From Parasphingopyxis algicola (GTDB lineage Bacteria > Pseudomonadota > Alphaproteobacteria > Sphingomonadales > Sphingomonadaceae), in assembly GCF_013378075.1 (NCBI RefSeq), contig NZ_CP051131.1:2802501-2866500 (forward strand): a stretch of DNA of 64,000 nucleotides, read 5' to 3'. Below the pieces are notes generated by a model. That model had not been told where the DNA came from and made no database searches. It worked only from the letters and a program-made list of their open reading frames with translations. This document shows positions 1 to 64,000 of the stretch, one piece after another. The translations under genes were made by a program, and so were the position numbers. Positions within the stretch are counted from its first letter, which is position 1; each line of letters starts with the position of its first letter.

Positions 1-677
1 GGGATCGGGACGTTGTTCATCCGCCCATAGATAAGCAGCGTCGGCACATCGATCGAGGCAAGATCGTCCCGGTAATCGGCCGCGATCATGTCCTCGACGA
101 ATTCGATCGCCGCCGCGGTCGGGGTCAACCAGGCCTCATGCTGCATGCGCGCCATTTCCGCTTCGCCCGGCGGCGTCCCGAAGGCGCCGGCGAGAAAACC
201 CGTCAGTGCATCGCGACTCTCGTGGCAGGCGGCGACGAAACCGGCGCCCGCTTCGGCGGGAAAATCGCCGAAGGTCGGATGCTCCCAACCTTCGTCATTG
301 GTCAACCGCACCTGCGCTTCGATAATCGCCAGCCTGGCGATCCGATGGTTGCCGAAATGGCGACGATATTCGAGCAGGACCATCGCGCCGAACGCGACGC
401 CCGCGATCGTCGCGTCCGCGATTTCCAGCGCGTCGAGCACGTCCTTCAGATCCTCGGCGCATTGGCGGATCGAATGCGGGCCGAGCGGTTTGCCGGACTG
501 GCCGTGGCTGCGATGGTCGATCGCGATCGTCCGGCAGCTCCTGGACAATTGCTCGAGATTGTGCGTCCAGAAGCCGTCTGCGGTCAGCATCAGCCCCTGC
601 AACAATATCAGGGGCGGGCCTGAACCTTGCTCCCGATAATAGATCGGTGTGCCATCCGCGGCGTGAATATAGGCCAT
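1..677 (-). CDS. alpha/beta-hydrolase-fold protein, nucleophile replaced (partial)
   Basis: The gene runs off the left edge; about 225 codons are present. It starts at ATG 677, 13 bases after the TonB receptor stop, as the last visible gene of the leftward operon. The fold is recognisable: an oxyanion-loop region (LILLQGLML), DHRSHGQSGKP after strand 4, and a nucleophile elbow. The elbow reads GVAFG, so the expected G-x-S-x-G serine is Ala95. The usual acid position after strand 6 reads GRMNN, with Asn where Asp is common. The histidine region is outside the window. It may be a non-hydrolytic family member or use another nucleophile. Family members include the catalytic part of acetoin dehydrogenase E2 (AcoC), which is notable because a lipoyl domain and an E1 lie upstream. 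Fold confident, activity unknown. Confidence 0.85.
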   Translation of the reverse strand, partial: MAYIHAADGTPIYYREQGSGPPLILLQGLMLTADGFWTHNLEQLSRSCRTIAIDHRSHGQSGKPLGPHSIRQCAEDLKDVLDALEIADATIAGVAFGAMVLLEYRRHFGNHRIARLAIIEAQVRLTNDEGWEHPTFGDFPAEAGAGFVAACHESRDALTGFLAGAFGTPPGEAEMARMQHEAWLTPTAAAIEFVEDMIAADYRDDLASIDVPTLLIYGRMNNVPI

Positions 678-689
678 CGTGCAATCCGT

Positions 690-2963
690 TCAGAAGTTGA
701 AGCCCACGGTTACACCATAGGTCCGCGGCGGGCCGACAAAACCCTGGGGTATCACGAGCGCATCGGTGACGCCCGATTCGAACAGGTTGGAGAAATATTC
801 CTCGTCGCCGAGATTGCGCACCCAGATGCGGGCGTTCCAGGAATTGTCCGCCGCGCTGATGCCGGCGCTGGCGTTGAACAGGCTGTAGGCCTCCTGCGCG
901 ATACTGGCCCGGTTGAACACCGAGAAGAACTGGTCGCCGGTATATTGCCACTCCGCGCGGATGAACCCGTCGAGATCGTTCGACAGCGCGGTTTCGTAGG
1001 TCGCGGCGAGGAACGCCGTTACGTCGGGCGCGCGCGGCAGCTCGTTGCCCGCCAGATTGGACGTGACGAACGTCCCGCCCATGCCGTTGTCGAAGGTGCA
1101 ATTGGCGGGATCGAGCGGCAGCGCGGGATTACGCGTGTCGGTCGTGCAGAACTCGTCGAACTCGGTATTGAGGATCGTGATATTGCCTTCGAGCCGGAAG
1201 CCCTCGACCGGTATCGCGACGAACTCGCCTTCGATACCCCAGATGGTCGACGAACCGGCATTGGTCGTCTGGGTCGCCAGATTGGTGACCCGGCTGAGCT
1301 GCTGATCGCGATAGTCGTAATAGAAACCGGAGAGGTTGAGCCGGACCCGGTTGTTCGCGAATTGCGATCGCATACCGATTTCATAGGCCCAGATCGTTTC
1401 CGCATCGAACGCGTTGAGCGGATTGTCGAGCAGCGAGAAGCCGCCCGATTTGAAGCCGCGCGTGACGGAGGCGTAGAAATTGAGATCGTCGGTCGGTTCG
1501 TACTGGACCACGAAACGCGGCGTCAGCGCGTCGAAGCTGCCGTTGCCGGTCTGGACGGGGAAGGTCGTGTCCCCCTCGAACAGCGGCGTCGCGAGCGTCG
1601 CATCCTTGGTTTCGTCGGAATAGCGAAGCCCGGCCGTTACCGTGACGTCGCCGAACGCGTAAGAGCCCTCGGCGAAAATGCCCCATGCCTCGGTTTCGTT
1701 GGTGCCGTCGAACACCACGGTGAAGCCGACGGGCGGAACGAAGGTCGGCCCGAGCGGTATCGCGTAGAGGCCGTCGGAATCCTCGGTCAGATAGAAGGCG
1801 CCGGCGATCCACTGGAACGGCCCGTCGCCGTTCGAGGCGATCTGGATGTCCTGGCTGAACTGTTCGGACTGGTCGCGCTGGAAATAGACGACGAGGAAGT
1901 CCGAAAGGCCGTCGCCGTCGTTGATCCAGTCGAACTCGATGTCGCGATAGGCGGAGACCGAGGTGATGGTGAAATCGTCGCCCTCCCAGGTCAGGCGGCC
2001 GGTGATGCCGGTCTGGTCCTGGCGATTGGCCTGTCCGACCGTCAGGCTCGTGAAACCCGGCGTCGCCGTTTCATAGCCCTGGCTCACCGTGCGCAGATCG
2101 CGCGGGAACACCGATGTCGGCGATTGCCAGGGGAGCGTATCGTCGGTGTACCAGAAAGCCGGCGGATTGGAGTCGTCGCGATAGATGTCGCCGATCAACT
2201 CGAGGGTCAGCCGGTCGCTGATGTCGAGGTCGATGCGTCCGCGCAAGGCCCACAGGTCCTTGGTATCGAGCTCGTCGAGCCCGCGGCTTCCAAGCCCCGG
2301 AAAGATATTCTCGGTAAAGCCGTCGCGTCGCGAATAGACGCCGGCGATGCGGGCGCGAATCCCGTCGGTGATCGGACCGGAAACCGCGGCTTCGGTCCGG
2401 ATCGCGTCGTAATTGCCGTAGGAGACGCTGCCCCGCGCCTCGAATTCGTCGGTCGGCGCGCGGGATATCACGTTGATCACGCCGCCGGTCGCGTTGCGGC
2501 CGTACAGCGTCCCCTGCGGACCGCGCAGAACCTCCACCCGCTCGACATCGAAGAAATCGAAAATCGCGGTCGACGAGCGCGCCATGTACGCGCCGTCGAC
2601 ATAGACGGCGACGCCCGGATCGCCGCCGACCGTGAAGTTTTCGGTCCCGATACCGCGGATCACGGCCTTGCCGACGACATCGCGCTGCAGCACGAGTCCG
2701 GGTATCGTCGATGCGAGCGCCTCGGTGTCGTAGATATTGGATTGCTCGAGTGCCTCGCCCGTGACGGCCGAGATCGAAAGCGGCACGTCCTGCAAGGTGT
2801 CGGCGCGGCGTTCGGCGGTGACGACGATCGGCGCCACGCCTTGCGTCTGGAGAACCGGTTGCGGCGAACCGGATTGCGCCCCGCCGGTGCCCTGTGCGTT
2901 GAGCGCGGCCGGCATGGCCGTCGCCGCCATCAGCGCAGCCGCTATTTTCTTTTGATGGATCAT
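690..2963 (-). CDS. TonB-dependent outer membrane receptor
   Basis: A 757-residue receptor with a signal peptide (about residues 1-24, ending ALNAQG), a TonB-box-like stretch and plug domain start (PIVVTAERRADTLQDVPLSI), the plug motif VLRGPQGTLYGRNATGG, and a 22-strand-type barrel ending in a terminal phenylalanine (VGFNF). ATG 2963 is preceded by a strong ribosome site (GGGAGGGAA). It lies 12 bases after the lipoyl-domain gene and 12 bases before the hydrolase-fold gene, so it is probably co-transcribed with the E1 dehydrogenase. It most likely imports the compound whose breakdown yields the E1 substrate. The ligand cannot be read from the sequence; no FecI/FecR pair adjoins it. Confidence 0.95.
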   Translation of the reverse strand: MIHQKKIAAALMAATAMPAALNAQGTGGAQSGSPQPVLQTQGVAPIVVTAERRADTLQDVPLSISAVTGEALEQSNIYDTEALASTIPGLVLQRDVVGKAVIRGIGTENFTVGGDPGVAVYVDGAYMARSSTAIFDFFDVERVEVLRGPQGTLYGRNATGGVINVISRAPTDEFEARGSVSYGNYDAIRTEAAVSGPITDGIRARIAGVYSRRDGFTENIFPGLGSRGLDELDTKDLWALRGRIDLDISDRLTLELIGDIYRDDSNPPAFWYTDDTLPWQSPTSVFPRDLRTVSQGYETATPGFTSLTVGQANRQDQTGITGRLTWEGDDFTITSVSAYRDIEFDWINDGDGLSDFLVVYFQRDQSEQFSQDIQIASNGDGPFQWIAGAFYLTEDSDGLYAIPLGPTFVPPVGFTVVFDGTNETEAWGIFAEGSYAFGDVTVTAGLRYSDETKDATLATPLFEGDTTFPVQTGNGSFDALTPRFVVQYEPTDDLNFYASVTRGFKSGGFSLLDNPLNAFDAETIWAYEIGMRSQFANNRVRLNLSGFYYDYRDQQLSRVTNLATQTTNAGSSTIWGIEGEFVAIPVEGFRLEGNITILNTEFDEFCTTDTRNPALPLDPANCTFDNGMGGTFVTSNLAGNELPRAPDVTAFLAATYETALSNDLDGFIRAEWQYTGDQFFSVFNRASIAQEAYSLFNASAGISAADNSWNARIWVRNLGDEEYFSNLFESGVTDALVIPQGFVGPPRTYGVTVGFNF

Positions 2964-2975
2964 GGGTTCCCTCCC

Positions 2976-3212
2976 CTATGTTTCTATTGTTGCGACCCGG
3001 GCGCCGACCGGGAGCGTTTCTCCTGTGTCGACGAGCGGGGTGATGACTCCGGCGAACGGGCTTTCGATCTCGATCGTCGTCTTTTCGGTCTCGACGGCGT
3101 AGATCGCCTGGCCGATAGCGACGGCGTCTCCGGCGGCCACCATCCATTCGACGATCGTGCCCTCCTGCATCGAGACCGCGCCCTTGGGCAGTTTGAGCGT
3201 CATGCGCGCCAT
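2976..3212 (-). CDS. free-standing lipoyl-domain carrier protein
   Basis: A 78-residue protein that is a single biotinyl/lipoyl domain. The lipoylation hairpin is VETEKTTIEI with the modifiable lysine at residue 44, followed by the typical SPFAGVI strand. There is no E3-binding domain and no acyltransferase core, so it can carry acyl groups but not transfer them. The start ATG lies one base after the E1 stop (TGA-G-ATG), which implies tight translational coupling. In E2 proteins this domain is normally the N-terminus of a 350-500 residue enzyme; here it is a separate gene. It could serve the neighbouring E1 as a mobile arm with an E2 core and E3 encoded elsewhere. Confidence 0.9.
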   Translation of the reverse strand: MARMTLKLPKGAVSMQEGTIVEWMVAAGDAVAIGQAIYAVETEKTTIEIESPFAGVITPLVDTGETLPVGARVATIET

Positions 3213-3213
3213 C

Positions 3214-5235
3214 TCAGCGCCCCATGTCCAGCAGCGCGGTCGCGTGTTCGACGATTCCCGCGGCGTCTATGAAATAGGCGGCTTCGAGATTCTGCGCGAA
3301 GGGGATCGAGGCGTAGGGCGCGCCATAGCGCATGACCGGCGCCTTGAGCTGGCCGAACAGATCCTGCTGCAGCCGCGCCGCAAGCTCTGCGCCGAAGCCG
3401 CCGAACTCCACCGCCGGATGGACGATCAGCACGCGCCCGGTCTTTTCCGCGGAGCCGCGGACCGTGTCATAATCCAGCGGGACGATCGAACGCAGGTCGA
3501 TCAGCTCGATGCTGTGCCCGGCTTCGGCGAGCTGCGCGGCGGCGCCCTCGGCTTCCTGCATGCCCCAGCTGTAGGAAATCAGGGTGAGGTCATCGCCTTC
3601 CTGCCGCACGGCCGCCTGTCCCAGCGGGACCGTGTAATGGCCATCGGGCACATCGCCCGGCGCGAAGAAGCAGCGCATCGCCTCGATCTGGATGCAGGGA
3701 TCGGGATCGTCGATACAGGCGAGCAGCAGGCCCTTCGCGTCATAGGCGTTCGACGGCGCCACGATCTTCAGGCCCGGGATATGGGCGAACCAGGCTTCGA
3801 GCGACTGGGAATGCTGCGCACCGAAACTGCCGACATTCCCCGCGCTGAGCGAGCGGATGGTGATCGGCACGGTGGTGCGGCCGCCCGACATGTAGCGCAG
3901 CTTCGCCGCATGGTTGGCGATCTGGTCCATCGCCACCATCGCGAAATCGTTGACCATGATTTCGGCGACCGGCTTCATACCGCGCATCGACGCGCCGATG
4001 GCCGCGCCGACGATCGCCTGTTCGGAGATCGGCGTGGGGCGGACGCGATCGATACCGAAGCGCGTGGAAAGACCCAGTGTCGCCTTGACGATGCCGCCGG
4101 CCGGATCGTGGATATCCTCGCCGAGCAAGAACACGCTGTCGTCGCGTTCGAGCGCCACCGCCATCGCCTCGTTGACTGCCTGGCCGAACGGCATGGTGCG
4201 GTTCTCGCCGGTCGGCGCGATTGCTTCGCGCGGTTCGGCCGGGGCGTAGGGAATATCCGCCGGGCTGGCGAACACGTCTTCGCTCAGTTCCTCGAGGCCA
4301 GGGGCGTCGCTTTGCTGCGCGAAGGCTTGCGCATCGTCGACCTCGGCGCGCGCCTCGTCCTCGATCGCCGCCAGCTCGTCTTCGGTCGCGAGTTCCTCGT
4401 CCAGCAGACGCTGCCGGACCGCGATCATCGGCGCATCGCGCTTGGCCGCGGCGAGATCGTCCTGATCCATATGATCGATATCGGAGCCGAACGCATGGCC
4501 CTGGAGCCGCGGTGCGACGCATTCGAGCAAGGTCGGCCCGTCGCCGGCGCGCGCGCGGTCGAGCGCCCGCCGCGCAGCTTCGTCGATCGCGGCCGGGTCG
4601 GTCCCGTCGCAGCGTTCGCCCGGCATGCCATAGCCGGCCGCGCGCGCTGCAATCGATTCCGCGGCGGTCGATTCCGCGAAGCTCGTATATTCGGCGTAGA
4701 GATTGTTCTGGCAGACGAACACGACCGGCAGCGACCACAGCGCCGCGATGTTCAGCGCCTCGTGCACGGCGCCGATATTCGCCGCCCCGTCGCCGAAACT
4801 GCACACGGTGACGCGCCCGGTGCCCTGCATCGCTTCCGCCAGCGCGAGGCCGGAGGCGATCGGCGCGCCCGCCCCGACGATGCCGGTCGTCACCATAAGG
4901 CCGCTGTCCGGCGCGGTGAGGTGCATGGGCCCGCCCTTGCCCTTGCAGGTCCCGGTCGCGCGGCCGTAGATTTCGGCCATGATCTCGCGCATCGGCGTGC
5001 CCTTGGCGACGACGTCATGGATCACGCGATACGTCGTGACGGCAAGATCGTCCGGATCGAGCAGCGACATGATGGTCGCCGGGATCGCTTCCTGACCGCC
5101 GGCCGGATAATATTGGAACTGGAGGTCGCCGGCGGCGAGCCCCTGCTGGATGCGCTGGTCGCATTCGGCGATCCGCGTCATCGTGCGATAGATCGCGACA
5201 GCCCGTTCCGGCCCCAACTCCGCCAATGAACCCAT
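3214..5235 (-). CDS. fused E1 alpha/beta 2-oxoacid dehydrogenase (TPP)
   Basis: A 673-residue thiamine-diphosphate enzyme in which the E1 alpha and beta chains are joined. The alpha half (about 1-320) has the TPP motif GDGAANIGAVHEAL...NN. The beta half (about 340-670) has MPFGQAVNEAM, LLGEDI and the FGAQHSQSLEAW region. ATG 5235 is chosen over an in-frame ATG at 5286 because GAAAGGAAGG stands just before it and because the upstream codons overlap a palindromic operator. It should decarboxylate a 2-oxoacid and pass the acyl group to the lipoyl carrier encoded next. Acetoin, pyruvate or branched-chain substrates are all possible. It is first in the operon and faces the IclR regulator. Confidence 0.92.
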   Translation of the reverse strand: MGSLAELGPERAVAIYRTMTRIAECDQRIQQGLAAGDLQFQYYPAGGQEAIPATIMSLLDPDDLAVTTYRVIHDVVAKGTPMREIMAEIYGRATGTCKGKGGPMHLTAPDSGLMVTTGIVGAGAPIASGLALAEAMQGTGRVTVCSFGDGAANIGAVHEALNIAALWSLPVVFVCQNNLYAEYTSFAESTAAESIAARAAGYGMPGERCDGTDPAAIDEAARRALDRARAGDGPTLLECVAPRLQGHAFGSDIDHMDQDDLAAAKRDAPMIAVRQRLLDEELATEDELAAIEDEARAEVDDAQAFAQQSDAPGLEELSEDVFASPADIPYAPAEPREAIAPTGENRTMPFGQAVNEAMAVALERDDSVFLLGEDIHDPAGGIVKATLGLSTRFGIDRVRPTPISEQAIVGAAIGASMRGMKPVAEIMVNDFAMVAMDQIANHAAKLRYMSGGRTTVPITIRSLSAGNVGSFGAQHSQSLEAWFAHIPGLKIVAPSNAYDAKGLLLACIDDPDPCIQIEAMRCFFAPGDVPDGHYTVPLGQAAVRQEGDDLTLISYSWGMQEAEGAAAQLAEAGHSIELIDLRSIVPLDYDTVRGSAEKTGRVLIVHPAVEFGGFGAELAARLQQDLFGQLKAPVMRYGAPYASIPFAQNLEAAYFIDAAGIVEHATALLDMGR

Positions 5236-5272
5236 CGAGCGCCTTCCTTTCGACGAAAGGGTCCCCGAAACG

Positions 5273-5288
5273 CGTTGACGAGTCAACG
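5273..5288. promoter_or_regulatory. inverted-repeat operator between E1 operon and IclR gene
   Basis: CGTTGACGAGTCAACG is a perfect 7-bp inverted repeat with a 2-bp centre in the 98-bp divergent intergenic space. A second AT-rich repeat lies beside it (TATTTAT 5294-5300 with ATAAATA 5315-5321), and AGAAGTTCT at 5306-5314 is itself a palindrome. IclR proteins bind such short palindromes next to their own genes, so this is the likely binding site controlling both directions. No footprint evidence; inference from position and symmetry. Confidence 0.6.
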
Positions 5289-5333
5289 AAATCTATTTAT
5301 CTATCAGAAGTTCTATAAATATGGATTTACGAC

Positions 5334-6050
5334 ATGGTATCGGTCAGCCAGTCCGTCACCCGCTGTTTCCAGCTTTTCGCGCTGTTCGCGGACCGGCAGA
5401 CGGGCCTCACGGCAGCGGAGATCGCCGAGCATCTGAACGCGCCGAGATCGAGTTCGGCGGCGCTGCTGAAAGAGCTGTCGGACCTTTCGATGCTGAGTCT
5501 CAACCGGCGGACGCTGACCTATCTGCCGACCCTCAAATTCGCGCAGCTGGGAGCTTGGCTGACCAATCCGGCTCATTTTCCCGAGCATCTCGGCCAAGTC
5601 ATGGAGGAACTGCAACATGATTGCGGCGAGACTGTCACCGCCTCCTGGCCGATCGAGCATGAGATGGAGATCATCCGCGTCGTCAAAAGCCGCAACCCGA
5701 TCTCCTTCGTCGCCGAACTCGGGCAGCGGCTGCCGCTCTGGAGTTCGGCGGTGGGGACCGCTTTCCTCGCGTCGCTGACCAATGCGCAAATCGGCGCCCG
5801 CTGGGAAAAGGATCGCCGCCGGCTCGAAGCCATCCCCGATCTCGATGCGATCCTCGATCGGGCGGCATCGGCGCGGGCGGCGGGCCATGCAGCCGTTCAT
5901 GGCGGCGTGTTCGAGGACGCCTCGGCGATCGCAACCCTGGTCGATTATGAGCTGGACGGACGCCCGCTGGTTGTCTCGATTGCCGGCCCGCGGGCGCGGA
6001 TCGTCCGCAACGAGGCGGATCTGGGCGCGTTGATCGATACGATCCGATAG
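5334..6050 (+). CDS. IclR-family transcriptional regulator
   Basis: A 238-residue protein with an N-terminal winged helix (SVTRCFQLFALFADRQTGLTAAEIAEHL..., residues 5-60) and an IclR-type effector domain. The segment LPLWSSAVGTAFLASL corresponds to the family's ligand-pocket 'LPLHATALGKALLA' region. It is divergent from the E1/lipoyl/TonB operon, and its start lies 98 bases from that of E1, with the palindrome 5273-5288 between. By position it should sense a substrate of that operon. It ends 6 bases from the convergent porin stop. Family assignment is firm; the effector is unknown. Confidence 0.88.
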   Translation: MVSVSQSVTRCFQLFALFADRQTGLTAAEIAEHLNAPRSSSAALLKELSDLSMLSLNRRTLTYLPTLKFAQLGAWLTNPAHFPEHLGQVMEELQHDCGETVTASWPIEHEMEIIRVVKSRNPISFVAELGQRLPLWSSAVGTAFLASLTNAQIGARWEKDRRRLEAIPDLDAILDRAASARAAGHAAVHGGVFEDASAIATLVDYELDGRPLVVSIAGPRARIVRNEADLGALIDTIR

Positions 6051-6056
6051 CCGCGC

Positions 6057-7430
6057 TCAGAAGCGGTATTTCGCGGACAGTTGAACCCTTTGGAGGTTAC
6101 CCGACAATCCGGATTCGAGCTCACGGCGGGCGTACATGTATTCGACGCCGATATCGAGCGGCGGGACCGGGCTGTAGATAATGTTACCCATCGCGTTCCA
6201 CACTTCGTCCGTCACGCCGAGGCCGGTCAGCGCGACGGGATTGTCGGCGCGGAAATAGCTGCCCGCGACGGTCGAGCGCAGTTCGTCGCTCCAGACGTGG
6301 CGGAAGGCGGCGAAGCCCGAATAGGTAAAGATCGGATCGAGATCGCCGTCGGGCGTGATCGCCGCGTCGTTGACGATATTGAGGCCGATATAGCGGCCCA
6401 GCCCGTCGCCCACCGTCGCCATGAAGCGGAAATCGTCGCGCGGGCCGATCGGCACCCGGCCGGACACGCTCACGCCATAGCCGAGCGCGCTGTCGGTCCC
6501 GAGGCCGAAATCGTCGTCCGATATGCGCAAGGTGCGCAGGATCCCGGCAACCGAAAGCCCGGCAAAATTGTAACGCGCGACGATATCGGGCAGCGTATCG
6601 TCGCCGGGCAGCACGCGGCTGCCGTCCGGCGCGGTTACCGTGGTCTCGGGTTGTTCGACCGCGATCTGCAAACCGCCATTGGTATAGCGGACCATCGGCT
6701 GGCGGACGAAGACCGTGCCCGGCGTCGTGCCGATGAAATCGAGCGTATCGGGCAGGGCGCCGACATTCTGGAAGGTCGACCAGGCCTGGCCCAGCAGCCA
6801 GTTGTCATAGGCGATATAGGCCTGGCGCACGCGCGGCGCATAGCTGTTCGAGATGCGCTCGTCGCCGCCGCCCGTGACCTGGAAATCCAGTTCTATATGC
6901 GACGTCAGCGTATGATCGTCGCCCACTTCGGTGCTCGTGTCGAAGAAGAAACGGGTCTGGCGAACGTTGAAGTCGGTGTCGAAACCGGACGCCGGCCCGC
7001 CGACCGGAATCGCCGCCGGAATGAAGAAATCGCGCAGGATGCTGCCGCCCGGAATCTGGCCGCCGCTCGTGCGCTGGGTCACCGCGTCGACCTTCACATA
7101 GCCGCCGAACGATACCTGTGTGCCGCCGACGCTGAAGCCGAGACCGCTTTCCTCCTCGGCCTGGGCCATCTGCGCCTCCATCGCGTCCGTCCGCGCGGTG
7201 ACGTCCCGGGTCTCGGCAATGGCGCGCCGCGTTTCGGTGGCGATCAGGGCGTCCTGCTCGGTAATCCGTCCTTCCTGCCGGTCGATCCGCTCGATCAGCC
7301 CTTCGACCAGGGCTTCGAGACGGTCCAGTCGTTCGTCGACGCTGCTATCCTGTGCCGCGGCCGGCATGGCCGTCATCGCGGTGGCGGCGAGCAGGCCGGC
7401 CCGGAACAGGGCTCTCATCGCTGTCTGCAT
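6057..7430 (-). CDS. DcaP-like trimeric porin
   Basis: A 457-residue outer membrane protein. A signal peptide ends MTAMPAAAQDS, then a short coiled coil follows (DERLDRLEALVEGLIERIDRQ, about residues 28-85), then a barrel ending in KYRF. The coiled-coil-then-barrel layout, the strand start VSFGGYVKVDAV and the length match the DcaP family, which in Acinetobacter imports dicarboxylates. ATG 7430 is chosen because GGAGAGGA stands before it; the frame is open further upstream but lacks a ribosome site. The gene is divergent from acs, with 185 bases between, so both may share control. Substrate is inferred to be a small organic acid. Confidence 0.85.
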   Translation of the reverse strand: MQTAMRALFRAGLLAATAMTAMPAAAQDSSVDERLDRLEALVEGLIERIDRQEGRITEQDALIATETRRAIAETRDVTARTDAMEAQMAQAEEESGLGFSVGGTQVSFGGYVKVDAVTQRTSGGQIPGGSILRDFFIPAAIPVGGPASGFDTDFNVRQTRFFFDTSTEVGDDHTLTSHIELDFQVTGGGDERISNSYAPRVRQAYIAYDNWLLGQAWSTFQNVGALPDTLDFIGTTPGTVFVRQPMVRYTNGGLQIAVEQPETTVTAPDGSRVLPGDDTLPDIVARYNFAGLSVAGILRTLRISDDDFGLGTDSALGYGVSVSGRVPIGPRDDFRFMATVGDGLGRYIGLNIVNDAAITPDGDLDPIFTYSGFAAFRHVWSDELRSTVAGSYFRADNPVALTGLGVTDEVWNAMGNIIYSPVPPLDIGVEYMYARRELESGLSGNLQRVQLSAKYRF

Positions 7431-7503
7431 CTGTCTGTCCTCTCCAAGACGTCGCTGTCGGGAAAGGATGGCGGGCATCATGGGGGCGGCGAAATTGGCA
7501 ATA

Positions 7504-7515
7504 GGTCTTAAGACC
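7504..7515. promoter_or_regulatory. GGTCTTAAGACC palindrome in the porin/acs divergent promoter
   Basis: A perfect 12-bp palindrome 74 bases from the porin start and 101 bases from the acs start. Its right half continues into AGACCAATGTCG, nearly repeated upstream of the symporter operon (complement of 16068-16082). It is a candidate binding site for the CrbR-like regulator encoded just after acs. The rest of the 185-base gap shows no other clear structure. Confidence 0.5.
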
Positions 7516-7615
7516 AATGTCGATATCCGATCTGGCGCGTTTTTCCGGTACGATCCTGCCCGTTGCGCCGCGATGCCCGCGACGGGCCGGCGAGAGAGGA
7601 CGAGGAGAGGCGGAC

Positions 7616-9586
7616 ATGAATGTGCAAACGGCCGAGAGAAAAGACCCGAAAGCAGGAGACGGCGTCGTCGCCGCGCCGGACGACCCAGGCACGCATTGCA
7701 CGCTGGCCGATTATGAGGCGCTCTATGCGAGCAGCATAACCGATCCCGACGGGTTCTGGGCCGGTCAGGCGGAGCGGCTCGACTGGTTCACGCCGCCCAC
7801 GCGGATCGCCGGCTGGTCGTTCGATCCGGTGTCCATCACATGGTTCGAGGATGGCGTGCTCAACATCTGCCACAATGCCGTCGATCGCCATGTCGAGGCC
7901 GGACGCGGCGGCGATGTCGCACTCATCTGGGAGCCCGACGACCCGTCGGCCGACGGCCGCTCGCTGACCTATGCCGAACTGCAGGCCGAGGTCGTCTGCA
8001 TGGCGAACGCGCTAAAGACGCTCGGCGTGAAGAAGGGCGACCGGGTGACGCTGTACCTGCCGATGATCCTCGAGGGCGCGATCGCGATGCTTGCCTGCGC
8101 TCGGATCGGCGCCGTCCATTCGGTTGTCTTCGGCGGTTTCTCGCCCGAGGCGCTGGCCGGGCGGATCGAGGATTGCGACAGCCGGTTCGTGATCACCGCC
8201 GATGCCGGCCGGCGCGGCGGCAGGACGGTGCCGCTCAAGGCCAATGTCGACGCCGCGCTCGATCACGCCGGCGTGGAGGTCGATGCGGTGCTCGTCGTCC
8301 GGCATGTCGGCGAGGATATCGCCATGCAGTCCGGGCGCGATCACTGGTATCACGAGATGGCCGGCGAGATGGCGGACAGTTGCCCGTGCGAGCCGATGGC
8401 CGCCGAGGACCCGCTGTTCATCCTCTATACGTCGGGCTCGACCGGCAAGCCGAAGGGCGTCGTCCATACCACCGGCGGCTATGCCGTCTGGACGGCGACG
8501 ACATTCCATTACGTGTTCGATTACCGGCCCGGGGAGATTTACTGGTGCACGGCCGATATCGGCTGGGTCACCGGGCACAGCTATATCGTCTACGGGCCGC
8601 TCGCCAACGGCGCGACGAGCCTGATGTTCGAGGGCGTTCCCAACTATCCCGATCATGGCCGCTTCTGGGCGGTCGTCGCCAAGCACAAGGTCAACATCTT
8701 CTATACCGCGCCGACCGCAATCCGCGCGCTGATGCGCGAGGGCGACGATCCGGTCAAAGCGCATGACCGCTCTTCGCTGCGGCTGCTCGGCTCGGTCGGC
8801 GAACCGATCAACCCGGAGGCCTGGCGCTGGTATCACGACACGGTCGGCGACGGCGAACGGCCGATCATGGACACCTGGTGGCAGACCGAGACGGGCGGCA
8901 TCATGATCACCACCTTGCCCGGCGCGCATGCCATGAAGCCGGGCAGCGCGGGCCGACCCTTTTTCGGCATCCAGCCGCAACTCGTCGACAATGAGGGCGC
9001 GGTGCTCGAGGGCGCGACCGAGGGCAATCTTTGCATCACGGCCAGCTGGCCGGGCCAGGCGCGCAGCGTCTATGGCGACCACGAACGGTTCGAGCAGACC
9101 TATTTCTCGACCTATCCCGGCAAATATTTCACCGGCGACGGCTGTCGGCGGGACGAGGATGGCTATTACTGGATCACAGGCCGGGTCGACGATGTGATCA
9201 ACGTTTCGGGCCACCGGATGGGTACCGCCGAGGTCGAAAGCGCGCTCGTGCTGCACGACAAGGTCGCCGAGGCCGCGGTCGTCGGCTATCCGCACGATAT
9301 CAAGGGCCAGGGCATTTATTGCTATGTCACGCTGAACAGCGGCGAAGAGCCCGGCGACGCGCTGGCGGCGGAACTCAGGCAGCATGTGCGCAGCGAGATC
9401 GGGCCGATCGCGACGCCCGACTGCATCCAGTTCACGCCCGGCCTGCCCAAGACCCGCTCGGGCAAGATCATGCGGCGGATTTTGCGCAAGATCGCCGAGA
9501 ACGAGTTCGGCTCGCTCGGCGACACATCGACGCTCGCCGATCCCGACTTGGTGGACGGATTGATCGAAGGACGTCAGAACCGGTAG
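7616..9586 (+). CDS. acs: acetyl-coenzyme A synthetase
   Basis: A 656-residue AMP-forming acetyl-CoA synthetase, close to E. coli Acs in length and nearly every motif: [12 protein letters not shown] (P-loop), [23 protein letters not shown] (acetate pocket tryptophan) and [14 protein letters not shown]. The C-terminal [14 protein letters not shown] carries Lys617, equivalent to the catalytic lysine silenced by acetylation in Acs proteins. ATG 7616 follows GGAGAGG; an in-frame TTG/ATG region upstream lacks one. It converts acetate to acetyl-CoA in the cytosol. The response regulator gene begins two bases after its stop, so the two are co-transcribed. Confidence 0.96.
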
Positions 9587-9588
9587 CC

Positions 9589-10233
9589 ATGACCGCGCCC
9601 GTCATCATCGCCGACGATCACCCGCTCTTTCGCGGGGCGCTGCGGCAGGCGGTGGAGGGGACCTGGCCCGATGCCGAAGTGATCGAGGTGGCGACGGCCG
9701 GGGCGGCGCGCGAGGCGGCGGACGAGGTTGCCGCTCAATTGCTGCTGCTCGATATCCATATGGCGGACAGCCGGGGTCTTTCGGCGCTGCTCGATTTCCG
9801 CCAGGATTTCCCGGCCATGCCGGTCGCGATCGTCTCGGCGAGCGAAAGCGCGGCGGTCTGGAAAGCCGCGATGCAGCTTGGGGCCTCGGGTTTCATTCCC
9901 AAATCCGCCGATCTTTCGGCGATGAAGGACGCGCTCGCGGCCATCGGCGCCGGCGATGTCTCATTCCCCGACGATGACGGTGCGGCGGATGCCGATCTCG
10001 AAATCTACGACAAGCTTGCCAGCCTGACGCCGGCCCAGCGCCGGATTCTCGGCTATCTCAACCAGGGCCTGCTCAACAAGCAGATCGCTTTCGAGATGGA
10101 TATCACCGAGGCGACGGTGAAGGCGCATCTGACCGCCCTGTTCCGCAAGCTCGGCGCGGTGAACCGCACACAGGCGGTGCTGATCGCCGGCAAGCTCGAT
10201 GTGGACGAAGCGGCTACGGACCTGGCGCGCTAG
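9589..10233 (+). CDS. crbR: LuxR-type response regulator (CrbR-like)
   Basis: A 214-residue two-domain regulator. The receiver (1-120) has the acidic pair at D9-D10 and phospho-acceptor Asp55 in LLLLDIHM, with the conserved lysine in FIPKSADL. The C-terminal LuxR/GerE helix-turn-helix is LTPAQRRILGYLNQGLLNKQIAFEMDI..., with ATVKAHLTALFRKL as recognition helix. It sits between acs and, convergently, the symporter-fused hybrid kinase. CrbS/CrbR (also named ErcS'/ErdR-type) systems switch on acs in Vibrio and Pseudomonas; the gene neighbourhood here strongly suggests the same pair. Orthology is inferred from context plus domain order. Confidence 0.85.
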   Translation: MTAPVIIADDHPLFRGALRQAVEGTWPDAEVIEVATAGAAREAADEVAAQLLLLDIHMADSRGLSALLDFRQDFPAMPVAIVSASESAAVWKAAMQLGASGFIPKSADLSAMKDALAAIGAGDVSFPDDDGAADADLEIYDKLASLTPAQRRILGYLNQGLLNKQIAFEMDITEATVKAHLTALFRKLGAVNRTQAVLIAGKLDVDEAATDLAR

Positions 10234-10258
10234 AGCATGATCATGTCAGCTTGAAGCA

Positions 10259-10354
10259 CCGTCATTGCGAGCTTAGCGAAGCAATCCAGAGCCGCTTGCG
10301 ATATCGTTTGCGGCTCTGGATTGCCGCGTCGCCTTCGGCTCCTCGCAATGACGG
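10259..10354. repeat. REP-like long hairpin
   Basis: A near-symmetrical element between convergent genes. Outer arms 10259-10271 and 10342-10354 are perfect 13-bp complements (CCGTCATTGCGAG); inner arms 10281-10295 and 10310-10324 are perfect 15-bp complements (GCAATCCAGAGCCGC). The sequence type (CGTCATTGCGAGC...GCAATCC) is familiar from dispersed palindromes in alphaproteobacteria. It may also stop transcription from both sides. No T-tract follows, so it is not a classical intrinsic terminator. Confidence 0.85.
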
Positions 10355-10375
10355 TTCATGAAAACTGATGGTGGT

Positions 10376-13300
10376 CTAGGCGGTCACCCGTTCCGCGACG
10401 AGCCGGCTCAGCAGTGCTCGCAACACCGCGGCGGGTACGGGTTTCAGCAGCCGCTCGGCCCCGATCTCCTTGGCTGCGGCCTCGGTCAGCGCGCCGTCTT
10501 CGGCGGTTAGCAGGATGACCGGAGGGCGGGCGCCCCATTGCGCGCACAGCGTTTCGTACAGGCTGTCGCCGGTCAGATCGTCATCGAGCCGGTAATCGAT
10601 CACCACGAGATCGGGCTGCGCCTTCCCGACAGCGTCGGCTTCGCCCGCCGCGGTCTCGCAGTCGACGCGCCAGCGCTCGAACAGCGCGAGAATCGCCTCG
10701 CGCGCCGCCGGATCATTGTCGATGCACAGGACATGCGTGTCCGCCAGTGCGACCGGTGCGGGCGATGCCGTTATCGACGCCGCCGGCGGTTCGGCGGCTT
10801 CGAACCGCGCGGGGAGCGTCAGACTGAAACAGCTGCCGCGACCATGGACCGACTGCACGGTCACATCGACGTCCAGCAGATCGGCGATGCGCCGGACGAT
10901 GGCCAGCCCGAGCCCGAGGCCGTTCGCGCCCCGTTCGCCGGCAAAGCGCGAAAACTCGTCGAAAATCTGCGCCTGAAGATCGTCCGGGATGCCGATACCG
11001 GTATCGGCCACGGTGATCGCGATTCCGTTGCCATGCCGCCGGCAGCCGACCAGGACCCCGCCGCTGTCGGTATAGCGCACGGCGTTGGCCGTGAGATTCT
11101 GGAATATGCTCAGCAGCAGGCCGCGATCGGTTTCGATCCAGGCGCTCGACCGCACGGCGCGAAACCGCAATCCCTTCGCCTCGGCCCGCGCGGCGAATTC
11201 CGACTCGATCTCCTCGATCAGGTCGTTGATCGGAAAGCGGGTCGGGCGCGGCTCGAGGCCGCCGCCGTCGAGCTTGGAGATATCGAGCAGGGCGCGGAGC
11301 AGCTGGTCGGCGGATCCGATCGAGCGATCGATCCGCTCGAGCAATTCGCGCGCCTTGGCCTCTTCGAAGCCGTCACCGCCGCCAATCTCTTCGGCCAGCG
11401 CGGAGCTGAACAGGCGCGCCGCATTCATCGGCTGGACGAGATCGTGGCTCGCCGCCGCGAGAAAGCGCGTTTTCGACCGCGTCGCGCGTTCGAGCGCCCG
11501 GTTGGCCGCGACAAGCTGCTCGGTGCGCTCCGCGATCTTCGCTTCCAGCGCCAGTTCGGCGAGGCGGTCGGCGGTGATGTCGGTATAGCTCGTCACATAG
11601 CCGCCATCGGGCGCGGGGCGGCCCTGGATGCGCAGATACCGGCCGTCGGGCTGTTCGCTTTCGGCGCTGTGACCGCGTCCGGCCCGCAAATGGGCGATCC
11701 GCCGTTCGACCTGGCGCTCGCACTCCGCGCCTGCGAGACCCGCCTTGCGGAGATTGAAGCGGATCAAGTCGGCGATCGGCCGGCCGGCGGTGACGAGATC
11801 TTCGGGATAGCCGAACATCTCGACATAGCGGCTGTTCCAAGCCGTCAAGCGCAGCTCCCGGTCGACGAGCGAAACGCCCTGGTCAATATTCTCGATCGCG
11901 ATTTCGAGCGTGTCTGCGCTGAACTGGAGGCGTTGGGAGGTCTCCCCGAACATCGCGACGACGTCTTCGAGCGCAAGCGGATCGCCCTCGAGCGTGGAGA
12001 CGACCAGCGCCCGGGCCGAGGAGGCTCCCAATATCCCCGATATCTGGCGTTCCACGAGCGCGGCGATATCCGCATCCGCCGGGTCGGAATCGGCATAGGG
12101 CCTGGCACTGCTGACCCGGAGCGCGTCGATCGCCGTGCGGCTGCGTTCGGGCCCGGCGATCTCGGCGAGCAGCAGGCGGAGGTCGGCGACCCGGGCATTG
12201 GTCGATAGGCTGGCCGCGCTGGCGGGCGTCGGGCGCGGGGATACGAAGGCGGCGGCCTGGGTGCGGTCGACAAGGTTCGCCTCGCCGAAGAGCGAGAAGA
12301 GAAAGAGCAGGGCGATATTTGCGCCGAGACTGATCAGCACGCCGGAAACCAGCACGTCATCGCCGATCATCACCGGCGGCGGGGCGTCGAGATAGGCGGG
12401 AATGAACAGCAGGGCGAGCCAGGCGGCGAAGCCGGCGATCAGCCCCGCGATCATCCCGATGCGGTTCGCGCCGCGCCAGTACAGTCCGGCGACGAGCCCC
12501 GGCGCGAACTGCGCGGCGGCCGCGAAGGAGAGTACGCCGAGTCCGGCGAGCAGGGTCGCCTGGTCGATCGAGCGGTAATAGAAATAGGCGAGCGCGAGCA
12601 GTGCGGCGATGGTCGCGCGCCGGATCCGCAGCAGCGCCGGACCGATCGGTATGTCGCGCCTGCCGCGTCGTATCCGTCCGCGATAGACGAGCGGCACGAC
12701 GATATCGTTGGTGATCATGCCCGACAGCGCGATCGTCGCGACGATGATCATGCCGGTCGCCGCCGAAAACCCGCCGATGAACGCGAAGATCGCGAGCCAG
12801 TCGGCATCGAACCGGAGCGGCAGCACGAGCACCGTCATGTCCGGGCTGACGGTGCCCGGCGGGAACAGCGCGACGCCGGCCATGGCGATCGGAAACACCG
12901 CGATCGAGGTCAGCAGGAGATAGGCCGGGAACACCCAGCGCATCGCGCGGTCGGGCCGGTCGGTCTGCGCCTCGACGACCGTCATATGGAACTGGCGCGG
13001 CAGGCAGAGTGCGGCGCAGGCCGCGATCAGCACGAGTACGGCAAACCGCATGTCGATCTGCGAAAGGCTGAAGATCGGCGTCGGCGCAGCCGCGGTAACA
13101 GCCGTCGGCTCGGCGAGCAGCAGGATCGCCGCGAATATCGCGACCGCGCAAAGCGCCAGCAGCTTGATCGCCGCTTCGAGCGCGATGACGAGGACCATGC
13201 CGCGATTATGCTGGGTCAGGTCGATCCGGCTCGTGCCGAACAGCACCGCGAACACGGCCATCGCTGCGGTGACGGCGAGCACGACATCGTCTGTCCGGAA

Positions 13301-13753
13301 GGTCGCCGCGATATCGGGCGACAGCGCGAGCAGGGTCTCGCCGACCGATTTGAGCTGCAGCGCGATATAGGGGAGCGCGCCGATCGTCGCGATGATCGTC
13401 ACCAGCGCCGCGATCGATGCGCTCTTGCCATAGCGCGCGGACAGGAAATCGGCGATCGAGGTGCTGTGCTGGGCCTTGCCGATGCGCAGGACCCGGCGGA
13501 CGATTGGGTAGCCAATCGTGAACAGCAGGATCGGGCCGAGATAGATGGGCAGGAACTGCCAGCCGGTCGCGATCGCCGACCCGACCGCCCCGTAAAAGGT
13601 CCAGCTCGTGCAATAGACGGCGAGCGACAGGCCGTAGACCCAGCCTATCCGCCGATCGCTCCAGCGCATCCGGCCGAGATCGCCGGCATGGGCAAGCAGG
13701 AACAGCCCGGCGCAATAGAGGACCGCCGTTGCCAGCGCGATCCAGATCGCCAT
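10376..13753 (-). CDS. crbS: symporter-fused hybrid sensor histidine kinase (CrbS-like)
   Basis: A 1125-residue membrane kinase. Residues 1-480 form a sodium:solute-symporter domain with 12-13 hydrophobic helices. A PAS domain follows at about 620-730, then HisKA with His770 (ASHDLVQP), HATPase with NLTANAVRYT, DTGIGIP and GLGLGL boxes (about 850-975), and a C-terminal receiver with phospho-acceptor Asp1053 (VVIDYRL). ATG 13753 follows GGAGAGG. This architecture is that of CrbS, which links solute passage or sensing to acs expression. Its partner regulator is convergent at 9589-10233, separated only by the REP-like hairpin. The symporter domain may sense acetate or flux rather than transport; that is unresolved in the family. 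Confidence 0.9.
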   Translation of the reverse strand: MAIWIALATAVLYCAGLFLLAHAGDLGRMRWSDRRIGWVYGLSLAVYCTSWTFYGAVGSAIATGWQFLPIYLGPILLFTIGYPIVRRVLRIGKAQHSTSIADFLSARYGKSASIAALVTIIATIGALPYIALQLKSVGETLLALSPDIAATFRTDDVVLAVTAAMAVFAVLFGTSRIDLTQHNRGMVLVIALEAAIKLLALCAVAIFAAILLLAEPTAVTAAAPTPIFSLSQIDMRFAVLVLIAACAALCLPRQFHMTVVEAQTDRPDRAMRWVFPAYLLLTSIAVFPIAMAGVALFPPGTVSPDMTVLVLPLRFDADWLAIFAFIGGFSAATGMIIVATIALSGMITNDIVVPLVYRGRIRRGRRDIPIGPALLRIRRATIAALLALAYFYYRSIDQATLLAGLGVLSFAAAAQFAPGLVAGLYWRGANRIGMIAGLIAGFAAWLALLFIPAYLDAPPPVMIGDDVLVSGVLISLGANIALLFLFSLFGEANLVDRTQAAAFVSPRPTPASAASLSTNARVADLRLLLAEIAGPERSRTAIDALRVSSARPYADSDPADADIAALVERQISGILGASSARALVVSTLEGDPLALEDVVAMFGETSQRLQFSADTLEIAIENIDQGVSLVDRELRLTAWNSRYVEMFGYPEDLVTAGRPIADLIRFNLRKAGLAGAECERQVERRIAHLRAGRGHSAESEQPDGRYLRIQGRPAPDGGYVTSYTDITADRLAELALEAKIAERTEQLVAANRALERATRSKTRFLAAASHDLVQPMNAARLFSSALAEEIGGGDGFEEAKARELLERIDRSIGSADQLLRALLDISKLDGGGLEPRPTRFPINDLIEEIESEFAARAEAKGLRFRAVRSSAWIETDRGLLLSIFQNLTANAVRYTDSGGVLVGCRRHGNGIAITVADTGIGIPDDLQAQIFDEFSRFAGERGANGLGLGLAIVRRIADLLDVDVTVQSVHGRGSCFSLTLPARFEAAEPPAASITASPAPVALADTHVLCIDNDPAAREAILALFERWRVDCETAAGEADAVGKAQPDLVVIDYRLDDDLTGDSLYETLCAQWGARPPVILLTAEDGALTEAAAKEIGAERLLKPVPAAVLRALLSRLVAERVTA

Positions 13754-13835
13754 AGTTCATCCTCTCCGTCCGCCGGCTTCGCTGTCCGGCGGATCGCCTG
13801 CAACCTTATCGCCAAAGCCCCGAAATCCCAAACAA

Positions 13836-13863
13836 AAGGGGCGGCTGTTGCCAGCCGCCCCTT
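13836..13863 (-). terminator. intrinsic terminator of the symporter operon
   Basis: A perfect 12-bp stem (AAGGGGCGGCTG with its complement) and a 4-base loop. Read leftward it is followed by TTTTGTTT. It lies 24 bases past the symporter stop at 13887 and upstream of the kinase start at 13753. It therefore separates the symporter transcript from the kinase gene, which should have its own promoter in 13754-13835. Confidence 0.85.
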
Positions 13864-13886
13864 CCTGCATCGGCACGGGGGGAGGG

Positions 13887-15662
13887 TTAATGTGCCGAGG
13901 CCGTTCCCGCGCCGCGCGGCACGCGGATCGAATCGATCAGCTGCCGAACCTCGATCGGCGGGCTCGCCGTCATCCGCGAGACGATGATCGCCACCGCGAA
14001 ATTGAGCAGCATGCCAATCACGCCGATGCCTTCCGGCGAAATGCCCAGGAACCAGTTGGCCGCGACATTGGCCTCCGGGCTCCACAGTTTGAAATAGGCG
14101 ATGTAGAGGAAAGTGAAGGCGAGGCCTGTCACCATGCCGGCGATCGCCCCCTCCTTGTTCATGCGCTTGGAAAAGATGCCCATGAAGATCGCCGGGAACA
14201 GCGAGGCCGCGGCCAGCCCGAAGGCGAAGGCCACGACCTGTGCGACCCAACCGGGCGGATAGATGCCCAGATAGCCGGCGACGAAGATCGCCGCCGTCGC
14301 CGCGATCCTGGCCGCCATCAGCTCGCCCCGCTCGCTGATGTTCGGTTTGAACGTCCGCTTGAGCAGGTCGTGGCTGATCGAGGAGGAGATGACGAGCAGC
14401 AACCCCGCCGCGGTCGAGAGCGCGGCGGCAAGCCCGCCGGCGGCGACCAGCGCGATCACCCAGCCGGGCAGGTTGGCGATCTCCGGATTGGCGAGCACCA
14501 TGATGTCGCGATCGACATAGACCTCGTTGGTGCTGTCGGCGTTGGGCGCATTGTCGACGAGCCGCTCGCCCGAAGGCCCGGTTTCGCCGGTAAAGTTCGG
14601 CGATCCGGCAAAGGGCTCGCCGCTGCGATATTGCATCACACCGTCGCCATTCTTGTCCGAAAAGGCGATGAGGTCGTTACTCTCCCAGTTGCTGAACCAT
14701 TCGGGTGCATCCGCGTAGCTTTGCTCGTTGACCGTATCGATGAAATTGATCCGGGCGAACGCGCCGACCGCCGGGGCGGTGGTGTAGAGCAGGGCGATGA
14801 AGACCAGTGCCCAGCCCGCCGATTTGCGGGCGTCGGACGCTTTCGGCACCGTGAAGAAACGCACGATGACGTGCGGCAGCCCCGCCGTTCCGATCATCAG
14901 CGCGGCGGTGATGCAGAACACGTCGATCATCGACTTGGAGCCCTCGGTATAGGGTCCGAAACCGAGATCCTGGAGCACCATGTCCAATCGTTCGAGCACA
15001 TACATCCCCGATCCGTCATTGACGGTCGATCCGAGGCCCAGTTGCGGGATCGGGTTGCCGGTGACGAGGAAGCTGATGAAGAAGGCGGGCACCATATAGG
15101 CGAAGATCAGCACGCAATATTGCGCGACCTGGGTATAGGTGATGCCCTTCATCCCGCCGAGCACGGCGTAGACGAAGACGATGCCCATGCCGATGATGAC
15201 GCCGAGATTGATCGGCACGTCGAGGAAGCGCGAAAAGACGATTCCGACACCGCGCATCTGGCCGGCGATATAGGTGAAGCTGATGAAGATCAGGCAGATC
15301 ACGGCGACGACGCGCGCGGCCTTCGAATAGTAACGCGTGCCGATGAAATCGGGCACCGTGAACTGGCCGAATTTGCGCAGGTACGGTGCGAGCAGCAGGG
15401 CGAGCATTACATAGCCGCCCGTCCAGCCCATCAGGTAGACCGAACCGTCATAGCCGAGAAAGGCGATGAGCCCGGCCATCGAGATGAAGCTTGCCGCCGA
15501 CATCCAGTCGGCCGCTGTCGCCATGCCGTTGACGACCGGATTCACCCCGCCGCCCGCGACGTAGAATTCTTTGGTGGATCCCGCGCGCGACCAGATCGCG
15601 ATGCCGATATACATCGCGAAGGACAGTCCGACGAACAGGTAGATCAAGGTTTGCGTAGCCAT
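13887..15662 (-). CDS. acetate-type sodium:solute symporter (VC_2705 family)
   Basis: A 591-residue inner membrane symporter of the SSS family with about 13 transmembrane helices. Family signatures include YVAGGGVNPVVNGMATAADWMSAASF near the N-terminus and RGVGIVFSRFLD. A long periplasmic or loop insert (about 315-395) separates helices. It is shorter than E. coli ActP in signal features but of the same transport class. Paired with the DUF4212 gene 12 bases upstream and the acs/crb genes, it most likely takes up acetate or a related short acid. ATG 15662 follows AGGAG. A terminator lies just after it. Confidence 0.9.
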   Translation of the reverse strand: MATQTLIYLFVGLSFAMYIGIAIWSRAGSTKEFYVAGGGVNPVVNGMATAADWMSAASFISMAGLIAFLGYDGSVYLMGWTGGYVMLALLLAPYLRKFGQFTVPDFIGTRYYSKAARVVAVICLIFISFTYIAGQMRGVGIVFSRFLDVPINLGVIIGMGIVFVYAVLGGMKGITYTQVAQYCVLIFAYMVPAFFISFLVTGNPIPQLGLGSTVNDGSGMYVLERLDMVLQDLGFGPYTEGSKSMIDVFCITAALMIGTAGLPHVIVRFFTVPKASDARKSAGWALVFIALLYTTAPAVGAFARINFIDTVNEQSYADAPEWFSNWESNDLIAFSDKNGDGVMQYRSGEPFAGSPNFTGETGPSGERLVDNAPNADSTNEVYVDRDIMVLANPEIANLPGWVIALVAAGGLAAALSTAAGLLLVISSSISHDLLKRTFKPNISERGELMAARIAATAAIFVAGYLGIYPPGWVAQVVAFAFGLAAASLFPAIFMGIFSKRMNKEGAIAGMVTGLAFTFLYIAYFKLWSPEANVAANWFLGISPEGIGVIGMLLNFAVAIIVSRMTASPPIEVRQLIDSIRVPRGAGTASAH

Positions 15663-15674
15663 TGTCCTTATCTC

Positions 15675-15971
15675 CTAGTCGTCGAGGTCGAAGGTGCGTT
15701 CGATCTGCTTCATGCGGATCGTGTAGAAGAAGATCAGGACGATAAAGACGTAGATCGAGCCCTGCTGGGCGAACCAGAAGCCGAGCGGGTAACCGCCGAG
15801 CGAGAACTGATCGAGGAACGGCCGGAACAGGATGCCCGCCCCGAACGAGACGATGAACCAGATGCTCATCAGGGTGACGAGCAGCCGGATATTGGCCTTC
15901 CAATAGGCCTGTTCGGTATCGTTCGTGACATGATCGTCTTCGCCGGAAGTTCGGCTGCTATCGTCGGACAT
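15675..15971 (-). CDS. DUF4212 small membrane partner of the symporter
   Basis: A 98-residue protein with an acidic cytosolic N-terminus and two transmembrane helices (about residues 30-50 and 65-85), beginning the conserved part at AYWKANIRLLVTLMSIWF. DUF4212 proteins accompany VC_2705-type symporters, much as YjcH/DUF485 accompanies ActP. The start ATG 15971 follows AGGAGGGG. A GTG at residue 15 (VTNDTEQ) is an alternative. It is the first gene of the symporter transcript. It is probably an accessory subunit; its precise role is not known. Confidence 0.85.
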   Translation of the reverse strand: MSDDSSRTSGEDDHVTNDTEQAYWKANIRLLVTLMSIWFIVSFGAGILFRPFLDQFSLGGYPLGFWFAQQGSIYVFIVLIFFYTIRMKQIERTFDLDD

Positions 15972-16067
15972 CGTCTACCCCTCCTGTCGTTTTTTCGCCC
16001 GGGAGCGGCGTCCCGGGATTCCATCCTCAGTCTCGAAGGCTAGTCGATAGCGCGCGTTTTGACAGCG

Positions 16068-16082
16068 CGACTTTGGTCTAAT
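16068..16082 (-). promoter_or_regulatory. putative CrbR-type site upstream of the symporter operon
   Basis: Read leftward the stretch is ATTAGACCAAAGTCG. It matches TTAAGACCAATGTCG at 7508-7522, upstream of acs, in 12 of 15 positions including GACCAA and GTCG. It lies about 97 bases before the DUF4212 start, in the 126-base gap after the exonuclease stop. A shared site upstream of acs and its transporter is what a common regulator would need. Two occurrences only, so tentative. Confidence 0.45.
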
Positions 16083-16097
16083 GGGAATTTCTCCGGC

Positions 16098-16778
16098 CTA
16101 ACGGGCGAGGAGATCGCCGAGCCGCACCGGCGCGTCGCCGCGTTTCGCGCGCTGGGCGAGGAACAGCTCGGCGCATGCCAGAGCGTCGGTCAGCCCGTCA
16201 TGCGCGCGATAGGCGGGCAGGCCGTGGCGCGCGCGCAGCTTGCCGAGCCGCAAGCCGTCCGCCGCGCGCGTCGCCGGATACCAGCGCTGTTCGAGCTGCA
16301 TGGTGCAGATAAACGGCGCGACGAACGGCGCACCGAAACAGCGGCGGCAGGCGGCGTCGAGAAAGCCGCGCTCGATCTCGGCGAAATGCGCGACCAGCGG
16401 CGCGCCCGCCAGCGCGGCGAGCAACGTTGCGAGCGCTTCGGCTTCGGCAAGACCATCGGCCGCTTCATCGTCCATGATCTGGTGGATGACGACGCTTTGC
16501 TCGCTGAGTCTGCAATCGGGCCGGAAGCGCAGCCGCCCGGCCGTTGCGGCGCGGATGGTGCGAGACGTCAGGCCGACCCAGCCGGCCTCCAGGATCGCAT
16601 CCTGCGCCGCATCGAGCCCGTCGGTTTCGAGATCGATCGCGATCATCTCGACAGCGTCTGCATCGGCCGCAAAATCCGGCGGGTCGATCGCGTAGAAATC
16701 CTCGAGCGGCGTGCCCTTCGCGCTCGCCGCGGCGCGGTTGCGCTGGCGCTCGAACCGCCCACGTCTGCCGAAAATCAT
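16098..16778 (-). CDS. DEDDh-type 3'-5' exonuclease
   Basis: A 226-residue exonuclease related to DNA polymerase III epsilon. Motif I is AIDLETDGLD, motif II lies in VAHFAEIERGFLD, and motif III is AHDGLTDALACAELF with the H-x4-D spacing of the DEDDh class. The canonical HN at motif II is HF here. Its ATG overlaps the upstream gene's stop (ATGA at 16775-16778), so translation is coupled to the CBS/nucleotidyltransferase gene. From memory, this pair recurs next to the acetate symporter and CrbS genes in Vibrio and Pseudomonas. Its cellular substrate is unknown; a general DNA-repair role is not implied by the neighbourhood. Confidence 0.85.
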   Translation of the reverse strand: MIFGRRGRFERQRNRAAASAKGTPLEDFYAIDPPDFAADADAVEMIAIDLETDGLDAAQDAILEAGWVGLTSRTIRAATAGRLRFRPDCRLSEQSVVIHQIMDDEAADGLAEAEALATLLAALAGAPLVAHFAEIERGFLDAACRRCFGAPFVAPFICTMQLEQRWYPATRAADGLRLGKLRARHGLPAYRAHDGLTDALACAELFLAQRAKRGDAPVRLGDLLAR

Positions 16779-18643
16779 GTGATGCCGCCGGCAAAGGCCC
16801 GGCCGACGGCGTCGAGCTGCTCGCGGATCACCTTGAACGCATCCTTCAGATGCTCGCGCTCGAACCGCGACAGGCCGGCCGGAGCGAGCTTGTTGGTCGG
16901 CTGCTCGCCGTTGCGGATCTGATCCGCCTGGTGGCGGAAGCGGATGCCGCGCACGAAGTCGAAACAATCGGTCAGATCGGCCGCCGCCTGTTCGCCTACC
17001 ACGCCCTCGCTTACCGCCGCGGCCAGCCGGGCCTTGCTGTTCGCCTCGGCAATCCCGCCCGCCAGTGCGTAGACGCGGGCGATATCGACGATCGGCGCGA
17101 TGGCCTGGTGCTTGAGATCGAGCACATCGCCTTCCCGTTCGTCATGATCGAGCAGGAATGTCCGGAAGAAACCGAGCGGGACGCGGTTCTTCGCGGCGGC
17201 GCGGGCGATGAAGGACAGGAAGATCCCGTTGTCGCGGGCCCTTGCATAGATATCGGCGCGCAATGCATCGACGAGACCGGTGTCGCCCGCGATGCCGCGC
17301 AGATCGAAGAAGATCGTCGCATTGAGGATCGCGTCGGGATCGGGCGTGGTGATCCAGCCGTCATAATCGGCCATCCAGTCGGCGGTTCCCTTCCGGTATC
17401 GCGGATTGGTCGCCATGATGTCGCCCGGGCAATAGATATAGCCCGCCGCGTTCAGCCCGTCGCTGAGCCGCGCGGCGAGTTCGGAGAAATAGGCATCGTG
17501 CGCGGTCGGATCGTGGCCCTCGCCGAAGACGAAGCCATTGTCCTGATCGGAGCCGAGCGCCTGCTCCTGCCGCGCCAGCGAACCGAATATCGCGAGTGCG
17601 AACGGCGAAGGCGCCGGGCCGAGCGCGTCCTGGGCCAGGGTCAGGAGCCGCTGATGCGCCGCTTCGCCGATCGAGGAGACGAAGCGCGAGATATGCTCGG
17701 CATCGACGCCGGAATCGACGAGATGGATCAGCGCCTGGGGCAGCCTTGCCGCCGCCTCGGCCACCGCGTCGGCATCCCCTGCTCCGCGCACGCGGGATAC
17801 GACATGGACGGCGCTGGTCCCGAAGCGGTTGAGTAGATCGCTGGCGCCGAGCACGCCGATCAGCGCATCGTCTGCCCCGGTCACCGGCAGATGATGGATA
17901 TTCCGCTCGCTCATCGTCAGCATCGCGGACAGCATATCGTCATCGGCGCCGACGGTGACCGGGTCGGCGGTCATAATGGTTTCGACCGGTGCATCCGGAG
18001 AGCGGCCTGCACCCAGCACCCGCCGCCGCAGATCCTTGTCGGTCACGATCCCGACGAGCCGGCCGTCGGCGATCAGCGGCAGGGTGGACACATCGGTCTC
18101 GGTCATCAGCCGCGCCGCATCGCGGATCGGGGTTTCGGGATGGGCCGAAACTACGTCCCGGCGGTGCAGAAGCTGGCCGACCTGCGTCTGCACGGCACCG
18201 GAATCGCCGCCGTTGCGTATCGTCTCGAGCCGCTTCACCGCCCGTCTGAGCCGGCTGTTCTCGTCGGCGATGAAAAAGCTGCGGAACGCCTCGCTTTCCC
18301 GGTTCAGCGCGTGGAAATTCTCCGCCGGAAGCCGGTACAGCAATGTATCCTCGAGCGCGACGACCGCGTTGCGCGTGATGCCGTCGCGCAGCAGCGACGG
18401 ATAGCCGAAACATTGCCCTTCGCCGAGCCGCGCGCTCAACTCGGTGCCACCGAGCCTCAGTTCGACGGCGCCCGAGCGCACGATGCCGAGATGTGCGTTG
18501 GGCGCGCCGGCTTCGATGATGTCAGAATCCCTCGGGAAATAGCGGATCTCGATCGCCCGGCTCAGCGTATCGCGCAGGGGCGCGGGCAAGGCGGCGAACG
18601 GTTCGTGCCGCGAGAGAAAGGACGCGATTTCTGCAATTTCCAT
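16775..18643 (-). CDS. cNMP-binding / CBS-pair / DUF294 nucleotidyltransferase protein
   Basis: A 622-residue cytosolic protein with three modules. A cyclic-nucleotide-binding fold spans about 10-130 (LGEGQCFGYPSLL). A CBS pair spans about 155-280 (RLMTETDVSTLPLIADGRLVG and SERNIHHLPVTG). A DUF294 nucleotidyltransferase-like region has GSLARQEQALGSDQDNGFVF, the G-S...D-x-D metal site, followed by its C-terminal substrate-binding-like domain. ATG 18643 follows GGGAG. Proteins of this build occur beside acetate symporter genes in several proteobacteria. They may uridylylate or adenylylate a partner in response to nucleotide levels; no target is known. Confidence 0.85.
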   Translation of the reverse strand: MEIAEIASFLSRHEPFAALPAPLRDTLSRAIEIRYFPRDSDIIEAGAPNAHLGIVRSGAVELRLGGTELSARLGEGQCFGYPSLLRDGITRNAVVALEDTLLYRLPAENFHALNRESEAFRSFFIADENSRLRRAVKRLETIRNGGDSGAVQTQVGQLLHRRDVVSAHPETPIRDAARLMTETDVSTLPLIADGRLVGIVTDKDLRRRVLGAGRSPDAPVETIMTADPVTVGADDDMLSAMLTMSERNIHHLPVTGADDALIGVLGASDLLNRFGTSAVHVVSRVRGAGDADAVAEAAARLPQALIHLVDSGVDAEHISRFVSSIGEAAHQRLLTLAQDALGPAPSPFALAIFGSLARQEQALGSDQDNGFVFGEGHDPTAHDAYFSELAARLSDGLNAAGYIYCPGDIMATNPRYRKGTADWMADYDGWITTPDPDAILNATIFFDLRGIAGDTGLVDALRADIYARARDNGIFLSFIARAAAKNRVPLGFFRTFLLDHDEREGDVLDLKHQAIAPIVDIARVYALAGGIAEANSKARLAAAVSEGVVGEQAAADLTDCFDFVRGIRFRHQADQIRNGEQPTNKLAPAGLSRFEREHLKDAFKVIREQLDAVGRAFAGGIT

Positions 18644-18835
18644 CGTCGAAGCTCCCACCCTCTCACTAGCACGATGACCGGTAAAGGGTATCGAGACCTT
18701 CGTATGCGTCATGGGAGCAGGTGTCGGAACCGGGCTGGCCCCATCCCGATCGTGCCGGACGGGAGAGCCGGGGGACCTCTTGCGCCATGCGTCGTTACGG
18801 GCGCATAACCTCCGGCAAAAATCGGGGAGGGCGCA

Positions 18836-20743
18836 ATGATAATGAAACGCACACTGCAAAGGACGAGTGCCGCGCTGGCATTGTCGGCCATGATCCTGTC
18901 GGCATGCCAGTCCGGCGAGCAACAGCAGACCCCGCAGCAGCTTGCGAATTCGGCGGACGGCGGGACGGCGGCCTGTCCCAGCCAGGTCTATTGGGGCGAC
19001 ACCCATCTCCATACCGCCAACAGCGCCGATGCGGTGTTCAACGGCGTCCGGTTGACGACGGAGGATGCACTGCGGTTCGCGCGCGGGGACCAGGTCCGTT
19101 CGACCACCGGCCTCGACGCGCAACTCTCCCGGCCGCTCGATTTCCTCGTGGTGTCGGACCATGCCGAGGTCATCGGCATCGGCCGACGCATCGCGGAGGG
19201 CGATCCCGAACTGATTTCCGATCCAACGATCCGGCGCTGGCACGAGATGATGAACGAGAGCCTCGAGCAGTCGACGCGGGCGGCGCGCGAACTCATCGTC
19301 GGCTATGCTCAGGACACGTTACCCGAGCGGCTGGCCGATCCCGAGCTGGCGCGCGAGACGATTGTCTCGACCTGGCAGGAGCATCTGGAAGCCGTCGAGC
19401 GCTATAACGAGCCCGGCACCTTCACCAGCTTCATCGGCTATGAATATACCTCGATGCCCACCGGCAACAATCTGCATCGCGTGGTGATGTTTCGCGACGG
19501 GACGGACGTGTTCGGCGACACGCTGCCGTTCCCGGCCAATCAGAGCCAGGACCCGGAAGACCTTTGGGCCTATCTGGCCGCCTATGAGGAACGGACGGGC
19601 GGTCGGGCGATGGCGATTCCGCACAACGCCAATCTTTCCAACGGCCTGATGTTCGCGATGACCGATTTCGAGGGCGGCCCGCCGACCCGCGACTATGCGG
19701 AGCGGCGCCAGCGCTGGGAGCCGATCGTCGAAGTCACCCAGTTCAAGGGCGACGGCGAAGCCCATCCCACGCTTTCGCCCGACGACGAATTCGCCGATTT
19801 CGGCAATACGGGTTGGGATACCGCCAATCTCGACGCCTCGGCGCCGAAAGAGCCCGGCATGTTCGCCGGCGAATATGCGCGCGAGGCGCTGAAGCGCGGC
19901 CTGCTCCTTGAATCCCTGCTCGGCGTCAATCCCTTCCAGTTCGGGATGATCGGGGCGACCGACAGTCACACCGCGCTGGCGACCGGAGACGAGGACAATT
20001 ATTTCGGCAAGTTCGTCGCCGACGAACCCAATGCTAATCGCGCGGCAAGTTCGGTCGGCGCGGCCATCCGGGGGCGGGTCGGCTGGCAGTATCTCGCCGG
20101 CGGCTATGCCGGTGTCTGGGCCGGCGCCAATTCGCGCGCGGCGCTGTTCGATGCGATGGCGCGGCGGGAGGTCTATGCGACGACCGGGCCGCGGATGACG
20201 GTGCGGTTGTTCGCCGGATGGGGTCTTTCGGAGGCCGATCTCGGCGCCGACCCGTGCAGCCTTTACGATCGCGCCGTGCCGATGGGGGGCAATCTGGCCG
20301 GTACCGGCGAGGCGCCGCGATTCCTTGTCACCGCGCTCATGGATCCGGAAGGCGCCCATCTCGATCGCATCCAGATCGTCAAGGGCTGGCTCGATGCCGA
20401 TGGCGAGTTGCAGGAGCGGGTCTATGATGTCGCCTGGGGCGATGCCGACGAACGGAGCATCGATGCGGAGGGCAATCTCGCGCCGGTCGGCAACACGGTG
20501 AATCTCGAAACGGCGACCTATGAAAACAGCATCGGCGATCCGGAACTCCGGATGGTCTGGACCGATCCCGATTTCGACCCGTCGGAGCGCGCCTTTTATT
20601 ATGTCCGCGTGCTCGAAATTCCGACGCCGCGCTGGCCCGTCTATGACCGCCTGCGCTTCGGCGCCGACATCGATCCGCAGACGGAACTGGTCGCGCAGGA
20701 GCGCGCCTACAGCTCGCAGGTCTGGTATTCGCCGGAAGCCTAG
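18836..20743 (+). CDS. DUF3604 lipoprotein (PHP-like)
   Basis: A 635-residue predicted lipoprotein. The signal ends LSAC with the lipid cysteine at residue 24. The mature part begins with a Gln-rich linker and then YWGDTHLHTANSADA, the H-x-H opening of DUF3604, a family related to PHP metal-dependent phosphoesterases. More metal-type histidines appear in VSDHAEV and GATDSHTA. GGGGAGGG precedes the start; ATG 18842 is an alternative two codons on. The next gene starts three bases after its stop, and the three genes 18836-22542 form one operon. Activity of the family is not established. The 192-base gap upstream shows no clear site. Confidence 0.85.
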   Translation: MIMKRTLQRTSAALALSAMILSACQSGEQQQTPQQLANSADGGTAACPSQVYWGDTHLHTANSADAVFNGVRLTTEDALRFARGDQVRSTTGLDAQLSRPLDFLVVSDHAEVIGIGRRIAEGDPELISDPTIRRWHEMMNESLEQSTRAARELIVGYAQDTLPERLADPELARETIVSTWQEHLEAVERYNEPGTFTSFIGYEYTSMPTGNNLHRVVMFRDGTDVFGDTLPFPANQSQDPEDLWAYLAAYEERTGGRAMAIPHNANLSNGLMFAMTDFEGGPPTRDYAERRQRWEPIVEVTQFKGDGEAHPTLSPDDEFADFGNTGWDTANLDASAPKEPGMFAGEYAREALKRGLLLESLLGVNPFQFGMIGATDSHTALATGDEDNYFGKFVADEPNANRAASSVGAAIRGRVGWQYLAGGYAGVWAGANSRAALFDAMARREVYATTGPRMTVRLFAGWGLSEADLGADPCSLYDRAVPMGGNLAGTGEAPRFLVTALMDPEGAHLDRIQIVKGWLDADGELQERVYDVAWGDADERSIDAEGNLAPVGNTVNLETATYENSIGDPELRMVWTDPDFDPSERAFYYVRVLEIPTPRWPVYDRLRFGADIDPQTELVAQERAYSSQVWYSPEA

Positions 20744-20746
20744 TCG

Positions 20747-21562
20747 ATGGAAAGCCGGTGGCGGTCCCTGGCGCGCGAGCCGCTCGTTCACTTTCTCGTA
20801 GCGGGTCTGTTGCTGTTCCTCGTCCTCGGCCGGTCGGATGCAGTCGATTCCGGCAGCCGGACGATCATCGTCGACGAAGACAGGATAGCGCGGCTGTCCG
20901 CGAACTGGGAGCGTATCTGGCAGCGTCCGCCGACCGCGGAGGAGCTGGATCGGGCGATCGAGGCCCATGTCCGCGAGGAAATCTATTACCGCGAGGCACT
21001 GCGTCTCAGCCTCGACCAGGACGACATCGTTATCCGCCGCCGGCTGCGGTCCAAGATGGAATTTCTCGCCCGGGCGACAGCGGAATCCGAGAGTCCGGAC
21101 GAGGCGGTACTCCGCCAATGGCTGGAGGATCACGCCGCGCTCTACGCGCCGGATGCGATAACGAGTTTCGATCAGGTCTATCTCGGCGAGGACGGCGAAG
21201 CGGACGATGTCCTGCGGCGATTGCGGCAGGGCGGCGATCCGGCGGCACTGGGCGCGCCGATATCGCTGCCGCCGTCCATGGCCGACGCCAGCCGTTCCGA
21301 GATCGAGCGCCGGTTCGGCGCGGCTTTTGCGCGCGCGATCGATTTGGAGCGGATCGGGGAGTGGCAGGGGCCGGTCCGTTCGGGCTTCGGCCGTCATCTG
21401 ATCCGCGTGACGGCGCATGAAACAGGCGACCCGCCGGCGCTCGCCGATGTAAGGCAGCGGGTCGAGAATGACTGGCGGGCCGCGACCCTCGCCGAGCGCG
21501 AGGAACAGGCCTATGCGCTTTTGCGGACCCGCTATTCGGTCGAAGTGGCGGACGTCGATTGA
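20747..21562 (+). CDS. membrane-anchored peptidyl-prolyl isomerase (parvulin-like)
   Basis: A 271-residue protein with one N-terminal transmembrane anchor (LVHFLVAGLLLFLVLG), then a SurA/PpiD-like region and a parvulin-type domain near the C-terminus (WQGPVRSGFGRHLIRVTAHE). It matches the rotamase-2 proteins found between DUF3604 and HupE genes. It lies three bases after the lipoprotein gene, and its stop overlaps the HupE start. It should act in the periplasm, perhaps folding the DUF3604 protein or a metal protein. Fold assignment is from pattern, without alignment. Confidence 0.75.
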   Translation: MESRWRSLAREPLVHFLVAGLLLFLVLGRSDAVDSGSRTIIVDEDRIARLSANWERIWQRPPTAEELDRAIEAHVREEIYYREALRLSLDQDDIVIRRRLRSKMEFLARATAESESPDEAVLRQWLEDHAALYAPDAITSFDQVYLGEDGEADDVLRRLRQGGDPAALGAPISLPPSMADASRSEIERRFGAAFARAIDLERIGEWQGPVRSGFGRHLIRVTAHETGDPPALADVRQRVENDWRAATLAEREEQAYALLRTRYSVEVADVD

Positions 21563-22542
21563 AGTATCTCGTCCCGGTCCTCGTCTTGCTGCTCGCGTTG
21601 CTGCCGACCGCCGCATCGGCCGACGAGATGCGGCCCGGCTATCTCGATTTCACCCAGAAAAGCGACACCCGGTGGCGGCTGAACTGGAAGGCCCCGTTCG
21701 GCAACGGCGGGGCGCTCGCGGCGATACCGGTGGTCCCGGCCGGCTGCACGATGGGCGAACCCGTGCGGACGCCGTCGGCGCGCGCGATCGTGACCCGGTG
21801 GCCGGTCGAATGCAGCGGCCCGGTTGCCGGGCGGAGGACCGGTCTTGCCAATTTCGAGGCCGGCCTTGTCGATGTGCTGGTCCGCATCGCGCCGCTGGAC
21901 CGGCCGGTGCAGGCGTTCCGGCTGACGGCAGCAGAGCCGCTGGCGGTCATCGCCGAACGGCCCGGTCGGTGGCAGGTGGGGCGCGCCTATCTCTTTCTCG
22001 GCGTCGAGCATATCCTGTTCGGTTTCGATCACCTGCTGTTCGTGCTGGCGCTCGTGCTGCTGCTCAAGGGCGGCTGGACGATCGCCAAAACGGTTACCGC
22101 CTTCACGATCGCGCACTCGATAACGCTGGTCGGCGTGACGCTCGGCCTTTTCGGGCTCCCGCAGCGTCCCGTCGAAGCCCTTATTGCCCTGTCGATCCTG
22201 TTCCTGGCGGTCGAGATCGTCAAAAGCCGCGCCGGCGACGCGCCGCGCCTGTCCGAACGGATCCCTTGGCTCGTCGCCTTTCTGTTCGGCCTGCTCCACG
22301 GTTTCGGTTTCGCAGGTGCGCTCGCTGAAATCGGGCTGCCGGAAAGCGAAACGCCCATGGCGCTGCTGGCATTCAATCTCGGCGTGGAACTGGGCCAGCT
22401 CGCCATCGTCTTCGTCGCGCTTGGCATGCTCGCAATGGTCGATCACGTTGCGCATGCCGGTGCCCAGCCGGCGAAACGGTTTGCCGCCTACGCGATCGGC
22501 ATCACGGCCAGTTACTGGTTCATCGAACGCACATTCGCGTGA
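21559..22542 (+). CDS. HupE/UreJ-family membrane protein
   Basis: A 327-residue protein starting at TTG 21559, whose last base pair overlaps the preceding TGA (TTGA). A signal peptide (LVLLLALLPTAASA) is followed by a periplasmic region of about 140 residues and then six or so helices. Conserved histidines sit in the membrane segments HILFGFDHLLF, TIAHSITL and LLHGFGFAGAL. HupE/UreJ proteins are thought to move nickel or another metal. With DUF3604 and a rotamase it forms a recurrent three-gene set whose purpose is not known. After it, 22543-22722 is a 180-base gap with no recognisable structure. Confidence 0.82.
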   Translation: MKYLVPVLVLLLALLPTAASADEMRPGYLDFTQKSDTRWRLNWKAPFGNGGALAAIPVVPAGCTMGEPVRTPSARAIVTRWPVECSGPVAGRRTGLANFEAGLVDVLVRIAPLDRPVQAFRLTAAEPLAVIAERPGRWQVGRAYLFLGVEHILFGFDHLLFVLALVLLLKGGWTIAKTVTAFTIAHSITLVGVTLGLFGLPQRPVEALIALSILFLAVEIVKSRAGDAPRLSERIPWLVAFLFGLLHGFGFAGALAEIGLPESETPMALLAFNLGVELGQLAIVFVALGMLAMVDHVAHAGAQPAKRFAAYAIGITASYWFIERTFA

Positions 22543-22722
22543 GAGGCTGGCTGCGCCTCCGAACGGGAAAGCACGACAGGTATCGCCTGGGTTTGCTCGC
22601 GATTTCAACGAGTCACCGCAAAAGGCGGTTGGTCGCCCGGCGATTTTTCTGTAGGACGCTTGGGTGGTCGGCCGTTGCCGTCCACGCCGGGCCGCATCAG
22701 CGTGTGAGGACGTGACAGCTTG

Positions 22723-25700
22723 ATGCCCAGATTGCGCCTGATGCCGGCGGCCCTGCTGGCTCTGGTCACCGCCATACCCGCCCAGGCCGATCCGGTGCCG
22801 CGCGATGCGCCGCTGTCCGGCCGCGTCATCTCGGCGCGCGGCGGCGAGACCGCGATCCTCGTGCCGTCGCCGAGGGTGCGGCGGCTCGAAGTCCGGCAGA
22901 ATCTGAAGGCCGGGGACGTCATCCGCACCAATGCGCGCGGCGCGCTCGCCATCGTCTTTGCCGATCGGACACAGATCCGGCTCGCGCGCAATTCGGTGCT
23001 GCGGGTCAACGCCGTGCGCCGCGGTTCGCCGTCCTCGATGACATTGCGCCGCGGCCGGGCCTGGGGGCGCACGCCACGCGGGGGCGGCTCCAATCTGTCG
23101 GTCGAAACGCCAGCCGCGACTGCCGGTATCCGGGGCACCGAATGGTCGATAACGGCCGATGAGGGGCAGACGTCGCTGCAGGTCTTTGCGGGCGAGGTCG
23201 AACTGTTCAACGATCAGGGCAGCGTCGCGGTTGGCGCGGGCGAGGCGGCCAGCGCACTGCTCGGCCAAGCGCCGACCCGGGTCGCGCTCGTCAATCCCGT
23301 CGGGCGCGAACAGATGCTCTATTTCCTCGCGCTCGAGGACGGGCTCGACCTGTTCGCCGGCGAAGATGTGCCCGGGCTTGCCGAGGCGCGGCGCGGCGAC
23401 CGGGACGCCGCGCGCGCCGCGATCGACGCTGCGGGCGGACCGCGTGACGAGGCCGTCGCCGGTTTCGTCGATTTCGTCGTCGCGATCCGCTCGGGCGAGG
23501 ATCGGGACATACCGCCGCTCGATGAAGGTGATCCTGATTCCTACGCCGTCCGCGCCTATATCCAGAGCTTCATCGGCGAACTCGATCGGGCACTGGTAAC
23601 CGCCGATGCGGGGCTGGCCCGTTTCCCCGACGCGGCGCGCCTTTACGAGATAAAGGCGCGCGCGGCTTTGCTGCTGGGCGACGCCGATACGGCAAGCGCC
23701 GCAGTCGCCGCAGCGCTAGCGCGCGACCCCGACGATGCGGCGGCGCTGGCGCTGCGGGCCGAGATCGCCGCCGATTATCGCGGCGAACCATATCGCGCCC
23801 TGGCCGATGCCGAACGCGCGGTGGCGCTCGATCCGGACCGGCTGCACAGTTACCAGACGCTCAGCGATATCCGGCTGGAACGCGGCGGGCGGCGCGAAGC
23901 CATGCGCGCCATCGACGCCGCGCTGGAACTCGATCCGGCGAATGCCGCGCTGCATGCCCGCCGCGCGCTGATCCTGCTCGATCAGGGGCGGATGGCTGCG
24001 GCGCGTACCGCGATCGACCGCGCGCTCGCGCTCGACCCTTCGCTGTCCATCGTGCGGACGTCGCTCGCCGAATATCATCTGCGCACCGGAGACCCTGAAC
24101 AGGCGCTTGAAGAAGGGCTCGCCGCCTCGGCCGACAATCCCGCCTATGCGCGCGCGCTGATCCAGCTGGCAGAAATCTATTACCGGCTCGGCGACAGCGC
24201 ATCGGCCGCGCAGCAGCTCGACGCGGCGGACCGGCTCGACGCCAACAGCCCGCTGACCCCGCTTGCCCGCACCGCGATCGCGCTGCACCGCTATGCCGCC
24301 GACGACGCGGTTGCCGGCGCGGGCGAGGCGCTCGATCGGTTCCGCGCGCGCGGCGGCGTCTATTCCAATCTCTCCGAAAATCGCGAGACTGGCAGTCTGG
24401 TGTCCCAGGCCTTCCGTTTTCTCGGGCTCGAGGGCTGGGGCCGTTATTATGCCGACCGGGTCTTCGACAGCTTCACCCCTTCCAGCTATTTCGACCAGGC
24501 GCTGAACCAGACGCCGGGCCCGTTCGTCGTGCGCGACGCCGATGGCAGTTTCGACGCCGGCGCCGCCGAAGATCTCGACCAGCTGTCGAGCTTCCTGCAG
24601 GGGATCGCGCTCGATCCGCTGAGCGTCGCAAATTCCGAACGGCAGCTTCTGTTCGACAATGGCGATTTCTTCGAAGCCGAACTCGGCGCGTCCTATCTCG
24701 CCGAAACGCTGCGGGAACGCGTCACGGCGCACGGCAGCGTCAACGGCATCGTCACCGCGCCGTTTCCGATCGGCTTCAATATCGATGTCGACTATACCGA
24801 TTTCGGCGATGCGCGGCGCCGGCCCGATCTCGACTTCTTCTCGCGCGGCGATGGCGGCGAGGACCTTGCGGTCGAAGCCTTTGCCGGGTTCGAGCCGGGC
24901 CCGCTTGACCAGGTGGCGCTCAGCCTGACCTATGAACGCGAGCGGGAACGCGCCGAGACGCAGGAACTCACCTTCCTTGCGGACGACGGGTCCGCCGACC
25001 CGCGCGAGCTGGAGCGCACCGACAACCGCTTCGCCTTCGGCCTGTGGAGCCATGAGTTCGGCTATCGCAGCCGCAGCACGATCGCAGCCGGTTACGGCAC
25101 GATCGGCGAAACCGTCGAAGACTATAATGTCAGCTCGCTGGCGCCGCTTCCCGACCGGATCACGATCGACGAGATCGACTTTTCCTATGTGAGCGCGAAT
25201 TTCGCCCAGAGCTTCGGCTTTCTCGATCTGCGCACGGGGATCGAATATGCCGATCTGACCGTCGCCGACCGCAGCTTTCCGTTCGACGCCGATATTCCGG
25301 CGACGCGCGACCCGGACGATGTGCCGAACATCAATGCCGAGGTTCGCGAACTGCGCGGGCATATCGATCTGCGCTATCGCGCGGCCGACTGGCTGATCGT
25401 CCAGGGGCAGGCGGAACTGGTCGATGTCCGCCTGAGCGGCAATGTCGACGGCGGGGTCACGCTGTTCTCGAACGACCGGACGCGCTTCAATTGGCGGCTG
25501 GGCGGCGCCATAGAGCCGGGCGAGGGGCAATGGGTCCGTTTCGCCACCTTGCGGGAAACCGAATCGCTCTTTCCGCTGAGCTTCCGCCCGGTCAATGTCA
25601 TCGGCCTCAAGGCGAATATCGCGCCGGCCGCCGGCCTGTCGCGCTCGCGCAGCCATATCGTCCGCTGGGACGCGCAGTGGACCGACCGGTTCTTCACGGC

Positions 25701-26277
25701 GATCGAATATCAGGACCAGCGGTTCGCCGCCGTCGACTATACGATTCCCGACTTGCGGATCGATGCCGAGGGCGGTCCGGTGACGGTCCGGCGGCTCGGC
25801 GCGGAGATCAACTGGTGGCCGGGCGCGAATATCGGCCTGCGCGCCGCCTATGCCTATACCGACAGCGCCATTCGCGGTTCCTTCGCGACCGGGCTCAACG
25901 CATCGCAGGCGCTGGGCGGCGGTTTCGGCTGCAGCACGGCCGATATCGGCGGTTTCGAATGCCGGTTCGAACCCGGCGACCGGCTCCCCTTCGTGCCCGA
26001 GCATGTCGCCCGGGCCAGCCTGACCTGGACGGTGCCGGCCCCGTTTCGCCTGCGCACGATCCTGTCGGGCAATTTCGTCGGCGGGCAGAGCGACGACATC
26101 CGGACGCCGCTCGACGACTATACGACGGTCGATCTGCGCGTCGAATGGGAACCGCTCGACCGCCGCTTCCTGTTCTCGGCCGCGGCTCTCAACCTGCTGG
26201 ATGAGGATTATGAATCCGCCACGGCCGTTCCCGCGCCCGGCTTCACCTTGCTGCTCTCCGCAGCCGTCCGCTTTTAG
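22723..26277 (+). CDS. FecR-domain / TPR / outer-membrane-barrel protein
   Basis: An 1184-residue exported protein. A signal peptide ends PAQA (about residue 23). A FecR/LysM-like domain follows (about 35-180; RGGSNLSVETPAATAGIRGTEWSI is the hallmark), then a long TPR block (about 240-520), then about 600 residues of alternating beta strands ending in aromatic AAVRF, as in TonB-receptor barrels. No plug motif is seen. ATG 22723 is preceded by GAGGA at some distance; TTG 22720 is possible. It is followed six bases later by a CHASE2 cyclase gene. FecR-CHASE2 pairs are common, but the barrel fused to FecR and TPR is unusual. It may be an outer membrane sensor or export pore. Confidence 0.8.
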   Translation: MPRLRLMPAALLALVTAIPAQADPVPRDAPLSGRVISARGGETAILVPSPRVRRLEVRQNLKAGDVIRTNARGALAIVFADRTQIRLARNSVLRVNAVRRGSPSSMTLRRGRAWGRTPRGGGSNLSVETPAATAGIRGTEWSITADEGQTSLQVFAGEVELFNDQGSVAVGAGEAASALLGQAPTRVALVNPVGREQMLYFLALEDGLDLFAGEDVPGLAEARRGDRDAARAAIDAAGGPRDEAVAGFVDFVVAIRSGEDRDIPPLDEGDPDSYAVRAYIQSFIGELDRALVTADAGLARFPDAARLYEIKARAALLLGDADTASAAVAAALARDPDDAAALALRAEIAADYRGEPYRALADAERAVALDPDRLHSYQTLSDIRLERGGRREAMRAIDAALELDPANAALHARRALILLDQGRMAAARTAIDRALALDPSLSIVRTSLAEYHLRTGDPEQALEEGLAASADNPAYARALIQLAEIYYRLGDSASAAQQLDAADRLDANSPLTPLARTAIALHRYAADDAVAGAGEALDRFRARGGVYSNLSENRETGSLVSQAFRFLGLEGWGRYYADRVFDSFTPSSYFDQALNQTPGPFVVRDADGSFDAGAAEDLDQLSSFLQGIALDPLSVANSERQLLFDNGDFFEAELGASYLAETLRERVTAHGSVNGIVTAPFPIGFNIDVDYTDFGDARRRPDLDFFSRGDGGEDLAVEAFAGFEPGPLDQVALSLTYERERERAETQELTFLADDGSADPRELERTDNRFAFGLWSHEFGYRSRSTIAAGYGTIGETVEDYNVSSLAPLPDRITIDEIDFSYVSANFAQSFGFLDLRTGIEYADLTVADRSFPFDADIPATRDPDDVPNINAEVRELRGHIDLRYRAADWLIVQGQAELVDVRLSGNVDGGVTLFSNDRTRFNWRLGGAIEPGEGQWVRFATLRETESLFPLSFRPVNVIGLKANIAPAAGLSRSRSHIVRWDAQWTDRFFTAIEYQDQRFAAVDYTIPDLRIDAEGGPVTVRRLGAEINWWPGANIGLRAAYAYTDSAIRGSFATGLNASQALGGGFGCSTADIGGFECRFEPGDRLPFVPEHVARASLTWTVPAPFRLRTILSGNFVGGQSDDIRTPLDDYTTVDLRVEWEPLDRRFLFSAAALNLLDEDYESATAVPAPGFTLLLSAAVRF

Positions 26278-26283
26278 CGCCGT

Positions 26284-28074
26284 ATGCGCAAGCTGCTCTC
26301 CTCCGACATCTCGCTCGCGCTGATCGTCGTCGTGCTGGTCGCGATGCTGCGGCTGCTGCCGGTCTGGACCGATATCGCGCATCGCGGGTTCGACCTGCTG
26401 TCGACGGCCGGGCAGCCGGTGCCCGCGGAACCCGGCATCGTCCTCGTCGCGATCGACGAGCCGAGCTTCTCGGAGATCGGCCTGCAATGGCCCTGGCCGC
26501 GCGAGATCCACGCCGATCTTATTAACGCATTGCGCGCGGCGGGCGCGCGCACGATCGGGTTCGACATCGTCTTCGCAGAAGAATCCGATCCCGCCGCCGA
26601 CGCGGCGCTCGCTGCTGCGGCCGGGCCCGATATCGTCTTTGCCGCCGATGAGTCGCTCACCGAAAGCGATTTCGGGACGATGCTCGTCCGCACCGAGCCC
26701 TTTCCCGCACTGATCGAGGCGGGCGCGATCAGCGGCATTGTCAGCATCTCGCTGGGCGGCGACGGCGTCGCACGCACCGTGCCGGCCTACGAAGACGGTT
26801 TCGCGTTACAGCTGCTCGAGGCCAGCGGCGGGGAACCGGTGCGGAATGCCGGCGGCGATCTGATCCAGTATTTCGGCCCGGCCGGCACCTATCCCCGCAT
26901 CTCCTACTATCAGGCACTCGATCCCGAGCGTTTCCTGCCGCCGGACATGTTGCGCGATGCCGTCGTGATCGTCGGCTACAATCTCCAGGCCTCGCCCGAG
27001 GTGGGCGAAACCGGCGTCGATGTCTTCGAATCGCCCTATACGCTGACCACGCGGCGGCTGATGCCCGGCCCCGAACTGCACGCGACGCTGTTCGACAATC
27101 TCCGGCACGGCCTCTCGATCCAGCCGCAGCCCGAATGGCTGGCGTGGATCGCGCTGCTGCTGGGGGTCGCGAGCGGGCTCGCCGCGTCGCGCCCGCAAAG
27201 CCCGGTCAGCAAGCTGGTCCTCGCGCTCGGGTTCTTGCTCGTGGCGGTGGGCACGAGCTGGCTGTCGCTCCGGTTCGGCCGGTTCTGGGTCTCGCCGGCC
27301 GAGCCGGCATTTGCGGCGGTGCTGACCGTCATGGCAATCGGCGGGCGCGATTTCGCCGCCGAACAGCGGCGGCGGCGCGAGATTCAGGGCGCCTTCTCCC
27401 AATATGTCGCGCCGGCCGTCGTCGAACAGCTGATCGCCAAGCCGGAACTGCTCAAGCTGGGCGGCGAGCAGCGCGAACTGACGATCCTCTTTGCCGATAT
27501 CCGAGGCTTCACCGCCATTTCGGAAGCGATGAAGGACGATCCCGAAGCGCTGGTCCGCCTGATCAACGACGTGCTGACCCCGCTCTCCGATATCGTCATC
27601 GCCCATGGCGGAACGATCGACAAATATATGGGCGATTGCATCATGGCCTTCTGGAATGCGCCGCTCGACGATCCCGACCATGCGATGCACGCGCTCGCGG
27701 CGAGCATGGCGATGCGCGCGGCGATGCCCGGCATCAATGCCGCGCTCGCCGGGCGCATGCCGCGGCGGAACGGCGAACCGATGGCGATCCGGATCGGCAT
27801 CGGCCTCAACACGGGGCGGTGCGTCGTCGGCAATATGGGATCGGACCAGCGGTTCGACTATTCGGCGCTCGGCGATGCGGTCAACACGGCGTCCCGGCTC
27901 GAAGCCAAGTGCAAGGATTACGGGGTCGGCATCGTGATCGGCCAGGCGACCGCGAATCTCGTTGGCGATGCCGTGTCGCTCGCCGAAATCGATCGCATCG
28001 CGGTGCGCGGCAAGGTCGAGGCGATTTCGGTATTCACGGTCGAGGATGCGATCCAGGCCGTGCCCGGTCAGTGA
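26284..28074 (+). CDS. CHASE2-domain adenylate/guanylate cyclase
   Basis: A 596-residue class III cyclase. A first helix (about 10-25) leads to a periplasmic CHASE2 sensor (about 30-290), then three helices (about 295-365), then the catalytic domain (about 390-575). Metal aspartates are visible in LFADIRGFTAI and in YMGDCIMAFWNAP; RFDYSALGDAVNTASRLE carries the transition-state region. It lies six bases after the FecR-TPR-barrel gene, so that protein may feed it a signal from the outer membrane. The product is probably cAMP; a cNMP-binding protein occurs in the window at 16775-18643, but no link is shown. Confidence 0.93.
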   Translation: MRKLLSSDISLALIVVVLVAMLRLLPVWTDIAHRGFDLLSTAGQPVPAEPGIVLVAIDEPSFSEIGLQWPWPREIHADLINALRAAGARTIGFDIVFAEESDPAADAALAAAAGPDIVFAADESLTESDFGTMLVRTEPFPALIEAGAISGIVSISLGGDGVARTVPAYEDGFALQLLEASGGEPVRNAGGDLIQYFGPAGTYPRISYYQALDPERFLPPDMLRDAVVIVGYNLQASPEVGETGVDVFESPYTLTTRRLMPGPELHATLFDNLRHGLSIQPQPEWLAWIALLLGVASGLAASRPQSPVSKLVLALGFLLVAVGTSWLSLRFGRFWVSPAEPAFAAVLTVMAIGGRDFAAEQRRRREIQGAFSQYVAPAVVEQLIAKPELLKLGGEQRELTILFADIRGFTAISEAMKDDPEALVRLINDVLTPLSDIVIAHGGTIDKYMGDCIMAFWNAPLDDPDHAMHALAASMAMRAAMPGINAALAGRMPRRNGEPMAIRIGIGLNTGRCVVGNMGSDQRFDYSALGDAVNTASRLEAKCKDYGVGIVIGQATANLVGDAVSLAEIDRIAVRGKVEAISVFTVEDAIQAVPGQ

Positions 28075-28277
28075 CCGTCCGGTCCGGACTCCGGGACCAC
28101 GTCGCGCAGATCATGTTCGATCCGCTGCCGGTCGAGCTCGGCGCATGGCGCGCCATATTTTGCGCGGCACTGGCTTTCGCGCCAGGCTTCGCCGTCGCTT
28201 TGCCAGTTCATCGTCGAGCAGGCGGCGCAGACCATGGCCACTCCGCCGGCGAGCGCCAACATCCTAACTCTCTTCAT
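28068..28277 (-). CDS. small predicted lipoprotein
   Basis: A 69-residue protein starting MKRVRMLALAGGVAM with a lipobox CAAC, then STMNWQSDGEAWRESQCRAKYGAPCAELDRQRI. Three cysteines remain in the mature chain. Its start at 28277 overlaps the HTH gene's end by 14 bases, and its stop overlaps the convergent cyclase stop by 7. I do not recognise a family. Codon pattern, signal and tight packing support a real gene. Confidence 0.6.
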   Translation of the reverse strand: MKRVRMLALAGGVAMVCAACSTMNWQSDGEAWRESQCRAKYGAPCAELDRQRIEHDLRDVVPESGPDGH

Positions 28278-28479
28278 CGCGGACAAACTCCAATATATCG
28301 CCGGGCTGGCAGTCGAGCGCATCGCAGATCTTGACCAGCGTATCGAACCGCACGCCGCGCACCTTGTTGGTCTTGATCATCGACAGCGCCTGTTCGGTCA
28401 GCCCGATCGTGGCGGCCAGCTCCTTGAGGCGCATCTTGCGCCGGGCCAGCATCACATCGAGGTTGATGACGATCCGCAT
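28264..28479 (-). CDS. Cro/C1-type helix-turn-helix regulator
   Basis: A 71-residue XRE-type protein: MRIVINLDVMLARRKM then RLKELAATIGLTEQALSMIKTNKVRGVRFDTLVKICDALDCQPGDILEF, the whole chain being one HTH domain of the YozG-like class. It begins 13 bases after the DUF2975 gene's stop. This DUF2975/HTH order is a familiar pair. The ribosome site is weak (CCCCGGGCGG). It is likely to repress its own operon through the palindrome at 29053-29079. Confidence 0.85.
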   Translation of the reverse strand: MRIVINLDVMLARRKMRLKELAATIGLTEQALSMIKTNKVRGVRFDTLVKICDALDCQPGDILEFVRDEES

Positions 28480-28492
28480 CCGCCCGGGGCCG

Positions 28493-29029
28493 CTACAGGA
28501 AACGCTCATTTTCATCGGCCGCCCGCTGTCCCGCGGCGAACACATGCGCGACGAAAACGAACAGCAGACCGATGAACAGTGCGCCCAGCTCGGGAGTCCC
28601 GAACTGGATCGAGAGCCGGCCGTCCATGTCCGGACTGCCGATCGAATAGATCAGGATATGCAGCGTCCGCTGCAGCGCACCGACGAACACCATCGCCAGC
28701 GCGATCCAGGCGAACCGCCGGAAACCGCGCACCGCCTCCCACGACAGGGGACGGTCCTTGGCCGCTTCCAGAAAGGTGCGTCGGAGCGCCAGCAGGCCAT
28801 AGGACCAGAGCAGCGCACCGGCGAGCGACACCGCAAGTCCGGCGAGGCGGGCGCCCGGTCCGAGCCGCGACAGATCGAAGCCATGGCCGAGATTGGCCGA
28901 CGCCGCGGGCGCCAGCGAGTCCCAGAAGACCCAGATCGCGATCGCGATCAGCGGCAGGGCGATGGCGCCGACAAGAGTGGCGAGGGCCAAAAACCTCGCG
29001 AAGCGGCGATGGGAAGCGATCTCTGTCAT
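28493..29029 (-). CDS. DUF2975 membrane protein
   Basis: A 178-residue protein with four predicted transmembrane helices (about 12-35, 62-85, 105-125, 145-167), matching DUF2975. It is co-directional with the Cro/C1 HTH gene, the usual partner. The promoter region holds a 27-bp palindrome. Function is unknown for the family; it may sense a membrane signal and relieve the HTH repressor. Confidence 0.8.
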   Translation of the reverse strand: MTEIASHRRFARFLALATLVGAIALPLIAIAIWVFWDSLAPAASANLGHGFDLSRLGPGARLAGLAVSLAGALLWSYGLLALRRTFLEAAKDRPLSWEAVRGFRRFAWIALAMVFVGALQRTLHILIYSIGSPDMDGRLSIQFGTPELGALFIGLLFVFVAHVFAAGQRAADENERFL

Positions 29030-29052
29030 AGCGAATCATGGCTTATAGTCGA

Positions 29053-29079
29053 TAAAATTAAAGTATCACTTTAATTTTA
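29053..29079. promoter_or_regulatory. 27-bp perfect palindrome before DUF2975-HTH operon
   Basis: Arms TAAAATTAAAGT and ACTTTAATTTTA are perfect 12-bp complements around ATC. It is strikingly AT-rich against the surrounding DNA and begins 24 bases upstream of the DUF2975 ATG. It would overlap the promoter and is the best candidate operator for the small HTH protein. As RNA it could also form a hairpin. Confidence 0.7.
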
Positions 29080-29149
29080 CAAAACAAGAATTGAATTCGG
29101 TATGGGATGGAAGGCGTGACGGCGGTCGCTTGCGAGCAGGTAGCCGAAC

Positions 29150-30052
29150 TTATTGGCGTCCCGGACCGTCCGACAGAAACCGGCGCGCACGGGCCGGTAT
29201 CCGGCCGAAATAATCGGGGGCGGGCAGCCGGGGCGGGGCGAACTCCCGGCCGCGGATCCGCGCATATTCGGCGCGGAATTCCGGCATCGGGTGCTCGGCC
29301 ATCGGAACGTTGGTCGCCACGCCGCCGTGGAACTGATGAAACGAACCCTCGCCCAGGATCACGATCGGCTGGATTCCGGGCGCGGCGAGGATCCGGTGCA
29401 GGAAGTCCTGGTTGACGAGGCCGCCGCCCGGGGACTGGAAGCGTTCGTCGAAACCGCCAAGGCGCCGGTAGCTGTCGCGGCGCATCGCGAACCAGCTGCA
29501 TTCGCTCGGCATGCCGCCGCGAAAGCCGCAGCGCGAGGACGGGGCCAGTGTGGCGATGTCGAAGAGCGCATAGCCGGCCCCGCGCCAGTCGATCGACGCG
29601 AGCAGGGCGTCCTCGGTATCCTGGTCGTAGCCGTCGAGCATCGAAACGTTTTGGACGTCGGGACCCAGATGCCAGGCCAGCGTCAGGGCGAAAGGGTCGG
29701 GCCGGGTGGCGGCCGCCCCGATGGTCGCGGCGACGAGACCGGGGGACACCATGCGCGCGCCGTCGACGATCACCGCGACCAGTTCGCCCCGCGCCGTATC
29801 GATCCCGCGGTTTACCGCTGCGGCGGGCGAGGGCGAACCGGTTTCGAAAAGGATATGGCGGAAATTGCGGCCGAAGCCGGTGACGAAACCGGCATCGAGC
29901 GGTTTGCGCGATCCGTTGTCGATCGCGATCACCTCATAGTCGTCCGGGCCGACATTGCGCTGATATGCCGGCGAGAGCGTGAACAGGGTCCGTTCGGCTT
30001 CGCGGCGCATTTCGTGGAATATCACGACGATCGAGAGCGCGGGTTTCTGCAT
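29150..30052 (-). CDS. GT2-type glycosyltransferase
   Basis: A 300-residue glycosyltransferase family 2 protein. PALSIVVIFHEMRREAERTL opens the GT-A fold; YEVIAIDNGSRKP and VAVIVDGARMVSPG carry the nucleotide-sugar site (D-G in place of D-x-D). GGFDERFQSPGGGLVNQDF is the acceptor-side ED/QD-like segment. ATG 30052 is preferred to ATG 30082 because it starts at the family's first strand; neither has a strong ribosome site. It follows the sulfotransferase-GT2 fusion on the same strand and may modify the same surface glycan. Substrate unknown. Confidence 0.85.
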   Translation of the reverse strand: MQKPALSIVVIFHEMRREAERTLFTLSPAYQRNVGPDDYEVIAIDNGSRKPLDAGFVTGFGRNFRHILFETGSPSPAAAVNRGIDTARGELVAVIVDGARMVSPGLVAATIGAAATRPDPFALTLAWHLGPDVQNVSMLDGYDQDTEDALLASIDWRGAGYALFDIATLAPSSRCGFRGGMPSECSWFAMRRDSYRRLGGFDERFQSPGGGLVNQDFLHRILAAPGIQPIVILGEGSFHQFHGGVATNVPMAEHPMPEFRAEYARIRGREFAPPRLPAPDYFGRIPARARRFLSDGPGRQ

Positions 30053-30115
30053 CACGCGATGCCCTAAGAAACTCCGTCGCATCTGTGAAGCACGGCTGCG
30101 TCGCCGGCAGCGGGT

Positions 30116-32986
30116 TCAGTCGCTCAGCGCGTTGGCGAGCAGATGTTTCGACCGGTTGCCCAGCGATCCGCCGATCAGGAAGGTAACCCACGTCTCGACG
30201 GTCGGGCTGTCGGACGTGTCGAATTCCTCGCGCAGGATCCGGTGCCAGTCTCGCAACAACAGCCGATAGATCGAGGTGGCCAGGGTTGGCCGGCGTTGGG
30301 ATGGCGGCAAATGGCTGGCGTTGAACGCGGCGATCCGGATGCCGTCGATCAGCCGCTCGAGATTGCCCATGCTGTTGGTGGTCGAGGACTGGTGTTCGCG
30401 ATGGCTGCACAATATTTCGGGATCGTACCAAATCTCACCAAGCGCGGACAGCCGCGCCCACATCTCCCAGTCGAACGCGAAGGTCGACGCCGGCAGAAAA
30501 CCGCCGATCCGTTCATAGGCGCTCCGGCGGACAATGATCGCCGGAAACAATATCTGCTGGCGGGCGGCGATCTTTCTCGTAAAATTGTCGACAACTCCCG
30601 GATCCTGTTGGAGTATGGGCTGGTCGCCGCGGTGTCGGCCGTCCGCGTCGACCGTCCTTGCCCGGCAAAAGGCGGCGACGAGCCGTTCCTTGACCATCAG
30701 CGGCGGCAGCAGCTTTCGATAAAATCCTTCGCCGACGAAATCGTCCTGATGCAGGACATGAATGAATTCCCCGCGGGCCAGGTTGAGGCAGCGATTGTGG
30801 TTGTCGACGATACCCAGATTGCTCTTGTTCGCGATGAAGCGGACCTGCGGCGAAAATTCCTCGGCAACTGTTTTCGCCCGGTCGTCATCCGATGCGTCAT
30901 CGACAACCATGATCTCGATTTCGCCCGCGTCCAGCTTCTGCGCCACCAGGCTCTCGAGCGATTGTCTGAGCCAGCCCGGGTCCGCGACATTGTGAACGGG
31001 GATCATCACGGAAACCAGCGGCCGCCGACGGTTCGCGCCTATGAGCCCGGCCAGTTTCGACCGCCAGGTGTCGTGAGACGGCGATGAGCGAACAGGGGGC
31101 GGTGTGCCGATCGCAGCATCCGCCGCCGGGCCAGCGCCGAACCCTTCAATGTCCGAAAACCCGGAGTCGCAGGATTCGCCGGCCAGCTCCTGGGCCCGGT
31201 TCCACGACAGGAGTATCGCCAGCTCTTCGACCTGCTCCCGGTCGCGCAGAAAGGTCTCTCCGTCGATCAGATACGTCTCGAGTTCGTCAGCGCCGGCCGC
31301 GTCGTTCCCTCCGTTCGCCAATCCGATAGCGCGGCGGCTGAGCTCCACGGCGCGGGATTGCGAATAGGCTGCGCCATGGAGATTGCCGATGCCGAGCTGA
31401 AGGTCCGCAAGATCGCAATGATGTTTGGCAACGGCCGGTTCGGCCGCGATACACCGGCGCGTCAACTCGATGGCATCGCGATATTTGCCGCGCCGCGCGA
31501 GCAGCGCCTGGTAGGGATGGAGATAATCGGGATCCGTACCCCCCCGGGCGATCGCCTTTTCGAACATTTTTTCGGCGCGATCGAGCTTCCGCGCGGCAAC
31601 GAGGCTTTTCGCCAATTGTCGCAGCAGCTCGGGATTGTCCGGTGAGGATTTGACTGCGCGTTCGGCAATCTCAACCGCCGCTTCCGGGCGATCGGCCCGG
31701 AGCAGCGTTTCGCTGTAGGCTTTCAGATATTCCGCCTTGGCCGGCGCCAGTTCGATCGCCCGGCCAAAGGCGTCGGCTGCCTCTTCAGGACGATCGTCTT
31801 CGGCAAGCATCCTCCCGAGGAGCAGATAATCCTCCGCGTGATCCGGTTCGATCGCGAGTAATTGGCGCATCGCGTTCGCCGCATCTTCCGACCGGCCGAA
31901 TCGGCGGAGAGTTCTCGCCCAGGACCGCAGGTAGCGGGGTTCCTCGCCATACAGCTTCACGGCCCGGGCATAGGCGCGTTCGGCTTCCTCGATCTCCTCA
32001 TTCTGTTCGAGCAACGAACCCAGGTGATACTGGTGCCGGGCGATGCGCGGATCGATCTCGACCGCCTTGCGGGCCGCTGCGATCGCGTCCTCCAAAGCGC
32101 CGTCTTCCGCATTCTCGCGGCTTTGCTGGATCCAGAAGAGCGGAATCTTGTCGCGATAGATCGATGCGCCTTCGTCCGGACTTCGGTTAAGCCAGGTTTT
32201 CGCCCAGACGGCGCGGAGTTCGTCGAACTCGTCCGACACGGCGTCGAGCCCCCGTTCGGTATCCTTGAACAGCGCGTAGAGCTTTCTGACCGGCGCCCAG
32301 ACCCGCTTCGATCGAAAGAAATCCCCGTCCGACACCTCTTCATGCCGATGCCGGGGGCTCAGAAAGCCGTCGATCGCCTCGGCTACATCGTCGGCAATTC
32401 CGTCCGGACCGACGATGTCCGTCATGCCGGGGCCGTGCAGGACGGACCTCCAGTCGGCGAGCAAATCCCCAAAATGAACCAGCGTCCGGGGGCGGTCGCG
32501 CGTATGATACTCGGCTTCCGTCATATAGCTTTGCCAGAGCAGGATCGCATGGTTTCGTTGCATGGCGTCGCGTTTCCGCAACGAGCCGGCGACCTCCAGC
32601 GGATTGCGGCAGGCGACGACAAAGTGCGGGCGATAGCCGCGCTTCTCGAACACCGTGCGCCATAGCGGCAGCAGCCGTGAAAAACGGGGGTCCTTGATGA
32701 CGATGCGGTCGGCGTCGCCGAACTGGTCTCCGACCAGATCTGCGGCCTCGTCGACAACAGCCTCCAACTCGGCCCGGTCCCGCCAGCCTTCGGGCAGCGG
32801 TTTCGGATCGGCCCAGACCCGGTCGAGCATGCCCATCAGCCGATTGTTGAGACTGACGATCGGGGAAGATTCCCAATGGCCGAGCCGATTCGCTTCGGAG
32901 GGCCGCATCATGGTCCTGGCCTTGGTCCAGCCCGCGAGATCGATCACGCGCGCCAGTGCCGACGTGCCCGAACGGTGCATCCCCAA
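30116..32986 (-). CDS. sulfotransferase / TPR / GT2 glycosyltransferase fusion
   Basis: A protein of at least 956 residues with three parts. Residues 1-220 are a PAPS-dependent sulfotransferase: P-loop GMHRSGTSAL and the 3'-phosphate motif VVACRNPLEVAGSLRKR. Residues about 290-560 are TPR repeats. Residues about 640-900 are a GT2 glycosyltransferase (PLVSVMIPVHNVAD, VVDDASDDD, HVLHQDDFVGEGFY). The first legal start is TTG 32986, inside the P-loop region. Codons upstream (RVIERKAVIIL) continue the expected first strand back to a stop near 33050 without an ATG, GTG or TTG. So the true start is unclear. It probably makes and sulfates an extracellular sugar. Confidence 0.82.
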   Translation of the reverse strand: MGMHRSGTSALARVIDLAGWTKARTMMRPSEANRLGHWESSPIVSLNNRLMGMLDRVWADPKPLPEGWRDRAELEAVVDEAADLVGDQFGDADRIVIKDPRFSRLLPLWRTVFEKRGYRPHFVVACRNPLEVAGSLRKRDAMQRNHAILLWQSYMTEAEYHTRDRPRTLVHFGDLLADWRSVLHGPGMTDIVGPDGIADDVAEAIDGFLSPRHRHEEVSDGDFFRSKRVWAPVRKLYALFKDTERGLDAVSDEFDELRAVWAKTWLNRSPDEGASIYRDKIPLFWIQQSRENAEDGALEDAIAAARKAVEIDPRIARHQYHLGSLLEQNEEIEEAERAYARAVKLYGEEPRYLRSWARTLRRFGRSEDAANAMRQLLAIEPDHAEDYLLLGRMLAEDDRPEEAADAFGRAIELAPAKAEYLKAYSETLLRADRPEAAVEIAERAVKSSPDNPELLRQLAKSLVAARKLDRAEKMFEKAIARGGTDPDYLHPYQALLARRGKYRDAIELTRRCIAAEPAVAKHHCDLADLQLGIGNLHGAAYSQSRAVELSRRAIGLANGGNDAAGADELETYLIDGETFLRDREQVEELAILLSWNRAQELAGESCDSGFSDIEGFGAGPAADAAIGTPPPVRSSPSHDTWRSKLAGLIGANRRRPLVSVMIPVHNVADPGWLRQSLESLVAQKLDAGEIEIMVVDDASDDDRAKTVAEEFSPQVRFIANKSNLGIVDNHNRCLNLARGEFIHVLHQDDFVGEGFYRKLLPPLMVKERLVAAFCRARTVDADGRHRGDQPILQQDPGVVDNFTRKIAARQQILFPAIIVRRSAYERIGGFLPASTFAFDWEMWARLSALGEIWYDPEILCSHREHQSSTTNSMGNLERLIDGIRIAAFNASHLPPSQRRPTLATSIYRLLLRDWHRILREEFDTSDSPTVETWVTFLIGGSLGNRSKHLLANALSD

Positions 32987-33132
32987 TATTATAACGGCCT
33001 TCCGTTCGATAACCCGCGGCTCCTGTCTCGACGAAGCCGCGCATTGCTACCGCCGAATCGGCAGTACCACGGTCTTCACTTTATCCCGCACGGAAGATGT
33101 CGACCTATATCACCGAAAATCGCAAACGGAAA

Positions 33133-33816
33133 TCAGGCCGGATCGGCCGAACGGCGTGTCCCGGAAGATGGTGAGTCGAGCCATCGGGCCAGCCGGACCA
33201 GCAGAATGATCAGCGGTGGCACGAGGATCGCCGACAGGGCCACCTTCGCCAGCATCTGGCCGAGGAGCAGCGAGCCGATCGGAAATTCGCCGTAAAAGGC
33301 GAGCGTAATGAAGATGAGCGTGTCGACGGACTGGCTCAGCGCCGAGGCGATCGCGCCGCGCGCCATCATGCCGACGCTGCCGTCGCCCGTGGCGCCGCGC
33401 AGCGCGGAGAAAATCCAGACATTGAGGAGCAGCGACACGCCATAGGCGACGGGCCCGGCCGCCATGATCCGCGGCGTTTGCGACAATACCCGCTCGAACG
33501 CGGAGAGGTTTTCCGGCGGCATTTCGGCCGAAGCCGGCAGCGACAGGACCAGGAAGATCAGGAGGATCGACAGGGCCAGCGGGAAAAAGCCGAACAGCAC
33601 CAGCCTGTCCGCCGTCCTGCGGCCATGGACCTGCGCCACGGCGCTCGACAGCACGACCAGCATGAGAAAGGCGAAGATCCCCGATTCGACGGCGAGCGGT
33701 CCGAGCGCGACCTGTTTGAAGGCCAGCACGCCGGCGATGCAGGTCATCCCGCCATAAAGGATTGAAAAAATGAAGAGCGAGCGCGATAGCGGCGCCGGGG
33801 TCGATGCAGTTGCCAT
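33133..33816 (-). CDS. yhhQ: queuosine precursor transporter (VUT/YhhQ family)
   Basis: A 227-residue inner membrane protein with six helices. It matches the VUT family: FSILYGGMTCIAGVLAFKQ, VLSSAVAQVHGRRTADRLVLFGF, and ALSQSVDTLIFITLAFYG with the family S-Q-x-V-D-T motif. YhhQ takes up preQ0/preQ1 for tRNA queuosine synthesis. ATG 33816 follows AGGGGACGCC. Its leader and first codons are partly duplicated at 35440-35553. The 222-base gap to the divergent channel gene shows no recognised preQ1 riboswitch. Confidence 0.88.
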   Translation of the reverse strand: MATASTPAPLSRSLFIFSILYGGMTCIAGVLAFKQVALGPLAVESGIFAFLMLVVLSSAVAQVHGRRTADRLVLFGFFPLALSILLIFLVLSLPASAEMPPENLSAFERVLSQTPRIMAAGPVAYGVSLLLNVWIFSALRGATGDGSVGMMARGAIASALSQSVDTLIFITLAFYGEFPIGSLLLGQMLAKVALSAILVPPLIILLVRLARWLDSPSSGTRRSADPA

Positions 33817-33856
33817 CGGCGTCCCCTATCCTGTTCGCCGTCCCAACAAAAGAGGG
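33742..33856. repeat. copy A of duplicated yhhQ leader and 5' coding segment
   Basis: About 115 bases covering the ribosome-site leader and first 24 or so codons of the queuosine-transporter gene. It aligns along its whole length with 35440-35553, sharing runs such as ATAAAGGATTGAAAAAATGA and GCGAGCGCGATAGCGGCGC. This is the copy inside the intact gene. Confidence 0.85.
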
Positions 33857-34038
33857 CCGGGAAAAGAGCGACCCAATCGGCCGAGACAAATGCAATGGTC
33901 CGGCAACCGGCGATGCGGCCGTCCGGATGATCGCTCCGGCCAATACCACCGAACGCGCGCGAGAGGCGTTACGCATCCGATCGATGCCCGTCTCCGAAAC
34001 GGCTTATCAAGGCGCCCGAATCGTGCCACGCTAAGCGG

Positions 34039-35415
34039 ATGAGTTTGCGCTCCCTTTTGCTGCTGCTATGCCTGATGCTGTGCCTCGTTGCGGCACCCGC
34101 CGCCGCTCAGGACCTGCTGACCGGCGAGGCGGAGCCGAGCCCCGAACCGCCCGAACAGGCTATCGAACTGTCCAGCGAGGGTCCGGCCGACGGCGAAATC
34201 GCCGACCGGATCGCGGACATTTTCGGCCAGATCGACGCGCTTTCCGAGGTCTCGGTCGAATCCAGGGCGGGGGTCGTTACGCTGGCCGGACCGGTCCCGA
34301 CCGCCGACGACATAGCGCGGGCCGAAGCGATCGCGTCGCGCGTGACGGGTGTGGTCACGGTCGAAAATGAAATCGAGCGCAATCTCGATGTCGAGACCAA
34401 TGTCGCGCCGACACTGGTCGCGTTCCAGGAAAATCTGCGCGGCTTCGCCAATGCGCTGCCGCTCGTCGCGGTCGCCTTCGGCATCGCCATCCTGATCGGC
34501 CTGCTCGGCTATTGGATCGCGGCGCGCAAGCGGCTCTGGCAGTGGATCGCGCCCAATGTCTTCATGGCCGAGCTCGTCGCGACCTCGATCCGGTTCCTGT
34601 CGATCGTCATCGCCATGCTCGTCCTGATGCAGATCCTCGGGGCTACCGCGCTCCTGGGCGCGGTGCTCGGCGGCGCCGGCGTGATCGGGCTGGCGATCGG
34701 CTTCGCCGTCCGCGATACCGTCGACAATTATGTATCAAGCCTGATGCTCAGCCTGAGACAGCCCTTTCGCGCGAACGACCATATCGTCGTCGATTCCCAC
34801 GAGGGGCGCGTCGTGCGGCTCACCTCGCGGGCGACGATCCTGATGACGCTCGACGGCAACCATCTGAGGGTGCCCAATTCGGTCGTCTTCAAATCGGTGA
34901 TCCTCAACTATACGCGCAACCCGGAACGGCGCTTCGCGTTCGAGCTCGGCATCGATGCCGAAGACGACGCGGCGGACGGGATCGCCGTCGGGCTTGCCGC
35001 GCTCAACGACCTTCCGTTCGTCCTCTCCACGCCCGAAGCGAGTGGAGTCATCCATGATGTCGGCGATTCGAATATCGTGCTGACCTTTCACGGCTGGCTC
35101 GATCAGACAGACACCGATTTCCACAAGGGCCGCAGCAAGGCGATTCAGGCGGCCAAGGCGGCGCTGGAGGAACAGGGCTTCGCGCTGCCCGAACCGATCT
35201 ACCGGCTGCGTTTCGACGACATGGCGCCGCTGCCGATCAAACGGGCGCTGTCCGGTGAAAGCGGCCGGCAGCCGCAGCCGGCCAAGGCGCCGCCGCCCGA
35301 TACCGCCGAAGATCAGGACACCGCGCCCGACACGCATATCGAACGGCTGGTGGCGGAAGAAAGGGCCGAAACCGCCGACAAGGATCTGTTGGACGACAGT
35401 CGGCCGATCGAATAG
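34039..35415 (+). CDS. MscS-family mechanosensitive channel with BON domain
   Basis: A 458-residue exported membrane protein. A signal peptide ends APAAAQ (about residue 24). A BON domain follows (about 50-115; VSVESRAGVVTLAGPVPTADD), then three helices (about 138-160, 175-200, 205-230). The pore helix is GAVLGGAGVIGLAIGFAVRDTVDNYVSSLML, then the MscS beta domain (RANDHIVVDSHEGRVVRLTSRATILMT). The C-terminal 50 residues are charged and probably disordered. It releases solutes under osmotic stress. The periplasmic BON domain may tether it to the envelope. It diverges from yhhQ with 222 bases between. Confidence 0.92.
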   Translation: MSLRSLLLLLCLMLCLVAAPAAAQDLLTGEAEPSPEPPEQAIELSSEGPADGEIADRIADIFGQIDALSEVSVESRAGVVTLAGPVPTADDIARAEAIASRVTGVVTVENEIERNLDVETNVAPTLVAFQENLRGFANALPLVAVAFGIAILIGLLGYWIAARKRLWQWIAPNVFMAELVATSIRFLSIVIAMLVLMQILGATALLGAVLGGAGVIGLAIGFAVRDTVDNYVSSLMLSLRQPFRANDHIVVDSHEGRVVRLTSRATILMTLDGNHLRVPNSVVFKSVILNYTRNPERRFAFELGIDAEDDAADGIAVGLAALNDLPFVLSTPEASGVIHDVGDSNIVLTFHGWLDQTDTDFHKGRSKAIQAAKAALEEQGFALPEPIYRLRFDDMAPLPIKRALSGESGRQPQPAKAPPPDTAEDQDTAPDTHIERLVAEERAETADKDLLDDSRPIE

Positions 35416-35422
35416 AATTCGG

Positions 35423-35515
35423 CTAAGGTCGGACGATGCGGTTCATCCTGCGATAAAGGATTGAAAAAATGAACGGCGAGCGCGATAGCGGCGCTCGGAC
35501 TGGCGCGGTGGCCAT
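35423..35515 (-). pseudogene. truncated yhhQ 5' fragment
   Basis: A 30-codon frame that reads MATAPVRAPLSRSPFIFSIL and then ends shortly, against MATASTPAPLSRSLFIFSIL in the intact transporter. The leader upstream is also conserved. Alignment stops after codon 24 or so. It is a remnant of a duplication, or the trace of recombination that inserted the channel gene. It lies in the leader of the downstream kinase gene on the opposite strand. Confidence 0.75.
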
Positions 35516-35553
35516 CGCGGTCCTCCATCCCGTTTCCGCCCCAGCAAAGAGGG
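35440..35553. repeat. copy B of duplicated yhhQ leader and 5' coding segment
   Basis: About 114 bases matching 33742-33856 in the same orientation, flanking the mechanosensitive channel gene with it. It includes the ATG, first codons and ribosome-site leader of the partial transporter copy. Direct repeats of this size around one gene can recombine and delete it. Confidence 0.85.
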
Positions 35554-35559
35554 TTTCAT

Positions 35560-36546
35560 TTGCACGATACGGATTATGATGTCCTGGCGATCGGCGATGC
35601 GGTCGTCGACGTGATCGCGCCCACCGACGACGCGCTGCTCGCCGAAGAAGGGTTGCGCAAGGGGTCGATGCGCGTGCTCGACCGTGACGGGGCCGAACGG
35701 CTCTACGAGCGGATGGGGCCGGCGCAGGAAATGAGCGGCGGTTCGGCGGCGAACAGCATGGCCGGGATCGCGGCGCTTGGCGGCCGCGCGGCCTTTGTCG
35801 GCCAGATCGGCTCGGATCAGCTCGGTACGATCTTCGCGCACGATATCCGCGCTCAGGGCGTCGCCTTCGATACCCCCGCGCTCGACGGCGACGTCACGAC
35901 CGGCCGCTGCCTGATCCTCGTGACGCCCGATGCCCAGCGCACGATGAACACCTATCGCGGCGCGTCCGAACATCTGTCGGTCGACGCGATCGATCCGGCG
36001 CAGGTCGCAAAAGCCGCGATCCTCTATCTCGAAGCCTATCTCTGGGATCACGACGCACCGCGCGTGGCGATGAAAAAGGCCGCGGACATGGCGCATGACG
36101 CGAGCCGCCCCGTGGCGTTCACCCTGTCCGACATCGCGTGCATCGGCCGCCACCGCCCCGATTTCGTCGAACTGGTGGGAAGCGGACGGATCGACATACT
36201 GTTCGGCAACGAGGACGAAGCCCGCGCGCTGGCGCGGCACGACGATCTCGACGATGCGATCGCCGCGCTCGCCGGCCATGTCGATCTGTGCGTGATTACG
36301 CGCGGCGCCGACGGCGCGATAGCGGTTGGCCGCGGCGAACGGGTCGCGGTTCCGGCGGTTCCGCCGCGCGCACTGGTCGATACGACGGGCGCGGGCGACC
36401 TGTTCGCCGCGGGCTTTCTCGCCGGCCATGCCTGGGGCCGGCCGCTCGAAGCCAGCCTCGCGCTCGGCGCGGCCGCCGCGGCCGAGGTCATCGCCGATTA
36501 TGGCGCGCGCCCGCTCGGCCAGCTCCGGCATCTCGCCGCCGATTGA
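35560..36546 (+). CDS. PfkB-family (adenosine-type) kinase
   Basis: A 328-residue ribokinase-fold sugar/nucleoside kinase. MSGGSAANSMAGIAALGGRAAFVGQIG is the N-terminal PfkB signature; DTTGAGDLFAAGFLAG is the C-terminal one with the catalytic Asp. The length and NxxE-like FGNEDEA suit adenosine kinase. It begins at TTG 35560, with GAGGG before it; no ATG lies near. The next genes, a LOG-type phosphoribohydrolase and a CNT nucleoside transporter, support a nucleoside substrate. Adenosine is the best guess, not proven. Confidence 0.87.
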   Translation: MHDTDYDVLAIGDAVVDVIAPTDDALLAEEGLRKGSMRVLDRDGAERLYERMGPAQEMSGGSAANSMAGIAALGGRAAFVGQIGSDQLGTIFAHDIRAQGVAFDTPALDGDVTTGRCLILVTPDAQRTMNTYRGASEHLSVDAIDPAQVAKAAILYLEAYLWDHDAPRVAMKKAADMAHDASRPVAFTLSDIACIGRHRPDFVELVGSGRIDILFGNEDEARALARHDDLDDAIAALAGHVDLCVITRGADGAIAVGRGERVAVPAVPPRALVDTTGAGDLFAAGFLAGHAWGRPLEASLALGAAAAAEVIADYGARPLGQLRHLAAD

Positions 36547-36610
36547 CCGTTTACAAGTCGCGCACCGGCCTTCATGCGGGGGCGCTGATGGATCGTCCGG
36601 GGGCGAAAGA

Positions 36611-37180
36611 ATGCGAAGACTGGCCGTGTATTGCGGTTCGAATGCAGGCGTGGAACCGCGATTTGCGGAGGCGGCGAAGGCGCTGGGCAGGGAAATGGCC
36701 GCGCGCGATATCGGCCTTGTCTATGGCGGCGGACGTCTCGGCCTGATGGGCATGGTCGCCGATGCCGTGCTCGAGGCGCATGGCGAGGCGCATGGCGTGA
36801 TCCCCGAGGCGCTCGTCGATCTCGAGGTCGCGCATCAGGGCCTGACCGAACTGCATATTGTCACCTCCATGCACGAACGCAAAGCGAAGATGACCGATCT
36901 GTGCGACGGTTTCGTGGCGCTGCCAGGCGGTATCGGCACCCTGGACGAACTGTTCGAGGCCTGGTCCTGGAACGCGCTCGGCTATCACGCCAAGCCCTTC
37001 CTCCTGCTCAACGTCGCCGGTTTCTGGAACTCGCTGATCGGTTTTGTCGACCATGCCATGGCCAATGGCTTCATCTCGCCCGCCCGGCGGGAGCAACTGC
37101 TCGTCGCGACCGATATCGGCGATGCGATCGACCAGCTCGCCAATGCCGCAAACGGCGCCAAACAGGGGATGACCTGGTAG
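36611..37180 (+). CDS. LOG-family nucleotide phosphoribohydrolase
   Basis: A 189-residue Rossmann-fold protein of the TIGR00730/LOG family: RLAVYCGSNAG, LVYGGGRLGLMGMVADAVLEAHG, and the hallmark PGGIGTLDELFEAWSW. These enzymes cleave AMP-type nucleotides into base plus ribose 5-phosphate; plant and bacterial members release cytokinins. ATG 36611 follows GGGGGCGAAAGA. Its stop is one base before the nucleoside transporter start. With the kinase upstream it could form a route from nucleoside to free base and ribose phosphate. Confidence 0.9.
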   Translation: MRRLAVYCGSNAGVEPRFAEAAKALGREMAARDIGLVYGGGRLGLMGMVADAVLEAHGEAHGVIPEALVDLEVAHQGLTELHIVTSMHERKAKMTDLCDGFVALPGGIGTLDELFEAWSWNALGYHAKPFLLLNVAGFWNSLIGFVDHAMANGFISPARREQLLVATDIGDAIDQLANAANGAKQGMTW

Positions 37181-37181
37181 T

Positions 37182-38420
37182 ATGGACGGTCCCGATATCC
37201 TGATGAGCTTCGCCGGGATCGCGGTCATCCTGCTGCTCGCGGTCTTGCTTTCCTCCAACCGGCGGGCGATCCGGTTGCGGGTCGTTCTCGCGGCGTTCGG
37301 TCTGCAGGCGGGTATCGCGGTTTTGGTTCTTTACAGCGATTGGGGACGCGCCGCGATCGGCGGGATGGCGCGCGGTGTGTCCAATCTTCTCGGCTATGCG
37401 CAGGAGGGGACGACCTTCATCTTCGGCCCAATGGCGAACCCGGAGATCGGCGGGACCAGCTTTGCGATCGCCGCACTGCCGGTCATCATCTTTTTCGCCT
37501 CGCTCGTGTCGATCCTTTATTATCTGGGCGTGATGCAGTTTGTCATCAAATGGGTCGGCGGCGCGATCCAGAAGGTGACGGGCATCACCAAGGTCGAGTC
37601 GCTTTGCGCGGCGGCCAACATCTTCGTCGGCCAGTCGGAATCGCCGCTGGTTATCCGGCCCTATCTGGCAAACCTTACACCCTCTCAGCTGTTCACGGTG
37701 ATGAGCGTCGGCATGGCCGGTGTCGCGGGGACGATCCTTGCTGCCTATGCCGCAATGGGCATCCAGATCGATTATCTGCTCGCCGCCGCCTTCATGTCCG
37801 CGCCGGGCGGCATCCTGATGGCGAAGATCATCATGCCGGATAGGCCTGAAGATCTCGAAACCGAACCGACCGTGCCCGTCGACGTGGAATATGAGGAGGA
37901 AAAGCCGGTCAACGTTATCATGGCTGCGTCCATGGGGGCGCAGACAGGCGTCCGCATCGCGGTGATGGTCGGCGCGATGGTGCTGTCCTTCGTTGCGCTG
38001 GTCGCACTGGCCAACGGGCTGCTGGGCGGCATCGGTGGGTGGTTCGGCTATTCGGAGCTCAGCTTCCAGCAGCTTGTCGGCTACGTCTTCGCGCCGATCA
38101 TGTATCTGATCGGCGTGCCGTGGGACGAGGCCCTGGCGGCCGGCGGCCTGTTCGGCACCAAGGTTGTGCTCAACGAATTCGTCGCCTTCATCGCGCTCGG
38201 TGCCGGCGAAGGCGGTTTGTCGGAGCGCAGCGTCGCGATCGTCACCTTTGCGCTGTGCGGTTTCGCCAATCTGCTGTCGATCGCGATCCAGATGGCGGTG
38301 ACCGGCGGCCTCGCGCCCAACCAGCGGCCCGTCATCGCGAGGCTCGGCCTCAAGGCGCTGGCCGCGGGGTCGCTCGCCAACCTGATGAGCGCGGCGCTTG
38401 CAGGGCTCTTGCTTAGCTGA
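37182..38420 (+). CDS. CNT-family nucleoside transporter
   Basis: A 412-residue membrane protein with 8-10 helices, of the concentrative nucleoside transporter (NupC) family. Signatures include the substrate motif FVGQSESPLVIRPYL, FGPMANPEIGGTSFAIAALPVIIFFASLVSILYYLG, and FGTKVVLNEFVAF, which carries the second nucleoside-contact motif. It starts one base after the LOG gene's stop. It imports nucleosides with sodium or protons. A cytidine deaminase lies nearby at 39415-39879. Confidence 0.93.
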   Translation: MDGPDILMSFAGIAVILLLAVLLSSNRRAIRLRVVLAAFGLQAGIAVLVLYSDWGRAAIGGMARGVSNLLGYAQEGTTFIFGPMANPEIGGTSFAIAALPVIIFFASLVSILYYLGVMQFVIKWVGGAIQKVTGITKVESLCAAANIFVGQSESPLVIRPYLANLTPSQLFTVMSVGMAGVAGTILAAYAAMGIQIDYLLAAAFMSAPGGILMAKIIMPDRPEDLETEPTVPVDVEYEEEKPVNVIMAASMGAQTGVRIAVMVGAMVLSFVALVALANGLLGGIGGWFGYSELSFQQLVGYVFAPIMYLIGVPWDEALAAGGLFGTKVVLNEFVAFIALGAGEGGLSERSVAIVTFALCGFANLLSIAIQMAVTGGLAPNQRPVIARLGLKALAAGSLANLMSAALAGLLLS

Positions 38421-38469
38421 CACAGGCTGTGTCATCCCGACTCTATCAGCCGCTTTTCAGGATCGCATC

Positions 38470-39405
38470 GTGCCCGACAAAATTGCCTCCGTGTCCCTCC
38501 GCCATGCGGACAGTGACCCGGCCGGATTCGCCGAGGAGATCGGCAGTTCGTTCGAGACCTACGGTTTCGCGATCGTCGCCGATCACGGCGTGACCGCGGA
38601 GCTGATCGAGCAAGCCTGGGCCAAGACGTCGGAATTCTTCGCCCTGCCCGAGGCCGTGAAGCGCAAATATTATATCGAGGGCGGCGGCGGTGCGCGCGGT
38701 TACACGCCGTTCGGGACCGAGGTCGCCAAGGATGCGACCGAGCACGACCTTAAGGAGTTCTGGCATGTCGGCCGCTCGCTGCCCGAGGGGCATCGCTTCG
38801 CCGATCTGATGGCGCCCAATATCTGGCCGGACGAAATCGAAGGGTTCCGCGAAACCTTCACGACGTTGTACGGCGCGCTGGAAAGTTCGGGGCTGCGCAT
38901 CCTCACCGCGATCGCGACCTATCTCGGCCTGTCGCCCGATTTCTTCGACGATACGGTCGAGGACGGTAACTCGGTCATGCGCCTGATTCACTATCCGCCG
39001 GTGCCCGATGACGCGCCGGGCGTGCGCGCGGCGGCGCATGAGGATATCAACACGATCACGCTGCTTCTGGGCGCGGAAGAGGCGGGGCTCGAACTGCTCG
39101 ATGCGAACGGCGACTGGCTGCCGGTGAAGCCGGGCGAAGGGGAACTCGCCGTCAATATCGGCGACATGCTCCAGCGGCTGACCAACCATGTCCTGCCATC
39201 GACCACCCACCGGGTCGTCAATCCGCCGCCCGAGCGGCGCGGCCAGTCGCGCTATTCGATGCCCTTCTTCCTCCATTTCCGGCCCGACTATCTGATCGAG
39301 ACCCTGCCGAGCTGCATCTCGGAGGATCGCCCGAACCGGTATCCCGAACCGATATCGGCGCATGACTATCTGCTGGAGCGGCTCCGCGAGATCAATCTGG
39401 TCTAG
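38470..39405 (+). CDS. 2-oxoglutarate/Fe(II) oxygenase (isopenicillin-N-synthase type)
   Basis: A 311-residue dioxygenase. The N-terminal domain has FETYGFAIVADHGV; the core has the iron triad H-x-D (AAHEDINTITLLLG) and a distal His (PSTTHRVVNPP), then the 2OG-binding R-x-S (SRYSMPFFLHF). GTG 38470 is chosen because AGGA stands before it and MPDKIASVSL fits the family start; the frame is open to 38398. Such enzymes hydroxylate or oxidise small molecules. It follows the CNT gene by 49 bases. Substrate unknown. Confidence 0.9.
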   Translation: MPDKIASVSLRHADSDPAGFAEEIGSSFETYGFAIVADHGVTAELIEQAWAKTSEFFALPEAVKRKYYIEGGGGARGYTPFGTEVAKDATEHDLKEFWHVGRSLPEGHRFADLMAPNIWPDEIEGFRETFTTLYGALESSGLRILTAIATYLGLSPDFFDDTVEDGNSVMRLIHYPPVPDDAPGVRAAAHEDINTITLLLGAEEAGLELLDANGDWLPVKPGEGELAVNIGDMLQRLTNHVLPSTTHRVVNPPPERRGQSRYSMPFFLHFRPDYLIETLPSCISEDRPNRYPEPISAHDYLLERLREINLV

Positions 39406-39414
39406 CCTCCAGGC

Positions 39415-39879
39415 CTAGCGCTCGGCATCGTCCAAATTGTCCGGGCCGAAACTGGCGGGCAGCAATTCGGAAATCGTCTGCACGCTTGCGTCCGTTCCAT
39501 CGCCCGAGGCGGAGATCACCTCGATATCGACGCCCGACAGGTCGCGCGCTTCGGCGATCGACTGGCGGCATCCGCCGCACGGCGTCACCGTCTGCGCGCC
39601 CGTCAGCGTGCCGTCTTCGCCGATATGGCCGCCCGCCACCGCGATGCGCCGGATCCTGTCGAGCCCGAACGCCTGTTGCGCGGCCGTCAGGGCCGATATC
39701 TCCGCGCAGACGCCGAGCCGGTAGCAGGCATTTTCCATGTTGCTGCCGGTCGCGACCGTGCCGTCCTCGGTTTCGACGGCGCACCCGACCGAAAAGCCCG
39801 AATAGGGCGCATGGGCCCGGATCGCCGCGTCGCGCGCCAGCGCGACCAGCTCCGCCTGTGTGTGTCGCTTTCCGCTCAT
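39415..39879 (-). CDS. cdd: cytidine deaminase
   Basis: A 154-residue zinc deaminase. Cys58-Ala-Glu60 (GVCAEISA) supplies one zinc ligand and the proton shuttle; Cys101 and Cys104 in TPCGGC complete the zinc site. FSVGCAVETEDG and GSNMENACY fit the homotetrameric CDA class. It converts cytidine and deoxycytidine to uridines in pyrimidine salvage. It is convergent with the oxygenase (9 bases between stops) and belongs in function with the nucleoside kinase and transporter. Confidence 0.95.
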   Translation of the reverse strand: MSGKRHTQAELVALARDAAIRAHAPYSGFSVGCAVETEDGTVATGSNMENACYRLGVCAEISALTAAQQAFGLDRIRRIAVAGGHIGEDGTLTGAQTVTPCGGCRQSIAEARDLSGVDIEVISASGDGTDASVQTISELLPASFGPDNLDDAER

Positions 39880-39936
39880 GCCGCACCCTTAGACGAAGCG
39901 GCTTGCTTCACCAATATGCCGCCGCTCGAGACTGGC

Positions 39937-40449
39937 TCAGCGCAGGGTCTCGCCGGGCGTGAAGGCCGGATCCTTTGGGCTGATCTCGGTCGCGACCCGC
40001 CATTCCTCGCACAGCGTGCGTTTGTAGAGCGCACCGTCCCGGAACCAGTGCCAGGTCCGCGAGCGCCGGTCGCCGGTCTCGCCCATGACGATGATCTCGA
40101 CGAAATACGCGCCCGGTTCGTCCCGGCGGGTGAGGTTGAGGAGCAGGACATCGTCGTCCGTCTCCCAGGCATAGCCGTGAAAGGTCGGCATGTCCCACCA
40201 GAGCTTCCCGTCGCGGTAGACGCCGGGCAGCCGCGCGCGATATTCGCGGCCGTCGTCCCAGGTGAAGAGGTTGTGCTGGATATAGGCGGCCTCGCCGGTG
40301 CGCGGGAACTCGCAGACGATCCGGGCTTCATGGCGGTCCAGCTCCGCGCCTTCGGCATCGATATGGCGGTACGCGCCCTCCCATACGCCCTCATGTTCGA
40401 GCATGGCCGGCATCAGCCCGTCCAGTATCCGATCCCCGGCTTCCGGCAT
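39937..40449 (-). CDS. DUF3598-like protein (paralogue 1)
   Basis: A 170-residue protein resembling DUF3598-type, lipocalin-like proteins. Conserved stretches are HEGVWEGAYRHID, YRDGKLWWDMPTFHGY and RTWHWFRDGALYKRT. The same pattern occurs in 55666-56163, in the catabolic operon (HEGVWDGTYSYFD, YRDGRLWWDN, RTWHWIRDGRLETRT), so the two are paralogues. It diverges from the LysR gene with 100 bases between, and might be its target. It has no signal peptide. It probably binds a hydrophobic ligand; activity unknown. Confidence 0.7.
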   Translation of the reverse strand: MPEAGDRILDGLMPAMLEHEGVWEGAYRHIDAEGAELDRHEARIVCEFPRTGEAAYIQHNLFTWDDGREYRARLPGVYRDGKLWWDMPTFHGYAWETDDDVLLLNLTRRDEPGAYFVEIIVMGETGDRRSRTWHWFRDGALYKRTLCEEWRVATEISPKDPAFTPGETLR

Positions 40450-40549
40450 TCGGCTATCTCCGCGCAGCTATTGATCGTCATCGGGTATCACAGCCGAATT
40501 GAATGTCTCCAACAACCAATGGTATAGGCGTGCCAGCCGGGAGAGAGAT

Positions 40550-41515
40550 ATGGGCGACAGCCGTCTGCGTACGCGGTTCATCAAACCGTCGATGGATCCG
40601 AAAAAACTCCAGCATTTCCTGGCGGTCTACGATCTGCGCCATTTCGGCCGCGCGGCGACCGGCAATGGCGTGACGCAGCAGGCGATTTCGAAGAGCGTCA
40701 AGAAGCTGGAGGAGCAGCTCGGCGTCGAGCTGTTCGAGCGTGGCCCCTATGGCCCCGCGCCGACGATCTTCGCCCATTCGCTGGCCCGCCGGGCCAAGGT
40801 AATCCTGTCCGAAGCGCGGCTCGCCGCGGCCGAACTGAGCGCGCTGCGCGGCGCCGAGGAGGGCTATGTCCGCGCCGGTTTCGGCTGGTCTTTTGTGTCG
40901 CGGATCGCGCCCCAGACGGTCTTGCGGTACCGTCGCCGCCGCCCGAACATCAAGGTCAGCCTGTCGACGGGCGCTTCGGACAAATTGTTCGACCGGCTGT
41001 TGAACGGGGAGGTGGAATTCGTTGCCAGCTGCCCGCTTCCGGATTTTACCGTCGATCCGCTGCTGGAGGCCGAGACGCTGTTCGGCGATGTCGACGTCAT
41101 CGTGATGCGGCACGATCATCCGCTTGCGCACAGGCCGGACGTCACGCTGGCCGACCTCTCCGAGCAGACCTGGGCGACGTCGGGTACGTTGGGCGAGCGC
41201 TGGCGGAAGATCTGCGCGACCTTCCTCGCCGCGGGCGTCGAACCGCCGGTCAATACGATAGACATGGACTCGGTGGGTATCGCCAAGGCGATGATCGCGC
41301 AGAGCGATTGTATCGCCCTGCTCTCGACCGAGCTGGTGATCAACGAAACCATGGCCGGCCAGTTCCATACGCTGCGCCGGACGGAGTTCCCCTCGGCGCG
41401 CACGGCCATGCTCGTGACGCGGCGGAGTTCCGCCTTGCAGCCCGCCGCGCAGGCGCTGGTTCACGATCTGCTCGAGGTGACCAACGCGCTGCGGCCGGGA
41501 ACGCCGGAACTCTAG
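40550..41515 (+). CDS. LysR-family transcriptional regulator
   Basis: A 321-residue LTTR. The winged helix is MDPKKLQHFLAVYDLRHFGRAATGNGVTQQAISKSVKKLEEQLGVELFERG, with an unusual 10-residue lead. The effector domain covers about 100-300. ATG 40550 follows GGGAGAGAG; the frame is open further up. A possible promoter is TTGAAT (40499) and TATAGG (40523) with 18-base spacing. It lies between a DUF3598-like gene and the TonB receptor operon, so it may control either. The effector is unknown. Confidence 0.9.
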   Translation: MGDSRLRTRFIKPSMDPKKLQHFLAVYDLRHFGRAATGNGVTQQAISKSVKKLEEQLGVELFERGPYGPAPTIFAHSLARRAKVILSEARLAAAELSALRGAEEGYVRAGFGWSFVSRIAPQTVLRYRRRRPNIKVSLSTGASDKLFDRLLNGEVEFVASCPLPDFTVDPLLEAETLFGDVDVIVMRHDHPLAHRPDVTLADLSEQTWATSGTLGERWRKICATFLAAGVEPPVNTIDMDSVGIAKAMIAQSDCIALLSTELVINETMAGQFHTLRRTEFPSARTAMLVTRRSSALQPAAQALVHDLLEVTNALRPGTPEL

Positions 41516-41610
41516 CCTTTCCCCGAACGGTTGTCGGATACGATTGCACGGTTGTTGGCCATGGCGCGCCGATGCGTGGTTTCCTCGACACACTGTTTGT
41601 CTAAAGAAAA

Positions 41611-41626
41611 ATTTGTCCGGACAAAT
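41611..41626. promoter_or_regulatory. shared operator, copy 1 (before TonB receptor operon)
   Basis: ATTTGTCCGGACAAAT, a perfect 16-bp palindrome 61 bases before the TonB receptor start. The same motif occurs at 49510-49525 (one mismatch) and 57551-57568 (perfect, extended to 18 bp). TTGTC/GACAA half-sites are typical of GntR/FadR-type repressors; this is inference. The gap 41516-41686 also has TTGACA at 41645 without a good -10. Confidence 0.75.
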
Positions 41627-41686
41627 CTTGAGCCCGGAATGAAATTGACATAGTCAGGCAGTCGAACGGGTTTTGGGAGAAACGAA

Positions 41687-44140
41687 ATGGTCGCCATCAA
41701 GAGGGTCTTTAAACTATCATTATCCGGTGCGGCGATGGGCGCCGCGCTGGTTTCGGCGCCGGCAATGGCGCAGGCCGACGGGGATGCGGCCCAGGTCGAT
41801 CCGGCCGGTCTCGGCGTCATCGTCGTCACCGCGCAGCGGCGCGAGGAAAACGTCCAGGACATTCCGATCGCGATTTCGTCCTTCTCGCCGGACGAACTCC
41901 AGTCGCGCGGCATCGGCAACACGCTCGAGCTGGGCGAGTTCATTCCGAACCTCATCGCGCAGAACAATACGGGTCTCGGCGCGTCGAACGCCTACTTTCT
42001 GCGCGGTATCGGCAATACGGAATCGATTGCCACCTTCGACCCCCCGATCGGCACCTATGTCGATCAGGTCTATCTCGCGCGCCAGAACGGCAACAATCTG
42101 AGCCTGTTCGATGTCGAGCGCGTCGAGGTGCTGCGCGGTCCGCAGGGCACCCTGTTCGGACGCAACACGACGGGCGGCGCGATCAGCATCGTCCTGCGCG
42201 AGCCGGGCGACGAGTTCGGCGGTTTTACCGAGATCGGCTATGGCCGGTTCGACCGTATCCTGGTGCGCGGTTCGATGGACATTCCCGTCGGCGACAATGT
42301 CGCGTTCAAGGTCAGCGGCTATTATCAGAATGACGACGGCTACGTCGAAAACATCACGACCGGCGATACGCTGAACGACAATGACGGCTTCGGCGCGCGG
42401 ATCGCGATGCGGCTTTCGACCGATATCGCCGAATGGAATATCGCCTATGCGCGGATCACCAATGACGGCGAGAATATCCTGAACTTCCCGTGCCGCGCGA
42501 TCGATCCGGCAACCCCGACCGATTGCGACACGCGGTTCGCCACCACGGGTTCGACCGAGGCGAGCGCCGGTCCGGTGCCCGGCATTTCGGGGCGCAAGGC
42601 CAATTACGGCCTCGGCAGCCAATCCGACATGGATCTCATCACGTCGAACCTCGAACTCGAACTGGGGGACGATATCTCGGTCGCCTTCATCACCGGCTAT
42701 ACGAACCTCGTCCAGCAGTTCAATCTGGACTTTTTCGACGGCCGGTTCGGGCCCAGCCCGGCCAATCCGTTCCCGGCGGTGATCGGATCGCCCTTCGGCG
42801 GCTTCAACATCTTCAACGATCAGGAAAACACCCAGATCACACAGGAGGTCCGGTTCAACGGATCGCTTGCCGACGGCCTGATCGATTTCGTCGCGGGCGG
42901 CTATTATTTCTACGAGGATACGAGCACCGATTTCGCCGACCTGTTCGGCGCGGTGGGCTTTCCCTTCCTGCTCGCCGACCGCGTGATCGACAATGATGCC
43001 GAGGCCTTCGCGCTCTACGGACAGGCGGACGTCCATGTCACCGACCAGATCACGCTGACGGCGGGCCTGCGCTGGACCGACGAGGAGAAGAACTTCCAGA
43101 TCCGCGACAATCGCCCGATCTGCAACGGCGATCAGTCGGCCCCGGGCTGTCTGAGCAATTTCAACCTCGTCGCGACGAACGGCACGCCGATCCCCGACTC
43201 CCAGTCGGTCAGCATCTTCACGCCGCGCTTCGCGGTGACCTATGAGCCGAACGACGATCTGCTGTTCTTCGTTTCGGCGACGCGCGGCTTCAAGTCCGGC
43301 GGCTGGAATGCGCGCGGCACGGCGGGCTCCGAACTGCTGCCGTTCGGCCCGGAAACGACCTGGAGCTATGAAGCGGGCTTCCGCAGCGAATTCTGGGACA
43401 ACCGGGCGCGCCTCAACGTGACGGCCTATTATGCCGATACGACGGGACTCCAGACGCCGTCGGCCTTCGTCCGGGGCAACGGGACCATCGCCTTCATCAC
43501 CCGCAACTTCGCCGATTACGAGAATTACGGCATCGAGGCGGAACTGACGCTGGCTCCGGCTGACGGGCTCAATATCTTTGCGAGCCTTGGCTGGCAGGAT
43601 GATCAGTACAATATCGATCGCAACGCCGATCCGGTCGACGAGTTCGGCGTGACCTCGGTCGCGGCGCAACAGGCGCAGTGCCAGGCGGCGCTTGCCGCGA
43701 ACATGGCGTCGGCGGCCTGCGGTGCCGGCATCGTGACCCTGGACGGCCGGATCGCCGAACCCGTTCGGACGCCCGACTGGTCGATCGCCGGCGGCGTCAG
43801 CTACGAAGTGCCGATCGGCGACAACTGGACGATCACGCCAGCGGTCAATGCCGCCTATCGCTCATCCTTCGAGACGGGGACGAGCAATGTCACCGTCTAC
43901 CAGTCGGCGCCGGGCACGTTCAACACGACCGGGAACGGCGATTTTGTGATCGGCTCGTTCAACGACGGCTATTTCGTCGTCAATGCCGGGATCACCCTGG
44001 CCGAGGTGGACGACGGACTGCAATTGTCGGTCACCTGCACGAACTGCTTCAGCGAAGATTACAATTCGTCGACCTTGGCGAACACGACCTATTACAACGC
44101 GCCGGGCACCTGGCTGGTCAGCGCCCGGTACGACTTCTAG
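41687..44140 (+). CDS. TonB-dependent outer membrane receptor
   Basis: An 817-residue receptor. A signal peptide ends APAMAQ, then GVIVVTAQRREENVQDIPIAISSF is the TonB-box and plug start. VEVLRGPQGTLFGRNTTGG lies in the plug, and the barrel ends in ARYDF. A cysteine pair (CTNC) near the C-terminus and PCRAID earlier are of interest. ATG 41687 follows GGGAGAAACG. It sits behind the shared palindrome at 41611 and 28 bases before the serine-hydrolase gene, so the three genes 41687-46807 form one operon. It most likely imports the compound oxidised by the flavoenzyme downstream. Confidence 0.95.
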   Translation: MVAIKRVFKLSLSGAAMGAALVSAPAMAQADGDAAQVDPAGLGVIVVTAQRREENVQDIPIAISSFSPDELQSRGIGNTLELGEFIPNLIAQNNTGLGASNAYFLRGIGNTESIATFDPPIGTYVDQVYLARQNGNNLSLFDVERVEVLRGPQGTLFGRNTTGGAISIVLREPGDEFGGFTEIGYGRFDRILVRGSMDIPVGDNVAFKVSGYYQNDDGYVENITTGDTLNDNDGFGARIAMRLSTDIAEWNIAYARITNDGENILNFPCRAIDPATPTDCDTRFATTGSTEASAGPVPGISGRKANYGLGSQSDMDLITSNLELELGDDISVAFITGYTNLVQQFNLDFFDGRFGPSPANPFPAVIGSPFGGFNIFNDQENTQITQEVRFNGSLADGLIDFVAGGYYFYEDTSTDFADLFGAVGFPFLLADRVIDNDAEAFALYGQADVHVTDQITLTAGLRWTDEEKNFQIRDNRPICNGDQSAPGCLSNFNLVATNGTPIPDSQSVSIFTPRFAVTYEPNDDLLFFVSATRGFKSGGWNARGTAGSELLPFGPETTWSYEAGFRSEFWDNRARLNVTAYYADTTGLQTPSAFVRGNGTIAFITRNFADYENYGIEAELTLAPADGLNIFASLGWQDDQYNIDRNADPVDEFGVTSVAAQQAQCQAALAANMASAACGAGIVTLDGRIAEPVRTPDWSIAGGVSYEVPIGDNWTITPAVNAAYRSSFETGTSNVTVYQSAPGTFNTTGNGDFVIGSFNDGYFVVNAGITLAEVDDGLQLSVTCTNCFSEDYNSSTLANTTYYNAPGTWLVSARYDF

Positions 44141-44168
44141 GCGCGACGGCCGGCAGAGGGGGCAGGTC

Positions 44169-45392
44169 ATGAAGGGATGGCGGCTGTGCGGAAGCATCGG
44201 GCTGCTGTCCCTTCTCCTTTCCGGTCCCGCCCCTGCGCAGGACGATGCCGGGGCCGATCCGCTGCTCGAACAGAGGCTCGGCAGTTTTCTGGCGGGCGGC
44301 TACGAACCGCTCACCACGCCGGTCGGCTGGTACAGCCCGACCGCGCAGGTCGCTGGCGCCGACTATCCCGATATCCGGCAGGTCGCCGAAACCGATGCGC
44401 TGGACGCCGATGCGGTTGCGGCGGTCGCCGCGCATGCCGAGCGGATCGGCAGTTCGGCGCTGCTGGTCTCGCATGGCGGCGCGCTCGTCCATGAAAGCTA
44501 TTGGCGGGACAGCGGGCGCGACACCTATTTCAACCCGCAATCCATGTCGAAGACCGTGCTCGCGCTGCTGGTCGGGATCGCCGTCGACGAAGGCCATATC
44601 GGCAGCGTCGACGATCCCGTCGGCCGCTATATCGCCGAATGGGCGGAGGACCCGCGCGGCGCGATCACGATCCGCAACCTGCTGCACATGTCCGGCGGGC
44701 TGGAACAGCTCGGCGGCGATTACGGCTATGCCGTGGTGCCCGAAAACCCGGCCGTCGCCCAGCATTTCGGCAGCGATTTCGTCGGGCCGATTTTGGGGCT
44801 CGCCCAGGCCGATCCACCCGGCGCGCGCTGGGATTACAACAATAACGAAACCAACCTGCTCGGCGTCCTCATCGCACGCGCGACGGGCCGGCGCTATGCG
44901 GACTATCTGTCTGAGAAATTGTGGCGGCCGCTGGGCCTGGCCGATGCGTCCCTGTATCTCGACCGCGAGGGCGGGACACCGATGGTCAGCTGTTGCATCC
45001 TGTCGCGGCCGATCGACTGGCTCCGGGTCGGCGAGCTGATCGCCGGCCGCGGAGCGTTCGGGGGCGCGCGGCTCGTTCCCGCCTCCTGGATCGGCGAAAT
45101 GCTCGCGCCCGCGCCGACGCGGCCCGGCTATGGCTATCAGATTTGGCTCGGCGATCAGCGGATCGGCGGCGAACCCGATGCGCGGCCCGGCCTTGTCCCC
45201 TGGCAGAGCGAGCCGTTCGCGGCAGACGACCTGATCTTCCTGCACGGCCATGGCGCCCAGCGCGTCTGGATCATCCCGTCCCGCGATCTGGTGATCGTGC
45301 GGGCGGGCCGCAGCTGGCCGACCGAATGGGACGAAGCCGCGATCCCCAATGCCCTGATCCGCGCGCTGGACGACCGGGACGGCGGGCAATGA
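44169..45392 (+). CDS. beta-lactamase-fold serine hydrolase, exported
   Basis: A 407-residue class C beta-lactamase/esterase-type hydrolase. The signal peptide ends PAPAQDD. The S-x-x-K motif is Ser125-Met-Ser-Lys128, and Tyr223 in YNNNETN supplies the Y-x-N box. The third box, near the C-terminus, reads LHGHGAQ. ATG 44169 follows GGGGGCAGG. Its stop overlaps the flavoenzyme start (ATGA). Periplasmic members hydrolyse esters, amides or peptides rather than antibiotics. With the receptor upstream it may trim the imported compound. Confidence 0.9.
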   Translation: MKGWRLCGSIGLLSLLLSGPAPAQDDAGADPLLEQRLGSFLAGGYEPLTTPVGWYSPTAQVAGADYPDIRQVAETDALDADAVAAVAAHAERIGSSALLVSHGGALVHESYWRDSGRDTYFNPQSMSKTVLALLVGIAVDEGHIGSVDDPVGRYIAEWAEDPRGAITIRNLLHMSGGLEQLGGDYGYAVVPENPAVAQHFGSDFVGPILGLAQADPPGARWDYNNNETNLLGVLIARATGRRYADYLSEKLWRPLGLADASLYLDREGGTPMVSCCILSRPIDWLRVGELIAGRGAFGGARLVPASWIGEMLAPAPTRPGYGYQIWLGDQRIGGEPDARPGLVPWQSEPFAADDLIFLHGHGAQRVWIIPSRDLVIVRAGRSWPTEWDEAAIPNALIRALDDRDGGQ

Positions 45393-46807
45393 GCGCGCTG
45401 ACGCGCCGGAACCTCCTCCGCGCGTCCGCCGCCGCCATGATCGCACCCGCTTTGCTCGGTACCGCGCGCCGGGCTGACGAGACCGCGGACGTGCTCGTGC
45501 TCGGCGCGGGGCTGGCCGGTCTCTATACCGCCCTGCAGCTTGCCGAGGCTGGCGCGTCGGTTCTCGTCCTCGAAGCGCGCGACCGCCCGGGCGGGCGGAT
45601 CCGGACGCTTTTCGATCTGCCGGGTCGGCCCGAAGCCGGCGGTACGCAACTGAGTTCCAACTATCGCCGGTTCGTCGGCCTGGCCGAGCGGTTCGACATC
45701 CCGCTGATCGAGGACTCCCCAATGCAACGGGGCGGCGCGCCCGAACTCTATATCGCGCTCCGGGGCGCGACGATCCTGCCCGATCGATGGGCCGGCCATG
45801 CGCTGAACCCGTTCGACGGTCCGCTCGCCGGCTTGCCGCCCTGGGCGCTGCCCTTCGCGGCGATGGGCTGCGAAAACCCGCTGCCCAACGTGGCGAGCTG
45901 GCGCGATCCGGCCTTCGCCGGATGGGACCGGTCGGTCGCCGACCATCTCGGCTGGACCAGCGACCAGCTGCGTCTCGGTTTCGGGATCAACCCCGGCTAT
46001 GGCGCATCGGCCTACAGCCAGTCGGCGCTGATGTGGTTCCAGATCCTGAAGGCGATCGCCGAGCCGGACGGGCGTTTGCTGACCGTGGAGAATGGCAATC
46101 AGCGCGTCCCCGATGCGATGGCGGAGGCGCTGGGCGACCGGGTGCGCTACGGCGCGGCGGCCCGCAGCATTGCCAGCGGCACCGACGGCGTCGAGGTCCG
46201 GACCATGGATGGCGGTCGCTATCGCGCGCGCCATGCCGTGGTCACGCTGCCGACCAGCGCGCTCAGGACGGTTGCTATCGATCCCGCCCCGCCGCGCGTG
46301 CAGCAGCGCGGTATTCGCAGCCTGCCCTATAACCGCGTTGTGCGCGCCTATTTCGTGCCCGGGCGGCGCTTCTGGGAAGAGGACGGCCTGCCGCCCTCGA
46401 TCTGGAGCGACAGCTATGCGGGCCGCGTCTTCGCGTTGCGCGGTGGCGGGGGCAGCGAGATCACGATGATGCAGAGCTTCATCACGGGCCCTGCGGCCGA
46501 ACGGCTGGACCGGATGCCGCAGGCCGAAGCGATGGGCCTTGTCCAGGCGGAAATCGAGCGCATCCGACCGGCCGCGGCGGGCGCGCTCCGGCCCGCCGGC
46601 TATGTCAGCTGGGGTAACGATCCCTATGCGGGCGGCGCTTATGCCTGCTGGGCGCCGGGACAGATTACCGGTTTCGCCGATGCGCTGGCGCGGCCGCACG
46701 GCAGGCTCAGCTTTGCCGGCGAACATACCGCCATCCGCGCGCGCGGGATCGAAGGGGCGCTGGAGTCCGCGGATCGCGCGGCACGGGAGGCGTTGGCGGC
46801 TTTATAG
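45389..46807 (+). CDS. Tat-exported FAD-dependent amine oxidase-like protein
   Basis: A 472-residue flavoenzyme of the monoamine oxidase/phytoene desaturase type. The N-terminus has a Tat signal (TRRNLLRASAAAMIAPALL). The FAD-binding motif is VLGAGLAGLYTALQLAEAGA, then LEARDRPGGRIRT. LSFAGEHTAIRARGIEGALESADRAA closes the FAD site. Tat export implies the folded, flavin-loaded protein works in the periplasm. It overlaps the hydrolase gene by four bases. Its substrate is probably an amine or an unsaturated ring compound. Confidence 0.9.
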   Translation: MSALTRRNLLRASAAAMIAPALLGTARRADETADVLVLGAGLAGLYTALQLAEAGASVLVLEARDRPGGRIRTLFDLPGRPEAGGTQLSSNYRRFVGLAERFDIPLIEDSPMQRGGAPELYIALRGATILPDRWAGHALNPFDGPLAGLPPWALPFAAMGCENPLPNVASWRDPAFAGWDRSVADHLGWTSDQLRLGFGINPGYGASAYSQSALMWFQILKAIAEPDGRLLTVENGNQRVPDAMAEALGDRVRYGAAARSIASGTDGVEVRTMDGGRYRARHAVVTLPTSALRTVAIDPAPPRVQQRGIRSLPYNRVVRAYFVPGRRFWEEDGLPPSIWSDSYAGRVFALRGGGGSEITMMQSFITGPAAERLDRMPQAEAMGLVQAEIERIRPAAAGALRPAGYVSWGNDPYAGGAYACWAPGQITGFADALARPHGRLSFAGEHTAIRARGIEGALESADRAAREALAAL

Positions 46808-46870
46808 GGACAAAGGTTCGGTCTTTTTTTGGTCAGACTCGACCTGTCGGTCGAGCGCCGCGCCAGATTC

Positions 46871-46911
46871 TTGTCTGTCAGATTTTCCGCTAGGGAAATT
46901 CTGACAAACAA
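46871..46911. repeat. imperfect hairpin between convergent operon ends
   Basis: Arms 46871-46888 and 46894-46911 are complementary at 16 of 18 positions around a GCTAG loop. It lies in the 165-base gap between the flavoenzyme stop and the leftward TonB receptor stop. It may end transcription in both directions, but neither side has a T-tract. Its TTGTC/GACAA ends echo the shared operator, but spacing differs. Confidence 0.55.
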
Positions 46912-46972
46912 ATCCCGGTGCGGCGACGTTGTGCGAGCGCCGCCTTTTCCATTGGCTCTATGACAGCCGACC

Positions 46973-49462
46973 CTAGAACCCGGCGCTGACCGCCACGCCG
47001 AAATGGCGGCTGCGGCGCAGGGCGCCGACGAAGTTGCGGCGGAAGCTGTTATTCGCATCCGCATAGCGCAGGACCAGCGGTGAGCTGTCTTCGTTCGTCA
47101 GGTTGTTGACGTAGAAGTGCACCCGGTAATTGTCGTTCCGGAAGCCGAGCCGGGCATTGACCAGCGTCGTATCGCCATTGTCGATCAGGTTGTGGACCTG
47201 CGCGAAGACCCGGCTGCGATGGCTGATATTGGCGCCGGCGAAGAATTCCCAGCCGCTGCTGCCGAGATCTATCCGGTAATCGACATCGGCGAAGATCGTG
47301 TGCCGCGAGGTACGCGGAATCTGCCGTCCGTCGATCGAGCCGAAGAGCGACTGGCAACCGGCCTGGTTCGGGAACTGGTCGCCGATCGAGCAATCGACGA
47401 GGCCGTTGTCCCGGACATCGTTGAGCACGCCTTCATTCTCGTCGAACCCTTCGGTGAATTCGGGATCGAGCAGGGTGTAGTTGGCCGTGAACGTCCAGTT
47501 CGGGCTCGGCCGTACCTGGGCTTCGATCTCGAAACCCATGATCCGGGCATCGCCGGCATTGGTGATCGCCGAAACCGTGTTGTTCGCCGACTGGACATTC
47601 TGGGTCAGCTGATAGCCGTCGATCTCGTTCAGGAACGCGGCGAAGTTGAAGGTGAAATCGCCGAACGTGTTCTTCGTGCCGATCTCGTAGGAGATCGCAT
47701 CCTCCTGGTCGAAGGTGGGCACACCGGCGGCGATCGCGGTGATGCCGTTGAAACCGCCGGGCTTCGTGCCAGTCGCGAACACCGCGTAGAAGAGATTGTC
47801 GGGCGTCGCCTGCCAGCTCAGCGTGATACGCGGATCGAAGCTATTATACGTCTCGCGCCCGCTCGACTGGGCGAGGATCGGGCCGCCCTCATTCTGGTCG
47901 ACCGCCGAGAAGCGAATCCGCTCGGACGCGTATCGGCCTTCGACCGTCAGTTCGAGCGTGTCGGTGATGTCGAACCCGACCGAACCGTAAACGGCGAGGT
48001 TGCGGATATCGGTATCCGACGTGTCCCGCGAATTGGGTACGGACGGTCCGAAGAAGGGCGCGATGCTGCCGCAGATCGGATTGGCGGCGCACAGCGCGGC
48101 CTGCTGGGCGAAGGCGGCGCCAAAGCTGGCCCCCGCCTGCGCGGCGGCATTGGCCGGCACTTCGCGGACGTCCTGCGTGTTGATGCTCTGGTCGAAATAA
48201 TAGCCGCCGATCAGGAAACGGAACCGGTCGCCCTCGTAGAGCAGCTTGAGTTCCTGGCTGATGTCATGCGCATCGGTCAGCCCCTGAAAGGTGAAGTCAA
48301 CCGTCGCGCCGACATAGCCGAACGGGAAGATCGGACCGAACGGCCCGAAACCGATCGGCGCGCCCGCCGGAAAACCGCCCGGTGTGAACACCGCCGTCTG
48401 GAAGGCGGCCGGCGAATAATCGGCGTCGATGCTGAACAGCGTATCGCGGTCGTTATAGCCGGTGAGCGATACCAGGGTCAGCTCGTCGGTCAGGTCGAAC
48501 TCGATTCGCGACGACAGGTTGAGCGTGTCGATAAAGGTGCCGACCGGGCTGCCCGCGGCGAACTGGATGCTCGGATCCGCGGTGATCGGCTGCGGCTGCA
48601 ACGTGCCGCAGAAATAGCGGCCGCCGCCGCCATAGAGGGCGCCGTTGTCGAAGATGCAGTTGTTCGCTGTCGCGGGGATCGAAAAGAGCGCGGCCTGGCC
48701 GTCATCGACCTCCGAATAATAGCCGCGCAGGCGCACGCGCACCGGGCTGCCGACGGGCTCGTAGGCAATGACACCGGAGAAGGCGAGCGACTCTTCCTGG
48801 CCGAATGTGACGCCCGTGTTGGGGTTTTCATGCTCGCCGCCGAAATCGTAATAACGCACCTGCGCGCCGGCGGTCAGGCCTTCGGCGAGGCCGCCTTCGA
48901 TATAGCCGGTGATCTCGTAGCGATCGTCTTCCGAGGCATCGAGGCTCATCCGCCCGCCGAATTCGTCGCTCGGCGAACGGGTGATGATGTTGATCGCACC
49001 CGAATAGGTGTTGCGCCCATAGAGCGCCGATTGCGGGCCTTTGACGACTTCGAGCCGTTCGATATCGTCGACATTATAGTCGGAGATCGAACCGGTGATG
49101 TAGATGCCGTCGATAAAGGTCGCGACACCGGAATCGCCGAGAATGTTCGCCTGGCCGCGAATGACCGGGCGGTTGGAATCGCGCCCGAATTCATTGTCGA
49201 AGGTCAGGCCCGCGGTCGTGTTCGCGATATCGGTCAGATCCTGCAGGTTGAGCTGCTCGATCGTCTCCGCGGTCGCGACGGCCACAGAGACCGGCGCATT
49301 CTGCAGCGCTTCCTCGCGCCGGCGCGCCATCACGATGATCGGCTCGTTGCCGCCCGTCTCCGCGCCTTCGCCCGCGACCTGCGCACTGGCGGTGCCCGGC
49401 AGCGCAAGTGCCGCGATACCCGCCGTCGTCGCGAGCAATAATCCCTTGTTCCGTGATGTCAT
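46973..49462 (-). CDS. TonB-dependent outer membrane receptor
   Basis: An 829-residue receptor. The signal peptide ends TASAQVAG, then PIIVMARRREEALQNAPVSVAV begins the plug. VVKGPQSALYGRNTYSGAINI follows, and the barrel ends in VSAGF. It is of the class common in sphingomonads for complex organic substrates. ATG 49462 follows GGGAGGGACTT. The shared palindrome copy 2 is 48 bases upstream, so this gene and the 41687 receptor are likely co-regulated. It is convergent with the flavoenzyme operon. Confidence 0.95.
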   Translation of the reverse strand: MTSRNKGLLLATTAGIAALALPGTASAQVAGEGAETGGNEPIIVMARRREEALQNAPVSVAVATAETIEQLNLQDLTDIANTTAGLTFDNEFGRDSNRPVIRGQANILGDSGVATFIDGIYITGSISDYNVDDIERLEVVKGPQSALYGRNTYSGAINIITRSPSDEFGGRMSLDASEDDRYEITGYIEGGLAEGLTAGAQVRYYDFGGEHENPNTGVTFGQEESLAFSGVIAYEPVGSPVRVRLRGYYSEVDDGQAALFSIPATANNCIFDNGALYGGGGRYFCGTLQPQPITADPSIQFAAGSPVGTFIDTLNLSSRIEFDLTDELTLVSLTGYNDRDTLFSIDADYSPAAFQTAVFTPGGFPAGAPIGFGPFGPIFPFGYVGATVDFTFQGLTDAHDISQELKLLYEGDRFRFLIGGYYFDQSINTQDVREVPANAAAQAGASFGAAFAQQAALCAANPICGSIAPFFGPSVPNSRDTSDTDIRNLAVYGSVGFDITDTLELTVEGRYASERIRFSAVDQNEGGPILAQSSGRETYNSFDPRITLSWQATPDNLFYAVFATGTKPGGFNGITAIAAGVPTFDQEDAISYEIGTKNTFGDFTFNFAAFLNEIDGYQLTQNVQSANNTVSAITNAGDARIMGFEIEAQVRPSPNWTFTANYTLLDPEFTEGFDENEGVLNDVRDNGLVDCSIGDQFPNQAGCQSLFGSIDGRQIPRTSRHTIFADVDYRIDLGSSGWEFFAGANISHRSRVFAQVHNLIDNGDTTLVNARLGFRNDNYRVHFYVNNLTNEDSSPLVLRYADANNSFRRNFVGALRRSRHFGVAVSAGF

Positions 49463-49509
49463 AAGTCCCTCCCAAAACTCTTTGTTGAAACAGTCCGTGT
49501 CTCCGGTAA

Positions 49510-49525
49510 ATTTGTCCAGACAAAT
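49510..49525. promoter_or_regulatory. shared operator, copy 2 (before TonB receptor)
   Basis: ATTTGTCCAGACAAAT, one mismatch from the perfect palindrome seen at 41611 and 57551. It lies 48 bases before the leftward receptor start, in a 127-base gap. The flanks (AAAATTTGTC) and the GTTTTGGGAG leader near the ATG also match the 41687 receptor leader. Confidence 0.72.
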
Positions 49526-49589
49526 TTTATTTTCGGCGCAGTGAAGTCATAGAGTGTGGCGCAACTGCAACGCCGGCGTTGTGGCTATT

Positions 49590-50672
49590 CTACGGTTGGT
49601 TGTTGCCCGGCATGTCGGCCGGACAGGCGATGACGTCGACGCCCAGCAGCTCGGTGTCGGGCGTCAGATAGTCGGCGCGGACGGGTTCGGACCGCGCGAG
49701 ATCGGTCGACAGATAGCGGGCGCTGTTGTCGCACAGGATCGTCGCGACGGCGCAACCCGGGCCGCGCGCCGCGACCACCGAGAGCGCGGCGACGATATTC
49801 GCGCCGCTCGAGATGCCGACGCCGAGGCCGAGCCGGTGGGCGAGCTGCTGCGCCATCAGGATCGCATCGCCGTCGGCGACCGCGATCACGGGCGCGAGTT
49901 CGTCGAGCCTGACGATATCGGGAATGAATTCGTCGGACACGCCCTGGATGCGATGATGGCCGACCTTGTGGCCGGTCGACAGCGTCGGCGATTCCGCCGG
50001 CTCGACGGGATGGACGGCGATGGCATGACCATGGGCACGGCAATAGCGCGCCGCGCCCATCACCGTGCCGCCCGTGCCGACGCCGGCGACGAACGCGTCC
50101 GGCGTCCGCCCGATGCTCTCCATCTGGGCGAACAGCTCGGGCATCGTGCCCTCGGCATGGGCACGCCAATTGTCGTCATTCTCGAACTGGCGGGACAGGA
50201 ACGCGCCCTCGCGGTCCGCCATCGCCCTGGCTTGGGCAATGGCGCCAAGAAAGCCGCCTTCTTCGCGCGAGACGAGACGCAGTTCGGCGCCGTGGCTTGC
50301 GAGTAGCGCGCGGCGTTCGGCGCTCATCCAGTCGGGCATGAAGATCGTCACCGGGTGACCGAGCGCCCGGCCGAGCGCTGCCAGCGCGATGCCGGCATTG
50401 CCGCTTGTCGCCTCGACGATCGGCTGGCCGGGCGCGAGTTCTCCGCGCGCTTTCGCAGCGAACAGGATCCCGTGCGCCATCCGGTCCTTGATCGATCCGG
50501 TCAGATTGATGAACTCGGCCTTGGCGTAAACCGTCGTTCGCTCGTCGCGAAACCGTATATGGATGGCGATAAGCGGCGTCCGGCCGACAAGCGCGCCGAG
50601 CGGCGTGCAGCAGGGCGGCGGCAATGCGGAATCGTACGCGTGGCGCTGCGCCAGGACGGTGCGTGTGAGCAA
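49590..50672 (-). CDS. PLP-dependent cysteine synthase-family enzyme
   Basis: A 360-residue fold-type II PLP enzyme. The Schiff-base lysine is Lys62 in NLTGSIKDRMAHGI. EATSGNAGIALAAL and AGVGTGGTVMG bind the substrate carboxylate and PLP phosphate. An extra 90-residue C-terminal end exceeds typical CysK. The start is TTG 50672 with GAGGGAGA before it. It diverges from an Lrp-type regulator, a layout seen for amino-acid enzymes. It may make or break cysteine, cystathionine or a diamino acid; the exact reaction is not certain. Confidence 0.85.
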   Translation of the reverse strand: MLTRTVLAQRHAYDSALPPPCCTPLGALVGRTPLIAIHIRFRDERTTVYAKAEFINLTGSIKDRMAHGILFAAKARGELAPGQPIVEATSGNAGIALAALGRALGHPVTIFMPDWMSAERRALLASHGAELRLVSREEGGFLGAIAQARAMADREGAFLSRQFENDDNWRAHAEGTMPELFAQMESIGRTPDAFVAGVGTGGTVMGAARYCRAHGHAIAVHPVEPAESPTLSTGHKVGHHRIQGVSDEFIPDIVRLDELAPVIAVADGDAILMAQQLAHRLGLGVGISSGANIVAALSVVAARGPGCAVATILCDNSARYLSTDLARSEPVRADYLTPDTELLGVDVIACPADMPGNNQP

Positions 50673-50728
50673 TGAAATCTCCCTCTTCGCTAGGAATGCT
50701 ATGGGAGCGAAGGCGAGAAATCATCGCC

Positions 50729-50765
50729 ATATTTTGGATATACTGCGTTTCAACGATCAAAATAT
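50729..50765. promoter_or_regulatory. inverted repeat in PLP-enzyme/Lrp divergent promoter
   Basis: ATATTTTG (50729-50736) and CAAAATAT (50758-50765) are perfect complements 21 bases apart, in AT-rich DNA unlike its surroundings. Lrp/AsnC proteins bind spaced AT-rich repeats. It lies 20 bases before the regulator's start. Confidence 0.55.
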
Positions 50766-50784
50766 TCTGTATCAATGCCCTACA

Positions 50785-51243
50785 ATGAAAAATATTGACG
50801 AAACCGATCGCCGCATTCTCGGCCTGCTGCAACAGGATGCGACGCGGTCGCTGGAGAGCATCGGCGAGACGCTGTCGCTGTCGGTCAACAATGTTTGGCG
50901 GCGGGTGAAGCGGCTCGAGGCGGACGGCGTGATCGCGCGGCGGGTCGCACTGATCGATCCCGAGGCGGTCGGGCTCGCCGTCACCGTGTTCGTCGCGATC
51001 AAGACCAGCGATCACAGCGAGGAATGGCTCGAAGCGTTCGCCGAGGCCGCGCGGGCATTGCCCGAAGTGGTGGAACTCTACCGCATGGCCGGCGATGTCG
51101 ATTATTTCGTCAAGCTGCTGGTTCGCGACGTCGGCGATTACGACCGGGTCTATCGCAAGCTGATCGCGACCGCGCCGATGAGCGATGTCAGCGCGAGTTT
51201 CGCGATGGAGCGGATCAAGTTCGACACCGCAGTGCCGCTTTGA
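50785..51243 (+). CDS. Lrp/AsnC-family transcriptional regulator
   Basis: A 152-residue regulator: MKNIDETDRRILGLLQQDATRSLESIGETLSLSVNNVWRRVKRLEADGVI is the AsnC-type HTH; the C-terminal RAM domain spans about 65-150 with AGDVDYFVKLLVRD. ATG 50785 fits the family start; the frame is open upstream without homology. It diverges from the PLP enzyme, which it probably controls in response to an amino acid. Confidence 0.92.
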   Translation: MKNIDETDRRILGLLQQDATRSLESIGETLSLSVNNVWRRVKRLEADGVIARRVALIDPEAVGLAVTVFVAIKTSDHSEEWLEAFAEAARALPEVVELYRMAGDVDYFVKLLVRDVGDYDRVYRKLIATAPMSDVSASFAMERIKFDTAVPL

Positions 51244-51270
51244 AGTGGAGCAAGCCCATGAACGGTCAGC

Positions 51271-51325
51271 CCTGAGCATGTCGAAGGGCGTCTTACGACG
51301 GAGAAACATGCTTTGACAGGCTCAG
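51271..51325. repeat. REP-like palindrome
   Basis: CCTGAGCATGTCGAAGG (51271-51287) and CTTTGACAGGCTCAG (51311-51325) are imperfect complements. This GCCTGTCGAAGG type is a dispersed element in sphingomonads (from memory). It fills much of the 122-base gap between the Lrp gene and the convergent CoA-transferase gene. Confidence 0.6.
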
Positions 51326-51365
51326 CACTAACGGATGTGGCACATCCGCCGGTCGTAATCTGTTT

Positions 51366-52541
51366 TTAAGCCGCCGCCCCCGCCTTCTTGAGCGTCGCGA
51401 TCTCGTCCGCCGAATAGCCGAGACCCGCCAGCACGGCATCGCTCTGATCGCCGGGTTCGGGCAGCGTATCCGGCGCTCCGGTGCGCACGCCCGCCATGTC
51501 GATAGGGAGGACCGGCAGCTGTACGGTTCGGCCGTCGGTCAGCGTGACATCCTGCAGCCCGCCGCTCGCGGCGAGGTGCGGATCGTCGAACAGTTCCTCG
51601 GGCTTGCCGATAGGCGCGAAGGGCAGGCCGGTGCCGTCGAGCTTCGCGATCAGTTCGTCCCGCGTGAACGTCTTCATCAGGTCGCGGATCTCGGGCATGA
51701 TCTCCTCGCGCGCTTCGACCCGGGCGTTGTTCTCGCGCAGTTCCTCTCGCGCCCAGAGATCGTCGAGCCCGAACAGCGCACAGAATTTTTCCCATAGCGC
51801 ATCGGTGACGACGCCGATGAACACCGGCTCGTCGGCGGTCTCGAAGACGTCGTAGATCGCCCAGGCGGAGACGCGCGCCGGCATCGGCGCCGCCGCCCGA
51901 CCGGTCACCGCCTTTTGCGCCATATGCTGGCCGACCAAATAGACGGTCGTTTCGAACAGCGAGGCCTGCACCTTCTGTCCGCGCCCGGTGCGGTGGCGTT
52001 CCTCGAGCGCGGCGAGGATCGCGATGACGCCGAACATGCCGCCGGTCACGTCGATGACGCTCGCCCCCGCGCGCAGTGGCCGGCCCGGCGGGCCGGTCAT
52101 ATAGGCGAGCCCGCCCATCATCTGCGCGACCTCGTCGAGCGCTGTCCGGTTTTCATAGGGCCCGGGCAGGAAGCCCTTTTCCGAGCAGTAGATGAGCTTC
52201 GGGTTGGTTTCGGCCAGCGCCTCATAACCGAGGCCGAGTTTCTCCATCGCGCCGGGGCGGTAATTCTCGATCAGGATATCGGCGCTGTCGGCCAGCTTCT
52301 TCGCCGCGACGAGGCCCTGCGGGTCTTTCAAGTTCAGGCAGATGCTCTGCTTGTGCCGGTTGTACATCGGGAAATAGCCGCCGCCCGAGCCGAGCAGCCG
52401 CCGCGTCCGGTCCCCGCCGACCGGCTCGACGCGGATCACCTCGGCGCCGAGTTCGGCGAGGATCGCTCCCGCCGCGGGCCCCATGACCATATGGGTGAAT
52501 TCGACGACGCGGAGCCCCGCCAGCGGTCCATCGGTCTTCAT
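51366..52541 (-). CDS. CaiB/BaiF family CoA-transferase
   Basis: A 391-residue family III CoA-transferase. GLRVVEFTHMVMGPAAGAILAELGAEVIRVEP is the N-terminal signature, and ENRTALDEVAQMMGG carries the catalytic Asp136 that forms the acyl anhydride. GGMFGVIAILAALEERHRTGRGQ is a conserved core helix. It moves CoA between carboxylic acids. Its ATG overlaps the lyase stop (ATGA), so the pair are coupled. A transferase with an HMG-CoA-lyase-type enzyme suggests activation of a 3-hydroxy-3-methyl or citramalate-like acid before cleavage. Confidence 0.93.
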   Translation of the reverse strand: MKTDGPLAGLRVVEFTHMVMGPAAGAILAELGAEVIRVEPVGGDRTRRLLGSGGGYFPMYNRHKQSICLNLKDPQGLVAAKKLADSADILIENYRPGAMEKLGLGYEALAETNPKLIYCSEKGFLPGPYENRTALDEVAQMMGGLAYMTGPPGRPLRAGASVIDVTGGMFGVIAILAALEERHRTGRGQKVQASLFETTVYLVGQHMAQKAVTGRAAAPMPARVSAWAIYDVFETADEPVFIGVVTDALWEKFCALFGLDDLWAREELRENNARVEAREEIMPEIRDLMKTFTRDELIAKLDGTGLPFAPIGKPEELFDDPHLAASGGLQDVTLTDGRTVQLPVLPIDMAGVRTGAPDTLPEPGDQSDAVLAGLGYSADEIATLKKAGAAA

Positions 52542-53467
52542 GCCGCCTCCCGGAAGCCGAGCGGCAGACCCGCATCGGGCGTAAATCCGTAGAGCGGTTC
52601 GCCGGGCAGTGCCTCGGCGACGATCTCGCGCACCTTTAGCAGCTTTTCGAGGTCGATCCCGGTCTCGTATCCCATGGCTTCGAGCATGAAGACGAGATCC
52701 TCGGTCACGATATTGCCCGACGCACCGGGTGCGAACGGGCATCCGCCCAACCCGCCGAGCGAGGCGTCGAAGGTGGTGATCCCCTCCTCGAGCCCGGCCA
52801 CGACATTCGCGAGACCGAGCCCGCGGGTGTTATGCAAATGCAGCGTATTGAGCTTGTCGGCGCCCACCGCCGCCTTCACCTTGCGCACGAGCCGCCGCAC
52901 ATGTTCGGGGTTGGCATAGCCGGTTGTGTCCGAGAGGCCGACCTCTGCGACACCGGCTTCCATCGACGCTTCGGCGAGCCGGACGACCTGGTCCTCGCTG
53001 ACCGGTCCTTCGATCGTGCAGCCGAAGGCGGTCGACAACCCGACCTCGAAATGCGGACGCGCGCCTTTGGACTGGGCGGCGACGAGCTCGGCGATCGCGC
53101 GGATCTCGGCCAGCATCGCCGGATGGTCCTTGCGGACATTGGCGATGCTGTGCGTTTCGGACATCGAGAAGGGGATCGACATCTTGTCGACTCCTGCCGC
53201 GATAGCGCGCTCCGCGCCTTTCAAGTTGGGGATCAGCGCGACGACGTCGAGGTTCGGCAGCGTCTTGGCATAGGCGACCAGTTCTGCCGTGTCGGCCATT
53301 TGCGGCAGCAGTTTGGGCGGCACGAAACTGCCCACTTCGATCTCGCCGACGCCGGCCTCGGCCTCGGCCTTGATCCAGGCCTTCTTGGCGTCGAGCGGCA
53401 TCACCCGGTCGATGCTTTGCAGCCCGTCGCGCGGGCCGACTTCGGAGATGTGTATCTTCTGATTCAT
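52538..53467 (-). CDS. HMG-CoA lyase-family enzyme
   Basis: A 309-residue TIM-barrel lyase. The metal site has ISEVGPRDGLQ and LHLHNTRGLGLANVVAG (H-x-H); the catalytic cysteine is in GGLGGCPFAPGASGN. The family includes 3-hydroxy-3-methylglutaryl-CoA lyase and related (R)-citramalyl-CoA-cleaving enzymes. Products would be acetyl- or acyl-CoA plus a ketoacid. ATG 53467 follows GGAGCAG. It overlaps the CoA-transferase gene and follows leuD after a REP-bearing gap of 205 bases. Context argues for a catabolic substrate other than leucine. Confidence 0.9.
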   Translation of the reverse strand: MNQKIHISEVGPRDGLQSIDRVMPLDAKKAWIKAEAEAGVGEIEVGSFVPPKLLPQMADTAELVAYAKTLPNLDVVALIPNLKGAERAIAAGVDKMSIPFSMSETHSIANVRKDHPAMLAEIRAIAELVAAQSKGARPHFEVGLSTAFGCTIEGPVSEDQVVRLAEASMEAGVAEVGLSDTTGYANPEHVRRLVRKVKAAVGADKLNTLHLHNTRGLGLANVVAGLEEGITTFDASLGGLGGCPFAPGASGNIVTEDLVFMLEAMGYETGIDLEKLLKVREIVAEALPGEPLYGFTPDAGLPLGFREAA

Positions 53468-53515
53468 TCTGCTGCTCCGGCCATCACAGATAGGCCTGTC
53501 ATTCTGTTCGCTAGG

Positions 53516-53654
53516 ACCAATCCTCCCCCGCAAGGGGAGGGGGACCACGAAGTGGTGGAGGGGTATCCCGGCTGGCGCGGTGTAAAAGGCGAATGGTGAT
53601 ACCCCTCCGTCAGCCTTGCAGGCTGCCACCTCCCCTTGCAGGGGAGGATTGACC
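53516..53654. repeat. REP-like inverted repeat inside an operon
   Basis: Ends ACCAATCCTCCCCCGCAAGG (from 53516) and CTTGCAGGGGAGGATTGACC (to about 53654) are near complements. Inner arms GGAGGGGTATC (about 53557) and GATACCCCTCC (about 53598) also pair. It is a mobile-type palindromic element inserted between leuD and the lyase gene, and could weaken or stabilise the transcript there. Confidence 0.8.
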
Positions 53655-53672
53655 AAATAGCCTCTATAATGG

Positions 53673-54290
53673 TCATGCACGGTCTCCCAGGTAAATCCAC
53701 GGCCGGGCCTTGCGGTCCGCCGCCTGCCATATGGCGATGTCCTCGGCATTTTTGAGCGTCAGGTCGATCGCATCGAGCCCTTCCAAGAGCATCGCCTTAG
53801 CTTCCTCGCCGATATCGAATGCCCAGCTGCGCCCGTCGGGCAGCGTGATCGTCTGGGCGGGCAGGTCGATGGTGACGGGCGCGTCCGCGGCGGCGATGGC
53901 CTTGATATCATCGCGCTCCAACGCGGCGGGCAGCACGCCGTTCCGCACGCAATTGCCCGCGAAGATCGGCGCGAAACTCTCGGCGATGATCGCGCGGATG
54001 CCATATTCGGCCAGCGCCCAGACCGCATGTTCGCGGCTCGACCCGCAACCGAAATTGCGGCCGCCGAGCAGGATCTGCGTTTCGGCATGTTCGGGCCGAT
54101 TGAGCACGAAATCCGGGTTCGGTTTGCGCCCGCCGATCTTCGTGTAGCGCTGCCCGGCGAACAGCCCGTCGGCGATCCCCGTCTTGCCCGTGCTCGTCAT
54201 CTCGCGCGAGGGGATGATCTGGTCGGTATCGACATTGTCGCGGATCATCGGCGCGGGGAGAGCGGTGAGTGTGGTGAGCGGTTCAGCCAT
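53673..54290 (-). CDS. leuD: LeuD-type hydratase small subunit
   Basis: A 205-residue swivel subunit of the isopropylmalate/citramalate isomerase family: DNVDTDQIIPSREM, GGRNFGCGSSREHAVWALAEYGIRAI, and FAPIFAGNCVRNGVLP are all present. ATG 54290 shares its first base with the last base of leuC's stop (TGATG), so both subunits are made together. No leuA or leuB lies nearby, and the neighbours are a CoA-transferase and a lyase. It may therefore hydrate citraconate- or alkylmaleate-type acids rather than serve leucine synthesis. Confidence 0.93.
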   Translation of the reverse strand: MAEPLTTLTALPAPMIRDNVDTDQIIPSREMTSTGKTGIADGLFAGQRYTKIGGRKPNPDFVLNRPEHAETQILLGGRNFGCGSSREHAVWALAEYGIRAIIAESFAPIFAGNCVRNGVLPAALERDDIKAIAAADAPVTIDLPAQTITLPDGRSWAFDIGEEAKAMLLEGLDAIDLTLKNAEDIAIWQAADRKARPWIYLGDRA

Positions 54291-55669
54291 CAGCGTACCT
54301 CCCGCGGATCGGCGATGGCACCTGCAAGCGCGCTCGCCGCGACGGTTTCGGGGCTGGCGATATGAGTCTTCACATTCGGGCCTTGGCGGCTTTCGAAATT
54401 GCGGTTGGTCGAGGAGATTACGCGCGATCCGTCGCCGAAACTCTCGCCGCCGGCGTAAAAGCACATGGAGCAGCCGCTTTCGCGCCATTCGAACCCGGCG
54501 TCGAGAAAGATCCGGTCGATCCCTTCCTCCTCCGCCGCGCGTTTCACATGGCTCGATCCGGGCACGCAGATCGCCGTGACGCCGTCGGCGATACGCTTGC
54601 CCTTGAGCAGCGCCGAGGCGCGGCGCAGGTCGGAGAGCCGGCTGTTGGTGCAGCTGCCGATAAAGGCGGCATCGATGGCGAGCCCCTTGAGCGGTTGGCC
54701 GGGTTCGAGCGCCATATATGAGAGCGGCCGAGCCTCGGCATCCTCGGGCACATGGCCGTCGATCCTGACACTGGCCTCGGGGCTGGTGCCCCAGCTGACC
54801 ATTGGCCGGATGGCCGCTGCGTCGATGGCGATCTCGGCGTCGAACCGCGCGCTGGAACCGCTCTTCAATGTTCGCCAATGGGCGAGCGCCGCCTCCCATT
54901 GGTCGCCCTTCGGCGCATAGCGGCGGCCGTCGAGCCAGGCATAGGTCTTGTCGTCGGGCGCGATGAACCCGCTCATCGCCGAAAATTCGGTCGCCATGTT
55001 GCAGAGCGTCATGCGCCCTTCCATCGACAGCGCCTCGACCGCTTCGCCCGCAAATTCGACGGCATGGCCCTTGCCGCCTGCCGCTCCATGCTCCGCGATC
55101 AGCGCGAGGATCATGTCCTTGGGCGTGACGCCGAACGGAAGCGCGCCTTCCAACGTCACCCGCATGGATTTCGGCTTTTCGAGCCGCAGCGTGCCCGTCG
55201 CCATCGCATGTTCGGCCTCGGACGAGCCGATGCCCCAAGCCAGCGCGCCGAATGCGCCTTGCGTGCAGGTATGGCTGTCGGGCGCGATCAGCGTACAGCC
55301 GGGCAGCACGATGCCGAGCTCGGGCGAGATCACATGGACGATGCCCTGATCGGGATCGGTGACGTCGAACAGCGTGATGCCTGCCGCCTTGGCCGCCGCC
55401 CGCAATTCGGTGATGAATATCTGCCCGCCCGGCATCAAGGTCCGGTCGCCGCGTCCCGGCCGGGTGTCGACGATATGATCGGCCACCGCGAAAACGCGGG
55501 ATGGATCGGCGACCTTCCGCCCGGTTTCGGCGAGCGCATTGAGCGCCGCGGGTCCCGTGCGCTCGTGCAGGAATATCCGGTCGATCGCGATCAGCTGCGC
55601 GCCGCCGGCAAGGTCGGCCGCGACATGGCTGTCCCACAGCCTGTCGAAGAGGCTGGCCTGGCCGGTCAG
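54290..55669 (-). CDS. leuC: LeuC-type hydratase large subunit (CTG start)
   Basis: A 459-residue aconitase-fold subunit. The 4Fe-4S cysteines lie in FIGSCTNSR and GCSMCFYAGG; PDSHTCTQGAFGALAWGIGSSE is the active-site loop. Homology begins at SLFDRLWDSHV, upstream of the first GTG (55486). The only plausible start covering it is CTG 55669, which overlaps the preceding stop as CTGA and has TGGAGG seven bases before it. No ATG, GTG or TTG lies in frame between the upstream region and 55486. With LeuD it forms a hydratase/isomerase of a C5-C7 dicarboxylate. Confidence 0.9.
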   Translation of the reverse strand: MTGQASLFDRLWDSHVAADLAGGAQLIAIDRIFLHERTGPAALNALAETGRKVADPSRVFAVADHIVDTRPGRGDRTLMPGGQIFITELRAAAKAAGITLFDVTDPDQGIVHVISPELGIVLPGCTLIAPDSHTCTQGAFGALAWGIGSSEAEHAMATGTLRLEKPKSMRVTLEGALPFGVTPKDMILALIAEHGAAGGKGHAVEFAGEAVEALSMEGRMTLCNMATEFSAMSGFIAPDDKTYAWLDGRRYAPKGDQWEAALAHWRTLKSGSSARFDAEIAIDAAAIRPMVSWGTSPEASVRIDGHVPEDAEARPLSYMALEPGQPLKGLAIDAAFIGSCTNSRLSDLRRASALLKGKRIADGVTAICVPGSSHVKRAAEEEGIDRIFLDAGFEWRESGCSMCFYAGGESFGDGSRVISSTNRNFESRQGPNVKTHIASPETVAASALAGAIADPREVR

Positions 55670-56163
55670 GTCGCCGCCTCCATTTCCGCATCCATCGACC
55701 GCCAGTCCTTCGTCACGAACGTCTCCTGAATCGCTGTGCGGGTTTCGAGCCGGCCGTCGCGGATCCAGTGCCAGGTGCGGCAGCGGTTTTGTCCATCATC
55801 CGATAACTGGATCATCTCGTAAAGATAGAGTTCGGGATCGCCGGTGCGCTGCCAATAAAGCATCATCGTGCGGCTATACTCGTCGAGATCGACGGCCGAG
55901 GCCCAGCCCTTGATGAGATCATTGTCCCACCAGAGGCGCCCATCCCGATAGTCTGCCGGAAAATCGCGGATCTCGGTCCGGCCGTCGAGCCAGGTGTAGT
56001 GATTGGTCTGGTGATAGGGATGGGGCCCGTTATCGGGCAGGCGGCAGATCAGGCGCGAGGCATGTTCGTCCACCTTCTCGTTCGCCGCGTCGAAATAGCT
56101 GTAGGTGCCGTCCCAGACGCCTTCATGGCGCGCGAGCAGTGGCATGTCTTCGCGAATTCCCAT
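55666..56163 (-). CDS. DUF3598-like protein (paralogue 2)
   Basis: A 165-residue protein without a signal peptide, related to the 39937-40449 product through HEGVWDGTYSYFD, YRDGRLWWDN and RTWHWIRDGRLETRT. ATG 56163 starts two bases after the hydrolase stop (TGACAATG), and its own stop overlaps the leuC CTG. Its place in the middle of a catabolic operon implies a direct role, perhaps binding or isomerising an intermediate. Family function unknown. Confidence 0.75.
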   Translation of the reverse strand: MGIREDMPLLARHEGVWDGTYSYFDAANEKVDEHASRLICRLPDNGPHPYHQTNHYTWLDGRTEIRDFPADYRDGRLWWDNDLIKGWASAVDLDEYSRTMMLYWQRTGDPELYLYEMIQLSDDGQNRCRTWHWIRDGRLETRTAIQETFVTKDWRSMDAEMEAAT

Positions 56164-56165
56164 TG

Positions 56166-57530
56166 TCAGCTTTCCTTGTCGAGCAGGGCCCGATGCCAGG
56201 CTTGGGCAGCGCGCGCGCGAAGCAGGTCGCGATGTTCGGCTGCCAACCTTTCCGGTGTCAGGGCGGCGGGATCGAATGGCCGGGCATGTGCGGTATCGGC
56301 TTCGTACCAGGGTTCGAAAAAGTGGCGCGCGCGTACGACCTGCCAGGCGGTGGTAAGATAGGCGCCGAACCGGTCGGGGTCGAGGTCAGGATAGAGCCGG
56401 GCCGGATCGCCGGATAGCGGTGGCGGTACGACGGTACGGGCCGCGCCGAAATGTGCTGTGACCGCATCGATGACCGGAGCCCAGCCGACCCAGTCCTTGG
56501 GCGTCTCGCCGTTCCAACCGTCCGACAGGCCATGGCCGGGCAGATCCATAAAGAGCGCATCGGGCGCCGGATCTGTCGCGAGCGCGCGGCCCGGCTCATG
56601 CAGATGCAATGTGTCGGCTTCGGGATTGCCGCGCCAATGGATCAGGCCCTCGAAGCCGGCCACCGCCACGTGCAGGAATCCGCGATCCTTCGTCTCGGGC
56701 AATGCTCCGATCTGCGGATGATCGCCGGCGAACAGATGGTCGAGGCTGGCCTGCTGATGGTTTTCGGGCGTCGCGACCTTGCGCGCCTCCCAGCCCGCGG
56801 GCATCTCGCCCAGCCGGTCGATATGCTCCTGCAGCGGATCGCCGTCATAGGCGGTGATCAGGCAGGGCGGCATCACAGCATCGGGCGGCGGGATATCGCG
56901 CGGCGCGCGCAGCACGGCGCCGTACCCCGCCTGATAGGCATTGCCCGCATCCAGCATCTCGCGGACCACGGCATCGACCCGGTCCGGATCGTCATGCGCG
57001 ACCGTCAGCCGGTGTGTCTCGTCGGTCGCGAACCAGGGGAAGAACCAGCTCTGCTCGAGAATCCGGTTCCACAGCCAGGTCAGATGCTCGCCATAGTCGC
57101 TGGGGTGGAAGGGCGGCAGATAGGCGTCGCCGAACAGCGCCATCTCGTCCGGCGTCCAGACCGCATAGCCGCCCATCGCCACGCGCGTGAACCGCCCGGG
57201 CTGCTGTTTGATCGCCGTCATCAGGATGATTGCACCCGAATGGAAGCCGTAAGCCGCACAGCGATCAATTCCGAGCGCGTCCAGCAAGTCGTGCACGGCC
57301 CGTGCGAAATCATTGATGTCGGGATTGCCGGGCAGCGGGTCTGACTGGCCGAAGCCCGGCGTGTCGGGCGCGATGCAGGTGAAATGCGGCGCCCATGTCT
57401 CCATCAGCACCTCATATTCGGCCGAACTGCGCGGGCTCTGGTGCACCATCAGCAGGACCGGCCCCGAACCGGCCTTGCGGTAATGCACCGTGCGGTCGCC
57501 AACGCGGATGAAGTGACGGGTGATGATCAT
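56166..57530 (-). CDS. alpha/beta hydrolase with a second hydrolase-like half
   Basis: A 454-residue protein, long for the fold (usually 270-300). The first half has the oxyanion region VHQSPRSSAEY, DTPGFGQSDP and the elbow YGFHSGAIIL, where Ser follows FH rather than the usual GH. The second half repeats a strand-turn pattern, FMDLPGHGLSDGW at about 340-355, as if a second copy had degenerated. ATG 57530 follows AAGGAGGCG. It is first in the leftward operon, 20 bases from the shared operator. It probably hydrolyses an ester or lactone that enters the pathway. Confidence 0.82.
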   Translation of the reverse strand: MIITRHFIRVGDRTVHYRKAGSGPVLLMVHQSPRSSAEYEVLMETWAPHFTCIAPDTPGFGQSDPLPGNPDINDFARAVHDLLDALGIDRCAAYGFHSGAIILMTAIKQQPGRFTRVAMGGYAVWTPDEMALFGDAYLPPFHPSDYGEHLTWLWNRILEQSWFFPWFATDETHRLTVAHDDPDRVDAVVREMLDAGNAYQAGYGAVLRAPRDIPPPDAVMPPCLITAYDGDPLQEHIDRLGEMPAGWEARKVATPENHQQASLDHLFAGDHPQIGALPETKDRGFLHVAVAGFEGLIHWRGNPEADTLHLHEPGRALATDPAPDALFMDLPGHGLSDGWNGETPKDWVGWAPVIDAVTAHFGAARTVVPPPLSGDPARLYPDLDPDRFGAYLTTAWQVVRARHFFEPWYEADTAHARPFDPAALTPERLAAEHRDLLRARAAQAWHRALLDKES

Positions 57531-57550
57531 CGCCTCCTTGTGAATTGGCT

Positions 57551-57568
57551 AATTTGTCCGGACAAATT
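57551..57568. promoter_or_regulatory. shared operator, copy 3 (between divergent catabolic operons)
   Basis: AATTTGTCCGGACAAATT, a perfect 18-bp palindrome between the starts at 57530 and 57636. It can control both operons at once. The same core lies before two TonB receptor genes (41611, 49510). A possible rightward -10 is TATAGA at 57599. Confidence 0.78.
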
Positions 57569-57635
57569 CATCTCGACAAGTCTTTTCTTCTCGCCCACTA
57601 TAGATGGCTCTCTGGGTGTAAACGAGATCGTCAAC

Positions 57636-58310
57636 ATGAACGGTACGAAAATGGTCAGCGACGGAAAGACGGCGCGCGAGATATTCGAAGGCGTGATGGC
57701 CAATCCGGCGCGCAAGAAATTCGGCTTCGGCGAGAAGCTCGCCATCGTCAATGTCGATATCCAGCGCGCCTATACCGATCTCGAAACGTTCAAGACGGCC
57801 TATGAGACCGACCCCGACCAGATCGCCCATGTGAACCGGATTTCCGGGCTTGCGCGGGCGAACAGTATGCCCGTGATCTGGTCGCGTGTGGCCTATAAGG
57901 ACGATGCCGGCGATGCGGGCGTCTGGGGTACGCGGACAGATACCGAGGATAGTCTCCAGAACATCAAATATGGCAGCGAGCGGCACGAATTCGATCCGCG
58001 CTGCGCGATCGATCCGGACGACATGACCTTCACCAAGCGGATGCCGAGCGCGTTCTTTGAGACTCCGCTAGCCAGCTATCTGACATGGCACAAGGTCGAC
58101 ACGGTGGTGGTGACAGGCGGCTCCACCTCGGGCTGCGTGCGCGCAACGGCCGTCGATTCGCTTTCCCATGGCTATCGCACGATCGTCCCCATCGAGACCT
58201 GCGCGGACAAGCACGAAAGCTATCATTTCGCCAACCTCACCGACCTCCAGCTCAAATATGCCGATGTCGAGCCGGTTCAGGCGGTGATCGACTGGCTGGA
58301 GGCGCGCTGA
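57636..58310 (+). CDS. isochorismatase-like cysteine amidohydrolase
   Basis: A 224-residue cysteine hydrolase with the D-K-C triad: Asp41 (VNVDIQRAY), Lys134 (FTKRMPSAF) and Cys167 (TSGCVRATAVD). This resembles N-carbamoylsarcosine amidase and maleamate amidohydrolase (NicF-type). GGSTSGCVRATAVDSLSHGYR is the family's active-site loop. ATG 57636 has a weak ribosome site; it is first in the rightward operon. Its stop and the next start overlap (TGATG). It likely turns a half-amide into an acid plus ammonia. Confidence 0.87.
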   Translation: MNGTKMVSDGKTAREIFEGVMANPARKKFGFGEKLAIVNVDIQRAYTDLETFKTAYETDPDQIAHVNRISGLARANSMPVIWSRVAYKDDAGDAGVWGTRTDTEDSLQNIKYGSERHEFDPRCAIDPDDMTFTKRMPSAFFETPLASYLTWHKVDTVVVTGGSTSGCVRATAVDSLSHGYRTIVPIETCADKHESYHFANLTDLQLKYADVEPVQAVIDWLEAR

Positions 58311-59200
58311 TGCGGGAGGGGGCGGCCGATCCCGGACTCTACGATTTCAAGGCGTGGCGCGGGCGGCCCAAGCTGGCATGGCCGGGCGGCAAGACTTGCG
58401 CGGTCTGGGTCGCGCCCAATCTCGAATTTTACGAGCTCGATCCACCCGCCAATCCGCACCGCAAGAGCTGGCCGAAACCGCATCCCGATGTCGTTGGCTA
58501 TTCGCATCGCGACCATGCCAACCGCGTCTCGCACTGGCGGATGGCCGACGTCATGTCGAAGCACGGCTTTCCGGGATCGGTGAGTCTCTCGGTCGCGCTC
58601 TGCGACCATATCCCGGAAGTCGTCGAGGACGCGAATGCGCGCGGCTGGGAGTTTTTCAGCCACGGCATCTACAACACGCGGTACAGCTACGGCGTGGACG
58701 AGGCGCAGGAACGCGCGATCATCGAGGATTCGATTCGGACGGTGCGCGACGCGACCGGCCAGACGATCCGCGGCTGGCTCGCCCCGGCGCTGACCCATAC
58801 GCCGCGTACGCTCGATCTGATCGCAGAGTACGGCCTCGATTATACCTGCGATCTCTATCATGACGACCAGCCGACCGATGTGAAGGTCGCGAGCGGGCAG
58901 CTGACGGCAATCCCCTACAGCCTCGAGGTCAACGACCATTACGGTTTCTTCATCTACAATATGAGCCCGCGGGAATATGCCGATACGCTGATCCGCCAGT
59001 TCGAGCGGCTGGCGACGGAGGGCGAGGAGTCCGGCACGGTGATGTGCATCCCGCTGCACAGTTACCTCATCGGTCAGCCGCACCGGATCGGACCGTTCGA
59101 GGAGGTGCTCAAGCATATCGCGGCAGACGGCCGCGCCTGGATCGCGAAGGCGGGAGAGATCGTGGATTCATTCCGCGGTCAGACGGGGGACGCGTTATGA
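58310..59200 (+). CDS. PuuE/imidase-like polysaccharide-deacetylase-fold enzyme 1
   Basis: A 296-residue CE4-fold protein. VWVAPNLEFYE and GVDEAQERAIIEDS fit the group of allantoinase (PuuE) and cyclic imide hydrolases. The H-x3-H of true deacetylases is degenerate: FFSHGIYNTRY keeps one His. PLHSYLIGQPHRIGPFEEVLKHI near the C-terminus is typical of this group. It overlaps both neighbours by 1-4 bases. It likely opens a cyclic amide or imide; metal use is uncertain. Confidence 0.82.
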   Translation: MREGAADPGLYDFKAWRGRPKLAWPGGKTCAVWVAPNLEFYELDPPANPHRKSWPKPHPDVVGYSHRDHANRVSHWRMADVMSKHGFPGSVSLSVALCDHIPEVVEDANARGWEFFSHGIYNTRYSYGVDEAQERAIIEDSIRTVRDATGQTIRGWLAPALTHTPRTLDLIAEYGLDYTCDLYHDDQPTDVKVASGQLTAIPYSLEVNDHYGFFIYNMSPREYADTLIRQFERLATEGEESGTVMCIPLHSYLIGQPHRIGPFEEVLKHIAADGRAWIAKAGEIVDSFRGQTGDAL

Positions 59201-60120
59201 GCCTCGATCCCGCCTATCTCGAATATCCGAAGCGCGGGCGCGGCATGGATCACGACTATTATCCGTACAGCCGCTTCGACACGCGCCCGCCGGTCCAATG
59301 GCGGGACGGCAAACAGGTCGCGATCTGGCCGGTCATCAGCCTCGAATGGTTTCCGATCACCCCCAGCGACGAACCGTTCCGCGCGCCCGGCCATATGCAG
59401 ACGGCTTATCCCGATTATCGCCATTACACCGCGCGCGAATATGGGACGCGGGTCGGGCTCTACCGGCTGCTCGATGCGTTCGAGGCGATAGGCGCGAAAA
59501 TATCGGTCGCCACGAACAGCGCGATCGCGGATCGCTACCCCGAGATTATCGAAGCGATTGTCGGTGCGGGCCATGAGATCGTCGCCCATTCGACCGACAT
59601 GAACGGCACCATCGCCAGCGGGCTGCCCGAGGATGAGGAGTGCGCGCTGATCGTGCAGTCGCTGGATACGCTGGAGCGGGTGAGCGGATCGCGCCCGCGC
59701 GGCTGGCTATCCATCGCGCGTTCGCAGAGCTTCAATACGGCCAAGCTGCTCGCCGACGCCGGCGTCGACTATATGTGCGACTGGGTGAATGACGAGCTGC
59801 CGTACCGCTTTGCGACGGCAGCTGGCGATATCGTCAATATCCCGCTCAATCACGAATTGTCGGATCGCCAGATTATTAACGTTCAGCAGCAATCGGCGGA
59901 CAGCTATGTCCACCAGATGCAGAACGCCTACGCTTGGCTGGCCGGCGAGGCCGACACCCACGGCGGCCGCATGCTGCCCATGCATCTGACGCCCTATATC
60001 ATGGGGCTTCCCTACCGGATGGATGCGTTCGAGGGCCTGCTGCGCTGGTTCGCTGACCAGCCGGGCACCTGGTTTGCGCGCGGCGATGCGATTCTCGACA
60101 GCTGGGCTGCGCAACAATGA
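59197..60120 (+). CDS. PuuE/imidase-like polysaccharide-deacetylase-fold enzyme 2
   Basis: A 307-residue paralogue-type CE4-fold protein. DYYPYSRFDTRPPVQWRDGKQVAIWPVISLEW and EIVAHSTDMNGTI show the fold, again with one of the paired histidines missing (H-S-T-D-M-N). LPMHLTPYIMGLPYRMDAFEGLLRWF ends it. Divergence from enzyme 1 suggests a heteromer or two successive steps. It overlaps enzyme 1 (ATGA) and the dehydrogenase (ATGA). Confidence 0.8.
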   Translation: MSLDPAYLEYPKRGRGMDHDYYPYSRFDTRPPVQWRDGKQVAIWPVISLEWFPITPSDEPFRAPGHMQTAYPDYRHYTAREYGTRVGLYRLLDAFEAIGAKISVATNSAIADRYPEIIEAIVGAGHEIVAHSTDMNGTIASGLPEDEECALIVQSLDTLERVSGSRPRGWLSIARSQSFNTAKLLADAGVDYMCDWVNDELPYRFATAAGDIVNIPLNHELSDRQIINVQQQSADSYVHQMQNAYAWLAGEADTHGGRMLPMHLTPYIMGLPYRMDAFEGLLRWFADQPGTWFARGDAILDSWAAQQ

Positions 60121-61541
60121 AGGTCCGCAACCCGCGCACCGGCGAATGCGATTATGAGATCGCGCCACTGGACGAGCAGGCGGTTGCGGATACGGCAGCA
60201 CGGTTACGCAAGGCGCAAACCGGTTGGACCGATCTCTCCGTCGAAGACCGTGGCGATATCCTGTTGCGCTGGGTGAAGGCGATAGAGGCTCGGATCGACG
60301 ACATTGCCGCTGCGCTAACGGTCGATACCGGTCGGTCGGGAATCTCGCGGCTGGAGGTGCTCGGCATTCCGGGCCTGATACAGCGCTGGGCGAGTTCCGC
60401 TGTCGATATCATTGCCGAGCATTCGCCGTCCGGCGCGCCCACCGCGCAGCCGACGATCACGACGACGACCCGGCTCGTCCCCTATCCGCTAGTCGGCGTG
60501 ATTTCGCCCTGGAATTTCCCGCTGACGCTAGCGCTGATCGACGCGATCCCGGCGCTGATGGCGGGTTGTGCGGTGCTGGTGAAACCGTCCGAAGTCACAC
60601 CGCGCTTCATCCGCCCGTTGGCCGAGACGATAGCCGAGGTGCCGGAGATCGCCGAGGTGCTGGTGATCATCGAAGGCGATGGTGCGACCGGTGCGGCGAT
60701 GGTCGAGCATGTCGATTATGTCTGCTTCACCGGATCGGTGGCTACGGGCCGCAAGGTGGGCGAGGCGGCCGCGCGCGCCTTCATCCCGGCGAGCCTCGAA
60801 CTAGGCGGCAAGGATCCGATGCTGGTACTGGCCAGCGCCGACCCCGTCAAAGCAGCGGAAACGGCCGTGCGCGCCAGCATCGTGAATACAGGCCAGGCCT
60901 GCCAGTCGATCGAGCGCGTCTATGTCGCGCGCGAGATAGCCGAGCCGTTCATGGCCGCGCTGGTGGAGAAAGCGAAGGCCGTGCGTCTCAACCATCCCGA
61001 TATCGGCAGCGGCGATATCGGGCCGTTTATCTTCGAAAAGCAGGCGGCGATCGTGCAGGCGCATATCGACGATGCGGTCGCCAAGGGCGCGGACGTTCTG
61101 GCCGGCGGACAGGTCGAAAATCTCGATGGCGGGCTGTATCTGCGCCCGACCGTGCTGAGCGGCGTCACACCCGACATGGCGATCGTCACGGAGGAAACTT
61201 TCGGCCCCGTCATCCCGGTAATCGTCTTCGACGATGTCGACCAGGCCGTCCAACTGGCCAATACCAGTATTTACGGCCTGTCCGCCGCTGTGATCGCGGG
61301 GACCGCCGCGGAAGCCGAAAGCGTCGCCGTGCGTCTCAACGCTGGCGGCGTTTCGATCAATGACGGCTCATTGACCTCGATGATCTGGGAAGCGGAAAAA
61401 TCGAGCTTCGGCCTGTCCGGGCTCGGTCCCTCGCGGATGGGAGAGAGTGGCTTGCTCCGTTTCTTCCGCCGTCAGGCCCTGATCCGGCAGGAAGGCGAGG
61501 CCGCGCCGATAACGGCCTATGCGGAGGAGAATTTGCGATGA
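60117..61541 (+). CDS. NAD(P)-dependent aldehyde dehydrogenase
   Basis: A 474-residue ALDH. The nucleophile is Cys262 in NTGQACQSIERVYV; the general base is Glu228 in LELGGKDPML. GVISPWNFPLTLALIDAIPALMAGCAVLVKPSE is the cofactor segment, and EETFGPVIPVIVFDD is the later family motif. It oxidises an aldehyde to an acid (or acyl-CoA). The starting ATG overlaps the upstream stop. It belongs to the pathway encoded by this operon. Confidence 0.93.
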   Translation: MKVRNPRTGECDYEIAPLDEQAVADTAARLRKAQTGWTDLSVEDRGDILLRWVKAIEARIDDIAAALTVDTGRSGISRLEVLGIPGLIQRWASSAVDIIAEHSPSGAPTAQPTITTTTRLVPYPLVGVISPWNFPLTLALIDAIPALMAGCAVLVKPSEVTPRFIRPLAETIAEVPEIAEVLVIIEGDGATGAAMVEHVDYVCFTGSVATGRKVGEAAARAFIPASLELGGKDPMLVLASADPVKAAETAVRASIVNTGQACQSIERVYVAREIAEPFMAALVEKAKAVRLNHPDIGSGDIGPFIFEKQAAIVQAHIDDAVAKGADVLAGGQVENLDGGLYLRPTVLSGVTPDMAIVTEETFGPVIPVIVFDDVDQAVQLANTSIYGLSAAVIAGTAAEAESVAVRLNAGGVSINDGSLTSMIWEAEKSSFGLSGLGPSRMGESGLLRFFRRQALIRQEGEAAPITAYAEENLR

Positions 61542-62170
61542 AGGCATGGATTTTGGGCGCGGGATTGGTGTTCGGCGCGAGCGCGGCTTGCGCGCGTCAA
61601 TCGGCAAACGAGGAGGCGGCGTCGCCGGGTGTCGCTGTACCGACCGAACGCGCGCCGACCGACTTCCGGCGCAGCACATTGATCGTGCGCGATATCGATG
61701 CTTCGCTGGCGCTGTATCGCGACGTGCTGGGTTTCACGGTCAATTACGATACCGAGGTGACGACGTCCGGCGTGGCGCTGCCGGCCGGAGAACCGGGCGC
61801 GCGGGCGCGGCTCGTGCTCGCCAACGCCAACGATCCCTGGATCGGCTGGATCGGCTTCATGCAATGGGTCGAACCGGCGTTGCCCGATCCCGGCCCCTAT
61901 CCGACCCGGCTCGGCATCGGCGATCATGTGATGATCATGAACACCGACGATGCCGAGGCGCGCTGCGCGGCCGCCGCCGAAGTGCCCGGCGTCACCATGA
62001 CGGCGCCGGCGCGTATGCAGGAATATCCCGGGCGTGACGGTGCGCCGCCGATCCGCGTTATCGGCTGCAACATTTTCGATCCGGACGGCAATCTGATCGA
62101 AATCAACCAGCTGCTGCGCGAAGGCGAGGACGTGCCAGCCAGCCTCCAACCGAACGAGACAGCCGAATAA
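61538..62170 (+). CDS. exported VOC/glyoxalase-fold protein
   Basis: A 210-residue protein. A signal peptide (ILGAGLVFGASAACA) precedes one VOC domain: RRSTLIVRDIDASLALYRDVLGFTVNYDTE and GCNIFDPDGNLIEINQL. VOC proteins bind metals and act as lyases, isomerases or dioxygenases, or just bind ligands. It appears periplasmic. Overlaps on both sides (ATGA, TAATG) show co-translation with the dehydrogenase and the next gene. Confidence 0.82.
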   Translation: MKAWILGAGLVFGASAACARQSANEEAASPGVAVPTERAPTDFRRSTLIVRDIDASLALYRDVLGFTVNYDTEVTTSGVALPAGEPGARARLVLANANDPWIGWIGFMQWVEPALPDPGPYPTRLGIGDHVMIMNTDDAEARCAAAAEVPGVTMTAPARMQEYPGRDGAPPIRVIGCNIFDPDGNLIEINQLLREGEDVPASLQPNETAE

Positions 62171-63426
62171 TGGCGGGCTGGCCGCTTCTGCTTGCCGGTC
62201 TGTTGCAGGGCGGCGTCATTGCGTCCGAACCGTGCACCGATCCAGTCTATATGGTGGTGGCCGGCCCGACCCATGACCGCGAGCGCATGATGGCCTATGG
62301 TCAGGCGATCGCGGACTCGCAGATTTACGACCGCCTCGGCGCCTATTACATCAATTCGCCGCGCGCCGTCGCGACGTTCGAGGGCGATGCGCCGCCCGGC
62401 TATGCGACGCTGATCGTGCGATTTCCCTGTCTCGCCAATGCCCGGACCTTCTGGAACAGCGATGTTTATCAGAACGAGATCTTGCCGCTGCGCCAGAATC
62501 CGAGCGCGGGGGATTATTTCGTGACCGTGTATCCGGAAATGCCCCTGCGGCCGGAGATGGTCGGCAAGGTCGGAGAGGCCGAATATCTCGTGCGGTTCGA
62601 GGGCGGCGATATTCCGGAACGGCCCGTCTATGCCGATCCGCCGGGCCTCGTGCTCGGTGTCGATGCGGATTCGGCGGAACTGGCCGCGCCTTCGCCCGGT
62701 TGGCCAGCGGCGCGTCTCTTGCGGCGCGACGAGACGACCGGCGAATCATGGCGGCTCGCGGCTGAGCGGGCGTCGGACTTCGACGGCGGCGTTGCACCGG
62801 CGCTGACCGAGATTTACGTCACGCGCGGATCGATGCGCTTCGCGCGGGTCGCGCTCGGTCCGGGCGACTATGCGCGGCTCGGCACCGGTTACGATATGGG
62901 CGAAGTCCGGCTCGGCGAAGACAGCGCGGTGCTGCTGTTTCGCTATCCGGACGGCGCGCCCGCCAGTCCGCAGCCCGAACCGCTGGTCGTCCGCGAAGCC
63001 GATACCGAATGGACGGCCGGAACCGTCGCGCGCGATGCCGGGGCCGAGGCGCGCGATGCCGGGGCCGAGGCGCCGCTGATGATCCGGCGGCTTTTCACCG
63101 ATCCCGAAACCGGCGCGCGGACGCATCTCGTGCGGCTGGCGGCGGGCGTATCGGTGCCCTGGGAAATCCATACCACGGCCGAGGAGGGCTATCTGCTCGA
63201 GGGCGATTACGTCCTTGCCGAATGCCTGCCGAGCGGGCGGCGCGATTACGACTATACGCCCGGCGGCTATTTCTACCGCCCGGCCGGTATCTTGCACAGC
63301 GGCCCCGACTCGACGACAACGACCGGCGCGACCTGGCTGATCCGGACGCCGCGTACGCTCGACGCGCTCTTCTACCCGGCCTGTCCGAGCGCGCCCGCAT
63401 CCCTTGAAGAGGAGGAAAGCCCATGA
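62170..63426 (+). CDS. DUF1330-like / cupin protein, probably exported
   Basis: A 418-residue protein. A short hydrophobic start (LLLAGLLQGGVIAS) suggests export. A DUF1330-like ferredoxin fold spans about 25-110 (CLANARTFWNSDVYQNEILPLRQ), then two cupin-like halves; the second has VSVPWEIHTTAEEGYLLEGDYVLAE and GGYFYRPAGILHSGP, a metal-cupin pattern. A 21-bp tandem duplication at 63030-63071 gives ARDAGAE repeated in the linker. It overlaps both neighbours. Function unknown. Confidence 0.7.
   Translation: MAGWPLLLAGLLQGGVIASEPCTDPVYMVVAGPTHDRERMMAYGQAIADSQIYDRLGAYYINSPRAVATFEGDAPPGYATLIVRFPCLANARTFWNSDVYQNEILPLRQNPSAGDYFVTVYPEMPLRPEMVGKVGEAEYLVRFEGGDIPERPVYADPPGLVLGVDADSAELAAPSPGWPAARLLRRDETTGESWRLAAERASDFDGGVAPALTEIYVTRGSMRFARVALGPGDYARLGTGYDMGEVRLGEDSAVLLFRYPDGAPASPQPEPLVVREADTEWTAGTVARDAGAEARDAGAEAPLMIRRLFTDPETGARTHLVRLAAGVSVPWEIHTTAEEGYLLEGDYVLAECLPSGRRDYDYTPGGYFYRPAGILHSGPDSTTTTGATWLIRTPRTLDALFYPACPSAPASLEEEESP
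63030..63071 (+). repeat. 21-bp tandem duplication within a coding region
   Basis: Two identical 21-base units side by side encode a duplicated seven-residue linker (ARDAGAE twice) without breaking the frame. Recent slippage is likely, since both copies match exactly. Confidence 0.9.
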
Positions 63427-64000
63427 CCCCGACCCTGCAGCATGCGATGAAACCCGAGCTGACGGTGGAAGAGGCCGCGCGCGGCCGGTTCGTCTCGGGT
63501 ATCCGCAGCCTGATCCTCAACGATCTCGCCGCCGATATGCGCGCCGGTTACGACAAGCGCGCCGAACCGGCATTCCGCCGCGAGCATGGCCGCGCGCCCG
63601 AAACGAGCCGCGAGGCGCATCTCGCGTTGCGCGGCGACCCGGCTTTCAACATCTACAGCGCGATGCGGGTCCAGGCGCAGAAGATGGTCTGGGCGAGCGT
63701 CGCCGATATCGTCGAACGCGATCTGGAGCGGATGGAAGCGGAAGCGGCGAAGGTTTCCGATGCGCCGGGCTCGCTGACGCTCGATGCCGATATGGCCGTG
63801 CCGCGCAATGTCGATGCGATCGACGTGCACCTGATGCCGGGCTCTTATACGCGCGGCGCGGATTCCCTCGAGGCCGGTGCGGTGTACGATCAGGGGCTGG
63901 CGGTCTTCTCGATGGGGCTGATGGGCGCCAATCTCGACGATATCGGGCTGTCGATGGCGCGCTATGTTCGCGGCAAATATCCGGACTTCGCGCCGCGCGA
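63423..64000 (+). CDS. probable SAM-dependent methyltransferase N-terminus (partial)
   Basis: The first 192 codons of a gene running off the right edge. It starts at ATG 63423, overlapping the preceding stop (ATGA), and so continues the operon. The visible part has helical YDKRAEPAFRREHGRAPETS and then DVHLMPGSYTRGADSLEAGAVYDQG and MARYVRGKYPDFAPR. That ending is how some class I methyltransferases lead into their SAM motif, which would begin just past the window. Assignment is from memory of such proteins and is tentative. Confidence 0.5.
   Translation, partial: MTPTLQHAMKPELTVEEAARGRFVSGIRSLILNDLAADMRAGYDKRAEPAFRREHGRAPETSREAHLALRGDPAFNIYSAMRVQAQKMVWASVADIVERDLERMEAEAAKVSDAPGSLTLDADMAVPRNVDAIDVHLMPGSYTRGADSLEAGAVYDQGLAVFSMGLMGANLDDIGLSMARYVRGKYPDFAPR

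Follow-up and report, generated by a model that had tools for sequence, protein, structure and literature searches.

Among proteins of solved structure, NagR (YvoA), which controls amino-sugar use in Bacillus subtilis, comes closest in sequence to the candidate repressor considered here (E about 5e-19 for 2wv0 and 4u0v). NagR is described as blocking transcription and as reading G-5 and G-4 of its operator through Arg38 and Arg48, with Gly69 anchoring the wing (PMC4333415). In HutC proteins, positions 28 and 39 of the HTH have been reported to correlate with the outer and central bases of the operator, in which GT and AC usually lie 4 nt apart (PMC4494728); by count, these positions correspond to residues 38 and 49 of NagR. 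The typical, rather than defining, HutC consensus is NyGTMTAKACNy, which has a TA centre. DasR of Streptomyces coelicolor, a more distant sequence match, is called a global regulator in a work that also speaks of HutC repressors (PMC4918961). For Sphingomonadales, a TonB-dependent transporter is among the predicted members of HutC regulons (PMC5343134).

We propose that a palindrome recurring in a 64,000-nucleotide stretch of the Parasphingopyxis algicola chromosome (the window) is very probably an operator, bound by a GntR repressor of the HutC subfamily whose gene lies at 82485-83222, and that this repressor would control a 55-kb catabolic regulon. Coordinates beyond 64000 continue the window numbering, and the genome position is the coordinate plus 2802500. 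The candidate gene, gntR (minus strand, chromosome 2884985-2885722), has a TTG start and lies 18.5 kb past the right edge of the window, within the 55-kb cluster. The original prediction had placed the regulator beyond that edge and had stated that the window holds no GntR gene, and both statements are supported: the genome has eight GntR-domain matches, six of them above the cut-off, and none is within the window. Judged from its sequence, the 245-aa protein belongs to the GntR superfamily and the HutC subfamily, with a GntR wHTH domain at the N-terminus (PF00392, residues 10-72, 70.9 bits against a cut-off of 27) and a UTRA effector domain at the C-terminus (PF07702, 65.9 bits against 23.8). 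The expectation of a GntR/FadR-type repressor is supported as to GntR and corrected as to FadR, the UTRA domain and the distance of 4 nt between GT and AC pointing to HutC. In the AlphaFold model (mean pLDDT 81.2, pTM 0.61), the effector domain resembles that of HutC 2pkh (Z 14.4, rmsd 2.9, 136 aligned), and effector-controlled DNA binding would be expected of the candidate from its family. The sequence TTGTCCGAC at the gntR start codon is coding sequence common to two close relatives and is not claimed as an operator.

The candidate and NagR share the wHTH and UTRA architecture and a palindromic operator with G at -4 (for NagR, PMC4333415), and Arg48 and Gly69 of NagR are retained as Arg46 and Gly67. 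The two proteins differ in that Arg38, the reader of G-5, is replaced by Thr at position 36 (27 of the 30 orthologs aligned have Thr or Ser there) and Met49 by an aromatic residue at position 47, Tyr or Phe in 30 of 30, and the operator here has T at -5 and a CG centre; from the sequences, these substitutions would match such an operator, which is consistent with this recognition and not proof of it. The arrangement GT-CCGG-AC has the 4-nt spacing of HutC operators, and the GntR protein would bind it. The TA centre is absent, 321 of 342 half-sites having C at -1, a figure that leans high because the sites were chosen at one mismatch or fewer to a CG-centred pattern. DasR is a HutC-subfamily match to the predicted fold (4zs8, Z 13.8; 9i0v, Z 13.6), these full-length rows having an rmsd near 14-15, since the relative placement of the two domains differs; its operator, TGGTCTAGACCA, differs from the palindrome here, and its targets differ from the cluster genes. 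The HutC histidine utilisation repressor is of the same subfamily, and a TonB-dependent transporter is common to the predicted Sphingomonadales HutC regulons and to the present cluster; the protein scores 94.4 bits on the TIGR02018 equivalog model and does not reach the cut-off of 220, and none of the cluster genes that were scanned could be recognised as serving histidine use.

The palindrome and the genes behind it

The 16-mer ATTTGTCCGGACAAAT occurs perfectly at 41611-41626 and 57552-57567 and with one mismatch at 49510-49525, as had been reported from inspection of the window, and the 18-mer AATTTGTCCGGACAAATT is a perfect palindrome at 57551-57568, in the gap between divergent genes. At three mismatches or fewer, the window holds three matches against 0.12 expected, with none of 100 shuffles giving three, and the 3.67-Mb chromosome holds 12 places against one for a reversed control pattern. 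A whole-genome scan with one mismatch allowed, which the original prediction had proposed, returned eight copies, all of them confined to 2844111-2899242, one 55-kb catabolic cluster, three inside the window and the remaining five to its right. By rough gene calls, all eight are intergenic, five in divergent gaps and three ahead of a single unit, and together they head 13 gene or operon starts. The recurrence of the palindrome is therefore real and extends beyond the three sites first noted, which would belong to a larger regulon than had been described. The flanks of the eight copies are unrelated (mean identity 0.26, largest 0.39), and a copied segment or repeat was rejected on this ground. 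Four places with two or three mismatches outside the cluster were set down to chance, cluster-gene homologs being absent from their 3-kb loci.

Operators were located by motif search and gene families by Pfam, with NCBIfam added for the plus-strand group from 57651. The 41611-41626 site lies 60 bp ahead of a plus-strand TonB-dependent receptor (41687-44140, relatives in 37 of 80 loci), which would form one unit with the following genes of beta-lactamase fold (44169) and flavin amine oxidase fold (45389). The one-mismatch site at 49510-49525 lies 47 bp ahead of a second TonB-dependent receptor on the minus strand (46973-49462, relatives in 18 of 80 loci). From the edges of the 57551-57568 palindrome there are 21 bp to the start codon at 57530 (minus) and 83 bp to that at 57651 (plus), so that, by rough gene calls, all four distances fall within the 20-90 bases first given. 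The minus-strand group 51366-57530, presumably one operon, comprises an alpha/beta hydrolase (56166), a protein without assigned family (55666), an aconitase/LeuC-like protein (54290), a LeuD-like protein (53673), an HMGL-like lyase (52538) and a family III CoA-transferase (51366). The small proteins 39937-40449 and 55666-56163, the latter without Pfam match, look alike by eye. The plus-strand group, likewise a putative operon, runs from 57651 to the window end at 64000 and on to about 64864, and encodes an isochorismatase-fold hydrolase, two PuuE-like proteins (below the model's cut-off), an aldehyde dehydrogenase, a VOC protein, a cupin and a methyltransferase.

Beyond the window, perfect operators lie at 68080, between the divergent genes 67294 and 68121, at 76423, between a DUF1838 gene (75437) and gene 76489 (no Pfam match), and at 77214, ahead of the core genes 77270-82476, which encode a CitE-like lyase, a MaoC hydratase, an acyl-CoA dehydrogenase and two CoA-transferases. 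Operators with one mismatch lie at 70531, between the methyltransferase genes 69276 and 70621, and at 96742, between 95910 and 96804, neither of which has a Pfam match. The DUF1838 protein (L013:12438-13388, relatives in 39 of 80 loci) and the product of gene 76489 (L013:13490-14173, membrane-like by eye, relatives in 46 of 80 loci) both look like members of the regulon whose part in it is unexplained. The cluster also holds a histidine kinase/receiver protein with an ethylene-receptor-like N-terminal domain (PF25487; 65668-67284, L013:2669-4285), which is operator-free upstream. In this genome, no operator at three mismatches or fewer precedes the genes at 83264-93476, an operon that may be unregulated or read through, or gntR itself. 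A copy in the regulator's own promoter, which had been suggested as a check, is thus missing here; yet the 12-mer with at most two mismatches stands ahead of gntR in 33 of 79 orthologs against 0.9% in controls, the count being anchored at the conserved Pro-Arg-Tyr and its control at the ORF start, with one of the 80 loci dropped (gene at the contig edge).

Conservation of the proposed operator and repressor in relatives

A named-genome scan gave 228 relatives, from which the best 80 loci, 51-95% identical, were retained; the nearest of these 80 is from Parasphingopyxis. The retained loci whose titles give an order or lower rank are all, we take it, from Sphingomonadales, and five are titled by phylum or class only. 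Within the 1.49 Mb of these best 80 of 228 loci, TTGTCCGGACAA has 192 matches at one mismatch or fewer, and 59 other palindromes of the same composition have at most 30, with a median of 1. The operator is found in 71 of the 80 loci and in all 58 of those of at least 20 kb. Although a rough caller assigned 96% of this DNA as coding, 171 of the 192 sites are intergenic, and 10 of the 21 scored as intragenic lie just upstream of gntR, where the caller probably over-extends. Conservation reaches outside the searched 12-mer, A standing at -8 in 313 of 342 half-sites. The genes behind the sites in these best 80 loci are mostly those of CitE-like lyases (67), DUF1838 proteins (41), 76489-type proteins (38) and TonB receptors (31 and 16); 30 of the 192 sites have no cluster-gene homolog within 400 bp, part of them preceding TonB genes missed in the first screen. 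The 134 proteins of the 80 loci that have no homolog in the cluster are of other families and do not reveal the substrate.

The same 298 family genomes, our own included, were searched for the 16-mer at one mismatch or fewer and for the regulator. Best E-values of the close orthologs run from 1.2e-160 to 6.8e-48 and are followed by a gap to 6.1e-36; the cut-off of 1e-45 was set after seeing this gap. The site occurs in 44 of the 298 genomes, the close ortholog in 38 and both in 37, that is, the site is present in 37 of 38 ortholog-bearing genomes against 7 of 260 others (Fisher 5.7e-39, uncorrected for relatedness, the genomes not being independent). Every genome with three or more sites has the ortholog, and the seven site-bearing genomes without it have just one or two copies each. 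The reversed control pattern was found in 4 of 298 genomes, one of them ortholog-bearing. This co-occurrence, with the confinement of the eight copies to one cluster, bears out the claim of a single regulon. The sole close-ortholog genome without a site, G132, has partly lost the cluster: its 19.9-kb locus (C1:1225000-1244900, L198) retains whole CoA-transferase, gntR and MmgE genes and partial PuuE-like, aldehyde dehydrogenase and TonB pieces, and no good operator was seen in the 19.9 kb viewed. In another genome, a second gntR-like copy is split into two adjacent pieces (G060:C1:135083-135810).

Some sites lie apart from the cluster. In G072, at a distance of about 0.4 Mb from gntR, a perfect operator separates the orthologs of 56166 and 57651, so that this target is retained even when unlinked. 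Nine of the 11 sites of this genome were viewed: three are clear cluster targets, one lies beside a weakly similar hydrolase and a TonB gene, and five (L168-L171 and L174, single-mismatch 16-mers far from gntR) have no recognisable cluster gene behind them and are either chance matches or targets that cannot be named. The original prediction would have been contradicted by frequent copies inside coding DNA or ahead of unrelated genes; this is not seen in the present genome, where all eight copies are intergenic and in one cluster, but could apply to the five sites of G072. The single sites viewed in G285, G023 and G005 head no clear cluster gene. Among distant homologs of the regulator (28-33% identity), none of 15 genomes has the 16-mer at one mismatch or fewer. 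In 11 distant-homolog neighbourhoods from 10 genomes (L187-L197), the 12-mer is nevertheless found with one mismatch in L188, L189 and L197 and with two in L192 and L196; these GTCCGGAC-like palindromes perhaps mark sister regulators whose operator is related. Palindrome-bearing and palindrome-free distant homologs were not told apart by the aromatic residue at position 47.

Promoter placement and the nature of the regulation

The CitE-like gene is preceded, in 44 of 67 loci, by a TTGAC that starts 18 nt upstream of the operator centre, which compares with about 0.5 per position over 223 sequences, and the present genome has the same placement; given the usual spacer, the operator would fill the interval between -35 and -10. 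In TonB genes related to 41687 the operator is placed further downstream, 12 of 30 cases having TTGAC 33 nt ahead of its centre. Both placements fit steric repression. No TTGAC peak was found before the DUF1838 (41), 76489-type (38) or 46973-type TonB (16) genes. When three window regions were scanned for consensus promoters, one site had a plausible promoter, another had none and the third had a match on the wrong strand, and at the 41611 site a weak promoter-like match ends at the first bases of the operator. For this regulon we infer binding, repression, an inducer and the extents of the operons as follows. A GntR dimer would bind AATTTGTCC|GGACAAATT with one wHTH per half-site, and the bound HutC-subfamily repressor (82485-83222) would block RNA polymerase at the promoters of the 55-kb catabolic regulon, which would take in the TonB receptors, the divergent hydrolase/aconitase-like module and the core operon for CoA-ester degradation. 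A pathway metabolite on the UTRA domain would then, as in the family, release the repressor, and uptake and degradation genes would be expected to switch on together.

The same protein and operator could act wholly or partly in activation, and the variable placement of the operator, with the -33 TTGAC in 12 of 30 TonB genes related to 41687 and three gene groups lacking a peak, would suit this; we consider it very unlikely, since the core-operon site would lie inside the spacer in those 44 of 67 loci, where it would block rather than recruit polymerase, NagR is described as a transcription blocker (PMC4333415) and the DasR work refers to HutC repressors (PMC4918961). As to the identity of the binding protein, the LysR gene at 40550 adjoins the first site and an Lrp gene lies at 50785, and the original prediction had already noted that proteins of these types usually bind other kinds of site. 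The site is present in 9 of 11 genomes with the LysR ortholog, as expected for a linked gene, but 35 of 44 site-bearing genomes have no LysR match at E 1e-45, and the Lrp match at E 1e-40 occurs in 63 genomes, 18 of which have the site. Both were rejected for co-occurrence poorer than the 37 of 38 of GntR, and we regard either as a highly improbable reader of the palindrome. It is hardly credible, too, that we are dealing with a repeat or a structural element that has no dedicated regulator: a perfect palindrome recurring in one region could suggest it, but the flanks are unrelated, the sites are biased to positions before genes and conserved ahead of orthologous genes across the order, they co-occur with GntR, and the unlinked target is kept in G072. 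Repression by the HutC-subfamily protein is the reading that we retain.

Predicted pathway and significance of the cluster

The core genes each occur in 61-71 of the best 80 of 228 loci. The set comprises a CitE-like protein (RipC-like, below cut-off), a MaoC protein (RipB-like, below cut-off), an acyl-CoA dehydrogenase, two family III CoA-transferases, two MmgE/PrpD proteins, a PaaK-like CoA ligase, an amidase, an SDR protein, a PuuE-like protein (below cut-off) and an enoyl-CoA hydratase, and suggests a route that opens a cyclic amide or imide, sheds nitrogen and, by way of CoA esters, cleaves a branched diacid. A more far-reaching reading, which we hold to be quite unlikely as a whole, is that the repressor switches an undescribed pathway, conserved throughout the Sphingomonadales, for degrading a cyclic nitrogen compound (imide or lactam). 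The PuuE-like hydrolases would then open the ring, the isochorismatase-fold and amidase enzymes would take off the nitrogen, and the aconitase-like, CoA-transferase, MaoC and CitE-like enzymes would cleave a branched C4-C6 diacid. In one bold form of this reading, dedicated TonB receptors would take up maleimide fragments that arise when tetrapyrroles (chlorophyll or bilin) are broken down.

Literature searches on the operator, the cluster, DUF1838, HutC of Sphingomonadales, Parasphingopyxis, MmgE in Novosphingobium, and GTCCGGAC with GntR found no description of this system, and PMC5343134 alone covered HutC of Sphingomonadales. The kind of switch is already known, and the operator set and what the cluster digests appear undescribed. 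The differences matched to those of NagR (Arg38 to Thr/Ser and Met49 to Tyr/Phe; G-5 to T and a CG centre) would provide a small case of recognition in the HutC family. A well-supported operator, a candidate repressor and a gene set are now defined for this large catabolic cluster, which is found again and again across the Sphingomonadales. The operator may help to locate more targets of the pathway in many genomes and, in a reporter assay, to recognise the inducer, which would offer a practical way to the substrate.
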